From positions 1-45,420 of the forward strand of contig JAJRUV010000179.1 of NCBI GenBank assembly GCA_024277595.1: 45,420 bases of DNA. Direction: 5' to 3'. A program made the position numbers and the translations under genes. Every line of letters begins with the position of its first letter. Positions within the stretch are counted from its first letter, which is position 1. The notes under the pieces are model-generated. The model was not told where the DNA came from and did not search any database. It saw only the letters and a list, made by a program, of their open reading frames with translations. This DNA comes from Gammaproteobacteria bacterium (lineage in GTDB: Bacteria > Pseudomonadota > Gammaproteobacteria > Thiohalospirales > Thiohalospiraceae). Of the stretch, positions 1-45,420 are shown one piece after another.

Positions 1-207
1 ACTATGAGAATGTCGATGCGACGATTTACGAGACTGACTAATGCCTTTAGTAAGAAGGTAAGCAACCACATGCACGCCATATCGCTCCACTTCATGTATT
101 ACAATTTTGGCCGCATTCACCAGACCATCAAGGTCACGCCCGCAATGGAGGCAGGGGTTACGGATCGTGTATGGAGCCTTGAAGATATAGCGCGACTGAC
201 CGATTGA
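1..207 (+). pseudogene. 3' end of a DDE transposase gene (IS1-like), truncated by the window edge
   Basis: The frame is open from the first base and ends in TGA at 205-207, leaving about 68 C-terminal residues. The segment RRFTRLTNAFSKKV followed by HFMYYNFGRIHQT and VTPAMEAGVTDRVW is the characteristic C-terminus of a widespread group of DDE transposases usually annotated as IS1-like. The catalytic core would lie upstream of the window, so I cannot say whether the element is intact or a remnant. No obvious complete terminal inverted repeat follows, but short inverted repeats lie at 227-366. Confidence 0.7.
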
Positions 208-226
208 AGCGTGAAACGTCCTTATT

Positions 227-366
227 CCCCACTTTCCGGCCTAATGGGGGAATGGATTCTATGATTCCTCCCACTTTCTGATGCCCGCAATATCCGAAAT
301 ATAACAACCTGAATTCATAGCATTATTTCAAATTGAGCCAGTACCCATATTTATTCTGAAAGTGGG
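227..366. repeat. Short inverted repeats between the transposase remnant and the first operon
   Basis: The 9-mer CCCACTTTC occurs at 228-236 and 270-278, and its exact reverse complement GAAAGTGGG at 358-366. A second imperfect palindrome, GGGGGAAT (246-253) with ATTCCTCCC (264-272), sits between them. They may be the right end of the insertion sequence or a decayed copy of it. No gene is seen in 208-459, which is relatively AT-rich from about 290 to 400 and presumably also carries the promoter of the downstream operon. Confidence 0.35.
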
Positions 367-459
367 TTTTATTCAGTAATCATTGTTCTCGCCTAATACC
401 CGTTGGAAACAGCGCTCAGCCAGACTACTATGGCTCGTCCTGAACTGCCCGGAGAGTCC

Positions 460-1545
460 ATGAAAAGAAGAGATGTACTGACAGCAGCGGGTGCTCTTGC
501 ACTAACCGGCTGCGCCAGCAAAGTATCTGAATGTCAGTCATCTGAGGCTGGAGAACAGTTCAATTGGAAAATGGTGACCTCATGGCCACCTAACCTGCCC
601 GGCTTGGGAACCGGTGCAACTAAACTCGCTGAACACATTGAAGCTGCTTCGGGTGGCCGCATCCGTATCAAGGTTTTTGCAGCGGGAGAATTGGTACCGG
701 CCTTTGAAGTATTCGGCACGGTATCCGAAGGTACCGCTGAAATTGGTCACAGCGCGGCGTATTACTGGCGCGGCAAGACAGAGGCCGCACAGTTTTTCAC
801 CGCCATTCCGTTTGGCATGAATGTCATGGAAATGAATGCATGGCTTTACTATGGTGGCGGGCTTGAGCTTTACCGGGAGCTATACGAACCCTTCAACCTG
901 ATACCGTTTCCCGCCGGGAATACCGGTATCCAGATGGGTGGCTGGTTTAACCGCGAGATCAACACCCTGGCAGATCTCAAGGGTCTGAAAATGCGGATAC
1001 CCGGCCTTGGCGGCGAAGTGCTTCGACGCGCCGGCGGAACACCCGTGGCATTGGCAGGGTCAGAAATTTTTACAGCGCTACAGACAGGCAGTATAGATGC
1101 TGCTGAATGGAATGGCCCCTACAATGACCTGACCTTCGGTCTGCACAAAGCGGCTCGCTACTACTACTACCCGGGCTGGCATGAGCCAGGTCCGGTACTG
1201 GAATGCATTATCAACCGGGATGCCTGGGCAAAATTGCCGGCAGATTTACAAACGATTGTAGAAATTGCCTGCGGTGCGCTGAACGATAAAATGACCGCCG
1301 AATATGCGGCCCGGAATGCACAGAATCTGCAGGTCATCAAACAGGATGGCAAAGTAGCCATTCGCAAGTTTCCCGACGAGGTGCTGAGTGAACTGCGGCG
1401 GATTACCGTTGAAGTTTATGATGAGCTTGCAGCAGAGGATCAAAAGGTTGCGAAAATTCTTGAGTCTTTTTCGACCTTCAAAAAAACGATTGGCGAGTGG
1501 ACTGAAATTTCCCAGCAAGCCTATCTGAATACACGGAATCTGTAA
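460..1545 (+). CDS. TRAP transporter solute-binding lipoprotein, DctP/TakP-like
   Basis: Periplasmic substrate-binding subunit of a tripartite ATP-independent (TRAP) importer, 361 residues. The open frame extends up to 403, but ATG 460 is chosen: GGAGAG lies at 451-456 and the product then begins MKRRDVLTAAGALALTGCAS, a signal with twin arginines and a lipobox (LTGC). It is therefore probably a Tat-exported lipoprotein. The body matches the TakP / mannitol-chloroaromatic branch: KMVTSWPPN near the mature N-terminus, the MRIPGLGGEVLRRAGG block with the ligand-carboxylate arginine, and DAAEWNGPYND. This branch often binds 2-oxoacids or related organic acids, but the substrate here is not determinable. 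Its stop overlaps the next start (TAATG), so it is coupled to an ABC importer. The only TRAP membrane genes in view (7249-9142) are on the other strand. Confidence 0.88.
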   Translation: MKRRDVLTAAGALALTGCASKVSECQSSEAGEQFNWKMVTSWPPNLPGLGTGATKLAEHIEAASGGRIRIKVFAAGELVPAFEVFGTVSEGTAEIGHSAAYYWRGKTEAAQFFTAIPFGMNVMEMNAWLYYGGGLELYRELYEPFNLIPFPAGNTGIQMGGWFNREINTLADLKGLKMRIPGLGGEVLRRAGGTPVALAGSEIFTALQTGSIDAAEWNGPYNDLTFGLHKAARYYYYPGWHEPGPVLECIINRDAWAKLPADLQTIVEIACGALNDKMTAEYAARNAQNLQVIKQDGKVAIRKFPDEVLSELRRITVEVYDELAAEDQKVAKILESFSTFKKTIGEWTEISQQAYLNTRNL

Positions 1546-3362
1546 TGCGATCCATATTAGTGGTCATCATGGCTGTTGCCATCGGAGCTTGTGGTGGTGA
1601 GGGGCAACAGGCTACGCAGGCGGCGGCCTCAACCACCGGGTTAAAAGTCTATCGTCATGCGATGGATCAGGCGCCCAGCACCCTTGATCCGGTACAAGCG
1701 TCGAATGTCTATGCCAACCATGTTGTTGTCAATGCCTACGACACACTGTTTTCCTACAAGTATCTTGCCCGACCCTATGCCTTGAAGCCGAATCTGGCGG
1801 TTGAAATGCCGGAGATTTCGGACGATGAGCTGACCTATACAATTCGTATCAAGCAGGGAGTGCGGTTTATTGATGACCCCGCATTTCCCGATGGCAAGGG
1901 GAGAGAGTTGATTGCCGAAGACTTTATTTACTCCATCAAGCGACAGTTCGACCCCTCACAGCTGCCAGTGGGGACATGGTTCTGGATCGAGAGGATCGTT
2001 GGGCTTGACGCCTGGAAGGAAGCAGGGTCGGACTATTCGATTGAAGTTGAGGGTTTTCGTGCGCTTGATGACTATACGATCCGAATACAACTCAAACGAC
2101 CCTACCCGCAGTTACTGGATACTTTGACTACAGGTTACTCGGCAATTGTTCCGCGGGAAGCAGTTGAGTACTACGGCAAGGAGTTCGCTTCACACCCGGT
2201 CGGCTCGGGGCCATTCAAGGTCATTGAATACGATACCGCCAAAATTCTGTTCGAGCGCAATGAGCACTACCGACAGGAACCGGTTGATATCTGGTATGAG
2301 GGCTATGACCCGGAAACACAGGCCTATACCGGTGTCGAGGTGATTCATGGACGTTCACCACCGTTTATTGATCGTCTGGAGATAGACTTTATCGGCGAAG
2401 ATGCAGCGCGATGGAGTTCATTTACCAAAGGGAATGAAGTGCAGTACACGGTATTGCCGAATGAGCAGGTAGACCAGGTGCTCGCCTCGAAGAACCCGGT
2501 GACGTTCAAGCCGGAATATGCGGAAAAGTACCACGGATACGATGTTGTCGAGTTCGGGTTTGTTTTCAATGCTTTCAATATGGACCATGCGGAGTTCGGG
2601 TACCGAGAAGATCCTGTAGAAAACCACCGCAACAAGCTGCTGCGATGCGCGTTGATAAAAGCCTGGGACTGGCCTGCAAGGAGTGAGAGTTTCTATTTCG
2701 GACTGGCAAAAATCTATCCGGGGATTATTCCTCCTGCCGTACCCGAATTCGACCCTGATATGTCCAGAGACAGCGTTACCCGGGATGTAGTAGAAGCACG
2801 ACGGTTGCTGAAAGAGGGTGGCTGGACGGCGGAAAATCTTCCGGTGTTTATTTTTGGTGGAGCCGCCGGTATCAAGAACAGACTGTTTTTCGAACAGGCT
2901 CGCTCCTGGTTCAAAGAGGTTGGCTACCCGATGGAGAAAATGAAGCTCAAGCAGTTTGCAACGTTTGGTGATCTGAGCAAGGCCTGGCGCAATAGTGAAC
3001 TGATGTATGTTTCCAAAGGCTGGGGGCTCGATTACCCGGATGCCGAGAATACCCTGCAGCTTTTTTACGGCCCCAACAAGACACCGGGCTCAAACGATGC
3101 CAATTATCTGAATCCTGAATATGATGCCTTGTATGAGAAAAGCTCGGTGATGCGGTCCTCGCCGGAGCGCACCCGCATCTACAGGGAAATGAACCAGATG
3201 ATTGTTGATGATTGTGTTGCTCATACGGGCCTGTCACGCACCCGCATCTTTATGTGGCACAAGGACGTGATTGCCTTGCCTGACCGGCAGATTGTCGGCG
3301 GATTTTTCCTGAAGTATGTTGATCTGAAAACAGAAGATACCATTGTGGAGCAGATCAACTGA
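1545..3362 (+). CDS. Peptide-type ABC transporter solute-binding lipoprotein (SBP_bac_5 family)
   Basis: Extracytoplasmic binding protein of an OppA/DppA-type ABC importer, 605 residues. The N-terminus MRSILVVIMAVAIGAC is a lipoprotein signal with the modified cysteine at residue 16. Family features include the opening TLDPVQASNVYANHVVVNAYDTLF, the IRIKQGVRFIDDP block, the DFIYSIKR helix and HPVGSGPFKV. Family members bind oligopeptides, dipeptides, nickel chelates or other solutes, and the ligand cannot be read from sequence. The start codon overlaps the TRAP binding protein stop by one base, giving tight translational coupling. Two permease and two ATPase genes follow, so the importer is complete. 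Confidence 0.9.
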   Translation: MRSILVVIMAVAIGACGGEGQQATQAAASTTGLKVYRHAMDQAPSTLDPVQASNVYANHVVVNAYDTLFSYKYLARPYALKPNLAVEMPEISDDELTYTIRIKQGVRFIDDPAFPDGKGRELIAEDFIYSIKRQFDPSQLPVGTWFWIERIVGLDAWKEAGSDYSIEVEGFRALDDYTIRIQLKRPYPQLLDTLTTGYSAIVPREAVEYYGKEFASHPVGSGPFKVIEYDTAKILFERNEHYRQEPVDIWYEGYDPETQAYTGVEVIHGRSPPFIDRLEIDFIGEDAARWSSFTKGNEVQYTVLPNEQVDQVLASKNPVTFKPEYAEKYHGYDVVEFGFVFNAFNMDHAEFGYREDPVENHRNKLLRCALIKAWDWPARSESFYFGLAKIYPGIIPPAVPEFDPDMSRDSVTRDVVEARRLLKEGGWTAENLPVFIFGGAAGIKNRLFFEQARSWFKEVGYPMEKMKLKQFATFGDLSKAWRNSELMYVSKGWGLDYPDAENTLQLFYGPNKTPGSNDANYLNPEYDALYEKSSVMRSSPERTRIYREMNQMIVDDCVAHTGLSRTRIFMWHKDVIALPDRQIVGGFFLKYVDLKTEDTIVEQIN

Positions 3363-3366
3363 AGGC

Positions 3367-4320
3367 ATGGAAACACTGCAGTACATCATCCGAAAACTGA
3401 TCACCGGCATTCCACTGTTGCTGGGTGTCACCTTTATCAGTTTTATGCTGATGGTCTATTTCGGGCCGGACAAGACCTATGAATTACTGGGCAAGAATGC
3501 CACCCAGGAACAGATTGACGAGATTCGTCATCAGCTTGGCTACGATCAACCCTTTTTCATTCGCTACGCGGATTACCTCAAGGAGCTGGTGACACTGGAT
3601 TTTGGCCACTCGGATTCGACCGGGGAACCGGTTAGCGGATTGTTGGGTCGAACGATGCCGATTTCACTGGCGCTGATCATACCGGGCTTTGTACTCGGTA
3701 ATCTGATCGCGATCATCCTTGCTCTGACGGCGGCCTATCACCGCGGCTCCTGGGTGGATCGGCTGATCATGGGCTTTTCTGTCGTGGGCATGAGCATCAG
3801 CTTTCTGATCGTCATCATCGCCTTCCAGATTCTGTTGTCCTCAAGTTATGGTCTGAACCTGTTTCCGGTTCGTGGCTGGAACATGAGCACCTTCGGGAAT
3901 TACCTGAGCTATGTGACCGTACCGACACTGGCTACGGTATTTGTTTCACTCGGATACAACACCCGGTTCTATCGTGCCGTCATCGTTGAAGAGATGACCA
4001 GGGACCATGTACGGACGGCCAGGGCATTCGGGGTCCCGCCAGCCCGGCTTTTTTACAAGAACATTCTGAAAAACTGCATGATTCCGATTATTACCCGCGT
4101 GATTTTCTCGATACCGCTGGTGGTCATTAGCGGCAGTCTGTTGATCGAGAGCTATTTCGGCATTCCCGGCGTGGGCAAGGTAACCTTTGATGCGATTACT
4201 ACGGGAGACCAGCCGGTACTCAAGGCGGTAGTGGGCATGACCGCTGTGCTGTTTGTCATGGCGCAGCTGGTGACGGACATCCTTTATCGTGCAGTGGACC
4301 CGCGGGTGACACTGAAATGA
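3367..4320 (+). CDS. ABC transporter permease, DppB/OppB type
   Basis: First inner-membrane permease of the peptide-type ABC importer, about 317 residues from ATG 3367. The frame is open from 3343, but METLQYIIRKLITGIPLLLGVTFISFML is the normal family N-terminus, with a first membrane helix directly after a short basic segment. The middle and C-terminal half carry the binding-protein-dependent transport fold. The EAA loop reads EEMTRDHVRTARAFGVPPARLFYKN, which docks on the ATPases, and ESYFGIPGVGK is typical of DppB. The ribosome site before 3367 is weak (GAAGG almost adjacent), so translation probably depends on coupling to the upstream gene four bases away. Confidence 0.9.
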   Translation: METLQYIIRKLITGIPLLLGVTFISFMLMVYFGPDKTYELLGKNATQEQIDEIRHQLGYDQPFFIRYADYLKELVTLDFGHSDSTGEPVSGLLGRTMPISLALIIPGFVLGNLIAIILALTAAYHRGSWVDRLIMGFSVVGMSISFLIVIIAFQILLSSSYGLNLFPVRGWNMSTFGNYLSYVTVPTLATVFVSLGYNTRFYRAVIVEEMTRDHVRTARAFGVPPARLFYKNILKNCMIPIITRVIFSIPLVVISGSLLIESYFGIPGVGKVTFDAITTGDQPVLKAVVGMTAVLFVMAQLVTDILYRAVDPRVTLK

Positions 4321-5189
4321 GCGGGCAGTCAACAGCAGCAATTCGCCGTGAAGGGTTGTGGAGCAAGGCGGTCTACAAATTCAGCCGTGATCGCGCGGGG
4401 CTTGTCTCACTGGCAATCGTATCGATTTATACCATCGTGGCACTGGGCGCCTGGGGCGGACTGTGGGCCACAGAATGGGCCGATGTGACCGGCGGTAAAT
4501 GGATGCCGGTATCTTCGGAACATTGGTTCGGCACGAATATCATCGGCCAGGATATTTTTCAGCGGGCATTGTTCAGCACCCGCACGACCTTTGAGGTTGG
4601 TTTCGTGGTTGCGTTGCTCGCAACAGCAGTGGGCGCATTACTCGGGGCGGTTGCCGGTTTTTTCAGCGGCAGCTGGATTGATGAAATCGCCCTGTGGATG
4701 ATGGGCGTGCTTGACTCGATTCCGTTTTACCTGTTTGTTGCAGCGATTGCCTTTGCGCTCCAGGATAATCCTTATGCAATGCATGTCGCGATGATTGCAA
4801 CATTCTGGACCACGGTTGCCAGGCTGGTACGCGGTGAGGTCATCAAGCTGAAAAGCCTGGAGTATGTGGAAGCCGCTCATGCAATTGGTGTTCCGGAAAT
4901 CGTCATCATATTCAGGCATATCCTGCCCAATACCTTTCATATTCTGCTGGTGCAGGGAACCATCACGTTTGTTGCAGCGATCAAATCAGAAGTGATTCTG
5001 AGCTTCCTCGGCCTGGGTGTTAAAGAAGGCATGAGCTGGGGTCTGATGATTTCGGAAAGCACCATGGAAGTGATGGCAGGGTTCTTTAACAATTTCCTGG
5101 CCGCATCGGCGTTTTTATTCGTTCTTGTCATGGCATTCAATATGTTTTCCGATGCCCTGCAGGATGCCCTCGATCCGAAGAAGGTGTGA
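4317..5189 (+). CDS. ABC transporter permease, DppC/OppC type
   Basis: Second permease of the same importer, 290 residues, starting in an ATGA overlap with the preceding permease. The N-terminal cytoplasmic stretch KFSRDRAGLVSLAIVSIYTIVAL leads into the first membrane helix, as in OppC. GTNIIGQDIFQRALFSTRTTFEVG is the conserved periplasmic/second-helix block. The EAA loop is EYVEAAHAIGVPEIVIIFRHILPN. The C-terminus FNMFSDALQDALDPKKV is the standard DppC ending, so length and both ends are complete. It pairs with the gene at 3367-4320 to form the translocation pore. Confidence 0.92.
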   Translation: MSGQSTAAIRREGLWSKAVYKFSRDRAGLVSLAIVSIYTIVALGAWGGLWATEWADVTGGKWMPVSSEHWFGTNIIGQDIFQRALFSTRTTFEVGFVVALLATAVGALLGAVAGFFSGSWIDEIALWMMGVLDSIPFYLFVAAIAFALQDNPYAMHVAMIATFWTTVARLVRGEVIKLKSLEYVEAAHAIGVPEIVIIFRHILPNTFHILLVQGTITFVAAIKSEVILSFLGLGVKEGMSWGLMISESTMEVMAGFFNNFLAASAFLFVLVMAFNMFSDALQDALDPKKV

Positions 5190-5191
5190 TA

Positions 5192-6187
5192 GTGAGCTCT
5201 GATCAACAACCATTGTTGCGCGTCCGGGACCTGGTCGTAGAGTTCAATACCGAAGCCGGCGTAGCGCGCGCCATTGATGGCGTGAGTTTCGATATCTATC
5301 CCAACGAGACGGTCGGGCTGGTTGGTGAGTCAGGGTGCGGCAAGACGGTGACGGGATTATCGATTCTCGGCCTGATACCAAGCCCGCCCGGAAAAATTGT
5401 CCAGGGCAGTATCGAGTTTATGGGGCGGGATCTGGTCTCATTGCCCGAAGAAGAGCTCCGTAATATACGTGGCAGCGAAATATCGATGATTTTCCAGGAG
5501 CCCATGACCGCGCTGAATCCGGTATTTACGATTGAGAACCAGATGACAGATGTGCTGACTCGCCACCAGGGGCTGACGCGCAGACAGGCAGGCAAGGCTG
5601 CGATAGAAATGCTCGACAAGGTGGGCATACCGATTCCGGAGCAGCGAATCAAGGAGTATCCGCATCAGCTTTCCGGCGGGATGCGCCAACGGGTCATGAT
5701 CGCAATGGCGCTATCCTGCGGCCCGAAACTGCTGGTGGCTGATGAGCCGACGACGGCACTTGATGTCACAACCCAGGCACAGGTGCTGGAACAGATCAGC
5801 CTGCTACAGGATGAATTTCACATGGCGGTCATCCTGGTGACTCATGATCTTGGCGTCGTGGCGGAAACCTGTGATCGGGGCATCGTTATGTATTGCGGCA
5901 ATATTATCGAATCCGCTGATATCAATTCGCTGTTCAACCATCCCCGTCACCCCTATACGGAAGGATTACTTAATTCGATTCCGCGGCTGCGTGAAAAGAA
6001 AGTTGATCAATTGCCGATTATTCCCGGCCGGGTGCCGGACCTGTTTCACCTGCCTGAAGGTTGCCGGTATGGTGACCGCTGTAATCGGGTAACCGATCAA
6101 TGCCGGCAGACAGCGCCGCTGTTGCAGTCTGTCACCGAGCATACTGCGGTGTCCTGTTTTCATCCAGTCACCCAGACTTCCGGTTGA
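5192..6187 (+). CDS. ABC transporter ATP-binding protein, OppD/DppD type
   Basis: Cytoplasmic ATPase of the peptide-type importer, about 331 residues. Two GTG codons are possible, at 5186 and 5192. AAGAAGG at 5178-5184 is 7 bases from 5192 but only one base from 5186, so 5192 is preferred. Walker A is GESGCGKT, the Q-loop region is IFQEPMTALNP, the signature is LSGGMRQR, Walker B is LLVADEPTTALD and the switch histidine is in VTHDLG. The C-terminal PGRVPDLFHLPEGCRYGDRC segment with further cysteines is the oligopeptide/dipeptide extension that in this family can hold an iron-sulfur cluster. The gene is coupled to the permease gene. Confidence 0.92.
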   Translation: MSSDQQPLLRVRDLVVEFNTEAGVARAIDGVSFDIYPNETVGLVGESGCGKTVTGLSILGLIPSPPGKIVQGSIEFMGRDLVSLPEEELRNIRGSEISMIFQEPMTALNPVFTIENQMTDVLTRHQGLTRRQAGKAAIEMLDKVGIPIPEQRIKEYPHQLSGGMRQRVMIAMALSCGPKLLVADEPTTALDVTTQAQVLEQISLLQDEFHMAVILVTHDLGVVAETCDRGIVMYCGNIIESADINSLFNHPRHPYTEGLLNSIPRLREKKVDQLPIIPGRVPDLFHLPEGCRYGDRCNRVTDQCRQTAPLLQSVTEHTAVSCFHPVTQTSG

Positions 6188-6194
6188 TCGCATC

Positions 6195-7184
6195 ATGAGC
6201 ACACCACTACTGGAAGTCAGAGACCTGAAAAAACACTTTCCTGTGAAATCAGGCCTGTTTCATCGCACGACAGCTCATTTGCGCGCAGTCGATGGCGTCA
6301 GTTTCACCATTGAGAAAGGCCGGACACTTGGTCTTGTGGGTGAATCAGGCTGCGGCAAATCCACGCTGGGCAGGGCAATTCTTCGATTGCTTGAACCAAG
6401 CTCCGGTGATGTTCTGCTTAACGGAACCAGCATTATCGATACGCCTCGTAGCGGGATGCTGAGCCTGCGGCGCAAGATGCAGATGATTTTTCAGGATCCG
6501 TATTCCTCCCTGAGTCCACGCCGCACCGTGGCGCAGACAATCAGGGAGCCGCTGGATGTCCACAGTATAGGCACGCCTGCGGAACGGCGGCAGCGTGTCG
6601 ATGAGCTGCTCGATGTCGTCAGCATGGGGCTCCAGGTCAGAGACCGTTACCCGCATGAGTTCTCCGGTGGCCAGCGGCAGCGCATCGGAATTGCGCGAGC
6701 GTTGGCATTAAACCCTGAGTTTATTGTTGCGGACGAACCGGTTTCGGCTCTGGATGTTTCGGTTCAGTCACAGGTGCTGAATCTGATTGCTGATCTCAAG
6801 CGTGATCTTGGCATCGCCTTTTTGTTTATTTCCCATGACCTGGCGGTGATACAGCATGTCAGTGATGATGTGGGGGTGATGTATCTTGGCAAGCTGGTGG
6901 AATTTGCCTCGGCGGAAGACCTTTACAGAAACCCGAAGCATCCCTATACACGTGCATTGATAGCTGCGATACCAGTCCCGGAGCCTGGCAGGAAACGAGC
7001 CAGGCTAATTGTCAAAGGTGAAGTGCCTTCTCCGATTAATCCGCCGAGTGGCTGTCCGTTTCATACCCGATGCGCAGAGGTCAAGGCGATTTGCAGGAGT
7101 GAATTGCCTGCAGCTGTTGATGTCGGTGAAGGAGGCCGCTCTCACCTTGTCAATTGTCATCTGTACGGAAAAGCGTCTGACTGA
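6195..7184 (+). CDS. ABC transporter ATP-binding protein, OppF/DppF type
   Basis: Second ATPase of the importer, 329 residues, 7 bases after the OppD-type gene. It begins [33 protein letters not shown], the OppF hallmark. Motifs are Walker [24 protein letters not shown], signature [15 protein letters not shown], Walker [13 protein letters not shown] and ISHDLAVI. The C-terminal extension [19 protein letters not shown] with later cysteines matches the family. It closes the six-gene plus-strand operon. The 64 bases to the convergent dctM gene show no clear intrinsic terminator. Confidence 0.92.
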
Positions 7185-7248
7185 CTACGACAGTCAAAAT
7201 ATCTCAGCACGATTCTTGTGGAGTTACTCAAAAGTCTTTCTTTGATAT

Positions 7249-8625
7249 TTAATTGCCGTAGATCCGATCAGGCAGCCAGGTTGCCAGTTGCGGCCAGGCG
7301 GCAATCAGTCCCAGCGTGAGGATTTGAATCATGACAAACGGGATCGCTCCTTTATAAATTGTCATTGTCGATATTTCGGGCGGGGCAACCCCGCGCAGGT
7401 AAAATAATGCGAAACCAAATGGTGGAGTAAGAAAAGATGTCTGCAGGTTAATCGCGATCATGATGCCCAGCCATACCGGGTCGACTCCCATGACAAACAG
7501 TATCGGGCCAACAATCGGCACAACCACAAAGGTGATCTCGATAAAGTCCAGCACAAATCCCAGCAGGAACATCGCCAGCATGACCACGATGATAGCTCCG
7601 GCAGTACCGCCGGGCAGCCCGGTCAGGAACTCTCTGACAATATCGTCGCCTTCGTAGCCGCGAAAAACCAGTGAAAAAATTGATGCACCAATGAGTATCA
7701 TAAACACCATTGAGCTGATTTTTGTAGTGTTGCGCATGATTTCCCGAAGGGTATTCAGGTTTATTGCGCGTTTGCCTGTCGCGAGCATCAGGGCACCGGT
7801 GGCACCGACAGCTGCTGCCTCGGTAGGCGTTGCAAGACCTGCCAGGATCGAGCCCAGTACCGAAATGATAAGAACCAGCGGCGGCAGCAACACCCTGATG
7901 ACCTGAACAAGAAGCTTGGTGCCGGTCATTTCACCGGAGAGTACTTCCTTCTGAACCGGCATCGAACTCGGGCGTAGCCATGCTACTGAAAGAATATAGA
8001 TGATATAGAGCACAACCAGCATCAGCCCGGGAATGACTGCACCGAGAAACAAATCGCCAACCGATACGGTTTCAGGAGAGAAAATCCCCTGGCTGACCTG
8101 CGCCTGCTGGAAAGACGACGAAAGCACGTCACCTAACAGAACCAGGATAATCGAGGGGGGGATAATTTGCCCGAGGGTACCCGATGCGCTGATTGTGCCG
8201 GTTGCAATGGCCGGATCGTAGCCTTGTTTCAGCATGGTGGGCAACGAAAGCAGGCCCATTGTCACCACAGTTGCACCCACGATACCGGTGCTGGCCGCCA
8301 ACAGCATGCCCACCAGCGCTACGGAAACACCCAGCCCGCCTCGTAACTTTCCAAACAGCATCCCGAGTGTGCTGAGCAGGTCCTCGGCGATCCGGGTACG
8401 TTCGAGGGTAACGCCCATAAATACAAACAATGGCACCGCCATCAGCGTCTCATTGCCCATGATGCCGAAAATGCGATTTGGAATGGTGGCGAGAAAAGTT
8501 GCGTCAAATATGCCGGTAATAATTCCAATCAGGGCAAATACCAGCGCCGTGCCGGCAAGAGAAAACGCAACCGGGAAACCGGCCAGCAGGACAACGATCA
8601 CACTCAGAAATAACAATAGTGCCAT
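7249..8625 (-). CDS. dctM: TRAP transporter large membrane subunit (DctM)
   Basis: Large permease of a TRAP importer, 458 residues and rich in membrane helices. It uses an ion gradient, usually sodium, to move solute delivered by the binding protein. N-terminal MALLLFLSVIVVLLAGFPVAFSLAG and the blocks GNETLMAVPLFVFMGVTLERTRIAEDLL, GTLGQIIPPSIILVLLGDVLSSSF and FLTPPFGFALFYLRGVAPPEI are standard for the mannitol/chloroaromatic-type subgroup. It follows dctQ by 10 bases in the same operon. Its probable binding-protein partner is encoded convergently at 460-1545, separated by the ABC genes. Confidence 0.93.
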   Translation of the reverse strand: MALLLFLSVIVVLLAGFPVAFSLAGTALVFALIGIITGIFDATFLATIPNRIFGIMGNETLMAVPLFVFMGVTLERTRIAEDLLSTLGMLFGKLRGGLGVSVALVGMLLAASTGIVGATVVTMGLLSLPTMLKQGYDPAIATGTISASGTLGQIIPPSIILVLLGDVLSSSFQQAQVSQGIFSPETVSVGDLFLGAVIPGLMLVVLYIIYILSVAWLRPSSMPVQKEVLSGEMTGTKLLVQVIRVLLPPLVLIISVLGSILAGLATPTEAAAVGATGALMLATGKRAINLNTLREIMRNTTKISSMVFMILIGASIFSLVFRGYEGDDIVREFLTGLPGGTAGAIIVVMLAMFLLGFVLDFIEITFVVVPIVGPILFVMGVDPVWLGIMIAINLQTSFLTPPFGFALFYLRGVAPPEISTMTIYKGAIPFVMIQILTLGLIAAWPQLATWLPDRIYGN

Positions 8626-8635
8626 CAGGTGGTTT

Positions 8636-9142
8636 CTAAACCTTTGCCCGAAGTGTAGTAACGGCCCGGATCAACATGGCTATTCCCTGTAGCAGCAGCA
8701 GCAGCCCCATCAGCGGGATGAAGCTTTTCATCAGGGGAACCATCGGAAATACCAGGCCGCCGGCATCAGGTGATGTTTCGTGGATACGCCAGGAAACGGC
8801 AGCGAAACCCCAGCTTTTGGCGATCAGGAACAGTGTAAAAGGAATCAGGAATAACAGCGTGCCCGCCAGATCAACGAACGCTTTTTTTCGTAATGGAAGA
8901 TCACGATAAAAAATATCTACCCTGACCTGTTCGTCTTCGGCCAGTGTATATGCAGCTGCCAGCATGAATACGGCAGCGTGCATCCAGATCACCGATTCCT
9001 GCAGCCAGATCCATCCAAGATCGAACGCATAGCGCAACACAACAATCACAAATGTCAGCAAAACCATGAACAGCGTGAGCCATGAACAGGCATGGCCAAC
9101 ACGCCGGTTTATGCTTTCCAGAATCTGCGAAAACCGGTTCAA
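8636..9142 (-). CDS. dctQ: TRAP transporter small membrane subunit (DctQ)
   Basis: Small four-helix TRAP permease, about 168 residues, which in TRAP systems supports the large subunit and contacts the binding protein. The open frame runs up to 9226 inside trkH. The likely start is TTG 9142, whose last two bases begin the trkH stop TGA (TTGA overlap), giving the normal family length. The product then begins LNRFSQILESINRRVGHACSWLTLFMVLLTFVIVVLRYAF, the usual DctQ N-terminus. WLQESVIWMHAAVFMLAAAYTL and VRVDIFY match the second and third segments. Translation is probably coupled to trkH. Confidence 0.88.
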   Translation of the reverse strand: MNRFSQILESINRRVGHACSWLTLFMVLLTFVIVVLRYAFDLGWIWLQESVIWMHAAVFMLAAAYTLAEDEQVRVDIFYRDLPLRKKAFVDLAGTLLFLIPFTLFLIAKSWGFAAVSWRIHETSPDAGGLVFPMVPLMKSFIPLMGLLLLLQGIAMLIRAVTTLRAKV

Positions 9143-10590
9143 TTTCGCCAGAAAGTGCCGGTAAACAGCACCAGCAGGGTAAATATTTCCAGCCGCCCTA
9201 ACAGCATTGCGGCGATACAGACCCACTTGGTGATATTACCCATGGTATGGAACCCCTGGCTGACTTCTCCCAATCCCGGGCCCAGGTTATTCAGACTTGC
9301 TGCAATGGCGGAAAAAGCAGTCACTTGATCCAGGCCGGTAGCAAGAAGCACCACCATCATGGCAGCAAACAGTACAACGTATACGGCGAAGAACCCCCAG
9401 ACAGCATCGACAACCCGTTGTGGTACCGGTACCGAGCCCAGTTTCACGGGCATCTCGGCGTTGGGATGCACCAGGCGTTTTACTTCCCGGCGTCCCTGCT
9501 TGTACAGGAGCAGGCATCGCATGACTTTCATGCCGCCTGCTGTCGATCCGGCGCAACCGCCGATAAAGCTTGAAAACAGCAGCAGTACCGGCAGGGACCC
9601 GGGCCATGTATAAAATTCAGTTGTTGTGAAACCAGTCGTGGTCGCAATTGAGACTACCTGAAACAGACCTTTGACTGCTGTCTCGAAAACAGTGTCATAT
9701 TCGTTGGCAGCATACAGGTAGAGCAAAACAACAATCACCAGCGTACCGAGAATATTTATATACGCCCTGAATTCCGGGTCTTTCGCGTAATGGCTGAGTG
9801 TGTTGCTGCGCCAGCCCAGAAAATGAAGTGAGAAATTGATTCCCGCCAGCGTCATAAACAGTACGGCGATCATGTCGATCATCGAGCTGTCGAAAAACCC
9901 GATACTGGCATCATGGGAGGAAAAACCGCCGATTGCGATCGTAGAGAAAGCATGGCAAATCGCATCGAACAGGCTCATGCCGGCCGTCCAGTAGGCAAGC
10001 CCGCAGGCTGCCGTGAGTAAAAAATAGATATACCACAGTGCTTTGGCTGTCTCGGCAATTCTCGGTGTCAACTTGCCATCTTTGACCGGGCCTGAGGTTT
10101 CAGCGCGGTAAAGTTGCATGCCGCCCACGCCAAGCATTGGCAGCACGGCGACAGCCAATACGATGATTCCCATTCCACCAAGCCACTGCAGCTGATGGCG
10201 ATAGTAAAGAATTGACTTGGGCAGATCATCCAGGCCAGTCAGTACGGTTGCCCCTGTCGTCGTAAGCCCGGATATCGCTTCGAATACAGCGTCAGTAAAC
10301 GTCATCGACGGGTATTCCGAGAAAATCATGGGTGCAGCACCAAAACTTCCGAGCACCACCCAGAAAGCCGCGACAATCAGGAACCCGTCTCGCAGTCGGA
10401 GATCGCGTTTTTGATTACGCACGGGAAACCAGATAATAAAACCTGCAATCAGCGTGATTCCAAAGCCGGATATAAAAGCCTGTGCTGATCCGTCATGGAA
10501 AACATACGACACAAACACTGGAGGCAGCATTGTGAAGCTGAACAGCATCAGCAGCATTCCAAGAATCCGTTGAACTACTGAAATATGCAT
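9139..10590 (-). CDS. trkH: Trk potassium uptake channel subunit TrkH
   Basis: Inner-membrane potassium-translocating subunit, 483 residues, the usual TrkH length. Four pore-loop repeats are visible with filter-like sequences: ISGLTTTGATV, FSTIAIGGFSSH, SIATTTGFTTTEF and SLNNLGPGLGEV. Glycines occupy the expected filter positions. The intervening GGCAGSTAGGMKVMR segment is a TrkH hallmark. It lies 21 bases downstream of trkA, the cytoplasmic gating subunit, so the system is encoded as a unit. Its stop codon overlaps the proposed dctQ start. Confidence 0.95.
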   Translation of the reverse strand: MHISVVQRILGMLLMLFSFTMLPPVFVSYVFHDGSAQAFISGFGITLIAGFIIWFPVRNQKRDLRLRDGFLIVAAFWVVLGSFGAAPMIFSEYPSMTFTDAVFEAISGLTTTGATVLTGLDDLPKSILYYRHQLQWLGGMGIIVLAVAVLPMLGVGGMQLYRAETSGPVKDGKLTPRIAETAKALWYIYFLLTAACGLAYWTAGMSLFDAICHAFSTIAIGGFSSHDASIGFFDSSMIDMIAVLFMTLAGINFSLHFLGWRSNTLSHYAKDPEFRAYINILGTLVIVVLLYLYAANEYDTVFETAVKGLFQVVSIATTTGFTTTEFYTWPGSLPVLLLFSSFIGGCAGSTAGGMKVMRCLLLYKQGRREVKRLVHPNAEMPVKLGSVPVPQRVVDAVWGFFAVYVVLFAAMMVVLLATGLDQVTAFSAIAASLNNLGPGLGEVSQGFHTMGNITKWVCIAAMLLGRLEIFTLLVLFTGTFWRN

Positions 10591-10611
10591 GATCCGTGTA
10601 TTCGAGACCGA

Positions 10612-11985
10612 CTAGAAGGTAACGTCAGTCTGGAACAAGCGCTCTACTTCATCGATATGACGCCGGTCTGTCATAAAGAGGATAACGTGATCATTCGCTT
10701 CGACCACCGTATCGTGATGCGCCTGGCGCACCTGCTCACCTCGGATAATGATATTGATGCTGGTTCCCGGTGGCAGAGGAATTTCATCAATACGTTTCCC
10801 GACAACCCTGGAGCTGTTTTCATCGCCATGTGCTACTGCCTCAATGGCCTCTGCCCGGCCACGACGAAGCGAGTGTACCTTGACGACATCGCCTTTCCGG
10901 ACATGCGCAAGCAGGGAACCGATGGTGATTTGCTGTGGTGATATGGCGACATCAATCGTGCCGCTTTCAACAAGTTCTACATAGGATGGCCTGGTGACCA
11001 GCGCCATGACTTTATTGCAGCCCATGCGCTTGGCTACCATGGCTGAAAGGATGTTGGCCTCTTCGGAGTTGGTTACGGCAATGAAAATATCGGTCCGATC
11101 AATATTTTCTTCCAGCAGAAGTTCTTCATCTGCCGCATCACCATGGAGGACAATGGTTTTATCGAGTCGTTCAGAGATCATTTTGGCGCGTTGCTTGGAG
11201 TGCTCGATGATTTTCACCTGATTTGTGTCTTCAAGCGCTTTGGCGAGTCGCATACCGATGTTCCCGCCCCCGGCAATGACTACATGACGCACCGGGTCTT
11301 CCAGCTTGCGCATCTCACTCATGACCAGGCGAATGTCTTTTCTTGCGGCGATGAAAAAAACCTGGTCGCCTTCCTGTACCAGAGTGTCCCCGCTGGGACG
11401 GATGCTCTTGTCACCACGATAAATAGCCGCAATTCTGGTTTCGGTACCAGGGATATGCTCCTTGAGCGCCTTGATTTTCTGCCCCACGAGCAGGCCTGCG
11501 CTGTGTGCAGTTGCACCGACCAGTTGCACCGTGCCTTCGGCAAAATCCAGCACCTGAAATGCACCAGGATAGTGGATCAGTCGTTCAATATATTCGGTGA
11601 CCAGTTGCTCCGGATTGATGCATACGTCAACCGGTATGCCTTCCTGAACAAATAGTGATTCATCACAGTTATATTCGGAGGCGCGTACTCTGGCAATTTT
11701 CAAAGGGGTGTGAAAAACGCTGTAAGCAACCTGGCAAGCAATCATGTTGATTTCATCGCTGTCAGTGAGCGCAATGATCATATCGGCTGTTTTTGCCCCG
11801 GCTCGCTCCAGGGTGCCAGGGTGGGAGGCATGTCCCACTACCGTACGTACATCGAGACGATCCTGAAGATCGCGCAGCGAGCTCGGATCGCAGTCGACAA
11901 TGGTGACTTCGTTCGCTTCTTCACGGGCAAGGCTGTATGCAGCTGTTGAACCAACCTGCCCGGCGCCCAGAATAAGTATTCTCAT
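10612..11985 (-). CDS. trkA: Trk potassium uptake regulatory subunit TrkA
   Basis: Cytoplasmic NAD-binding gating protein of the Trk system, 457 residues. It has the duplicated RCK architecture. The first TrkA-N domain begins MRILILGAGQVGSTAAYSLA and the second, around residue 230, begins HVVIAGGGNIGMRLAKAL; both are Rossmann GxGxxG motifs. Each is followed by a TrkA-C ligand-binding domain, the second near residues 370-450. The gene starts 10 bases after the uvrD stop and precedes trkH, so uvrD-trkA-trkH-dctQM may be one transcript. Confidence 0.95.
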   Translation of the reverse strand: MRILILGAGQVGSTAAYSLAREEANEVTIVDCDPSSLRDLQDRLDVRTVVGHASHPGTLERAGAKTADMIIALTDSDEINMIACQVAYSVFHTPLKIARVRASEYNCDESLFVQEGIPVDVCINPEQLVTEYIERLIHYPGAFQVLDFAEGTVQLVGATAHSAGLLVGQKIKALKEHIPGTETRIAAIYRGDKSIRPSGDTLVQEGDQVFFIAARKDIRLVMSEMRKLEDPVRHVVIAGGGNIGMRLAKALEDTNQVKIIEHSKQRAKMISERLDKTIVLHGDAADEELLLEENIDRTDIFIAVTNSEEANILSAMVAKRMGCNKVMALVTRPSYVELVESGTIDVAISPQQITIGSLLAHVRKGDVVKVHSLRRGRAEAIEAVAHGDENSSRVVGKRIDEIPLPPGTSINIIIRGEQVRQAHHDTVVEANDHVILFMTDRRHIDEVERLFQTDVTF

Positions 11986-11995
11986 TCAAGTATAC

Positions 11996-14149
11996 CTACA
12001 TAAGACTCAGGTTCGCGTAGGACATTACCAGCCATTTTGTGCCTTCTTTTTCAAAGTTCACCTGTACTCGCTCATGCGCCCCGGAACCCTCGCAATTAAG
12101 AACCACGCCTTCACCGAATTTCTTGTGACGTACCCGCTGACCCAGTCTCACACTACTGTCAGAGTGTGCAACCTCCGGCGCAGCTTGTCGATAGACCGGG
12201 CGAGATACCTTGATCTGCGGACGAATCTCTTCGACAAGATCCTCGGGAATTTCCCTGATAAAGCGGGATGGCTGAGCAAAGCTGTCTACTCCGTGCATTC
12301 GCCTTTGCTCGGCGTACGTCAGGTATAGCTCGCTCATTGCTCGTGTGATCCCCACATAGCAAAGCCGCCGCTCTTCCTCAAGTCCATCAGCATCGTTCAA
12401 AGAACGGCGATGGGGAAACAGCCCGTCCTCCATGCCGGTCATCATAACGATGGGAAACTCCAGACCTTTAGCTGTATGCAAAGTCATCAGTTGTACACAA
12501 TCTTCCCATTCATCCGCCTGGGCATCGCCTGACTCCAGCACGGCATGGGACAGAAAGGCCTCCAGTGGCGGCAGATTGTCTTCTTCATCCGGGTCATAGC
12601 CCCGCGCAGCACTGACCAGTTCCTCAAGGTTCTCGATACGCGCTTCGGCTTTGTCCCTGACTTGCTTGCGGTAGTGTGGAATCAGCCCGCTGTTCTGGAT
12701 AGTGTGGTCAACCTGCTCATGCAGCGCCATATCGTCGGTGTCTCGATCGAGCATTTCGATCAGCTGGAGAAATGCGCCAACGGCATTTGCGGCCCGCCCG
12801 GAAAGCTGATCTCCAGCGGAAGTCAGCGCTGCCTGCCACATGGAAATGGCGTTGGCACGTGCATACTGGCGAATTATATCGACAGTGCGCGCACCGATAC
12901 CACGGGTGGGAAGATTGACGACACGCTCGAACGAGGCGTCATCATCCCGGCTGGCGATCAACCGCAGGTAGGCGAGCGAGTCCTTGATTTCTGCCCGCTC
13001 GAAGAAGCGCTGCCCGCCAAAAACACGATAAGGAATGTTTTTTCGCATTAGGACTTCTTCAAAAACACGTGATTGAGCATTGGCCCGGTACAGTATGGCG
13101 ATATCCTTGCGTGCTGTTCCCCGGCCTGCCTCATCCTGAATTTTTCCGATAATGAAGTCTGCTTCATCGCGCTCGTTGTAGGCGCTGTAAATACGAATGA
13201 GCTCTCCATCGCCCCCCGCCGTCCATAGCTTTTTTTCCATCCTCGAATGGTTATTCGCGATGATCGCATTGGCCGCTTTTAGAATGATCGCGGTTGACCG
13301 GTAGTTCTGCTCCAGTTTTACTGTATGGCTGCCTGGAAAATCTTTCCGGAATCTTTGCAGGTTTTCTACCTTTGCCCCCCGCCACCGGTAAATAGACTGA
13401 TCATCATCTCCTACTGCAAAGGGAATGCCGTGCTCGCCGGCCAGCAGTTTCAGCCATTGGTACTGAACAGCATTGGTGTCCTGGAATTCATCGACCAGCA
13501 AATGGCTGAAGCGCCGCTGGTATCTCTCCAGCACTGCCGGGCAATTCATCCATAGTTCGAGCGCTCTGAGCAACAGTTCTGCAAAATCAACCAGTCCCGA
13601 GTTTTCACAGATTTCCTGGTAGCTTCGGTAGAAATGAATCAGTTCGCGGCGATTCTGGTCTCCCTGGTCCTTGATATCATCCGGGCGCCGGCCATCATCT
13701 TTTTGATTGTTGATAAACCATTGAATTTCTCTGGGCACCCAGACCGAATCATCAACTTCCATATTTTTTAACATGCGCCGGATCAGGCGTTGTTGATCAT
13801 CCGAGTCAATAATCTGAAAGGACTGCGGCAGATTGGCTTCGCGCCAGTGGGTTCGCAACAGACGATGCGCCAGCCCGTGAAAGGTCCCGATCCATAAGTT
13901 ACCAACCGGCAGGCCGAGCAATCCTTCGATACGGCTGCGCATCTCTGCAGCAGCTTTATTGGTGAAAGTGACCGCGAGAATACCCAGTGGTGAGATATTC
14001 TCGACCTGTATCAGCCATGCAACCCTGTGAACAAGGACACGGGTCTTCCCGCTGCCGGCGCCGGCCACGACCAGCATTGGTTCGCCAGGCGCCGACACAG
14101 CTTCGCGCTGTGCGTCATTCAGAGGGTCAAGAATTGATGTGACGTCCAC
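11996..14149 (-). CDS. uvrD: DNA helicase II UvrD
   Basis: Superfamily 1A 3'-5' helicase for nucleotide-excision and mismatch repair, 717 residues. The start MDVTSILDPLNDAQREAVSAP matches UvrD rather than Rep. Walker A is AGAGSGKTRVL (about residues 29-39), motif Ia is FTNKAAAEMR, motif II is LLVDEFQDTN, motif III is GDDDQSIYRWRGA, motif IV is LEQNYRS, motif V is MTLHTAKGLEFP and motif VI is EERRLCYVGITRA. The C-terminal Tudor-like tail GQRVRHKKFGEGVVLNCEG, which binds RNA polymerase in E. coli, is present. Confidence 0.96.
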   Translation of the reverse strand: MDVTSILDPLNDAQREAVSAPGEPMLVVAGAGSGKTRVLVHRVAWLIQVENISPLGILAVTFTNKAAAEMRSRIEGLLGLPVGNLWIGTFHGLAHRLLRTHWREANLPQSFQIIDSDDQQRLIRRMLKNMEVDDSVWVPREIQWFINNQKDDGRRPDDIKDQGDQNRRELIHFYRSYQEICENSGLVDFAELLLRALELWMNCPAVLERYQRRFSHLLVDEFQDTNAVQYQWLKLLAGEHGIPFAVGDDDQSIYRWRGAKVENLQRFRKDFPGSHTVKLEQNYRSTAIILKAANAIIANNHSRMEKKLWTAGGDGELIRIYSAYNERDEADFIIGKIQDEAGRGTARKDIAILYRANAQSRVFEEVLMRKNIPYRVFGGQRFFERAEIKDSLAYLRLIASRDDDASFERVVNLPTRGIGARTVDIIRQYARANAISMWQAALTSAGDQLSGRAANAVGAFLQLIEMLDRDTDDMALHEQVDHTIQNSGLIPHYRKQVRDKAEARIENLEELVSAARGYDPDEEDNLPPLEAFLSHAVLESGDAQADEWEDCVQLMTLHTAKGLEFPIVMMTGMEDGLFPHRRSLNDADGLEEERRLCYVGITRAMSELYLTYAEQRRMHGVDSFAQPSRFIREIPEDLVEEIRPQIKVSRPVYRQAAPEVAHSDSSVRLGQRVRHKKFGEGVVLNCEGSGAHERVQVNFEKEGTKWLVMSYANLSLM

Positions 14150-14178
14150 GACGCTTTATATCCGCAATGATTGTCTGG

Positions 14179-15135
14179 TTATAGTGCGTCACATATCCAC
14201 AGTTGACGCGCCTCTCCCCGGGAGTTCGCCACCGGGAAGACAACACATTCCTCAGCATCGACCAGCGGTTCAATTGGTGCCCCGGAGTCCTTGCAGGGCA
14301 GTTGATCATACAGGTCGGCAGGCCTCATAAATACAGGTGGCGGTTGGAGTGACACAGGATCCCGGCCAACGGCCCGCCGTGATAATCCGACTTTTATCAT
14401 GATATCAACAGACTGCTCGCAGGCCCGGTCGAGCAGCAGAGAGTCGCTCGCCTCAATCCAGCCAAGTACATCGGGTCTCGCTACTGATGCACCGCCATCA
14501 CGAATTGCGGCCAACACCCAGGCCATTGCTTCGAGTTTGAGGTCGCCGCTGACCGAGTACTGCTGCAGGCGCTGCAATTGCCCGCCATAGCCACGATCCT
14601 GAAGAGATTTTGCTTGTGCCACTTCCCCAAATGCGTCCATCAACCAGGCGATCTGCAACATCGCATTGGTAGATCCCCGGATAGCCGCCCTGCGATACAG
14701 ATCGACAGTAACCAGAGGATCGGTGTTAATATTTCTTGCCGCAAGTTCCTGCAATGCTCCAATATCTTCAGTTGTCACGGCATCGGCAAGCACATCATCG
14801 TCCAGTGTTTCAAAATAACGGGCAGGGGCATCGTCGTAACCGATTCCCAACCGGACATCGATGCCGAGAAAGCCACGCATATGCCGCCAGTTTCTATATT
14901 GCTCGATAGCGTTGGCGGCATCGAGCCCCTTTTCTGAAAGAAGCCCGGAAAAATGCTGATACTCGGGTGAGGGGGGTTCATGGCCGGCAGCAGAGCTTTC
15001 GCCGGTATCAGCGGACTCACGCAGTGGCGATCTTCCAGTAGGAACCGGAACCTCTGCAACCAGACCCAGTACTACGTAAAGCAATACACCCAGCAAGCCG
15101 GTCGCTGCCAGCACCATGAGGTTTGTTTTTGACAT
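14179..15135 (-). CDS. Hypothetical membrane-anchored protein with helical, Sel1/TPR-like centre
   Basis: 318 residues; I do not recognise a named family. Residues about 5-27 form one hydrophobic helix (NLMVLAATGLLGVLLYVVLGLV) followed by a Pro/Ser-rich linker, so the bulk is probably periplasmic and tethered. The central region, with LYRRAAIRGSTNAMLQIAWLMDAFGEV, resembles alpha-helical Sel1/TPR repeats. The C-terminal third has four cysteines, ending WICDAL, which could form disulfides. It starts 14 bases after ctaA in the same direction and is followed 29 bases later by uvrD. It occupies the place where a heme O synthase gene usually follows ctaA. A role in oxidase assembly is possible only from position. 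Confidence 0.7.
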   Translation of the reverse strand: MSKTNLMVLAATGLLGVLLYVVLGLVAEVPVPTGRSPLRESADTGESSAAGHEPPSPEYQHFSGLLSEKGLDAANAIEQYRNWRHMRGFLGIDVRLGIGYDDAPARYFETLDDDVLADAVTTEDIGALQELAARNINTDPLVTVDLYRRAAIRGSTNAMLQIAWLMDAFGEVAQAKSLQDRGYGGQLQRLQQYSVSGDLKLEAMAWVLAAIRDGGASVARPDVLGWIEASDSLLLDRACEQSVDIMIKVGLSRRAVGRDPVSLQPPPVFMRPADLYDQLPCKDSGAPIEPLVDAEECVVFPVANSRGEARQLWICDAL

Positions 15136-15149
15136 GCCGCAAGCCGGAT

Positions 15150-16157
15150 TCAGGCAGCCTGCTCCAGAGAAACCTGATGGTTCAGATTAACCATGGATAA
15201 CAGCAGCAATGCGGCAACACCATTGTGCGCAGAAGCAAGAGCTAGCGGGAGCCCGAACCAGACCACACTGAGTCCCAGTATGAACTGCAGGGTCAGCATC
15301 GAGAAAACGATCACGCTGGCCTGACGACTTGCACCGGTTGTTCCTCTTCGCCAATAGAACATACTGATATAGGCCAGAAACAACAGGGTCACAATTGCTC
15401 CGATTCGATGTGTGAAATGAATCGCGACTCTGGACGGGGCATCGAGTACGCCAAATTCATAGTCAACGCCCAGCCCTCTCCACAACACGAAACCTTCCGA
15501 GAAATTGGCGTCATCCGGCCACCACTGGCCATGGCAGGTCGGCAAATCGGGGCAGGCAAGCGCAGCGTAGTTTGAGCTGGTCCATCCTCCCAGTGCAATC
15601 TGGAAAACCAGTACGATCACACCGGCCACAGCGAGTGCCGGGGCTCGACGCGAGCCCGAGCTGATTCGATCAGATGTGTGTCGTCTGGCTTCGAGTACCA
15701 GCCAGAAACATAGTGCCAGCGTGCCCATACCACCCAGAAGATGCGCTACCACGATCACCGGCTTGACCAGTAGTGTCACTGTCCACATTCCCAGCAGACC
15801 CTGAAAAATAACCAGGCCGAGGAGGAATAGTGGTGCTGCAACCGGCTGATCCGGCTTGCGACGGTTGAGCCACGCGAAAAGTGCTATGAAAATAACAATA
15901 AAACCCAGGGTAGATGCAGCATATCGATGAATCATTTCCTTCCAGGCTTTGCCCGTTTCCAGAGGGCGCTCCAGAAGAGCCTGGTGCTCTTCAGCGACGT
16001 GGGCTTCTGTCTCGGGTACGATGAGTGAGCCGTAACAACCCGGCCAGTCCGGGCATCCGAGCCCGGCATCCGAAAGGCGAACCCATGCACCCATGACAAC
16101 AACGATTAAAGCCAGAATTGTTGCTGTATACAATAGACGTGCGTACCAGTTAGCCAT
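15150..16157 (-). CDS. ctaA: Heme A synthase (CtaA/COX15)
   Basis: Integral membrane monooxygenase that oxidises the heme O methyl group to make heme A for cytochrome aa3, about 335 residues. The frame is open from TTG 16193, but ATG 16157 is preferred. GAGGT lies about 10 bases before it, and MANWYARLLYTATILALIVVVMGAWVRLSDAGLGCPDWPGCYG is the normal family start. Heme-ligand-type histidines occur in EMIHRYAAS, VVAHLLGGMG, IHFTHRIGA and SAHNGVAALL, in the two-half architecture of COX15. The cysteine pairs GCPDWPGC and CPDLPTC match the bacterial extracellular-loop pairs. Confidence 0.93.
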   Translation of the reverse strand: MANWYARLLYTATILALIVVVMGAWVRLSDAGLGCPDWPGCYGSLIVPETEAHVAEEHQALLERPLETGKAWKEMIHRYAASTLGFIVIFIALFAWLNRRKPDQPVAAPLFLLGLVIFQGLLGMWTVTLLVKPVIVVAHLLGGMGTLALCFWLVLEARRHTSDRISSGSRRAPALAVAGVIVLVFQIALGGWTSSNYAALACPDLPTCHGQWWPDDANFSEGFVLWRGLGVDYEFGVLDAPSRVAIHFTHRIGAIVTLLFLAYISMFYWRRGTTGASRQASVIVFSMLTLQFILGLSVVWFGLPLALASAHNGVAALLLLSMVNLNHQVSLEQAA

Positions 16158-16185
16158 AGTCAGATCTACCTCGTTATAAATTGCC

Positions 16186-16770
16186 TTACCCAATCTGAGA
16201 CAGTTTCAGGAGTCGCTTCATATCCGCGTGTATGCCCTTCATTCCGGTACCCGCAGAGTAGCGCATCATCAGGTTGCCGATAGGATCCACGAGAAAAATA
16301 TCTCCTGCACTGATCTCACCAACCACCTCCAGTAATTCCTGCCCTCCTGGTTGCCGGGTACTGAATATGATCATATCCGGGTGAGCATTACTCAAAGCAG
16401 CTTCATCAGATATTTCCCGGGTAACAAAAAATACCCGCTGGACCCGACTCATCTCTTTTCCGAGTGCCCGTCGGACCTGTCGTGTCTCGATAAGAGATTG
16501 CTGGCATATACTTTTACATTCTCCGCTATCAAAATAGAGCATTGACCATTTGTCACGTAGCAGTATCAGGCCGTCTGGTTCTGAATCGGTAGAAAGTGTC
16601 AGCTCAGGCAATATGCGTGGGGGAGTAATCAGAGTGCCGTGTTCAGTGGTATTGGACGGAATCAGGCTGCTGCCGGAATTATAGAGGTATACGGCAAGCA
16701 CAAAAGGTCCAATAAATGCTGCCGTTACCAGCAAGAATGTCTTACGGCCTTTAGGAGTGGTATTAGTCAA
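16186..16770 (-). CDS. SCO-like thioredoxin-fold protein of the cox cluster
   Basis: 194 residues, similar in position and outline to the conserved protein between SURF1 and ctaA in Pseudomonas (PA0111-like). One N-terminal membrane anchor (about residues 11-30) precedes a periplasmic thioredoxin-like domain. YFDSGECKSICQQSL contains a CxxxC pair at the place where SCO1/SenC binds copper. VRRALGKEMSRVQRVFFVT and IFLVDPIGNLMMRYSAG follow the SCO fold. The distal histidine of SCO1 is not evident, since the equivalent loop reads FLVDPIGN. Copper delivery or a redox role in oxidase assembly is inferred from position and fold. Confidence 0.8.
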   Translation of the reverse strand: MTNTTPKGRKTFLLVTAAFIGPFVLAVYLYNSGSSLIPSNTTEHGTLITPPRILPELTLSTDSEPDGLILLRDKWSMLYFDSGECKSICQQSLIETRQVRRALGKEMSRVQRVFFVTREISDEAALSNAHPDMIIFSTRQPGGQELLEVVGEISAGDIFLVDPIGNLMMRYSAGTGMKGIHADMKRLLKLSQIG

Positions 16771-16780
16771 AGGAGGGTCT

Positions 16781-17500
16781 CTAGCGGGGTTGTCTCAGGT
16801 TCAAAATCAGGTAAATCACGAAGATTGCCAAGGTAAACGAAAACCATTGGATAGCATAGCCTACATTCTTTTCGGGGCCAGGTATTTCCGGCCTCCAATC
16901 TTTGATGAAACCCTGTTCCGTATTATCTGTTAGTAGAATCTGGTATTTATATACGGGATAGCCGAGATGCTGCTGAATCTCCCCCGCGGTGGGATACAGC
17001 AATCGCCTTGGCCAGGGACTGCTGTCATCCACTGGATCTGTGGGTAATACCAGTCCCGGTTTGGGCAGCAAGGCCAGGCGCCCGTTGATCTGTCGGGGTT
17101 CCCGACTCACCGAGATATCGGGGAGACTCATTCTGTCCGCTGCCTGCGGAAACCAGCCGCGATTAACCAATACAGCTGTTTTTTCGATCAACAAAGGGGT
17201 CAGCAAATGGAACCCGGCTCTGCCTTGATACATCATGCTGTCGAGCAGGATCTGGTGTTCGGGATCGTATTGGCCATAGATGCTGAATCGCCGAAATTGA
17301 TACTCCCCTGCTTGGGAATTATCTATGAGCACATCAAGAGGCGGCTCGCGCATCGTCTGATCAAATGCCTGAAACAAGGTTCTCTTCTGCTCGGCCCGAT
17401 CCAGTTGCCAAAAGCCGGCGGTGATAAACAGAGCTCCGAAAACCAATAGCAAAATTGTTGACCAAAGTGGTGGGCTGAATCTTGCTCTTGCCTTGTTCAC
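16781..17500 (-). CDS. SURF1-family cytochrome oxidase assembly protein
   Basis: 239 residues with the SURF1 topology: an N-terminal helix (STILLLVFGALFITAGFWQLDRAEQKR), a periplasmic domain and a C-terminal helix (YAIQWFSFTLAIFVIYLIL). The signature blocks GFWQLDRAEQK, LLDSMMYQGRAGFHLLTPL, VLVNRGWFP and NVGYAIQWFSF are all visible. SURF1 helps insert heme A into subunit I. The start is GTG 17500. It lies only 18 bases from the start of the divergent DUF2909 gene, so transcription must begin inside or beyond that gene. Confidence 0.93.
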   Translation of the reverse strand: MNKARARFSPPLWSTILLLVFGALFITAGFWQLDRAEQKRTLFQAFDQTMREPPLDVLIDNSQAGEYQFRRFSIYGQYDPEHQILLDSMMYQGRAGFHLLTPLLIEKTAVLVNRGWFPQAADRMSLPDISVSREPRQINGRLALLPKPGLVLPTDPVDDSSPWPRRLLYPTAGEIQQHLGYPVYKYQILLTDNTEQGFIKDWRPEIPGPEKNVGYAIQWFSFTLAIFVIYLILNLRQPR

Positions 17501-17518
17501 GATGTATTTTTAGAGCTT

Positions 17519-17731
17519 ATGATTGTCAAGATGCTTATTGTCGCTGTACTAGTCGCGATTATTATCAGCCTGGGATCCGGCCTGTACTTTCTGGTCAAGG
17601 ACGGGCAAGGATCCCGGCGTACGGTCAGAGCACTGACTGTGCGTATCAGTTTGTCCGTAGCCCTGTTTATTTTGCTTATAGTGGCCTATTTTTCCGGAAT
17701 GATTACACCGCATGGTGTGCTGCCGCAATAG
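17519..17731 (+). CDS. DUF2909 twin-transmembrane protein
   Basis: 70 residues, two membrane helices (about 3-26 and 42-62) separated by a short charged loop LVKDGQGSRRTVRALTVR. That loop and the overall pattern match the DUF2909 'twin transmembrane' family commonly found between coxC and SURF1 in gammaproteobacteria. Function is unknown, with an oxidase-assembly role inferred from conservation of place. It is the only plus-strand gene inside the minus-strand cox cluster, starting 18 bases from SURF1 and ending 33 bases from the coxC stop. Any read-through from coxC into SURF1 would be antisense to it. Confidence 0.85.
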   Translation: MIVKMLIVAVLVAIIISLGSGLYFLVKDGQGSRRTVRALTVRISLSVALFILLIVAYFSGMITPHGVLPQ

Positions 17732-17764
17732 CAGGCAGGCACACCGATCTTTTTGCAGCTGCCG

Positions 17765-18631
17765 CTACATCCAGTAGACGAAAATAAACAATCCCAGCCA
17801 GACGACATCAACGAAATGCCAATACCAGGCAACGCCTTCAAAAGCGAAATGTCTGGCGGGGGTAAAATGTCCTTTCAGGCATCTGAGCCAGATTACCACC
17901 AGCATAATAGCGCCCAGCGTGACGTGAAGTCCGTGAAAGCCGGTCAGCATGAAAAAAGTCGACCCGTATATACCGCTTGAGAGGGTCAGATTCAGGTCGT
18001 TGAAAGCATGAGCATATTCGTATGCCTGAAGGCCGATAAACGCGAATCCCAGGGCGAAGGTCAGGAACAAAAACCATGAAAGAACTGCCCGGTTGGCGGC
18101 CTTGAGCGCGTGATTAGCGATTGTGAGCGTGACACCGCTGGTGAGCAGAATCGCTGTATTAATCGCCGGTAAACCCCAGGCAGGCATAGTCTGGTAGTCA
18201 CCGCCGATCTCACCGGGACCATTTGATGGCCATGTGTTTTCGAATCCTTCCCACAGCAAAAGGTTGGTGAAAAAGTTATTACCTTCGCCGCCCAGCCAAG
18301 GTAGTGACAGGGTTCTCGCATAGAACAACACGCCGAAAAAGCAGGCAAAGAACATGACTTCGGAAAAAATAAACCACATCATGCCCATGCGGAAAGACTT
18401 GTCGACCTGATCATTGTAGGTACTGGCTTCGCTTTCTGCTATGACCGTACCAAACCAGCCGTAGGTCATGAATATGACAACGGCAGCCCCGGCCAAGAGC
18501 ATCCACATTCCAATATCACCGCCATTCAACTGTACAGAAGCACCTACGAATAATATGAACAGGCCTATCGATCCAATGATCGGCCAGTGAGTGCCGTGCG
18601 GGACGTAGTATTTAGCCTGTGCTTGATCCAT
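17765..18631 (-). CDS. coxC: Cytochrome c oxidase subunit III
   Basis: Seven-helix subunit III of the aa3-type oxidase, 288 residues, which stabilises the complex and its proton supply. The opening AKYYVPHGTHWPIIGSIGLF is the typical proteobacterial start. FRMGMMWFIFSEVMFFACFFG, LTSGVTLTIANHAL, GIYGSTFFMLTGFHGLHVTLGA and the C-terminal VAWYWHFVDVVWLGLFIFVYWM contain the family signatures. It follows ctaG by 13 bases. Confidence 0.96.
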   Translation of the reverse strand: MDQAQAKYYVPHGTHWPIIGSIGLFILFVGASVQLNGGDIGMWMLLAGAAVVIFMTYGWFGTVIAESEASTYNDQVDKSFRMGMMWFIFSEVMFFACFFGVLFYARTLSLPWLGGEGNNFFTNLLLWEGFENTWPSNGPGEIGGDYQTMPAWGLPAINTAILLTSGVTLTIANHALKAANRAVLSWFLFLTFALGFAFIGLQAYEYAHAFNDLNLTLSSGIYGSTFFMLTGFHGLHVTLGAIMLVVIWLRCLKGHFTPARHFAFEGVAWYWHFVDVVWLGLFIFVYWM

Positions 18632-18644
18632 ATTGGTGATGCCT

Positions 18645-19211
18645 CTAACCCTCGGCCCTGCTGTCTTCGAGCGCGACCTGCTGTTTAATGAAAAATGTAT
18701 AAGAAAGTGTCAGTCGATCTATATAGTCGGGGATATCCGGGTCAACCATAAACTGTAACGTCATATCCCGTGATGAGTTTGGTTCGAATTCCTGGGAAGT
18801 AAAGCAAAAACACTCTGTTTTTCGAAAATGCCGGGCAGCCTGACTGGGTGTAACACTAGGAACGGCCTGGCCTGTCAGATGTCTGTCGGTCAGGTTTTTT
18901 GCGAAATAACTGGTGCGGTATAGTTTTCCCGGATGAACCTTCATTGATACTACGGCGGGTCTGAATTCCCAGGGAGCATACTCATTGAGCGCAGCCATGA
19001 ATTCAATGGTGATCAAGCGATCTTCATCGACAGATTCGGAATTTATGATCGCAGCGGTATTGTCAGGCCTGCCATCTATGCCGAGGATGTCACAGAAAAT
19101 GTCATATATCGGTACCAGCAAAAAACCGAAGCCGAACATGGCAACGGTGAGCACCACCAGCTTGATTACCAGCGGTTTGTTCGCCGAAGTTTTCTGTCCG
19201 GATTGATTCAT
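18645..19211 (-). CDS. ctaG: Cytochrome c oxidase copper-insertion protein CtaG/Cox11
   Basis: 188 residues. An N-terminal membrane helix (LVIKLVVLTVAMFGFGFLLVPIYDIFCDILG) is followed by a periplasmic immunoglobulin-like domain. The copper-binding CFCF motif is present in RKTECFCFTSQEFEP, and MTLQFMVDPDIPDYIDRLTLSYTFF is the usual C-terminal block. Cox11 delivers copper to the CuB site of subunit I. The gene lies between the 37-residue small protein and coxC, as in other gammaproteobacterial cox clusters. Confidence 0.95.
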   Translation of the reverse strand: MNQSGQKTSANKPLVIKLVVLTVAMFGFGFLLVPIYDIFCDILGIDGRPDNTAAIINSESVDEDRLITIEFMAALNEYAPWEFRPAVVSMKVHPGKLYRTSYFAKNLTDRHLTGQAVPSVTPSQAARHFRKTECFCFTSQEFEPNSSRDMTLQFMVDPDIPDYIDRLTLSYTFFIKQQVALEDSRAEG

Positions 19212-19219
19212 ACAGCTGC

Positions 19220-19333
19220 TCAGCTACGCATACCGGTAACGACGATATAGACTACATAGAAAGCCACAGCAATAACACCGAGTATCAGGGCATTTCTGAT
19301 GGCTTTCCGGCGCTGCTGGGCTTCATTGCTCAT
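19220..19333 (-). CDS. Small cytochrome oxidase assembly protein, 37 residues
   Basis: This short gene reads MSNEAQQRRKAIRNALILG and then VIAVAFYVVYIVVTGMRS. A basic N-terminal stretch of about 15 residues is followed by one membrane helix, which is the layout of the small proteins annotated between coxA and ctaG in other proteobacteria. Its ATG overlaps the coxA stop (ATGA), and its stop lies 8 bases before the ctaG start, so translation is coupled on both sides. The exact biochemical role is not known to me. Confidence 0.75.
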   Translation of the reverse strand: MSNEAQQRRKAIRNALILGVIAVAFYVVYIVVTGMRS

Positions 19334-20913
19334 TTAATATCCGGTGCGGTCTCAAAGCTATGGTACTCAGGAGGTGACGATACAGTCCACTCCAGCCCCT
19401 GTGCCTCTTCCCAGACTTCACCAGTGGCCTTCTCACCGCCCTTGATAGTCTTGATCACTATATAAACCAGCAGCAGTTGACTCAGCCCGAAGCCAAAAGC
19501 ACCGATGCTCGACATGGCATTGAAGTCAGTGAACTGCGTTGCATAGTCCGGAATTCTGCGCGGCATTCCGGCAAGACCCAGAAAATGCTGCGGGAAAAAT
19601 GTCACGTTGATGAAGAACGTCGAAATCCAGAAATAGATTTTACTGAGCTTATCGTTATACATGTGCCCGGTCATTTTAGGCAGCCAGTAGAAGACACCGG
19701 CGAAGGCGCCATACAGTGCTCCGTTGACCAGAACATAGTGGAAGTGAGCAACAACGAAATATGAATCGTGGTATTGAAAATCAGCCGGGGCAATAGCGAG
19801 CATCAGGCCAGTGAAGCCACCAAAGGTGAACTGGACGATAAATGCCAGCGCAAACAGCATTGGTGTCTCAAAGGTGATCGCGCCCTTCCACATCGTGGCA
19901 ATCCAGTTGAACACTTTTACACCCGTAGGAACGGCAATCAGCATCGTTGCCATCATAAAAAAGAGTTGTCCGGCCAGCGGCATGCCCACGGTAAACATAT
20001 GATGCGCCCAGACGATAAATGAAAGAAACGCGATACTGCCTGTAGCAAAGACCATGGAGTCATGACCAAACAAAGGCTTGCGGGAAAAAGTAGGTATGAC
20101 GTGAGAAATGATGCCGAATGCCGGCAGAATAATAATGTATACCTCAGGGTGCCCGAAGAACCAGAAAATATGCTGGAACAGTACCGGGTCACCACCACCT
20201 GCGGCCTGGAAGAAGCTGGTGCCGAAAAACTGATCGGTCAACAACATGGTTACGCCGCCGGCCAGCACGGGCATTACGGCAATCAAAAGATAAGCTGTGA
20301 TCAGCCAGGACCAGACGAACAGTGGCATTTTCAGCAACGACATGCCCGGGGCACGCATATTCAGAATGGTAACGATGATGTTGATCGCTGCCATAATAGA
20401 AGAGATACCCAGCAGGTGTATCGAGAAGACCATGAACGGAAAGGCATCACCGGTCTGCAGAACCAGAGGCGGGTACAGAGTCCAGCCTGCAGCAGGCGCA
20501 CCGCCGGGGAGAAACAGGGTCATGGCAAGCATGATGATGGCGAACGGGAGCAGCCAGAATGACCAGTTGTTCAGTCTGGGTAGTGCCATATCGGGAGCGC
20601 CGATCATCAACGGGATCATCCAGTTTGCAAAACCGGCAAATGCCGGCATGATCATGCCAAACACCATGACCAGTGCATGCAGTGTCGTCATCTGGTTAAA
20701 GAAATCCGGATTGACGAATTGCAGCCCAGGCTGAAAAAGCTCTGCTCGAATCACCAGGCTCATGGCGCCGCCGACAAATAGCATGATCAAGGCAAACAAC
20801 AGGTAAAGCGTGCCTATGTCTTTGTGGTTGGTCGTAAATATCCAGCGCTTGAGGCCTTTTTCCGGCCCATGGTGGTCGTGGTGTTGAACTGCGTCTTGCG
20901 TGGTTGCGCTCAT
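19330..20913 (-). CDS. coxA: Cytochrome c oxidase subunit I (aa3 type)
   Basis: Catalytic subunit carrying heme a and the heme a3-CuB centre, 527 residues. WFFGHPEVYIIILPAFGIISHV holds the CuB histidine, the cross-linked tyrosine and the glutamate of A1-type oxidases. HHMFTVGMPL has the two further CuB histidines, and HDSYFVVAHFHYVLVNGALYG carries the heme ligands. MTTLHALVMVFGMIMPAFAGFANWMIPLMIGAPDMALPRLNNWSFWLLP is the standard N-terminal core with the low-spin heme histidine. No subunit III fusion is present. It is the second gene of the operon, 30 bases after coxB. Confidence 0.97.
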   Translation of the reverse strand: MSATTQDAVQHHDHHGPEKGLKRWIFTTNHKDIGTLYLLFALIMLFVGGAMSLVIRAELFQPGLQFVNPDFFNQMTTLHALVMVFGMIMPAFAGFANWMIPLMIGAPDMALPRLNNWSFWLLPFAIIMLAMTLFLPGGAPAAGWTLYPPLVLQTGDAFPFMVFSIHLLGISSIMAAINIIVTILNMRAPGMSLLKMPLFVWSWLITAYLLIAVMPVLAGGVTMLLTDQFFGTSFFQAAGGGDPVLFQHIFWFFGHPEVYIIILPAFGIISHVIPTFSRKPLFGHDSMVFATGSIAFLSFIVWAHHMFTVGMPLAGQLFFMMATMLIAVPTGVKVFNWIATMWKGAITFETPMLFALAFIVQFTFGGFTGLMLAIAPADFQYHDSYFVVAHFHYVLVNGALYGAFAGVFYWLPKMTGHMYNDKLSKIYFWISTFFINVTFFPQHFLGLAGMPRRIPDYATQFTDFNAMSSIGAFGFGLSQLLLVYIVIKTIKGGEKATGEVWEEAQGLEWTVSSPPEYHSFETAPDIK

Positions 20914-20943
20914 GCGTCGTGCTCCAAAAAAATTCTGTACTGA

Positions 20944-21789
20944 CTAGTCTGCGGCAGCTACCAGGGCTGGCTCCGGTGTTGGCGTGGTGCTGGCTGCTAC
21001 CTTTTCAGCCATCCAGTTTTCGAATGCCTGTTTTTCCAGTACCTCAACGACAACCGGCATGAAGCCATGATCTTTGCCGCACAGCTCGGCACACTGGCCA
21101 CGGAAGGTACCGGTAATATTCGCATTGAACCATGCTTCATTAACGAAACCCGGAATCGCATCTTTTTTGACAGCGAAATCAGGCACCCACCATGAGTGCA
21201 AGACGTCATTGGAAGTGAGTAGCAGGCGTACTTTCGTGCCAACAGGCACCACCAGCGGGTTATCAACCTCAAGCAGGTAGTTATCAACACTTTCAGGGTT
21301 GATGCCTGATCCAAGCTGGCGGGCCGTGTTGCTTGTTTCAGCCAGGCTGCTGTAAAAACTGACACCGCTTTCCAGGTACTCATACTGCCATTTCCACTGG
21401 TAGCCGGTGACTTTGATCGACAATTCTGTTTCTCTTGTATCTTCCATCTTTACCAGCGTCTGGGCAGCCGGAATTGCCATCCCGATAAGGATGATAACGG
21501 GAAGACCCGTCCAGACTATTTCGGCGGTGGTGCTGTGAGAAAACTGGGCAGCAGTGACACCGCGAGACTTGCGGAAGTAGATCAATGCATAGAGGAAAGC
21601 GCCGAATACGATGATGCCAATAGCGACGCAAACCCAGATGACCATCATGTGAAGGTCATAGACCTCTTTGCTGATGTCGGTAACACCAACCCTGAGGTTG
21701 ATCTCCCGCTCAGCGTAGGCAGCTGGCAGCATCAGCAATGTGCTGACTGCAATCAAAAAACGCACTTTTATCGAGTGACCTCGTGGCAT
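20944..21789 (-). CDS. coxB: Cytochrome c oxidase subunit II
   Basis: CuA-bearing electron entry subunit, 281 residues. A signal peptide (residues about 1-26, ending PAAYAER) precedes two helices (around 45-70 and 90-110) and a periplasmic cupredoxin domain. The CuA site is complete: HSWWVPDF plus CAELCGKDHGFMPV, with both cysteines, the histidine and the methionine in CxxxCxxxHxxM spacing. QWKWQYEY is the aromatic electron-entry segment. There is no C-terminal cytochrome c domain, so this is not a caa3 oxidase. It is the first gene of the cox operon. Confidence 0.96.
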   Translation of the reverse strand: MPRGHSIKVRFLIAVSTLLMLPAAYAEREINLRVGVTDISKEVYDLHMMVIWVCVAIGIIVFGAFLYALIYFRKSRGVTAAQFSHSTTAEIVWTGLPVIILIGMAIPAAQTLVKMEDTRETELSIKVTGYQWKWQYEYLESGVSFYSSLAETSNTARQLGSGINPESVDNYLLEVDNPLVVPVGTKVRLLLTSNDVLHSWWVPDFAVKKDAIPGFVNEAWFNANITGTFRGQCAELCGKDHGFMPVVVEVLEKQAFENWMAEKVAASTTPTPEPALVAAAD

Positions 21790-21824
21790 TGGATTCCCCC
21801 AAACGCTTGCTAATACGGGCTGGA

Positions 21825-21848
21825 GGCCTGAACCCCTGTTTTCAGGCC
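21825..21848 (-). promoter_or_regulatory. Stem-loop in the coxB leader
   Basis: GGCCTGA at 21825-21831 and TCAGGCC at 21842-21848 form a perfect 7-bp stem with a 10-base loop, 36 bases upstream of the coxB start. No T-run follows on either strand, so it is not a standard intrinsic terminator for bioC. It would lie in the 5' leader of the cox transcript and could affect stability or translation. The rest of 21790-21999 shows no gene. Confidence 0.4.
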
Positions 21849-21999
21849 GGGTTTATTCTGTGTAAACCTGTGATCTGCGGAACAGAACATAATTAGCGCA
21901 CAGCACAGCCTCACAGGTGCGCGCATGGTACTTTAACGCTGTATCGCTTGCAATCCGGCCAACTTCTTCAGGCAGTGATTTGCGGGGAAAAACAGAAGC

Positions 22000-22860
22000 T
22001 TAAGAGTTGTCCATAGGGGTTTTCCGAAGCAGATCGACGGCGATTTCGAATTCAGTCGCCGGTTTTTTCGCGGTAGGGCCAGTCGGCTGGTTCCATGCGT
22101 GGCCGTAAACAACATTGACCGAGGCGGTTAACAGATCATCTTCGTTGCGCTGTTGATCGTAGGCAACCTGCATTCGCCGCCATCGGCGGCGCGAGGTCAG
22201 ACCCCGGCAGCGCCCCGCCGTGTAGTTGCTTGCCCCGGTATTTTTCAGATCCTCCGCCAGGCTGCGCACGGAGTCATAAGTTACGGTAATTATCTCCGAA
22301 TCGAGAACCGGCTCGACCATACCTGCCTGAATCATTTTATCACCGAGTTGGCGCATGGGGAGGAAATCCATGACATGCGTGAACTGGTCCGCTTCGGCCC
22401 AGGCTTGATGCAACTCGCTCAGGGTGCCTTCCCCCAGAGTGGTGAACATGAACAACCCGTCAGGTTTCAAAATCCGTTTCACTTGCGACAATAGCTGATC
22501 AATATTCGGTGTCCAGTGCAGCATCATGCTTGAGAATACCAGCCCCACAGAGCTATCGGCGATGGGTAACTGCTCTGCAGCACCGCACAGGGCCAGGTCT
22601 GGCGGATTGACCATGAGCATCTCAGGCACCAGATCCAGAGCCAGGATATCGGCATGGGGGAAACGGTCGGCCAGAGCCCGGGAGCTTTCTCCCGTACCTG
22701 CCCCGAGGTCAAGAATGCACCCGGGATCGACCCGTACAAAATCAAAGCGTTCCAGAGCCCTGCTGCGAATTTCCCGATGGAGAAAATCCGATGCTTCGAA
22801 TTTCTCTGCTGCCCTGGCTACCGCACGCTGCAGAGATTGCTGATCAAGCGCGCTGGTCAA
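22000..22860 (-). CDS. bioC: Malonyl-ACP O-methyltransferase BioC
   Basis: SAM-dependent methyltransferase that masks malonyl-ACP so the fatty-acid pathway can build pimeloyl-ACP for biotin; about 286 residues. The open frame extends to 22995 inside bioB, but the first 45 residues have no family character. TTG 22860 overlaps the bioB stop (TTGA), has GGGAG just upstream, and gives a normal BioC length. The SAM site is [21 protein letters not shown] (about residues 48-67), followed by ALDLVPEML, and [12 protein letters not shown] is a typical BioC segment. Adjacency to bioB supports the call over other methyltransferases. Confidence 0.88.
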
Positions 22861-23855
22861 TGGCTCCCAGCCTGCAGCGGCTCCGGTTTCATGCCCAGTT
22901 TTTTCAGCAGCAGCTGGTCGCTGTCCATATCGGGATTCTCCATAGTGAGCAGCCGCTCTCCATAAAATATGGAATTCGCGCCGGCAAAAAAACAAAGCGC
23001 CTGCATTTCATCACTCATTTCGGTACGACCGGCAGACAGGCGGATATACGAGGCAGGCATCAGCAGGCGTGCGACCGCGATTACGGTGACGAAATCAATC
23101 GGCACCACCTCGGCAGCATTTTCCAATGGTGTGCCGGCGACCTGGATCAGCTGATTAATAGGGACACTGCCCGGATGTTCCGGCAGAGTTGCCATGGTGT
23201 GTAACATATCAACCCGGTCCTGCCTCGATTCACCCATACCAAGAATTCCGCCACAGCATACCTTAAGACCTGCCTCACGCACGGCCTTCAGTGTATCCAA
23301 CCTGTCCTGATAAGTTCGGGTCGTAATGATCTCGGAATAGTAGGCTTCCGAGGTGTCGAGATTGTGGTTGTAATAGTCCAGTCCGGCTTCCTTTAGCTGG
23401 CGAGCCTGCTGGTGATCCAGCATACCCAGTGTGGCACAGGTTTCCATGCCCAGATCGTGAACAGCCTTCACCATTGCAACGATGCGTTCCAGCTGCTTTG
23501 AGTTCGGGCTGCGGTACGCAGCGCCCATACAAAACCGGGTAGCACCGTTATTACGCGCTTCACTCGCTTTGCTGATGACCGCTGGTAACGCCATCAGACC
23601 CTCATTATCCAGGTCAGTCTGGTAATGAACACTTTGTGGACAGTAGGCGCAGTCTTCCGGGCAGGCTCCGGTCTTGATGCTGAGCAGTGAGCTGATCTGG
23701 ACCTGGTTTGGGTCGAAGAACTGACGATGGACAGTTTGTGCCTGAAATAACAGGTCGTTAAATGGCAGATCAAATAACGCTGCAACCTCCTGATGGGTCC
23801 AGTCGGTTCGAATTGATTGAGCAGCCAGGGAGACAGATTCGGTTAATAGACTCAT
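22857..23855 (-). CDS. bioB: Biotin synthase BioB
   Basis: Radical-SAM enzyme that inserts sulfur into dethiobiotin, 332 residues from ATG 23855. The frame is open to 23945, but the first 30 residues are unlike BioB and would overlap the proposed promoter. The radical-SAM cluster motif is in [17 protein letters not shown] (CxxxCxxC). The auxiliary 2Fe-2S cluster region includes [19 protein letters not shown], and [29 protein letters not shown] is the conserved C-terminal block. The gene is first in a bioB-bioC pair; bioF, bioH and bioD are not adjacent. Confidence 0.96.
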
Positions 23856-23916
23856 TTCGCGGCAATCCCGATAGTTATGATGCTGGAAGCGTCTTGATGC
23901 CTGAGATAGAAAACAC

Positions 23917-23945
23917 AGTATCGAAAGACACACGAACCCTGTCAA
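23917..23945 (-). promoter_or_regulatory. Sigma-70-type promoter of bioB
   Basis: On the minus strand a perfect -35 TTGACA (plus-strand 23940-23945) is separated by 17 bases from a -10 GATACT (plus-strand 23917-23922, four of six consensus bases). Transcription would begin near 23910, giving a leader of about 55 bases before the bioB ATG at 23855. The -35 lies inside one arm of the proposed BirA operator. Confidence 0.65.
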
Positions 23946-23971
23946 CCTGTGAAAGAATTTTTAGTTGACAG
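23939..23971. promoter_or_regulatory. Probable BirA (biotin repressor) operator between bioB and comF
   Basis: CTGTCAACC at 23939-23947 and AGTTGACAG at 23963-23971 form an inverted repeat (8 of 9 positions per arm exact) with a 15-base spacer. It resembles the known proteobacterial BirA site, TTGTAAACC, about 15-16 bases, then GGTTTACAA. It covers the bioB -35 box, the expected geometry for repression by biotinyl-AMP-bound BirA. birA itself is not in the window. Confidence 0.65.
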
Positions 23972-24740
23972 CATGTTGAGCGCATGGATACCGAGGCGAT
24001 GCATGTTGTGCAGATCTCTCAGCGATGATACCCGGCTATGCCGAGCCTGCGTTGGTGATATGCCATGGTGGGAGCACGGCTGTGCCTGGTGTGGTTGCGA
24101 ACTGCCGGACGGATACTCTGGCCGATACTGTGGTGGTTGTGCCCCGCGCGATGACAGGTCTGTACAGGTTTTTTCCGCGCTCTGTTATGAATACCCGGTA
24201 GATCAACTGATCATCGGTGCAAAGTTTCGGCGCCTTCCGGTTTATGCCAGTGTTGCCGGAGATCTGCTGGGGTTATCACTCAGGCGCTGCGATCAGGCGG
24301 GTTTGCTGGTCAGGCCGGATATCGTTGTGCCGGTGCCGTTACACAGAACACGACTGGCCTGGCGAGGATTCAACCAGAGCAGCGAGATATCACGAGTGCT
24401 GGCGCAGCATTCGGGTTTCCTGGTTGATGAAAAATGTTGTCGCAGAACCAAAGCAACACATGAGCAGAGCGGGCTATCCGGAGCAGAACGTCGCCGCAAT
24501 GTTCGTGATGCATTTGTTGCTTCCGGCTCGGTTGCCGGAAAAAGCATCGCCATCGTGGATGATGTGCTGACCACCGGACATACAGTAGCCGCGCTGATTC
24601 ATGCATTGCGCCGGTCAGGCGCAGGCAAGGTTCAGGTATGGACAGTGGCGCGTGCCAGGTATGCCGGCACCGCGATGGCTCAAGTCGTACGGAAGGTGAA
24701 ATCCAGCAGGATTCCGGCGAAAATGGTCGCGCCGAAATAA
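23949..24740 (+). CDS. ComF-family phosphoribosyltransferase-like protein
   Basis: 263 residues from GTG 23949; ATG 23973 is an equally reasonable start, and neither has a good ribosome site. The N-terminal zinc-finger region carries paired cysteines ([24 protein letters not shown]). The phosphoribosyltransferase domain follows, with [21 protein letters not shown] and the PRPP-binding loop [13 protein letters not shown] (about residues 198-210). ComF/GntX proteins assist uptake of transforming DNA in competent bacteria; the role here is inferred. The last 20 residues are encoded opposite the end of ubiA. The divergent bioB arrangement is common in gammaproteobacteria. Confidence 0.88.
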
Positions 24741-25588
24741 TGGTTGTTCAAAAATGCCTGAAAGCACCGCGCAGGATCCCGGGCACGGATCAGCAGGTGC
24801 TGATATAAAAGAAAAGCGCCGCCGGCGGCCAAAGAACCCATATACCAGTTGCCCATACCAGCATCCACGCCGACCAGCACCAGCGAGAAAAGCAGCACAA
24901 TCTGCAACATCGAGACGATGAATACATCGGCATTACCGAACAGTATCGCCGTCGATTTAACGCCGGCCAGCAGATCTTCATCCCTGTCAGCCATCGCGTA
25001 CATGGTGTCATACATGACCGCCCAGACAACGACAGTCAGCCACATCAACCAGGCAATTCTCGGGATCAGGCCGGTCTGGGCAGCGAAGGTCATCGGGATA
25101 CTCCAACCGAATGCGGCCCCGAGAATGAGCTGGGGTGTTGCAATAACCCGTTTGGCAAATGGGTAAATGACGGTTAACAATGCGCCGCCAATCGCCAGCA
25201 TTTTCGTCAGCATATTCAATGTGAGCACCAGTGCGACAGCAAGCAGGCTCAGCGCAATAAACAGTATCAGCGCTTCGGCCGGAGTAACCTCACGGGTTAC
25301 CAGCGGCCGGTTCCTGGTTCGTGACACTTTGCCGTCGATATCCCGGTCGGCAAAATCATTCAGAACGCACCCGGCGGAACGCATGATGATGACACCCAGC
25401 ACGAATACCAGGAAAATATCAGGGGCAGGCCGCCCTTCTCCTGCAATCCACAATCCCCAGAGAGTCGGCCACAATAGCAACCAGATTCCGATGGGGCGGT
25501 CGAGCCGCATCAAACGCCCGTACACGCCGACTTGACTGAGTATTCCTGCAGTGAATGAGGAATCGGCTTGTGGACTATTACCGGGCAT
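24680..25588 (-). CDS. ubiA: 4-hydroxybenzoate polyprenyltransferase UbiA
   Basis: Membrane prenyltransferase of ubiquinone synthesis, 302 residues. Two aspartate-rich motifs bind the polyprenyl diphosphate through magnesium: NDFADRDIDGKVSRTRNRPL (about residues 77-96) and YDTMYAMADRDED (about 193-205). RLDRPIGIWLLLWPTLWGLWIA is the standard first block. The gene follows recG by 37 bases and its last 61 bases overlap the convergent comF gene. Ubiquinone supply fits the aerobic respiratory genes nearby. Confidence 0.95.
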   Translation of the reverse strand: MPGNSPQADSSFTAGILSQVGVYGRLMRLDRPIGIWLLLWPTLWGLWIAGEGRPAPDIFLVFVLGVIIMRSAGCVLNDFADRDIDGKVSRTRNRPLVTREVTPAEALILFIALSLLAVALVLTLNMLTKMLAIGGALLTVIYPFAKRVIATPQLILGAAFGWSIPMTFAAQTGLIPRIAWLMWLTVVVWAVMYDTMYAMADRDEDLLAGVKSTAILFGNADVFIVSMLQIVLLFSLVLVGVDAGMGNWYMGSLAAGGAFLLYQHLLIRARDPARCFQAFLNNHYFGATIFAGILLDFTFRTT

Positions 25589-25625
25589 GCAATCTATATC
25601 CTGGGATCAGAGGTTCCCTAGTCTA

Positions 25626-27731
25626 TCAAACGCTGCCATAACGGCTATTGTGACCGAGCCAGCGTGCAATCAGCAGCGGTACATTTTCCGGGTGCTGGTC
25701 GATGAGTTTTCCAGCTGCGTTTTGTATCATGGGGGCGAGGTCGGCATCTCTGACCAGGTCGGCAACCCTCAATTGCATCAAGCCCGTCTGGCGTGTGCCC
25801 AGCACCTCGCCTGGCCCCCTGAGTTTGAGGTCTTCCCGGGCTACCCTGAATCCATCGCCCGTATCCCGCAATACCGCCAACCTCTGTTTGGCCAGTTTTG
25901 ATAGCGGGCTGCGGTATAGCAATACACAGGTACTTTTTTCATCCCCTCGCCCGACCCGGCCCCGCAACTGATGCAGCTGTGACAGTCCCAGTCGTTCTGA
26001 GTTTTCTATGATCATCAAACTGGCCTCCGGGACATCTACTCCGACTTCAATCACAGTCGTTGCAACCAGAACCTGACTCCGCCCGGTTGCGAAGGCTTTC
26101 ATGATTTTGTCTTTTTCGTCTGGCTTCATTCTGCCGTGGATCAGGCCGACTTTTACATCGGGCAATGCACTGCGAAGCATTTCAAATGTAGCTTCCGCGG
26201 ACCGGGCTTCGAGCAAATCCGACTCCTCAATCAAAGGGCAGACCCAGTAGGCGCGACGTTTTTCTGCGCAAGCCTGCCGGACACGATCCACAACATCACC
26301 CCGACGCTGATCGGAAAGCGCGACAGTCTGAACCGGCTGCCTGCCGGGCGGCAGTTCCCTGATAACGGACACATCCAGGTCTGCATACATGATCATGGCG
26401 AGGGTACGAGGGATCGGTGTAGCGGTCATCACCAGTTGGTGCGGCTGGATTCTATCCCGGTTTTTTTCAGTCGATCCCTTCTCCCAGAGGCTCAGCCTTT
26501 GACTGACGCCAAAACGGTGCTGCTCATCGACAATCACGAATGCCAGCCGGTGATATTCAAGTTCCTGCTGGAATAACGCATGGGTGCCGATGATCACCTG
26601 CGCTTCTCCGTTGGCAATTGCAGCATAGGCCAGATCCCGTGCGCTCTTTTTAAGACTGCCGGATAGCCAGGCAATATTGATTCCCAGTGGTTTGAACCAT
26701 TTGCCAAAACTGTTTCGCTGTTGCTCCGCCAGCAGTTCAGTCGGTGCCATGATTGCGACCTGGTATCCACCGGCAACAGCGCCAAGCACGGCAGCTGCTG
26801 CGACCACGGTTTTACCGCAGCCGACATCTCCTTGTAACAGTCGCATCATCGGATGTTCCTGTGCCAGATCCTGTTCAATGGTTTTCAGAGCTGCTTCCTG
26901 GTCACTGGTGAACGAGAATGCCAGTTGTTGCAGAAAATCGGCCCGCAGTTTTTTTGCAACAGGGATGACAAAAGCCTGTTCAGTGCGAGCCCGATCCCTG
27001 GTACGGCGCAGGCTGAGGTGCTGTGCCAGCATTTCCTCTGCCGCGAGACGTCGTTGGCAGGGGTGAAAGCCGGTTGCCAGACTGGCAAGATCAGCATCAG
27101 CCGGAGGTTCATGGACGAACCTGAGTGCTGCATGAAGTTCTGGTGCTGCGAGTTCATCCACCAGCTCGCCAGGCAGCAGGTCCGGGATTATCGTCAGATA
27201 GCTGTCCAGTGCCTGGCGAATCAGCGCGCGCAGTCGGGATTGTTGCAACCCCTCAGTAGAGGGATACACAGGTGTGAGCCGTTGCTCCAGCGGGGGCGAG
27301 TCTGGAGTGGTCACAAGCCGATATTCAGGATGGACTATTTCCATTCCATCGGGGCCGGCTCGTACCGTACCGAAACACCGTATTTTCTGTCCGCGGCATA
27401 ATGATTCCTGCTGCTTGCGGGAAAAATAGAAAAATCGCAGCGTGACCATGCCGGTGCCGTCACTGATTCGGCACAATAGAGTTCGCCGTCGCCGGAATAC
27501 CACCTGGGTTAAAGCGATTTCACCCTCGACAACCACCCGTTGACCATGAGCCAGTCCGCCTAACAGGGATAACCTGGTTCGGTCTTCATAGCGCAACGGG
27601 AGCAGGAACAACAGATCCAGGGGCGTATGGACATTCAGGTTTTCCAGCCGCTTCGCGAGCGCCGGGCCGACGCCCTTTAATGTCGTAAGGGAATCCGGCA
27701 GCCCAGTTGGCGTGGATGTCGCCACAGCCAT
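25626..27731 (-). CDS. recG: ATP-dependent DNA helicase RecG
   Basis: Branch-migrating helicase for stalled forks and recombination intermediates, about 701 residues. The start ATG 27731 shares its A with the rid stop TGA; an in-frame GTG at 27734 is an alternative. The N-terminal wedge/OB region includes LTTLKGVGPALAKRLENLNVHTPLDLLFLLPLRYEDRT. Helicase motifs are LLQGDVGCGKTVVAAAA, IMAPTELLAEQQ, FVIVDEQHRFGVSQR (DEQH box), MTATPIPRTLAM and, near the end, HQLRGRVGRG. Confidence 0.96.
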   Translation of the reverse strand: MAVATSTPTGLPDSLTTLKGVGPALAKRLENLNVHTPLDLLFLLPLRYEDRTRLSLLGGLAHGQRVVVEGEIALTQVVFRRRRTLLCRISDGTGMVTLRFFYFSRKQQESLCRGQKIRCFGTVRAGPDGMEIVHPEYRLVTTPDSPPLEQRLTPVYPSTEGLQQSRLRALIRQALDSYLTIIPDLLPGELVDELAAPELHAALRFVHEPPADADLASLATGFHPCQRRLAAEEMLAQHLSLRRTRDRARTEQAFVIPVAKKLRADFLQQLAFSFTSDQEAALKTIEQDLAQEHPMMRLLQGDVGCGKTVVAAAAVLGAVAGGYQVAIMAPTELLAEQQRNSFGKWFKPLGINIAWLSGSLKKSARDLAYAAIANGEAQVIIGTHALFQQELEYHRLAFVIVDEQHRFGVSQRLSLWEKGSTEKNRDRIQPHQLVMTATPIPRTLAMIMYADLDVSVIRELPPGRQPVQTVALSDQRRGDVVDRVRQACAEKRRAYWVCPLIEESDLLEARSAEATFEMLRSALPDVKVGLIHGRMKPDEKDKIMKAFATGRSQVLVATTVIEVGVDVPEASLMIIENSERLGLSQLHQLRGRVGRGDEKSTCVLLYRSPLSKLAKQRLAVLRDTGDGFRVAREDLKLRGPGEVLGTRQTGLMQLRVADLVRDADLAPMIQNAAGKLIDQHPENVPLLIARWLGHNSRYGSV

Positions 27732-28111
27732 CACAAGGCCAGTATTGCGTCCGCCTCCACTGCGGCACCGCGTGGCAGAGCAGCGACACCCACAGCAGCG
27801 CGAGCCGGATAGGGCTCGGAAAAATAGGACTCCATGATTTCATTGACCGCCGCGAAATGACTCAGGTCTGTCAGATAAACAGTGATCTTGACGGCGTCGT
27901 TCAATTGCCCGCCGGCTGCAGTTGCTATTGCAGTCAGGTTGTCAAACACTTGCCTGATCTGATCGCTGATATCACCGCCTGTCAATTCCCCGGTAGCAGG
28001 ATCGAGAGGGATTTGCCCCGAAATGTACACGGTGTTATTCGCGGCGACCGCCTGCGAGTAGGTGCCGATTGCAGCAGGTGCTGCAGAAGTCTGGATAGGT
28101 TTTTTGCTCAT
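27731..28111 (-). CDS. ridA: RidA family reactive imine/enamine deaminase
   Basis: 126 residues of the YjgF/YER057c/UK114 family, which hydrolyses reactive 2-aminoacrylate and related enamines or imines. [29 protein letters not shown] and the C-terminal [23 protein letters not shown] are signatures; the latter contains the arginine that contacts the substrate carboxylate in active RidA subgroups. It lies 8 bases after spoT and overlaps recG by one base, the common spoT-rid-recG order. Confidence 0.92.
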
Positions 28112-28119
28112 GATATTGA

Positions 28120-30273
28120 TCAGGCGCAGGTGCGAGTCACACGACTGACACCTGACATTCTGCGGATTCCTCTGATTACATTGGAAAGATGAGTCCGGTC
28201 CCGGACCAGTGTGGTAAAAATAAGATCGATACTTTCTCCGTGCTGTTCGTCCAGCGATACCTGTTCGATATTAGAACCGGCATCACCGATCATCGCAGCG
28301 ACTTCAGCAAGTGCTCCCGGTTTGTTAATGGCTTCGACATTGATTTCAACAGAGAAATCCTGCTCGATATTCTGCTCCCAGTTTACGGCGATCCACTTGC
28401 TGGGCTGTTTTCTGAATTCGCTGAGATTGCCGCAAATATCACGATGAATCACAATGCCCCGTCCGGCACTAAGATAACCCATGATCGAGTCACCGGGAAT
28501 CGGGTGACAGCAGCGGCCATAGCTCACCACCACTCCTTCGGTCCCGGCGATCGTGATCGGTTCCATGCTGTCGGAGCCGGCCAGATCATCTCGCGGTGCT
28601 TTTACAAGAACCCGGGCAACGATGGGTGCGAGTCGCTCACCCAGGCCGAGTTGTTCATAGAGTTCTGTTACGTTGCTAAGGTCGAGGTCATCCAGCAGTA
28701 CTTTCAGGCGATTGCGGCTGATTTTTCGTAACGAGGATCCGAGTTCTCTCATCGCCTGATCCAGCAATTTCTTGCCGAGGTTGGTTGCCTCACCGCTGCG
28801 CAGGTTTTTCAAATGCTGGCGAATGCTGTAACGCGCTTTCGCTGTTACGACGAAACTGAGCCAGCTCGGCTTTGGATGCGCGCCCTTGCCGGTGACGATC
28901 TCGATTGTCTGGCCATTTTTGAGCGGAGTACGTAATGGCATGCGGCGCCGCTCGATTTTTGCCGCAACACATTTGTTTCCGACATCAGTATGTACTGCAT
29001 AGGCGAAATCGACACAGGTAGCACCACGAGGCAGTCTCAGAATATCGCCCTTCGGAGTGAATACATACACCTTGTCAGGAAACAGATCGACCTTGACATG
29101 CTCCATGAATTCTTCTGAATTCGCGGCGGATTCCATCTCGTTGATACTGGCGAGCCATTCGCGGGCACGATCCTGCGGCGGCTGTTTTTCAGTGTCCTGA
29201 TCCTTGTATTGCCAGTGCGATGCAATCCCCTTCTCAGCCACCCGGTCCATATCGTGGGTACGAATCTGTACCTCGATCGGGATACCGTTCGGCCCCACCA
29301 GCGTGGTATGCAGCGACTGATATCCGTTGACGCGCGGAATGGCGATATAGTCCTTGAAGCGGCCTGGCATGGGTTTGTACAGTTGATGTACCGTGCCGAG
29401 TGCTCGATAGCACTGATCTACATTATCCACAATCAGACGGAACCCGAATACATCCGCAACTTCGCTCAACGGCCTGGTTTTGACGCGCATTTTCCTGTAG
29501 ATGCTATACAGATGTTTCTTGCGCCCCATAACGCTTCCCGTAATCTTGTCAGCACGAAGTGCCCGCCGTAAACGATCTGAAATACGTTTGACGATTTGTC
29601 GCTGATTGCCCTGCGCACGGCGAAGTGCTTTGTCGAGCACCCGGTATCGAAACGGGTAGGCGTACAGGAACCCGTAATCCTCAAGCTCGGTTTTCAGTGT
29701 ATTCATGCCAAGCCGGTTGGCAATCGGCGCATAGATCTCCAGGGTTTCGATAGCAATACGGCGTCTTTTGTCTGGCGACAGTGATTCCAGGGTTTGCATG
29801 TTGTGTATTCGGTCGGCCAGCTTTACGAGAATGACCCGAATGTCCTCAACCATGGCCAGCATCATTTTCCGGAAACTGGCAACCTGCACTTCGGCACGAC
29901 TGGTGAAATTCAGCTGATCCAGCTTGCTGACGCCATCTACCAGTTCAGCGATTTCATTGCCAAACTGCTGAGCTATCTGTTCCTTGTCCACGGGGGTATC
30001 TTCGATGACATCGTGCAGAATCGCTGCAGCAATAGTCTGGTGATCGAGATGTAGCTCGGCGAGGATGCTGGCCACCGCAATCGGATGGGTAATATAAGGC
30101 TCGCCGGAGTGTCGACGCTGTCCTTCGTGGGCAACAAGACCCAGCTCGTATGCATCCACGATGATCTGCTGTTGCTCTTCAGACAGGTAGCTCAGCTTGT
30201 GAATCAGCCGCCTGAACCCTGATCCGCGGCGCGGAATGGGTAATCGGTCAAAAATACTGGATGCACGTTCCAT
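28120..30273 (-). CDS. spoT: Bifunctional (p)ppGpp synthetase/hydrolase SpoT
   Basis: Stringent-response enzyme, 717 residues. The N-terminal HD hydrolase domain is intact ([16 protein letters not shown] and [12 protein letters not shown]). The synthetase domain has [48 protein letters not shown] and IEVQIRT. The RFKD sequence matches the RxKD class of bifunctional enzymes rather than the ExDD class of RelA. A TGS domain ([31 protein letters not shown]) and a C-terminal ACT domain follow. It is encoded between rpoZ and ridA, and its leader carries a 14-bp tandem repeat. Confidence 0.96.
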
Positions 30274-30339
30274 GCAGTAGATTCTACCGCACTGAAAGCG
30301 CTACAGAATGGTTGTTGGAGATCTGTCCTGATTTATGTG

Positions 30340-30395
30340 ATCAGGCCCGGGAAATCAGGCCCGGGAAACCAGGCCCGGGAAATCAGACCAGAGGA
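30340..30395. repeat. 14-bp tandem repeat in the rpoZ-spoT gap
   Basis: The unit ATCAGGCCCGGGAA occurs at 30340-30353 and 30354-30367 exactly, at 30368-30381 with one change (ACCAGG...), and in decayed form at 30382-30395, ending directly at the rpoZ stop. Each good copy has the palindrome CCCGGG. An adjacent inverted pair CCTGAT / ATCAGG (30328-30345) can form a hairpin. The array lies in the leader of spoT, where copy-number slippage would change leader structure. Confidence 0.85.
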
Positions 30396-30701
30396 TCAGC
30401 CGGTCCGGTTGCCGGGCAGCCCGCTGAGCAAAGGCATGGGCGGAGCTTCAGCAAGCATTTGCTCTGCTGCTTCGCTGTTGAGCAACTCTTCGATGGCCTC
30501 ATCAGGATCTTCCAGGATTTCGCTGGTGATCAAACCCTCTGCGATTTCCCGCAGCGCGACAACAGTAGGCTTGTCATTTTCCCACTCCACCAGGGGCTCG
30601 GCGCCGTTGGCGATCCGACGGGCGCGCTTGGCGGCAACCAGCACCAGATCGAACAGGTTTTCGACGTGTGGCAGGCAATCATCAACAGTAACTCTGGCCA
30701 T
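30396..30701 (-). CDS. rpoZ: RNA polymerase omega subunit
   Basis: 101 residues from ATG 30701; an upstream in-frame start adds 11 uncharacteristic residues. [33 protein letters not shown] is the diagnostic omega N-terminus, and [18 protein letters not shown] is the second conserved block. Omega aids polymerase assembly and forms part of a ppGpp binding site in E. coli, which fits its place directly before spoT. GAG lies about 7 bases upstream of the chosen start. Confidence 0.95.
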
Positions 30702-30790
30702 CGGGGATCTCAACAGATGTAATACGGGTCGCACAGGCTACCGGCAAAGGCATTGAACTTCAAGGTTTTTGGGTGTTTCAGAGCCCGGAC

Positions 30791-31408
30791 CTATTTCCAG
30801 GTCAGCCCTTTCAGCTGATCCGGTATCCGGCTGTCTGTAGTGAGGTTTTCGGTATTGTTGCCCGCGATAATGGATCGAATCTGGTCAAAAGCCTCATCAA
30901 GCTTGTCATTGATGACGACATAGTCGAATTCTTTCCAATGAGCAATATCTTCTCTCGCTTTGCCGAGTCGGTATTCGATGACCTCATTCGAGTCAGTGCT
31001 GCGATCTCTCAGGCGTCTTTCCAGTTCCTCAATTGATGGTGGCAAAATAAATATACTGCAGCATTCAGGCATGCTTTTGCGTACCTGCTGTGCGCCCTGC
31101 CAGTCAATTTCCAGCAACACATTTTTTCCGGCGTTGATCAGCTTTTCTGTATTCTCTCTCGATGTGCCGTACCAGTTCCTGAACACACAGGCACTTTCGA
31201 GAAAAGCACCTGCAGAGCGCATTTCCGAGAATTGCTGTTCATCAACGAAAAAGTAATCCTCGCCATGCTGTTCGTTACCACGCTTTGGCCGGGTCGTGTA
31301 TGACACGGAGAAACACAATGAGGAATCACGCTCCATCAGTGCTCTGACCAGCGTGGTTTTTCCAGCACCAGAGGGTGCCGAAAGGACAATTAATTTTCCG
31401 GCCTGCAT
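30791..31408 (-). CDS. gmk: Guanylate kinase
   Basis: Converts GMP to GDP, 205 residues. The P-loop is VLSAPSGAGKTTL (residues about 8-20). FSVSYTTRPKRGNEQHGEDYFFV is the GMP-binding segment, and VLLEIDWQGAQQVRKSMPECCSIFILPPS is the conserved core. It is separated by 2 bases from yicC and by 89 from rpoZ, the typical gammaproteobacterial order. Confidence 0.96.
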   Translation of the reverse strand: MQAGKLIVLSAPSGAGKTTLVRALMERDSSLCFSVSYTTRPKRGNEQHGEDYFFVDEQQFSEMRSAGAFLESACVFRNWYGTSRENTEKLINAGKNVLLEIDWQGAQQVRKSMPECCSIFILPPSIEELERRLRDRSTDSNEVIEYRLGKAREDIAHWKEFDYVVINDKLDEAFDQIRSIIAGNNTENLTTDSRIPDQLKGLTWK

Positions 31409-31410
31409 GG

Positions 31411-32277
31411 TTATTCCACGTTTTGTATCTGCTCGCGCATCTGCTCAATCAGAACCTTGAGCTCAATCGCCTGTTTCGTGGTCTCCGTATCAGCAGACTT
31501 GGATGCCAGCGTGTTGGCTTCCCGGTTAAATTCCTGCATCAGGAAATCCAGCCGGCGACCAACCGGAGCATCACTGTTAATAGCCTCCATGACCTCAGCC
31601 ACATGCGCAACCAGCCGATCAAGCTCCTCGCTGACATCGAGCTTTTTTGCCATCATGACCAGCTCTTGCTCCAGACGATCCTGATCCGGGTTATCCACCA
31701 GGGACTGAACCCGCTCGGTCAGGCGCTTCTGAATCGAGTCGAGCACCTCGGGAATTCGCTGCTGCACAGCGGCAACAATCCGTGTGACCTGTTCACAGCG
31801 GGTTTTCAGCATTTCCTCGATGTGAGCTCCCTCGCGCACCCTGTTCGCAGCAAGTTCATCCATGGCTGCCAGGAAGCCAGCCAGAATATCCGGGAATAAT
31901 GTCTCGGCCTGAGCTTCATCTTCCAGAACAACACCGGGCCAGCGCAAGATGGCAACCGGATCAACGCTGCCGGGTTTGGATAGTTGCTGGTTCAGTGTCT
32001 CGGCATGACGAACCAGTTCCTGTGCAAACTGGAGATTAACTGTGATTTGTGGCTTGCGGCTGGATTGATAGGAAAAACTGAGCGTACTATCAAGCTTTCC
32101 CCGGCTGAAGCGTTTGCTGGCAATTGCCTTTAGCTCCGGTTCCATAGCACGAAACCCCTCGGGGAGACGGAACTGCTGGTCAAGATAGCGATGATTAACG
32201 GATCTTACCTCCCAGACCAGTTGGCCATCCGGAATATTGACCTCGCTGCGTGCGAAGCCGGTCATGCTTTTGATCAT
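31411..32277 (-). CDS. yicC: YicC/YloC family endoribonuclease
   Basis: 288 residues. MIKSMTGFARSEV is the characteristic start, followed by VWEVRSVNHRYLDQQFRLPEGFRAMEP and the C-terminal GRRLDFLMQEFNREANTLASKSADTETTKQAIELKVLIEQMREQIQNVE. YicC proteins are metal-dependent endoribonucleases; the E. coli protein has been linked to decay of the small RNA RyhB. It is the first gene of the minus-strand block and is divergent from the PP2C gene. Confidence 0.94.
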   Translation of the reverse strand: MIKSMTGFARSEVNIPDGQLVWEVRSVNHRYLDQQFRLPEGFRAMEPELKAIASKRFSRGKLDSTLSFSYQSSRKPQITVNLQFAQELVRHAETLNQQLSKPGSVDPVAILRWPGVVLEDEAQAETLFPDILAGFLAAMDELAANRVREGAHIEEMLKTRCEQVTRIVAAVQQRIPEVLDSIQKRLTERVQSLVDNPDQDRLEQELVMMAKKLDVSEELDRLVAHVAEVMEAINSDAPVGRRLDFLMQEFNREANTLASKSADTETTKQAIELKVLIEQMREQIQNVE

Positions 32278-32384
32278 TGGATTATTTTCCGCTTATCGTA
32301 AAATGTGAGTGCGCTGGCTCGCTCAGGGGCTTACACTGCCCCCCGCCGGCGACATTGATAAAAATATGCCGGTATATTAACTCT

Positions 32385-32400
32385 ATATTGATAACAATAT
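32385..32400. promoter_or_regulatory. Perfect palindrome upstream of the PP2C gene
   Basis: ATATTG (32385-32390), spacer ATAA, CAATAT (32395-32400) is a perfect 6-bp inverted repeat, 25 bases upstream of the TTG start of the phosphatase gene and within a strongly AT-rich divergent gap (32278-32425). It is a candidate operator, but I cannot match it to a named regulator. Confidence 0.35.
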
Positions 32401-32425
32401 TCTGGCTTGGCAAAGGAGATCAGGT

Positions 32426-33172
32426 TTGCAGGTTGAGTACGCAGAGCTGAGCTTGCTCGGTGACCGGGAAGAGAATCAGGATCGTGTTGCGATCATCCAG
32501 GGCGATGAATCCGTTCTGTTAATTGTCATTGATGGTATGGGTGGCCATGCAGATGGAGCGCTGGCCGCTGAGGTATCTGTTGCTACCCTGACAAAGGAAT
32601 TCGGGAAGGTGAAGCAGCCTGTTTTTGATCCACAGGGGTTTCTTCACCAGGCGATTGCTACAGCCCATCAGGCGCTTGTCGATCTTGGGGATGATCAATC
32701 TGTGGAGTCCCGGCCAAGGGCGACTTGTACACTGTGCCTGGTGCAGGACAATTCGGCCTATTGGGCCCATGTCGGAGATAGTCGCATCTACCATCTCCGC
32801 GACCAGCAGATACTGGAGCGCACCAGAGACCACAGCCATGTTGAGCTATTGTTGCAGGAAGGGCTGATTGCCGAAGACGAGATAATGGATCACCCGATGC
32901 GTAACTTCGTCGAGTGTTGTCTCGGTGGTGATTTTACTTTGCCTGGCATGACAGTGACCCGGCAAAAACCATTACTGCCCATGGATATTTTGCTGTGCTG
33001 TTCCGACGGATTCTGGTCTGGATTGACTGATGATGATTTTTCCACACCGGGGCAAAACGGAGAGTCTTTGAGTAAAGGCCTGCAGCGACTTGGCGAGCAG
33101 GCGGTGCGACAAAACAATCCTCACAGCGACAATACCTCTGCCGTTGCGCTGCAATTTCTGGGAAGGGGTTAA
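32426..33172 (+). CDS. PP2C-family (PPM) serine/threonine protein phosphatase
   Basis: 248 residues. The start is TTG 32426, supported by AAGGAG at 32413-32418 with a 7-base gap. PP2C metal-binding motifs are complete: [18 protein letters not shown] near the N-terminus, [46 protein letters not shown] and [10 protein letters not shown]. No membrane or sensor domain is attached. No partner kinase is visible in the window. The gene is 2 bases upstream of rph and probably cotranscribed. Confidence 0.9.
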
Positions 33173-33174
33173 CA

Positions 33175-33927
33175 ATGAATAGTCGTGACCAGTCCGTTTG
33201 CAATCGGATCAGCGGTCGAGCCGCAGGAGAAGCCAGGGAAGTGAGTTTTATCACTGACTATACCTGTCATGCAGAGGGATCCGTGCTCGCGGTTTTTGGT
33301 AATACGCGGGTGCTTTGCACCGCAAGTGTTACAGATGGTGTGCCAGGATTCTTGCGTGGGCAACGTCAGGGTTGGGTAACCGCTGAGTACGGGATGTTGC
33401 CTCGGGCAACACATACTCGCTCAGGCCGTGAAGCACGCCGGGGTCAGCAATCGGGCAGAACACTGGAAATTCAGCGCCTGATAGGACGTTCGTTGCGGGC
33501 TGTCGTTGATCTGCAGGCACTGGGGGAGCGCAGTATTACACTGGATTGCGATGTATTGCAGGCAGATGGTGGTACCCGTACTGCATCCATTTCCGGTGGT
33601 TATATCGCGCTGGTCATGGCGGTCGAGAAGCTGATCACACAGCGTGTCATCAGGAAAAACCCCCTGCACGGTCAAATTGGCGCCATCTCTGTGGGAATTT
33701 GTGAAGGCATGCCGATGCTTGATCTGGATTATACCGAGGACTCATCTGCTGAAACTGATATGAATGTGGTTATGAACGAAGCAGGTGCTTTTATTGAGAT
33801 TCAGGGGACTGCGGAAGGGCATGCTTTTCGCCGTGATGAACTGGATGAGTTACTGACTCTTGCCGAACATGGAATCAGAACAGTCATGACAGCACAGTCC
33901 AGTGCGCTGGATGCCTGGCGGGGCTAA
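33175..33927 (+). CDS. rph: Ribonuclease PH
   Basis: Phosphorolytic 3'-5' exoribonuclease that trims tRNA 3' ends, 250 residues, slightly longer than the usual 238. [67 protein letters not shown] and [20 protein letters not shown] are the conserved core including the phosphate site. [33 protein letters not shown] is the second catalytic region. Unlike the E. coli K-12 allele, the C-terminus is intact. Confidence 0.96.
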
Positions 33928-33970
33928 TCGTGCTCATTGATCTTGCGACGATACATCCTGGTCCTGGAAG

Positions 33971-34588
33971 ATGAGTCCCGAGAAGCTGGTAGTAGCAACT
34001 GACAACCCGGGCAAGCTGGCAGAACTGCAGCGGATGCTTGGTGATACCTTCGACCTGATTCCGCAATCGTGCTTCGGTATCGAAGCCGTAGAAGAGACTG
34101 GCGAAACTTTTCTGGAAAATGCACTGCTCAAAGCTCGCCATGCGGCCAGAATCTCCGGTCTTCGGGCGATTGCTGATGATTCAGGGCTGGAAGTTGATGC
34201 ACTCGGTGGCGCTCCGGGTGTCCGGTCTTCCCGGTATGCTGGTGAGCAGGCCAGTGATATCGAAAATCTGGAGAAATTGCTGGTCGAGATGGCCGGTATA
34301 CCGGATTCAGGCCGAGGTGCAAGGTTTCGCTGCGTGCTGGTTGTTGTGAGCCCTGACGAAGCACATCACTGTGCGGAAGGGGTCTGGGAAGGGCTGATCA
34401 GTACATCTCCACAGGGTACGGGAGGCTTTGGTTACGACCCGGTATTTGTAGACAGAGTCTCGGGCCGAGCGGCAGCAGAACTCACTGCAGCAGAAAAAAA
34501 TCAACGCAGTCATCGCGGTATGGCGGTGCGGGCGTTGGTGGAGGAAATCAGTTCAGCTGGATCGACTTCGGAGGAAGCAGCGTCCTGA
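33971..34588 (+). CDS. rdgB: XTP/dITP pyrophosphatase RdgB (HAM1 family)
   Basis: House-cleaning enzyme that hydrolyses non-canonical purine triphosphates, 205 residues. VVATDNPGKLAELQRML is the N-terminal signature (usually TGNxxK). EETGETFLENALLKARHAA and IADDSGLEVDALGGAPGVRSSRYAG are the catalytic blocks, and GTGGFGYDPVF with RSHRGMAVRAL completes the family pattern. GGAAG lies immediately before the ATG, too close for an ideal ribosome site. It follows rph by 43 bases. Confidence 0.95.
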   Translation: MSPEKLVVATDNPGKLAELQRMLGDTFDLIPQSCFGIEAVEETGETFLENALLKARHAARISGLRAIADDSGLEVDALGGAPGVRSSRYAGEQASDIENLEKLLVEMAGIPDSGRGARFRCVLVVVSPDEAHHCAEGVWEGLISTSPQGTGGFGYDPVFVDRVSGRAAAELTAAEKNQRSHRGMAVRALVEEISSAGSTSEEAAS

Positions 34589-34590
34589 TG

Positions 34591-34805
34591 TTATGCACAG
34601 CTGGTGCTGTTTCCACAGATTTCATACACATAGCCACTTGCTGCTGAGAGCTGTTGTTCCGATTGTTCGGTAACACTCTGTTTTTACAGCTAATAATGAT
34701 ATTGGTTAAATCTTGATCAAAAAGCCGGTTTTGCTGGCCTGACAGCCTGTTACGGTCGAAGTGCACCTATTAATCCACAGAGTTATCCACAGATTTTGTG
34801 GATAA
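34591..34805. other. DnaA-box cluster with AT-rich core; candidate oriC or DnaA-binding locus
   Basis: The 340-bp gap 34589-34928 holds no gene. Perfect TTATNCACA boxes lie at 34591-34599 (plus), 34783-34791 (plus) and 34797-34805 (minus); the last two form an inverted pair with a 5-base spacer. One-mismatch boxes lie at 34609-34617, 34622-34630 and 34771-34779. Between the two groups, about 34681-34725 is AT-rich and could be an unwinding element. dnaA, dnaN, mnmG and rpmH are not in the window. The remainder (34806-34928) shows nothing distinctive apart from the rpmE leader. Confidence 0.55.
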
Positions 34806-34928
34806 AAAGCCGCAATCACCTCATCCGGAGCCAGGAGTGTCCTCTGCCCCTTGCCAGACCCCTGCTGAGTGGCTATGCTTCGCGCCCCATTCAATAATGT
34901 GATGTTCCGCCAACAGGAACCCAGAGCT

Positions 34929-35129
34929 ATGAAACCCGAAATTCATCCGCAGTATCAGGAAATAAAAGTAGTGTGTAGTTGTGGAAATGAGTTCGCGACC
35001 AAGTCAACACTTCAAGAAGAGTTGCACATTGATATTTGTTCATCGTGTCATCCATTTTACACAGGTAAGCAAAAAATCATGGATACGGCTGGCCGGGTTG
35101 ATAAATTCCGTCGTAAATACGGAATGTGA
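34929..35129 (+). CDS. rpmE: Ribosomal protein bL31, zinc-binding form
   Basis: 66 residues from ATG 34929; an upstream in-frame extension to 34869 lacks family character. [27 protein letters not shown] begins like canonical L31. The zinc-ligand cysteines are present as CSCGN and [12 protein letters not shown], so this is the zinc-containing (C+) form. The C-terminus is [16 protein letters not shown] lies about 10 bases upstream. It follows the DnaA-box region. Confidence 0.95.
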
Positions 35130-35282
35130 GGTTCGTTCTTTCGAGTAAGTAGTTTCCCGGACCAGATCTCTCGTTTTGAGTCCCCCTTTTCTCCTCAGCG
35201 TAATCTATAATAGTCGGCTCGCCTGCTGGTATATCTGGCAGCGCGAATCCTGACCGTTTCTATTACACAGTGATTTGGGCCT

Positions 35283-36581
35283 ATGAGCGACAAAAAATTC
35301 GTATTACATGCGCCAGACTCCGACCATCAGGTTGAGTTAGCCGTCCATACACCCAGTATTGGGCCGGATGTTGTTGATATTTCCAACCTGTACGCAGAAC
35401 GAGGTGTATTTACCTACGATCCTGGTTACGGGATGACAGCGAGCTGCGAAAGTCAGATTACCTATATTGATGGTGGCAAGGGAATTCTGCTTTATCGGGG
35501 CTATCCGGTAGAACAGCTGGCTACGAAAAGTTCGTTTCTCGAAGTCTGTTATCTGCTGTTATACGGTGAATTGCCGACGCAGGACAAGCTCGATGCATTT
35601 TCGCATTCCATTCGTACCCATACGATGATCAACGAAACCATGTTGCGGCTGTTTGACGGGTTTCATCACGATGCTCATCCAATGGCCATGGTGGCCGGGG
35701 TTGTCGGCTCAATGTCGGCTTTTTATCACGATACGACTGACATCCATGATCCCCGCCACCGCGACATTTTCGCCCATCGGATTATCGCCAAGCTGCCTAC
35801 CATCGCCGCCGCTGCTTACAAGCACACAGCCGGGCAGCCATTCATGTATCCAAGAAATAATCTTGATTACACATCGAATCTGCTGCGAATGTTATTTGCT
35901 GTGCCGGCCGAAAAGTATCAGATTGATCCGATTGCTGCTAAAGCACTGGATCTGTTATTCATTCTCCATGCTGACCATGAACAGAATTGCAGTACCTCAA
36001 CAGTCAGACTGGCAGGCAGCTCCGGCGCGAATCCCTACTCGGCAATTGCCGCAGGCATTGCGGCTTTGTGGGGCCCCGCACATGGTGGCGCTAATGAAGC
36101 GGTGCTTAATCAACTGGAAGAGATCGGGTCGGTAGACAGGATCCCGGAATACATCGCGAAGGCAAAAGACAAGGATGATCCGTTCCGGCTAATGGGGTTT
36201 GGTCACCGGGTATACAAGAACTTTGACCCGCGAGCCACCTTGATCAGGGATGCATGTCATGACGTGCTGGCATCTTTGGGCAGAGTTGATACACCTCTGT
36301 TTGATCTGGCCCTGCGTCTGGAGGAAATAGCGTTGAAGGACAGCTATTTCGTCGAGAAAAAGCTGTATCCCAATGTTGACTTTTATTCCGGAATTATCTA
36401 CCGGGCGCTGGGGCTGCCTACCTCGATGTTCACGGTGATGTTCGCCATAGCAAGAACCGTCGGCTGGGTATCGCACTGGCGTGAAATGATCACTGATCCG
36501 AACGGTCGCATCGGTCGTCCCCGACAGTTATATACCGGTCCAACCGCCCGGGACTACACTTCGGTAGAAGAACGCCAATAG
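35283..36581 (+). CDS. gltA: Citrate synthase (type II)
   Basis: Entry enzyme of the TCA cycle, 432 residues. [38 protein letters not shown] is the proteobacterial type II start. Catalytic histidines are in [24 protein letters not shown] and [14 protein letters not shown], with the aspartate in [14 protein letters not shown]. This class is usually hexameric and NADH-inhibited in gram-negatives. The stop codon lies within the first of two CCAATAGAGGG repeats (36575-36585 and 36589-36599), and only 21 bases separate it from the convergent mrcA stop. A TATAAT hexamer sits at 35206-35211 without a good -35. Confidence 0.97.
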
Positions 36582-36602
36582 AGGGTTCCCAATAGAGGGA
36601 TC

Positions 36603-39239
36603 TTAGAATATATCGTCACCTTCCTGTTCGGAATCCGGTAACTGCCCGTTAACAGGGTCGATGCGGCTCTCCGCAATTTCGGTGGGCACATGGTCTTCAC
36701 GAAACAGCTCGAATATTGCGTCCGGGTAGCCGGCGGGAGCCAGCTGCCCGGTCTGCGCTGAAATACGTACGGTAACCAGACCAGGGGGTCTCGGGATAGT
36801 GGCATCCCGCGTACCAGCCAATGCCTCGGTCATGAAATATTTCCAGACAGGCAAAGCAGTTCGACTGCCTTCCTCTGTAGCGCCGAGTGAGCGCTCCTGA
36901 TCAAATCCTACCCAGGCGGTTGCCACGATATCTCCGTTGAAACCACTGAACCAGGTATCCCGTCTTTCGTTGGATGTGCCGGTCTTGCCGGCCAGATCCT
37001 TACGGCCCAGTTCCCGGATGCGGCGGCCGGTACCACGGCGAATCACATCTCGCATCATGTCGTATATGAGATAGGCATTTTGCTGCGAAATGATACGCGG
37101 AGCGGCTTCGGAATCGTCGAAAAACTTCGGGGTTTCCTCAGCGTCAGGTCGCCAGTCAGTGGCATTGGCAATCATCTGGGTAGCATCGGAATAGAAGGGT
37201 ACTTCGGTTTCGGGTAATTGCAGCGAGCTTTCGCTGTTCTCGTTTTTCTCATCTGTTGTTGCCCCGGTTGCTTCGAATTGGCCCAGGGCGATTATTGCCG
37301 GGTCAACGGGCGCCGGTTCCGGAACTGGTGCGCAAGTAGCGCAAACATAACGAGGGTTGGCTTCGAACACGACATTCCCGGTTGAGTCCTCGATGCGCTC
37401 GACCAGGTAGCGTTCTACGTGATAGCCGCCATTGGCAAAAGCGGTATAGCCGCTGGCAATATCCCACGGGGACGCTCCGCCGCTTCCCAGTGCCAGCGAC
37501 GGGTCTCGTGGCAGGGCGCTGGGAGGAAAACCAAATGGGCGAATATGTTTCAGTGTTGCCCTGATGCCCATCCCGAGCAGCAGACGGACTGAAACGAGGT
37601 TGATGGATTTGACCAGCCCTTCCCGCATTCGTGTGGGGCCATGAAACCGGCGGGAATAGTTTTCGGGGCGCCAGGTATCCTCCAGAGTTTCATCAGCGAA
37701 TACTACGGGGGCATCATTGACCACAGACGCCACAGTGAAACCATTTTCCAGTGCTGCCGAGTAGACGAAGGGCTTGAAGTTGGAGCCGGGTTGCCGTTTC
37801 GCCTGAACTGCCCGGTTGAACTTGCTGGCAAAAAAATCAAAGCCGCCGGTGAGTGCCGCGGTTGCACCGTCGAGAGGGTCCATCGCGACAAAAGCTCCCT
37901 GGACTTCCGGCATTTGAGCAAGTTGCCAGCCGCCATCAACGGTGCGCAGCAGGTAGACAAGATCCCCGACAGCCAGAATTTCGTCCACAGACTGCTGTGC
38001 ATTGCCAACCGTGTTGTCATTTTCCCAGAATCGCCACTTTATTCTGTCCCATGGCAGGGTTTGTCGGCCTGAGTTACGAACGAAAAATTGTGCAGAATTG
38101 TCCTCGGCAAGGTTCAGCACTACTGCCAGATGCATATCGCGGTATACCGGATACCCGGCGAGCAGCTCTTGCAGCTGCATGTCCTGATCTGCTGGTTCCG
38201 GTGTCGCAGCTCCCTTAGCAGTATTTTCGGATGGTTGAGTTTTTAGTGGCTGCAGCACATTTCGAGCTACCGGACCACGGTATACGTGCCGGCGATCATA
38301 TTCGAGCAAAGCTTTGCGCAGGCTAAGCTGCGCTGCTGACTGCAGGTGGCTGTCTATGGTGGTGAATACTTTATAGCCATCAGAATATGCACTTAATCCG
38401 AATTTCCCTACCATCTCGGCACGAACCATCTCGGTGACGTATGGGGCTCGAAGCTCAATAATTGGCCCGTGCAAATGAGACTCCATCGGAGTGTCCATGG
38501 CTCGCCGGTATTCTTCCGGGTTGATAAATTGCAATTCAAGCATCCGTCGAAGTACATAGCTGCGCCGTGCCGTTGCGAGTCTCGGGTTCGATACGGGGTT
38601 CAGCGTAGAGGGCGCTTTGGGCAGCCCGGCAATCGTTGCCACTTCCGCAAGGCTAAGCTCCACCAGCGGCTTGCCGAAATAGACCTCCGCTGCCGCACCA
38701 ATGCCATAGGCGCGTTGGCCAAAAAATATCTTGTTCAGGTATAGCGAGAGGATTTCTTCTTTTGAGAATTCACTTTCAATGCGCAGAGCCAGGAATAGTT
38801 CTTTCGCTTTTCGCTCGAAGGTGCGTTCTCGGGTAAAAAAGTACACCGTAGCCAGTTGCTGTGTAATCGTGCTGCCACCTTGACTCCGGACACCAGTGCG
38901 CAGCAGGCTGAATCCAGCGCGCAGTATTCCCTGGTAGTCGAATCCCGGGTGCTCGAAAAAGCGATCATCTTCCGCGGCAAGAAATGCCCTGATGACGATA
39001 TCAGGAATATCTGCGTATTCAGTGGGTGTGCGCCGCTTTTCACCGATTTGCGCCATTAATCGGCCATCTCTTGAATAAATCCGCAGAGGTGTCTGAAGCT
39101 TCACTTCGCGCAGCGTTTCCGCTGATGGAAGGCCCGGCTTGAGATAGAAATAGGCGCCGAGGATGACCGTCAGGCCGGCGATAATTGCTGCCAAACCAAG
39201 CCCCAGAAGGGCGGGCAGGACTCGCTTGAGTATATTCAT
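36603..39239 (-). CDS. mrcA: Class A penicillin-binding protein 1a
   Basis: Bifunctional peptidoglycan synthase, 878 residues. One N-terminal membrane anchor (about residues 8-32) precedes the GT51 transglycosylase domain, with AAEDDRFFEHPGFDYQGILRA (catalytic glutamate), GGSTITQQLA and KAKELFLALRIESEFSKEEILSLYLNKIFFG. The transpeptidase domain has SxxK in RQPGSNFKPFVYSAAL, SxN in VKSINLVSVRLL and KTG in LAGKTGTSNERRDTWFSGF. An OB-like insert lies between them, typical of PBP1a rather than PBP1b. The gene is divergent from pilMNOPQ, a common gammaproteobacterial arrangement. Confidence 0.96.
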   Translation of the reverse strand: MNILKRVLPALLGLGLAAIIAGLTVILGAYFYLKPGLPSAETLREVKLQTPLRIYSRDGRLMAQIGEKRRTPTEYADIPDIVIRAFLAAEDDRFFEHPGFDYQGILRAGFSLLRTGVRSQGGSTITQQLATVYFFTRERTFERKAKELFLALRIESEFSKEEILSLYLNKIFFGQRAYGIGAAAEVYFGKPLVELSLAEVATIAGLPKAPSTLNPVSNPRLATARRSYVLRRMLELQFINPEEYRRAMDTPMESHLHGPIIELRAPYVTEMVRAEMVGKFGLSAYSDGYKVFTTIDSHLQSAAQLSLRKALLEYDRRHVYRGPVARNVLQPLKTQPSENTAKGAATPEPADQDMQLQELLAGYPVYRDMHLAVVLNLAEDNSAQFFVRNSGRQTLPWDRIKWRFWENDNTVGNAQQSVDEILAVGDLVYLLRTVDGGWQLAQMPEVQGAFVAMDPLDGATAALTGGFDFFASKFNRAVQAKRQPGSNFKPFVYSAALENGFTVASVVNDAPVVFADETLEDTWRPENYSRRFHGPTRMREGLVKSINLVSVRLLLGMGIRATLKHIRPFGFPPSALPRDPSLALGSGGASPWDIASGYTAFANGGYHVERYLVERIEDSTGNVVFEANPRYVCATCAPVPEPAPVDPAIIALGQFEATGATTDEKNENSESSLQLPETEVPFYSDATQMIANATDWRPDAEETPKFFDDSEAAPRIISQQNAYLIYDMMRDVIRRGTGRRIRELGRKDLAGKTGTSNERRDTWFSGFNGDIVATAWVGFDQERSLGATEEGSRTALPVWKYFMTEALAGTRDATIPRPPGLVTVRISAQTGQLAPAGYPDAIFELFREDHVPTEIAESRIDPVNGQLPDSEQEGDDIF

Positions 39240-39260
39240 ATGAAAAGCGGATGCATTCCC

Positions 39261-39289
39261 TTGCGTTGTTGAGGGTGATTATGCATATT
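39261..39289 (+). promoter_or_regulatory. Weak candidate promoter before the riboswitch
   Basis: TTGCGT (39261-39266), 17 bases, CATATT (39284-39289; four of six -10 matches). A start near 39296 would clip the P1 stem of the aptamer, so the true start may be farther upstream. Low confidence. Confidence 0.2.
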
Positions 39290-39291
39290 AG

Positions 39292-39419
39292 CGGCGGTTT
39301 TTGGGCAAACCTGCTGAAAAGCGGGGACGCAAAGCTACCGGTCTACGGGAATATATTGGGCGGTGACGGTCGTGGTGAGACGTCATGGAGGAGCCAATCC
39401 TATGATAGCGGGGCTGCCG
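39292..39419 (+). ncRNA. Class I cyclic-di-GMP riboswitch (GEMM-I) in the pilMNOPQ leader
   Basis: Conserved blocks appear in order: GGGCAAACC at 39303-39311, the P2 stem CCTGCT (39310-39315) / AGCGGG (39320-39325) with a GAAA tetraloop (39316-39319), GGACGCAAAGC at 39325-39335, and the P3 base GCTA (39334-39337) / TAGC (39406-39409). A tetraloop-receptor-like internal loop follows (TCTACGG at 39342-39348 with CCTATGA at 39399-39405), then GCGGGG. P1 closes as CGGCGG (39292-39297) with CTGCCG (39414-39419), including one G-U pair. The guanine in GGG and the cytosine at 39417 correspond to the ligand-contacting G20 and C92 of the Vc2 aptamer, by manual alignment. P3 carries an extended tip with ATTGG/CCAAT (39355-39359/39394-39398) and TGACG/CGTCA (39364-39368/39381-39385). 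Gene context (type IV pilus) fits cyclic-di-GMP control. Confidence 0.88.
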
Positions 39420-39420
39420 G

Positions 39421-39452
39421 ATCACCTGATTGAACTATTTCAACAGGGTGAT
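39421..39452 (+). promoter_or_regulatory. Stem-loop directly after the riboswitch aptamer
   Basis: ATCACCTG and CAGGGTGAT pair with one bulge, and inside them TTGAA / TTCAA closes a CTAT loop. It begins one base after the aptamer P1. No T-run follows, so it is not an obvious intrinsic terminator; it may be part of the expression platform. Confidence 0.5.
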
Positions 39453-39501
39453 GTGTGCTGTCTTGATATTATTCGGGCTTCTTGTCATTTCACTCTGATC
39501 A

Positions 39502-39522
39502 GGCAGTATTTTCAATATTGCC
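39502..39522 (+). promoter_or_regulatory. Second stem-loop in the pilM leader
   Basis: GGCAGTATT (39502-39510) and AATATTGCC (39514-39522) form a 9-bp stem (one G-U) around a TTC loop. No T-tract follows. It lies between the riboswitch and pilM, in leader RNA otherwise without a supported gene (39420-39687). Confidence 0.5.
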
Positions 39523-39574
39523 GCTATCAATATCCGTATCTGGAAGCCAGGCAACAAGTTGGGTTCTGACTTTA

Positions 39575-39604
39575 TTGTGAACGGGGTCATATTTAGTTTA
39601 TATC
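39575..39604 (+). promoter_or_regulatory. Candidate internal promoter closer to pilM
   Basis: TTGTGA (39575-39580), 18 bases, TATATC (39599-39604), four of six matches in each box. If active it would bypass the riboswitch and give basal pilM expression. Low confidence. Confidence 0.25.
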
Positions 39605-39687
39605 TTTGCTGATATATAGTTAAATAGGCTTCCTAAGGCATTAGGCCAGAATCTTGTCGCAAACTTCGGACTTAGAAGGAAAAAGGT

Positions 39688-40749
39688 GTGGTATTCGGGT
39701 CTCGAACCAAGTCCTTGATCGGACTTGACATAACTACCTCATCGATCAAGCTCATCGAGCTGGTTCAAAGTGGCAGAGGATTCCGTGTGGAAGGCTATGC
39801 GGCGGAGGCTACACCTCCGAATTCGATCAATGAGAAGAGTATTGTTGATGCCGAGGCTGTGGGTGAGGCGATTCGCCGTGCTGTCAAGCGTTCCGGCACC
39901 AAAACCAGGGAAGTTGCGCTGGCGATCAATGGCGATGCGGCAATTACCAAAGTCATTCAGATGCCTCGCAGCCTGGGCGAAAATGAAATGGAAGGCCAGG
40001 TAGAGCTGCAGGCTGATCAATATATTCCCTTTCCCATGGAAGAAGTCAGCTTTGACTTTGAGATCATGGGCGAGTCCGCAAATGACCCGGATATGTGGGA
40101 TGTATTACTGGTTGCAACACGAACCGAGAATGTAGACCACCGACGCGCTGCAGTCGAAGCAGCCGGCCTGATACCAAAAGTCGTAGATGTTGAGGCCTTT
40201 GCACTTGAGAATGCCTGTATGTTACTGGCTCATCAAATGCCGGAAGGTGGCATTAATCAACAGATTGCGGTGGTAGACTTCGGCGCCAGCAATACGACGT
40301 TCAGTGTTCTCAAGGACATGCGGGTCATTTATACAAGAGATTTTTCTTTCGGCGGGCAGCAGTTGACCGAGGAGATCATGCGTACCTACGGATTGAGCCT
40401 TGAAGACGCTGGTCGCGCCAAGAAGGAAGGTGGTTTGCCCAGCAACTACCAGCCCGAGGTGTTGGATCCGTTCATAGATGATATGACGCAGCAGGTGAGT
40501 CGCTCATTACAGTTCTTTCTGGCTTCAGGCGGCGGTCGCGATCAGCCTGATCAAATTCTGGTTTGTGGTGGTTGTGCCAATATTCCCGGCGTTGCAGATT
40601 TGATATCGAGCAAGGTGGGCATTCCCGCAGCAGTGGGAGATCCCCTGGGCGAGATGAAATTGTCATCAAGAGCCAAGGCGCACGGTGTTCGCAAGGATGC
40701 GACAGCATTGTTGACAGCCTGCGGGCTGGCTCTCAGGAGTTTTGACTGA
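39688..40749 (+). CDS. pilM: Type IV pilus inner-membrane platform protein PilM
   Basis: Actin-like cytoplasmic protein that binds the PilN N-terminus, 353 residues. The start is GTG 39688, with AGAAGGA at 39674-39680 seven bases away. LIGLDITTSSIKLIELVQSGRGF is the N-terminal nucleotide-binding strand, AVVDFGASNTTFSVLKD is the phosphate-2 region and ILVCGGCANIPGVADLI is the C-terminal ATPase-fold segment. It leads the pilMNOPQ operon. TTCCT (39630-39634) in the leader could pair with AGGAA in the ribosome site. Confidence 0.95.
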   Translation: MVFGSRTKSLIGLDITTSSIKLIELVQSGRGFRVEGYAAEATPPNSINEKSIVDAEAVGEAIRRAVKRSGTKTREVALAINGDAAITKVIQMPRSLGENEMEGQVELQADQYIPFPMEEVSFDFEIMGESANDPDMWDVLLVATRTENVDHRRAAVEAAGLIPKVVDVEAFALENACMLLAHQMPEGGINQQIAVVDFGASNTTFSVLKDMRVIYTRDFSFGGQQLTEEIMRTYGLSLEDAGRAKKEGGLPSNYQPEVLDPFIDDMTQQVSRSLQFFLASGGGRDQPDQILVCGGCANIPGVADLISSKVGIPAAVGDPLGEMKLSSRAKAHGVRKDATALLTACGLALRSFD

Positions 40750-40750
40750 C

Positions 40751-41323
40751 ATGCCTCGTATTAATTTATTGCCATGGCGCGATGAGCAGCGACAAAAACG
40801 TCGTCTGGAGTTTTTTGTTGCGATGGGCATTGCATTGGCCGTAGGCGGGCTCATTGTGCTGCTCGGGCATCTGGCAATGAACGACATTGTTGATCAGCAA
40901 AAGGCTCGCAACGACCTTCTCAAGACAGAGATTTCTGCGCTGAATAAACGAATCGAGGAAATCCTTGAACTTGAGGACAAGAAAGACCGTCTGCTGGCAA
41001 GAATGGAAATTATTGAGGAGCTGCAGCGCAGCCGGCCAGAGATTGTTCATGTCTTTGAAGAGCTGGTGAATACCCTGCCTGATGGCACCCATCTTACCGA
41101 GGTCAGGCAATCCGGACGGCGTATTGAGATCAGGGGTACCGCCGAATCCAATACCCGGGTATCTGCGCTGATGAGAAATATCAATGCATCGGACTGGTTG
41201 ACAGAACCTGATCTTGATGTTGTGCAGGTTCGCGAGGGTCGCAACAGCGATGGCACCCGGGCGAGCGAGTTCACGGTTTTTGCCAGGCAGGTTTCGACTG
41301 AAGCAGCGGAGGAAGCAGAATGA
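40751..41323 (+). CDS. pilN: Type IV pilus alignment protein PilN
   Basis: 190 residues from ATG 40751; TTG 40742 is possible but less likely. The cytoplasmic INLLPWRDEQRQKRR motif, which binds the PilM groove, precedes one membrane helix (about residues 20-42), a coiled-coil segment rich in Glu/Lys and a periplasmic ferredoxin-like domain. It forms a heterodimer with PilO in the alignment complex. AGGAG at 40735-40739 is inside the end of pilM. Confidence 0.94.
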   Translation: MPRINLLPWRDEQRQKRRLEFFVAMGIALAVGGLIVLLGHLAMNDIVDQQKARNDLLKTEISALNKRIEEILELEDKKDRLLARMEIIEELQRSRPEIVHVFEELVNTLPDGTHLTEVRQSGRRIEIRGTAESNTRVSALMRNINASDWLTEPDLDVVQVREGRNSDGTRASEFTVFARQVSTEAAEEAE

Positions 41324-41934
41324 ACTTTCTCGATCAACTGCAAAGCCTGGATACCAGCGATATTGGGCGCTGGCCGCTTGTTTTTCGGGCATTATTTGTT
41401 GGTTTGTTTTTTTTCGTCATTGTAATCGCGGGTTCCTACTTTCTCGTATATGAGAAACAAATGCCCCGTCTTGAGCGGGCACAGACGGAAGAACAGGAAT
41501 TACGATCTTCTTTTGAGTCCAAACAAAGAAAGGCCGCTAATTTTAGTGCTTATCGTGACCAGCTCGCCGAGATCGAGCGTTCCTTCGGCACAATGCTCAG
41601 GCAGTTGCCGGGTAAAACCGAAATCCCCAACCTGCTGGTCGATATATCACAGACGGGGCTGGCGGCCGGGCTGCAGGAAGATCTTTTCCAGCCGATGGAC
41701 GAGAACTTCAAAGAGTTTTATGCCGAAAAGCCCATCAAGATTCGGCTGAGAGGGAACTATCACGAGTTTGGGCAGTTTGTCAGCGATGTCGCTGCATTAC
41801 CGCGTATTGTGACTTTGCACGATGTGGAAATTTCGGGACAGGGCGGGGATGCTGATTTTGATGACCTCGTGTTGAACGTAACGGCGAAAACCTACCGTTA
41901 TCTGGACGAAGACGAAGCGGTTGACGAGGGATGA
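41320..41934 (+). CDS. pilO: Type IV pilus alignment protein PilO
   Basis: 204 residues, ATGA overlap with pilN. A short cytoplasmic segment is followed by one helix (about 26-46), a coiled coil (LERAQTEEQELRSSFESKQRKAANFSAYRDQL) and a periplasmic domain with LPGKTEIPNLLVDISQTGLAAGL and IRLRGNYHEFGQFVSDVAALPRIVTLHD, typical of PilO. Length and domain order match the family. Confidence 0.94.
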   Translation: MNFLDQLQSLDTSDIGRWPLVFRALFVGLFFFVIVIAGSYFLVYEKQMPRLERAQTEEQELRSSFESKQRKAANFSAYRDQLAEIERSFGTMLRQLPGKTEIPNLLVDISQTGLAAGLQEDLFQPMDENFKEFYAEKPIKIRLRGNYHEFGQFVSDVAALPRIVTLHDVEISGQGGDADFDDLVLNVTAKTYRYLDEDEAVDEG

Positions 41935-42461
41935 TGAAGAAGAATCCTGCAGCAAGATTTTCCGCGGTCGCTTCACTGCTGTTGACAGTTGTGCTGGTGT
42001 CCGGGTGTTCGAACGATATGTCTGATCTGCAAAGCTATATTGATGACACCAAGGCGCGTCCTGGCGGACGTATCGAAGCATTACCGCAAATCAAGCCCTA
42101 TGAAACCTATACTTATCAGGCTTCAGGCAGGCGCTCACCATTTGCCCCGGTTCAGCAAACAGCGTCCGGTGGTCAGCCAACGGGCCCGCAACCCATTGAA
42201 AACCGGAACAAGGAATACCTGGAGCAGTTCCCGCTGGATTCTCTGGAGATGGTCGGGACGCTGGAAACAGATGGCCAGACCTATGCTTTGGTTCAGACCA
42301 GGGATTCGTTGGTGCACCGGGTGCAGCCTGGAAATTATATTGGTCAGAACGATGGGCGCATAGTGGCGGTCACCGAATCGGAAATATCGATAGAGGAACT
42401 CGTTGCGGATGGCATCGGGGGATTTTTCAATCGGTCTGCAGCAATCGGGCTGAGTAACTGA
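41931..42461 (+). CDS. pilP: Type IV pilus lipoprotein PilP
   Basis: 176 residues; ATGA overlap with pilO, with a second in-frame ATG at 41934. A lipoprotein signal ends LVSGC. The early linker DLQSYIDDTKARPGGRIEALPQIKPYETYTYQASGRRSPFAP is the PilN/O-binding region, and the C-terminal beta domain (LEMVGTLETDGQTYALVQTRDSLVHRVQPGNYIGQNDGRIVAVTESEI) contacts PilQ. Confidence 0.95.
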   Translation: MMKKNPAARFSAVASLLLTVVLVSGCSNDMSDLQSYIDDTKARPGGRIEALPQIKPYETYTYQASGRRSPFAPVQQTASGGQPTGPQPIENRNKEYLEQFPLDSLEMVGTLETDGQTYALVQTRDSLVHRVQPGNYIGQNDGRIVAVTESEISIEELVADGIGGFFNRSAAIGLSN

Positions 42462-42492
42462 CGCCCCTTGGGGAGACTGTGGGAGTATTTGA

Positions 42493-44688
42493 ATGATGAG
42501 CACAGGTAGGCCAAAAAAGGCTGACACCACCGGACAAAAAGTGGCAGCGATGCTGCAGGTATTGTTCTGTGGAGCGATGCTGGCACTGGCGGGGATTTCT
42601 ACGGCTGTAGCCGAGGAGTCGGGTATTAGTTTGCAGGACATACAGGTTCATGCATTACCCGGCAACAAGATCGAGTTGCGGCTGATGTTGTCAGGCCCGG
42701 CTCCGGAGCCACTGAGTTTTACTATTGATTCGCCTGCACGGATCGCACTGGATCTCCGAGGTACATCGCTGGGGCTGAAATCCCGCCGCAAGGACGTGGG
42801 TATCGGTGTGCTGGATACAATCCTTGCTGCCGAGGCAAACGGGCGAACCCGGGTGGTGCTCAACCTCGATACAATGGTTTCCTACCAGATGCGGGCTTCG
42901 GGCAATGATGTTTATGTGACTCTGGGTGGGGACACATCCGAGCCAGCGGCAGTGACCGCATTTGATTCTGTCAGGTCGGCTCCCGGCTCTTCGGGTACCG
43001 CGGCGGGCAGCCAGAGAATCGAGGCTGTTGATTTTCGCCGCTCAAGCAGTGGTGGTGGACGTGTCATCATTTCAATGTCAGATGCCGGCATTCCGGTGGA
43101 TGTACGACAGGAAGCCGGTAATATTATTGTCAATTTTATTGGTGCGGAACTCCCGGACGCGTTGTTGAAGCGTCTGGACGTCATGGATTTTGCCACGCCT
43201 GTCAACACAGTTGACATAGTGCGTGTTGGCAACGATACGCGGCTCATTATTGCAGCGACTACGCCATTCGAGGAGCTGGCTTATCAGTCTGACACGGTAT
43301 TTACTGTAGAAGTACAACCCGTAATTGAGGAAGAACAGGAAATACAGGTTTCACTGTACAGCGCTGAACGTGACTATTCGGGTGAGCGGCTGACACTGAA
43401 TTTTCAGGATATTGAGACCCGCGCGGTGTTGCAATTACTGGCAGATGTCAGCGGCAGGAATATTATCGTCGCTGATACGGTCCAGGGCAATGTCACGCTG
43501 CGCCTGCAGAGTGTTCCCTGGGACCAGGCTCTGGATATTGTTCTGGCCACCAAAGGTCTGGATATGCGGGAAAACGGCAATGTTATTATTGTCGCACCCC
43601 GGGAAGAAATCGCAGCGCGGGAGAAGGCAGACCTTGAATCGCGCAAGGAAATCAGCAAACTTGAGCCGCTGACCTCGGAATTCCTGCAGGTTAATTACGC
43701 CAAGGCTGCAGATCTTGCCAGCCTGATCCAGCAAGCAGGTGTTAATTTCATGCTTTCCGAGCGTGGCTCGATTGGCATTGATGAGCGCACCAATACACTG
43801 TTGTTGCAGGATACCGCCGAGCGGATTGCAGCCATTCGCCGACTGGTGACAACACTGGATATTCCGGTGCGCCAGGTGCTCATCCAGGCAAGGATTGTCA
43901 TAGTCAGCGACACATTCAGCAGGGATCTGGGTACCCGTTGGGGTGTGACGGCCGTGGATGACCGGTCTGGAAATGGTCTGGTATCGGTTACCGGTTCCGC
44001 CGAAGGGAATGACGACATCGTTCAATCGGGCATCGCCAATATTAATGCCAACGGTTCACCATTTCCCGTAACCTTACCAACACTGAATGACCGGTTTGGC
44101 GTGAATTTGCCGATCGCCAGCCCCGCAGGTCAACTGGCGGTGGCGATACTGGATGATGATTTTCTGGTTGATCTTGAGCTTTCTGCCATGCAGGCGGAAG
44201 GCAACGGCGAGGTGATTTCATCACCACGCATTATTACTGCCAACCAGAAGCAAGCCATTATCAAGTCGGGCGTGGAGATTCCATACCAGCAATCGGCATC
44301 AAGTGGTGCAACGACAGTACAGTTCAAAGAAGCTGTGCTGAGTCTTACAGTAACACCGCAAATCACCCCGGATGACCGCATCATCATGGACTTGCTGGTC
44401 ACCAAGGACAGCATCGGCAGAGTGGTCAGCGATTCACTCGGTGGTTCGATTCCCAGCATCGATACACGTTCGATTGAGACGCAGGTATTGGTGAACAACG
44501 GACAGACAGTTGTTCTGGGTGGCATTTACGAGACTGAACTGACAGAAGATGAAACGAAAGTACCTTATCTTGGCGATATTCCGTTCCTGGGGGCTTTGTT
44601 CAAGTCAACTCGCGTCAGATCGAAGAGGACGGAACTACTGATATTTGTGACCCCGAAAATAATAAAAGAAGGCTCAATCATCAACTAG
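42493..44688 (+). CDS. pilQ: Type IV pilus secretin PilQ
   Basis: Outer-membrane secretin, 731 residues. ATG 42493 has GGGAG at 42481-42485. A long signal region ends near STAVAEE. Two N-terminal AMIN domains (about residues 40-130 and 160-260) bind peptidoglycan, followed by an STN domain (LNFQDIETRAVLQLLADVSGRNIIVADTVQGNVTLRL), an N1 domain and the secretin core with SSPRIITANQKQAIIKSGVEIPYQ, NNGQTVVLGGIYE and VPYLGDIPFLGALFKS. aroK does not follow, unlike many relatives. Confidence 0.96.
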   Translation: MMSTGRPKKADTTGQKVAAMLQVLFCGAMLALAGISTAVAEESGISLQDIQVHALPGNKIELRLMLSGPAPEPLSFTIDSPARIALDLRGTSLGLKSRRKDVGIGVLDTILAAEANGRTRVVLNLDTMVSYQMRASGNDVYVTLGGDTSEPAAVTAFDSVRSAPGSSGTAAGSQRIEAVDFRRSSSGGGRVIISMSDAGIPVDVRQEAGNIIVNFIGAELPDALLKRLDVMDFATPVNTVDIVRVGNDTRLIIAATTPFEELAYQSDTVFTVEVQPVIEEEQEIQVSLYSAERDYSGERLTLNFQDIETRAVLQLLADVSGRNIIVADTVQGNVTLRLQSVPWDQALDIVLATKGLDMRENGNVIIVAPREEIAAREKADLESRKEISKLEPLTSEFLQVNYAKAADLASLIQQAGVNFMLSERGSIGIDERTNTLLLQDTAERIAAIRRLVTTLDIPVRQVLIQARIVIVSDTFSRDLGTRWGVTAVDDRSGNGLVSVTGSAEGNDDIVQSGIANINANGSPFPVTLPTLNDRFGVNLPIASPAGQLAVAILDDDFLVDLELSAMQAEGNGEVISSPRIITANQKQAIIKSGVEIPYQQSASSGATTVQFKEAVLSLTVTPQITPDDRIIMDLLVTKDSIGRVVSDSLGGSIPSIDTRSIETQVLVNNGQTVVLGGIYETELTEDETKVPYLGDIPFLGALFKSTRVRSKRTELLIFVTPKIIKEGSIIN

Positions 44689-44729
44689 GGAATTAACCCC
44701 GATGGGGGGTATGTAGAGGATTACAGTAC

Positions 44730-45420
44730 ATGAAGAAGCTGCTTTCTTTTTTGTTTTGCCTGCTGGTGGTTTCTATTTCCGCCTGCAGTGGTGGTGGCGA
44801 TACCATACTCGGGCCCGGCGGCGCGGGTGGCGGCGCCCCAAGTGGCGGTGCCGGCACAGGTTTGGGCGTAGTCCAGCTTGGTAGTGGTACCGGTGCTTCC
44901 TTTCAACAAGGAACGATAGAATTGGCATCCGCCAATCTGGCTGCGGGCGGCAGTACCACATTAACGGTTACTTTCGATATTGACGGGTTGCTTTATGCAG
45001 AAGCTGTCAGTGTCACATTTTCATCAGTGTGTGCTGCACAGGGATTGGCTACGCTTGAAAGCCCTGTCGACAACGTCACCGGTATCGTTACTTCAACTTA
45101 TGTTGCGACCGGCTGCAGTGGTGATGATGTTGTCACGGCCAGCGCAACGATCAGCGGAGTGGTGTTGACTGCAACAGGTACGGTGACGGTTGCGGGTGCG
45201 CAGGTGGGTTCGATTGAATTCGTTTCAGTAACGCCTCAGCTGATTGGTTTGCAGGGCACAGGTGGTCTTGGATTGCCGGAGACCTCCACTGTCATTTTCA
45301 GGGTTGTGGATTCGACCGGGGGCCCGGTAGCCGGAACAGATGTGACGTTTTCTCTGGATACCGGAGTCGGTGGGACTTCCCTGACACCCGGTACAGCAAC
45401 CAGTGGCAGTAATGGTGAGG
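44730..45420 (+). CDS. Ig-like (Big-domain) surface lipoprotein, 5' part
   Basis: At least 230 residues, open to the window edge. ATG 44730 has AGAGGA at 44715-44720. MKKLLSFLFCLLVVSISAC is a lipoprotein signal with serine after the cysteine, favouring outer-membrane sorting. A Gly/Ser-rich linker leads to Ig-like repeats: ASANLAAGGSTTLTVTFDID near residues 66-85, and FRVVDSTGGPVAGTDVTFSLDTG with TSLTPGTATSSGS-like text near the end, as in Big_1/invasin domains. It may be an adhesin or pilus-associated protein. The function is not established, and cotranscription with pilQ is plausible (41-base gap). Confidence 0.75.
   Translation, partial: MKKLLSFLFCLLVVSISACSGGGDTILGPGGAGGGAPSGGAGTGLGVVQLGSGTGASFQQGTIELASANLAAGGSTTLTVTFDIDGLLYAEAVSVTFSSVCAAQGLATLESPVDNVTGIVTSTYVATGCSGDDVVTASATISGVVLTATGTVTVAGAQVGSIEFVSVTPQLIGLQGTGGLGLPETSTVIFRVVDSTGGPVAGTDVTFSLDTGVGGTSLTPGTATSGSNGE

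Follow-up and report, generated by a model that had tools for sequence, protein, structure and literature searches.

The window analysed here is a stretch of 45,420 nucleotides (contig JAJRUV010000179.1) that carries a type IV pilus assembly operon on its forward strand. Pfam identified all five genes of this operon, namely pilM (39688-40749; PF11104, 5.2e-124), pilN (40742-41323; PF05137, 2.9e-22), pilO (41320-41934; PF04350, 1e-51), pilP (41931-42461; PF04351, 1.2e-47), and a pilQ-type secretin gene with AMIN domains (42493-44688; PF00263, 7.5e-53; PF11741, 5.8e-32). The upstream neighbour on the minus strand is a divergent PBP1a-type gene (36603-39239; PF00912, 2e-62; PF00905, 2.8e-19), which is the usual gammaproteobacterial neighbourhood of pilMNOPQ. 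Further away on the minus strand, a RelA/SpoT-type bifunctional (p)ppGpp enzyme is encoded at 28120-30273, adjoining a guanylate kinase and a YicC-type gene.

Searching the window in full with cmscan and the complete Rfam 15 collection gave one match only, to the c-di-GMP-I (GEMM-I) model RF01051, at 39294-39421 on the forward strand (68.6 bits, E 1.7e-11), with an alignment covering the complete model (1-87) and a score well above the gathering cut-off of 35 bits. A sequence-only reading had placed a GEMM-I riboswitch before pilMNOPQ at 39292-39419 and had proposed an Infernal search with this model as a check; both the element, with coordinates 2 nt off, and its placement were borne out, and the placement proved to be conserved. 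The conserved blocks, the P2 helix with its GAAA loop, and P3 which that reading had described were all found in the alignment, which shows GGCAAACC, the GAAA-capped P2 hairpin, GACGCAAAGC, and the 3' strand UAUGAUAGCGGGGCUGCC. The P2 tetraloop (39316-39319) is of the GNRA type, and its receptor strands in P3 read CUACGG/CCUAUG (consensus CUAAGG), a variant that occurs identically in many relatives. The 5' strand of the P1 helix (UUUUUG, 39298-39303) pairs, by inspection, with C39418-A39421, and this U-run opposite C-R-R-R is kept in most group A leaders. Folding energy alone gave no significant signal for the aptamer in RNA-only thermodynamic folding (z -0.61), and its identification is based on the covariance model and on conservation instead.

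The pocket equivalents were intact in the cmscan alignment, with G39304, A39331, and C39417 presumably corresponding to G20, A47, and C92 of Vc2. At the G20 position, where cGAMP-type GEMM-Ib RNAs have an A, the alignment thus places a G, and for this reason the ligand is probably c-di-GMP rather than cGAMP. The aptamer shares these three positions and the GNRA loop on P2 with Vc2 (V. cholerae VC1722, PDB 3IRW) but differs from it in P3, which is ~45 nt longer. This extended P3 (39346-39401) is the sole unusual part of the aptamer. Its inner helix reads GUGACG/CGUCAU in the window and GUGAUG/CGUCAC in leader L031. A P3 longer by ~25-45 nt, with a helix of its own, was seen in most pilM-leader GEMMs of the clade, and covariance-model matches beside pilM were mostly 107-131 nt long, compared to ~85 nt for most GEMMs elsewhere in the same genomes.

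The source assembly is a 2.5-Mb metagenome-assembled genome (MAG) of 196 contigs (96.4% complete, 4.2% contaminated) in which pilM and citrate synthase each occur twice. Those genomes of the same genus that were checked carried only the other type, ~43% identical to that of the window. As the pilM and citrate synthase of the window are the second, distant copies, its contig (G000:C153) was probably mis-binned, and relatives were consequently sampled around L031, the leader of the closest PilM (93% identical, in another gammaproteobacterial MAG). The assembly's own genus was dropped as a misleading comparison set; no GEMM was found in this nominal genus. A second GEMM-I element of the assembly (L001, G000:C172:12638-12721; 69.9 bits) lies ~350 nt before a contig end with no target gene in view, and the genome of L031 has further GEMM-I elements (L152-L157) which, by inspection, precede genes for a c-type cytochrome, a PEP-CTERM-like, a thioredoxin-like, and a large secreted protein.

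A pattern search found the GEMM core ~325-450 nt upstream of pilM in 41 of 89 distinct pilM leaders, and a comparison of coordinates placed a covariance-model match directly upstream of pilM in at least 14 genomes (for example G144:C79:7724-7850, before pilM at 6396-7451 on the minus strand). On the PilM tree, the GEMM label needed 9 changes compared to 29 when shuffled, and GEMMs were present in both of the groups that the deepest PilM split separates, the root of this tree being arbitrary. These patterns fit a GEMM before pilM as an old trait with several losses, with gains also possible. Degenerate GEMM remnants in L144 and L149, and probably in L039, L040, and L045, support loss; in these leaders the aptamer is decayed or lost while both flanking promoter-like elements are kept. 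Since many relatives do without the riboswitch, its effect is perhaps modest. The pilM leaders of Woeseiaceae carry a different conserved element of ~200 nt at the GEMM position (GGCTGGTGCAAGGAATGTGGC ... GCGGCCGATGATAGACGG ... CTGCAATAACGAGTCT; L068:2660-2875, with equivalents in L069, L073, L076, L080, L083, L090, L098, L102, and L106). This element had no Rfam match and a weak consensus structure, and in several genomes it could be translated as a very short ORF resembling MCGWCKxCGF, which stops interrupt in others.

Upstream of the aptamer, a putative distal promoter was recognised at 39261-39289 on the forward strand, with TTGCGT (39261-39266) as the -35 element, a 17-nt spacer, and CATATT (39284-39289) as the -10 element. 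In 29 leaders the distance between TTGC and TTATGCAT is always 18 nt, and both are near-invariant in the leader alignment, with the pattern across leaders being TTGCnn, 17 nt, and CATATT, CATAGT, or CATCCT. Transcription from this promoter is predicted to start at ~39296, two bases before the U-run of the P1 helix, so that the transcript would begin with the aptamer itself. This distal -10 element reads as a palindrome and might also drive the divergent PBP1a gene.

Downstream of the aptamer, a hairpin (39418-39455) begins with the C that follows the ligand-pairing C, and it shares its first bases with the 3' side of the P1 helix, such that hairpin and P1 helix are mutually exclusive. Its stem in the window has one unpaired base near the foot. 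Among the 30 leaders outside group B, the anchored stem had a mean of 5.10 contiguous pairs compared to 4.23 for swapped leaders (reached in 0 of 2000 permutations), and 23 leaders had at least five pairs at the true anchor as opposed to 5-12 when the anchor was shifted by 1-10 nt. The arms co-vary (CAGAC/GTCTG, CAGGC/GCCTG, CAGAT/ATCTG, CGGAC/GTCCG, and CAGGGGCGG/CCGCCCCTG), and the hairpin was more stable against shuffles (mean z -0.81) than positions further downstream (-0.02 and -0.24). In the 11 leaders of group B, the stem CAGACC/GGTCTG is almost invariant and therefore uninformative on covariation.

The candidate platform is an anchored hairpin that competes with the P1 helix, with no terminator. 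No intrinsic terminator candidate was found between the aptamer and pilM in the window, including one of the Geobacter type that shares the aptamer 3' strand, and terminator candidates in relatives (10 of 29 leaders, compared to 16 of 87 shuffles) were scattered and not conserved in place. An anti-Shine-Dalgarno platform and a conserved ORF were likewise not found in the leader. The hairpin is followed by a pyrimidine-rich stretch with more C than G (39456-39540), a bias seen after the hairpin in 38 of the 41 GEMM leaders. The 60 nt after the hairpin had 59% pyrimidine and 12.9 YC steps; the values for a comparable region of GEMM-less leaders were 45% and 5.4, a comparison between clades without phylogenetic correction. 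This stretch is suggestive of a Rho-loading region. A C-over-G bubble across the whole spacer was too weak to be taken as a Rho signal (C/G ratio 0.74-1.63; 0.91 in the window), and the part directly behind the hairpin was alone in standing out. A longer pairing against the aptamer, between the 3' strand of P3 and the leader, was rejected as well: it is strong in L031 and weak in the window, and its mean z over the 41 leaders was 0.04.

A second promoter-like block lies at 39576-39618, 155-200 nt past the aptamer and ~60-110 nt before pilM (-112 to -63). It consists of a CRP-type palindrome, TGTGAACGGGGTCATA (39576-39591; 7 of 8 core letters), which elsewhere mostly reads CGTGAACAAAGTCACG or CGTGAGTAGCTTCACG, and of an extended -10 sequence match, TGA-TATATA (39610-39618), inside TGATATATAGTTAAAT. 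The palindrome had 7 or 8 of the 8 core letters in 76 of the 89 leaders, and in 53 of these 76 an extended -10 element (TGN and a hexamer matching in four or more of its six letters) had its centre at a distance of precisely 32 nt from that of the palindrome, with a shuffle mean of 0.41. A spacing of 32 nt between palindrome and -10 element corresponds to the class II CRP distance of -41.5. With a TGTGA-N6-TCACA-type site at this spacing, the block has the layout of a class II CRP-family promoter, and a start at ~39625 is predicted for this putative proximal promoter.

The -10 block was found in 71 of the 89 pilM leaders, 43 of which have no GEMM. The proximal block is more conserved than the aptamer and is the older or more essential element. 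An operon transcript that is free of the riboswitch is expected, starting ~200 nt below the aptamer, and because this second conserved promoter stands between aptamer and genes, the riboswitch would reach only that share of expression which starts upstream. The earlier statement that the riboswitch controls pilMNOPQ was therefore too strong, although it does precede the operon. In V. cholerae, TfoX, a regulator of competence, induces the pilM-Q operon (PMC3380833), which offers a parallel for combined regulation of a pilM operon.

The aptamer, its position, the anchored hairpin, and the promoter-like blocks are read from the sequence. From them I infer that the upstream transcript is switched at the level of transcription, perhaps with help from Rho; ligand binding, direction, and effect size are likewise inferred. 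In this model, which I consider somewhat better than an even bet, a canonical c-di-GMP-I riboswitch at the 5' end of the leader gates the distal transcript, and the proximal CRP-type promoter is independent of it. The distal promoter, ~390 nt before pilM, would produce a long leader RNA with the aptamer at its 5' end. The weak P1 helix, formed by UUUUUG and CRRR, would be locked in place once c-di-GMP binds, and the downstream hairpin would thereby be prevented; without ligand, that hairpin would form. The choice between P1 helix and hairpin would decide whether RNA polymerase passes through the pyrimidine-rich stretch, probably with the involvement of Rho, and this passage would set the amount of distal transcript that reaches pilMNOPQ. 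The conserved proximal promoter, whose CRP-type site has class II spacing, is located past this decision point and would allow riboswitch-independent transcription, such that the riboswitch may add a c-di-GMP-tuned share over a CRP-family-driven base level. Analogy with the Geobacter pilM switch, together with c-di-GMP favouring pili, gives a weak lean towards an ON switch.

Other explanations were weighed. Instead of acting on termination, the riboswitch may affect how the long leader mRNA is translated or how stable it is, a possibility also left open for Vc1/gbpA; the leader has no terminator, and Vc1, with a similarly long leader and neither terminator nor anti-Shine-Dalgarno, is still c-di-GMP-responsive (PMC4744006). 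The Shine-Dalgarno sequence of pilM is, however, ~255 nt past the aptamer, and the leader alignment showed no conserved pairing with it, which leaves this explanation at about one chance in four in my estimation. Rather less probable is that the proximal CRP-type promoter yields nearly all pilMNOPQ mRNA, with the distal riboswitch RNA being a minor or separate short transcript of little effect. The broad distribution of the proximal block, also without GEMM, and its retention in several relatives with absent or decayed aptamers agree with such a dominance, but the aptamer, distal promoter, hairpin, and distance have been kept across deep divergence, which suggests selection on the upstream arrangement.

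Binding of cGAMP by a GEMM-Ib aptamer, as at Geobacter pilM, is improbable: the pilM GEMM that has been studied most closely belongs to this type (PMC9262584, PMC6456294), but the window has G and not A at the position equivalent to Vc2 G20, although this position tunes cyclic-dinucleotide selectivity without being a hard filter (PMC9262584). A small ORF of 55 aa with its start within the aptamer (39402-39569) was considered as the target of the riboswitch, given a Shine-Dalgarno-like GGAGG in the P3 extension and an ATG in the P3 3' strand. This candidate was largely refuted and retains a very slight probability, as the ORF is not conserved and its ATG belongs to the aptamer consensus (CUAUGAYAGCGGGGCUGCC reads M-T/I-A-G-L-P). 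The ATG is absent from relatives with CUAGGAC, L031 shares only the first codons, and there is no Pfam match.

One of the nearest counterparts of the arrangement is found in G. metallireducens, where a GEMM-Ib aptamer before pilM responds to cGAMP and the ligand prevents a hairpin that uses the aptamer 3' strand, turning expression ON (PMC9262584). In G. sulfurreducens without GacA, genes of the pilMNOP operon were down 2-3-fold (PMC6456294). Common to the Geobacter switch and the window are the GEMM-I aptamer before the pilM operon and a downstream hairpin on the aptamer 3' strand that competes with the ligand. They differ in that Geobacter combines cGAMP with an intrinsic terminator, while the window has a G20-type pocket, lacks a terminator, anchors its hairpin one base closer to the 3' end, and has a second, putative promoter ahead of pilM. 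That the messenger extends to the pilus assembly machine itself, a point also made by the sequence-only reading, is consequently not new in kind (PMC9262584, PMC6456294); what is unusual here is the design of the leader. V. cholerae Vc1 is likewise a class I aptamer with which a leader of >200 nt begins, and neither terminator nor anti-Shine-Dalgarno is present in that leader (PMC4744006), but it precedes another gene (gbpA), and an intervening CRP-type promoter is not described there. In C. difficile, type IV pili are under a class II c-di-GMP riboswitch (as cited in PMC4744006); the aptamer class differs and the target is a pilin gene instead of the assembly operon. The TfoX-induced V. cholerae pilM-Q operon (PMC3380833) and the Haemophilus CRP-S regulon (cited in the same paper) are likewise cases of pilM-Q under competence or CRP-type regulation, from which the window differs by a TGTGA-type palindrome at class II distance and a riboswitch upstream. 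No report of a gammaproteobacterial pilM GEMM, and no leader that stacks a GEMM gate above a CRP-family promoter, was found in the open literature searched.

A broader, and more tentative, possibility is that the arrangement represents an ancient gammaproteobacterial control of pilMNOPQ, in which a c-di-GMP riboswitch with hairpin/Rho-type termination sits above a CRP-family class II promoter and two messengers set the supply of the pilus machine. If true, these messengers would be c-di-GMP acting through RNA, and cAMP or c-di-GMP acting through a CRP-type protein. Across a wide range of gammaproteobacterial lineages mainly known from metagenomes, the structural core of the type IV pilus, comprising the inner-membrane platform and the secretin, would be subject to second-messenger control through RNA, and the pilM operon also retains a CRP-type promoter of its own, situated past the riboswitch and ahead of pilM. 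The set of leaders, some with the aptamer, some without it, and some with a decayed one, provides natural replicates for how class I riboswitches switch without a terminator or anti-Shine-Dalgarno, as with Vc1.
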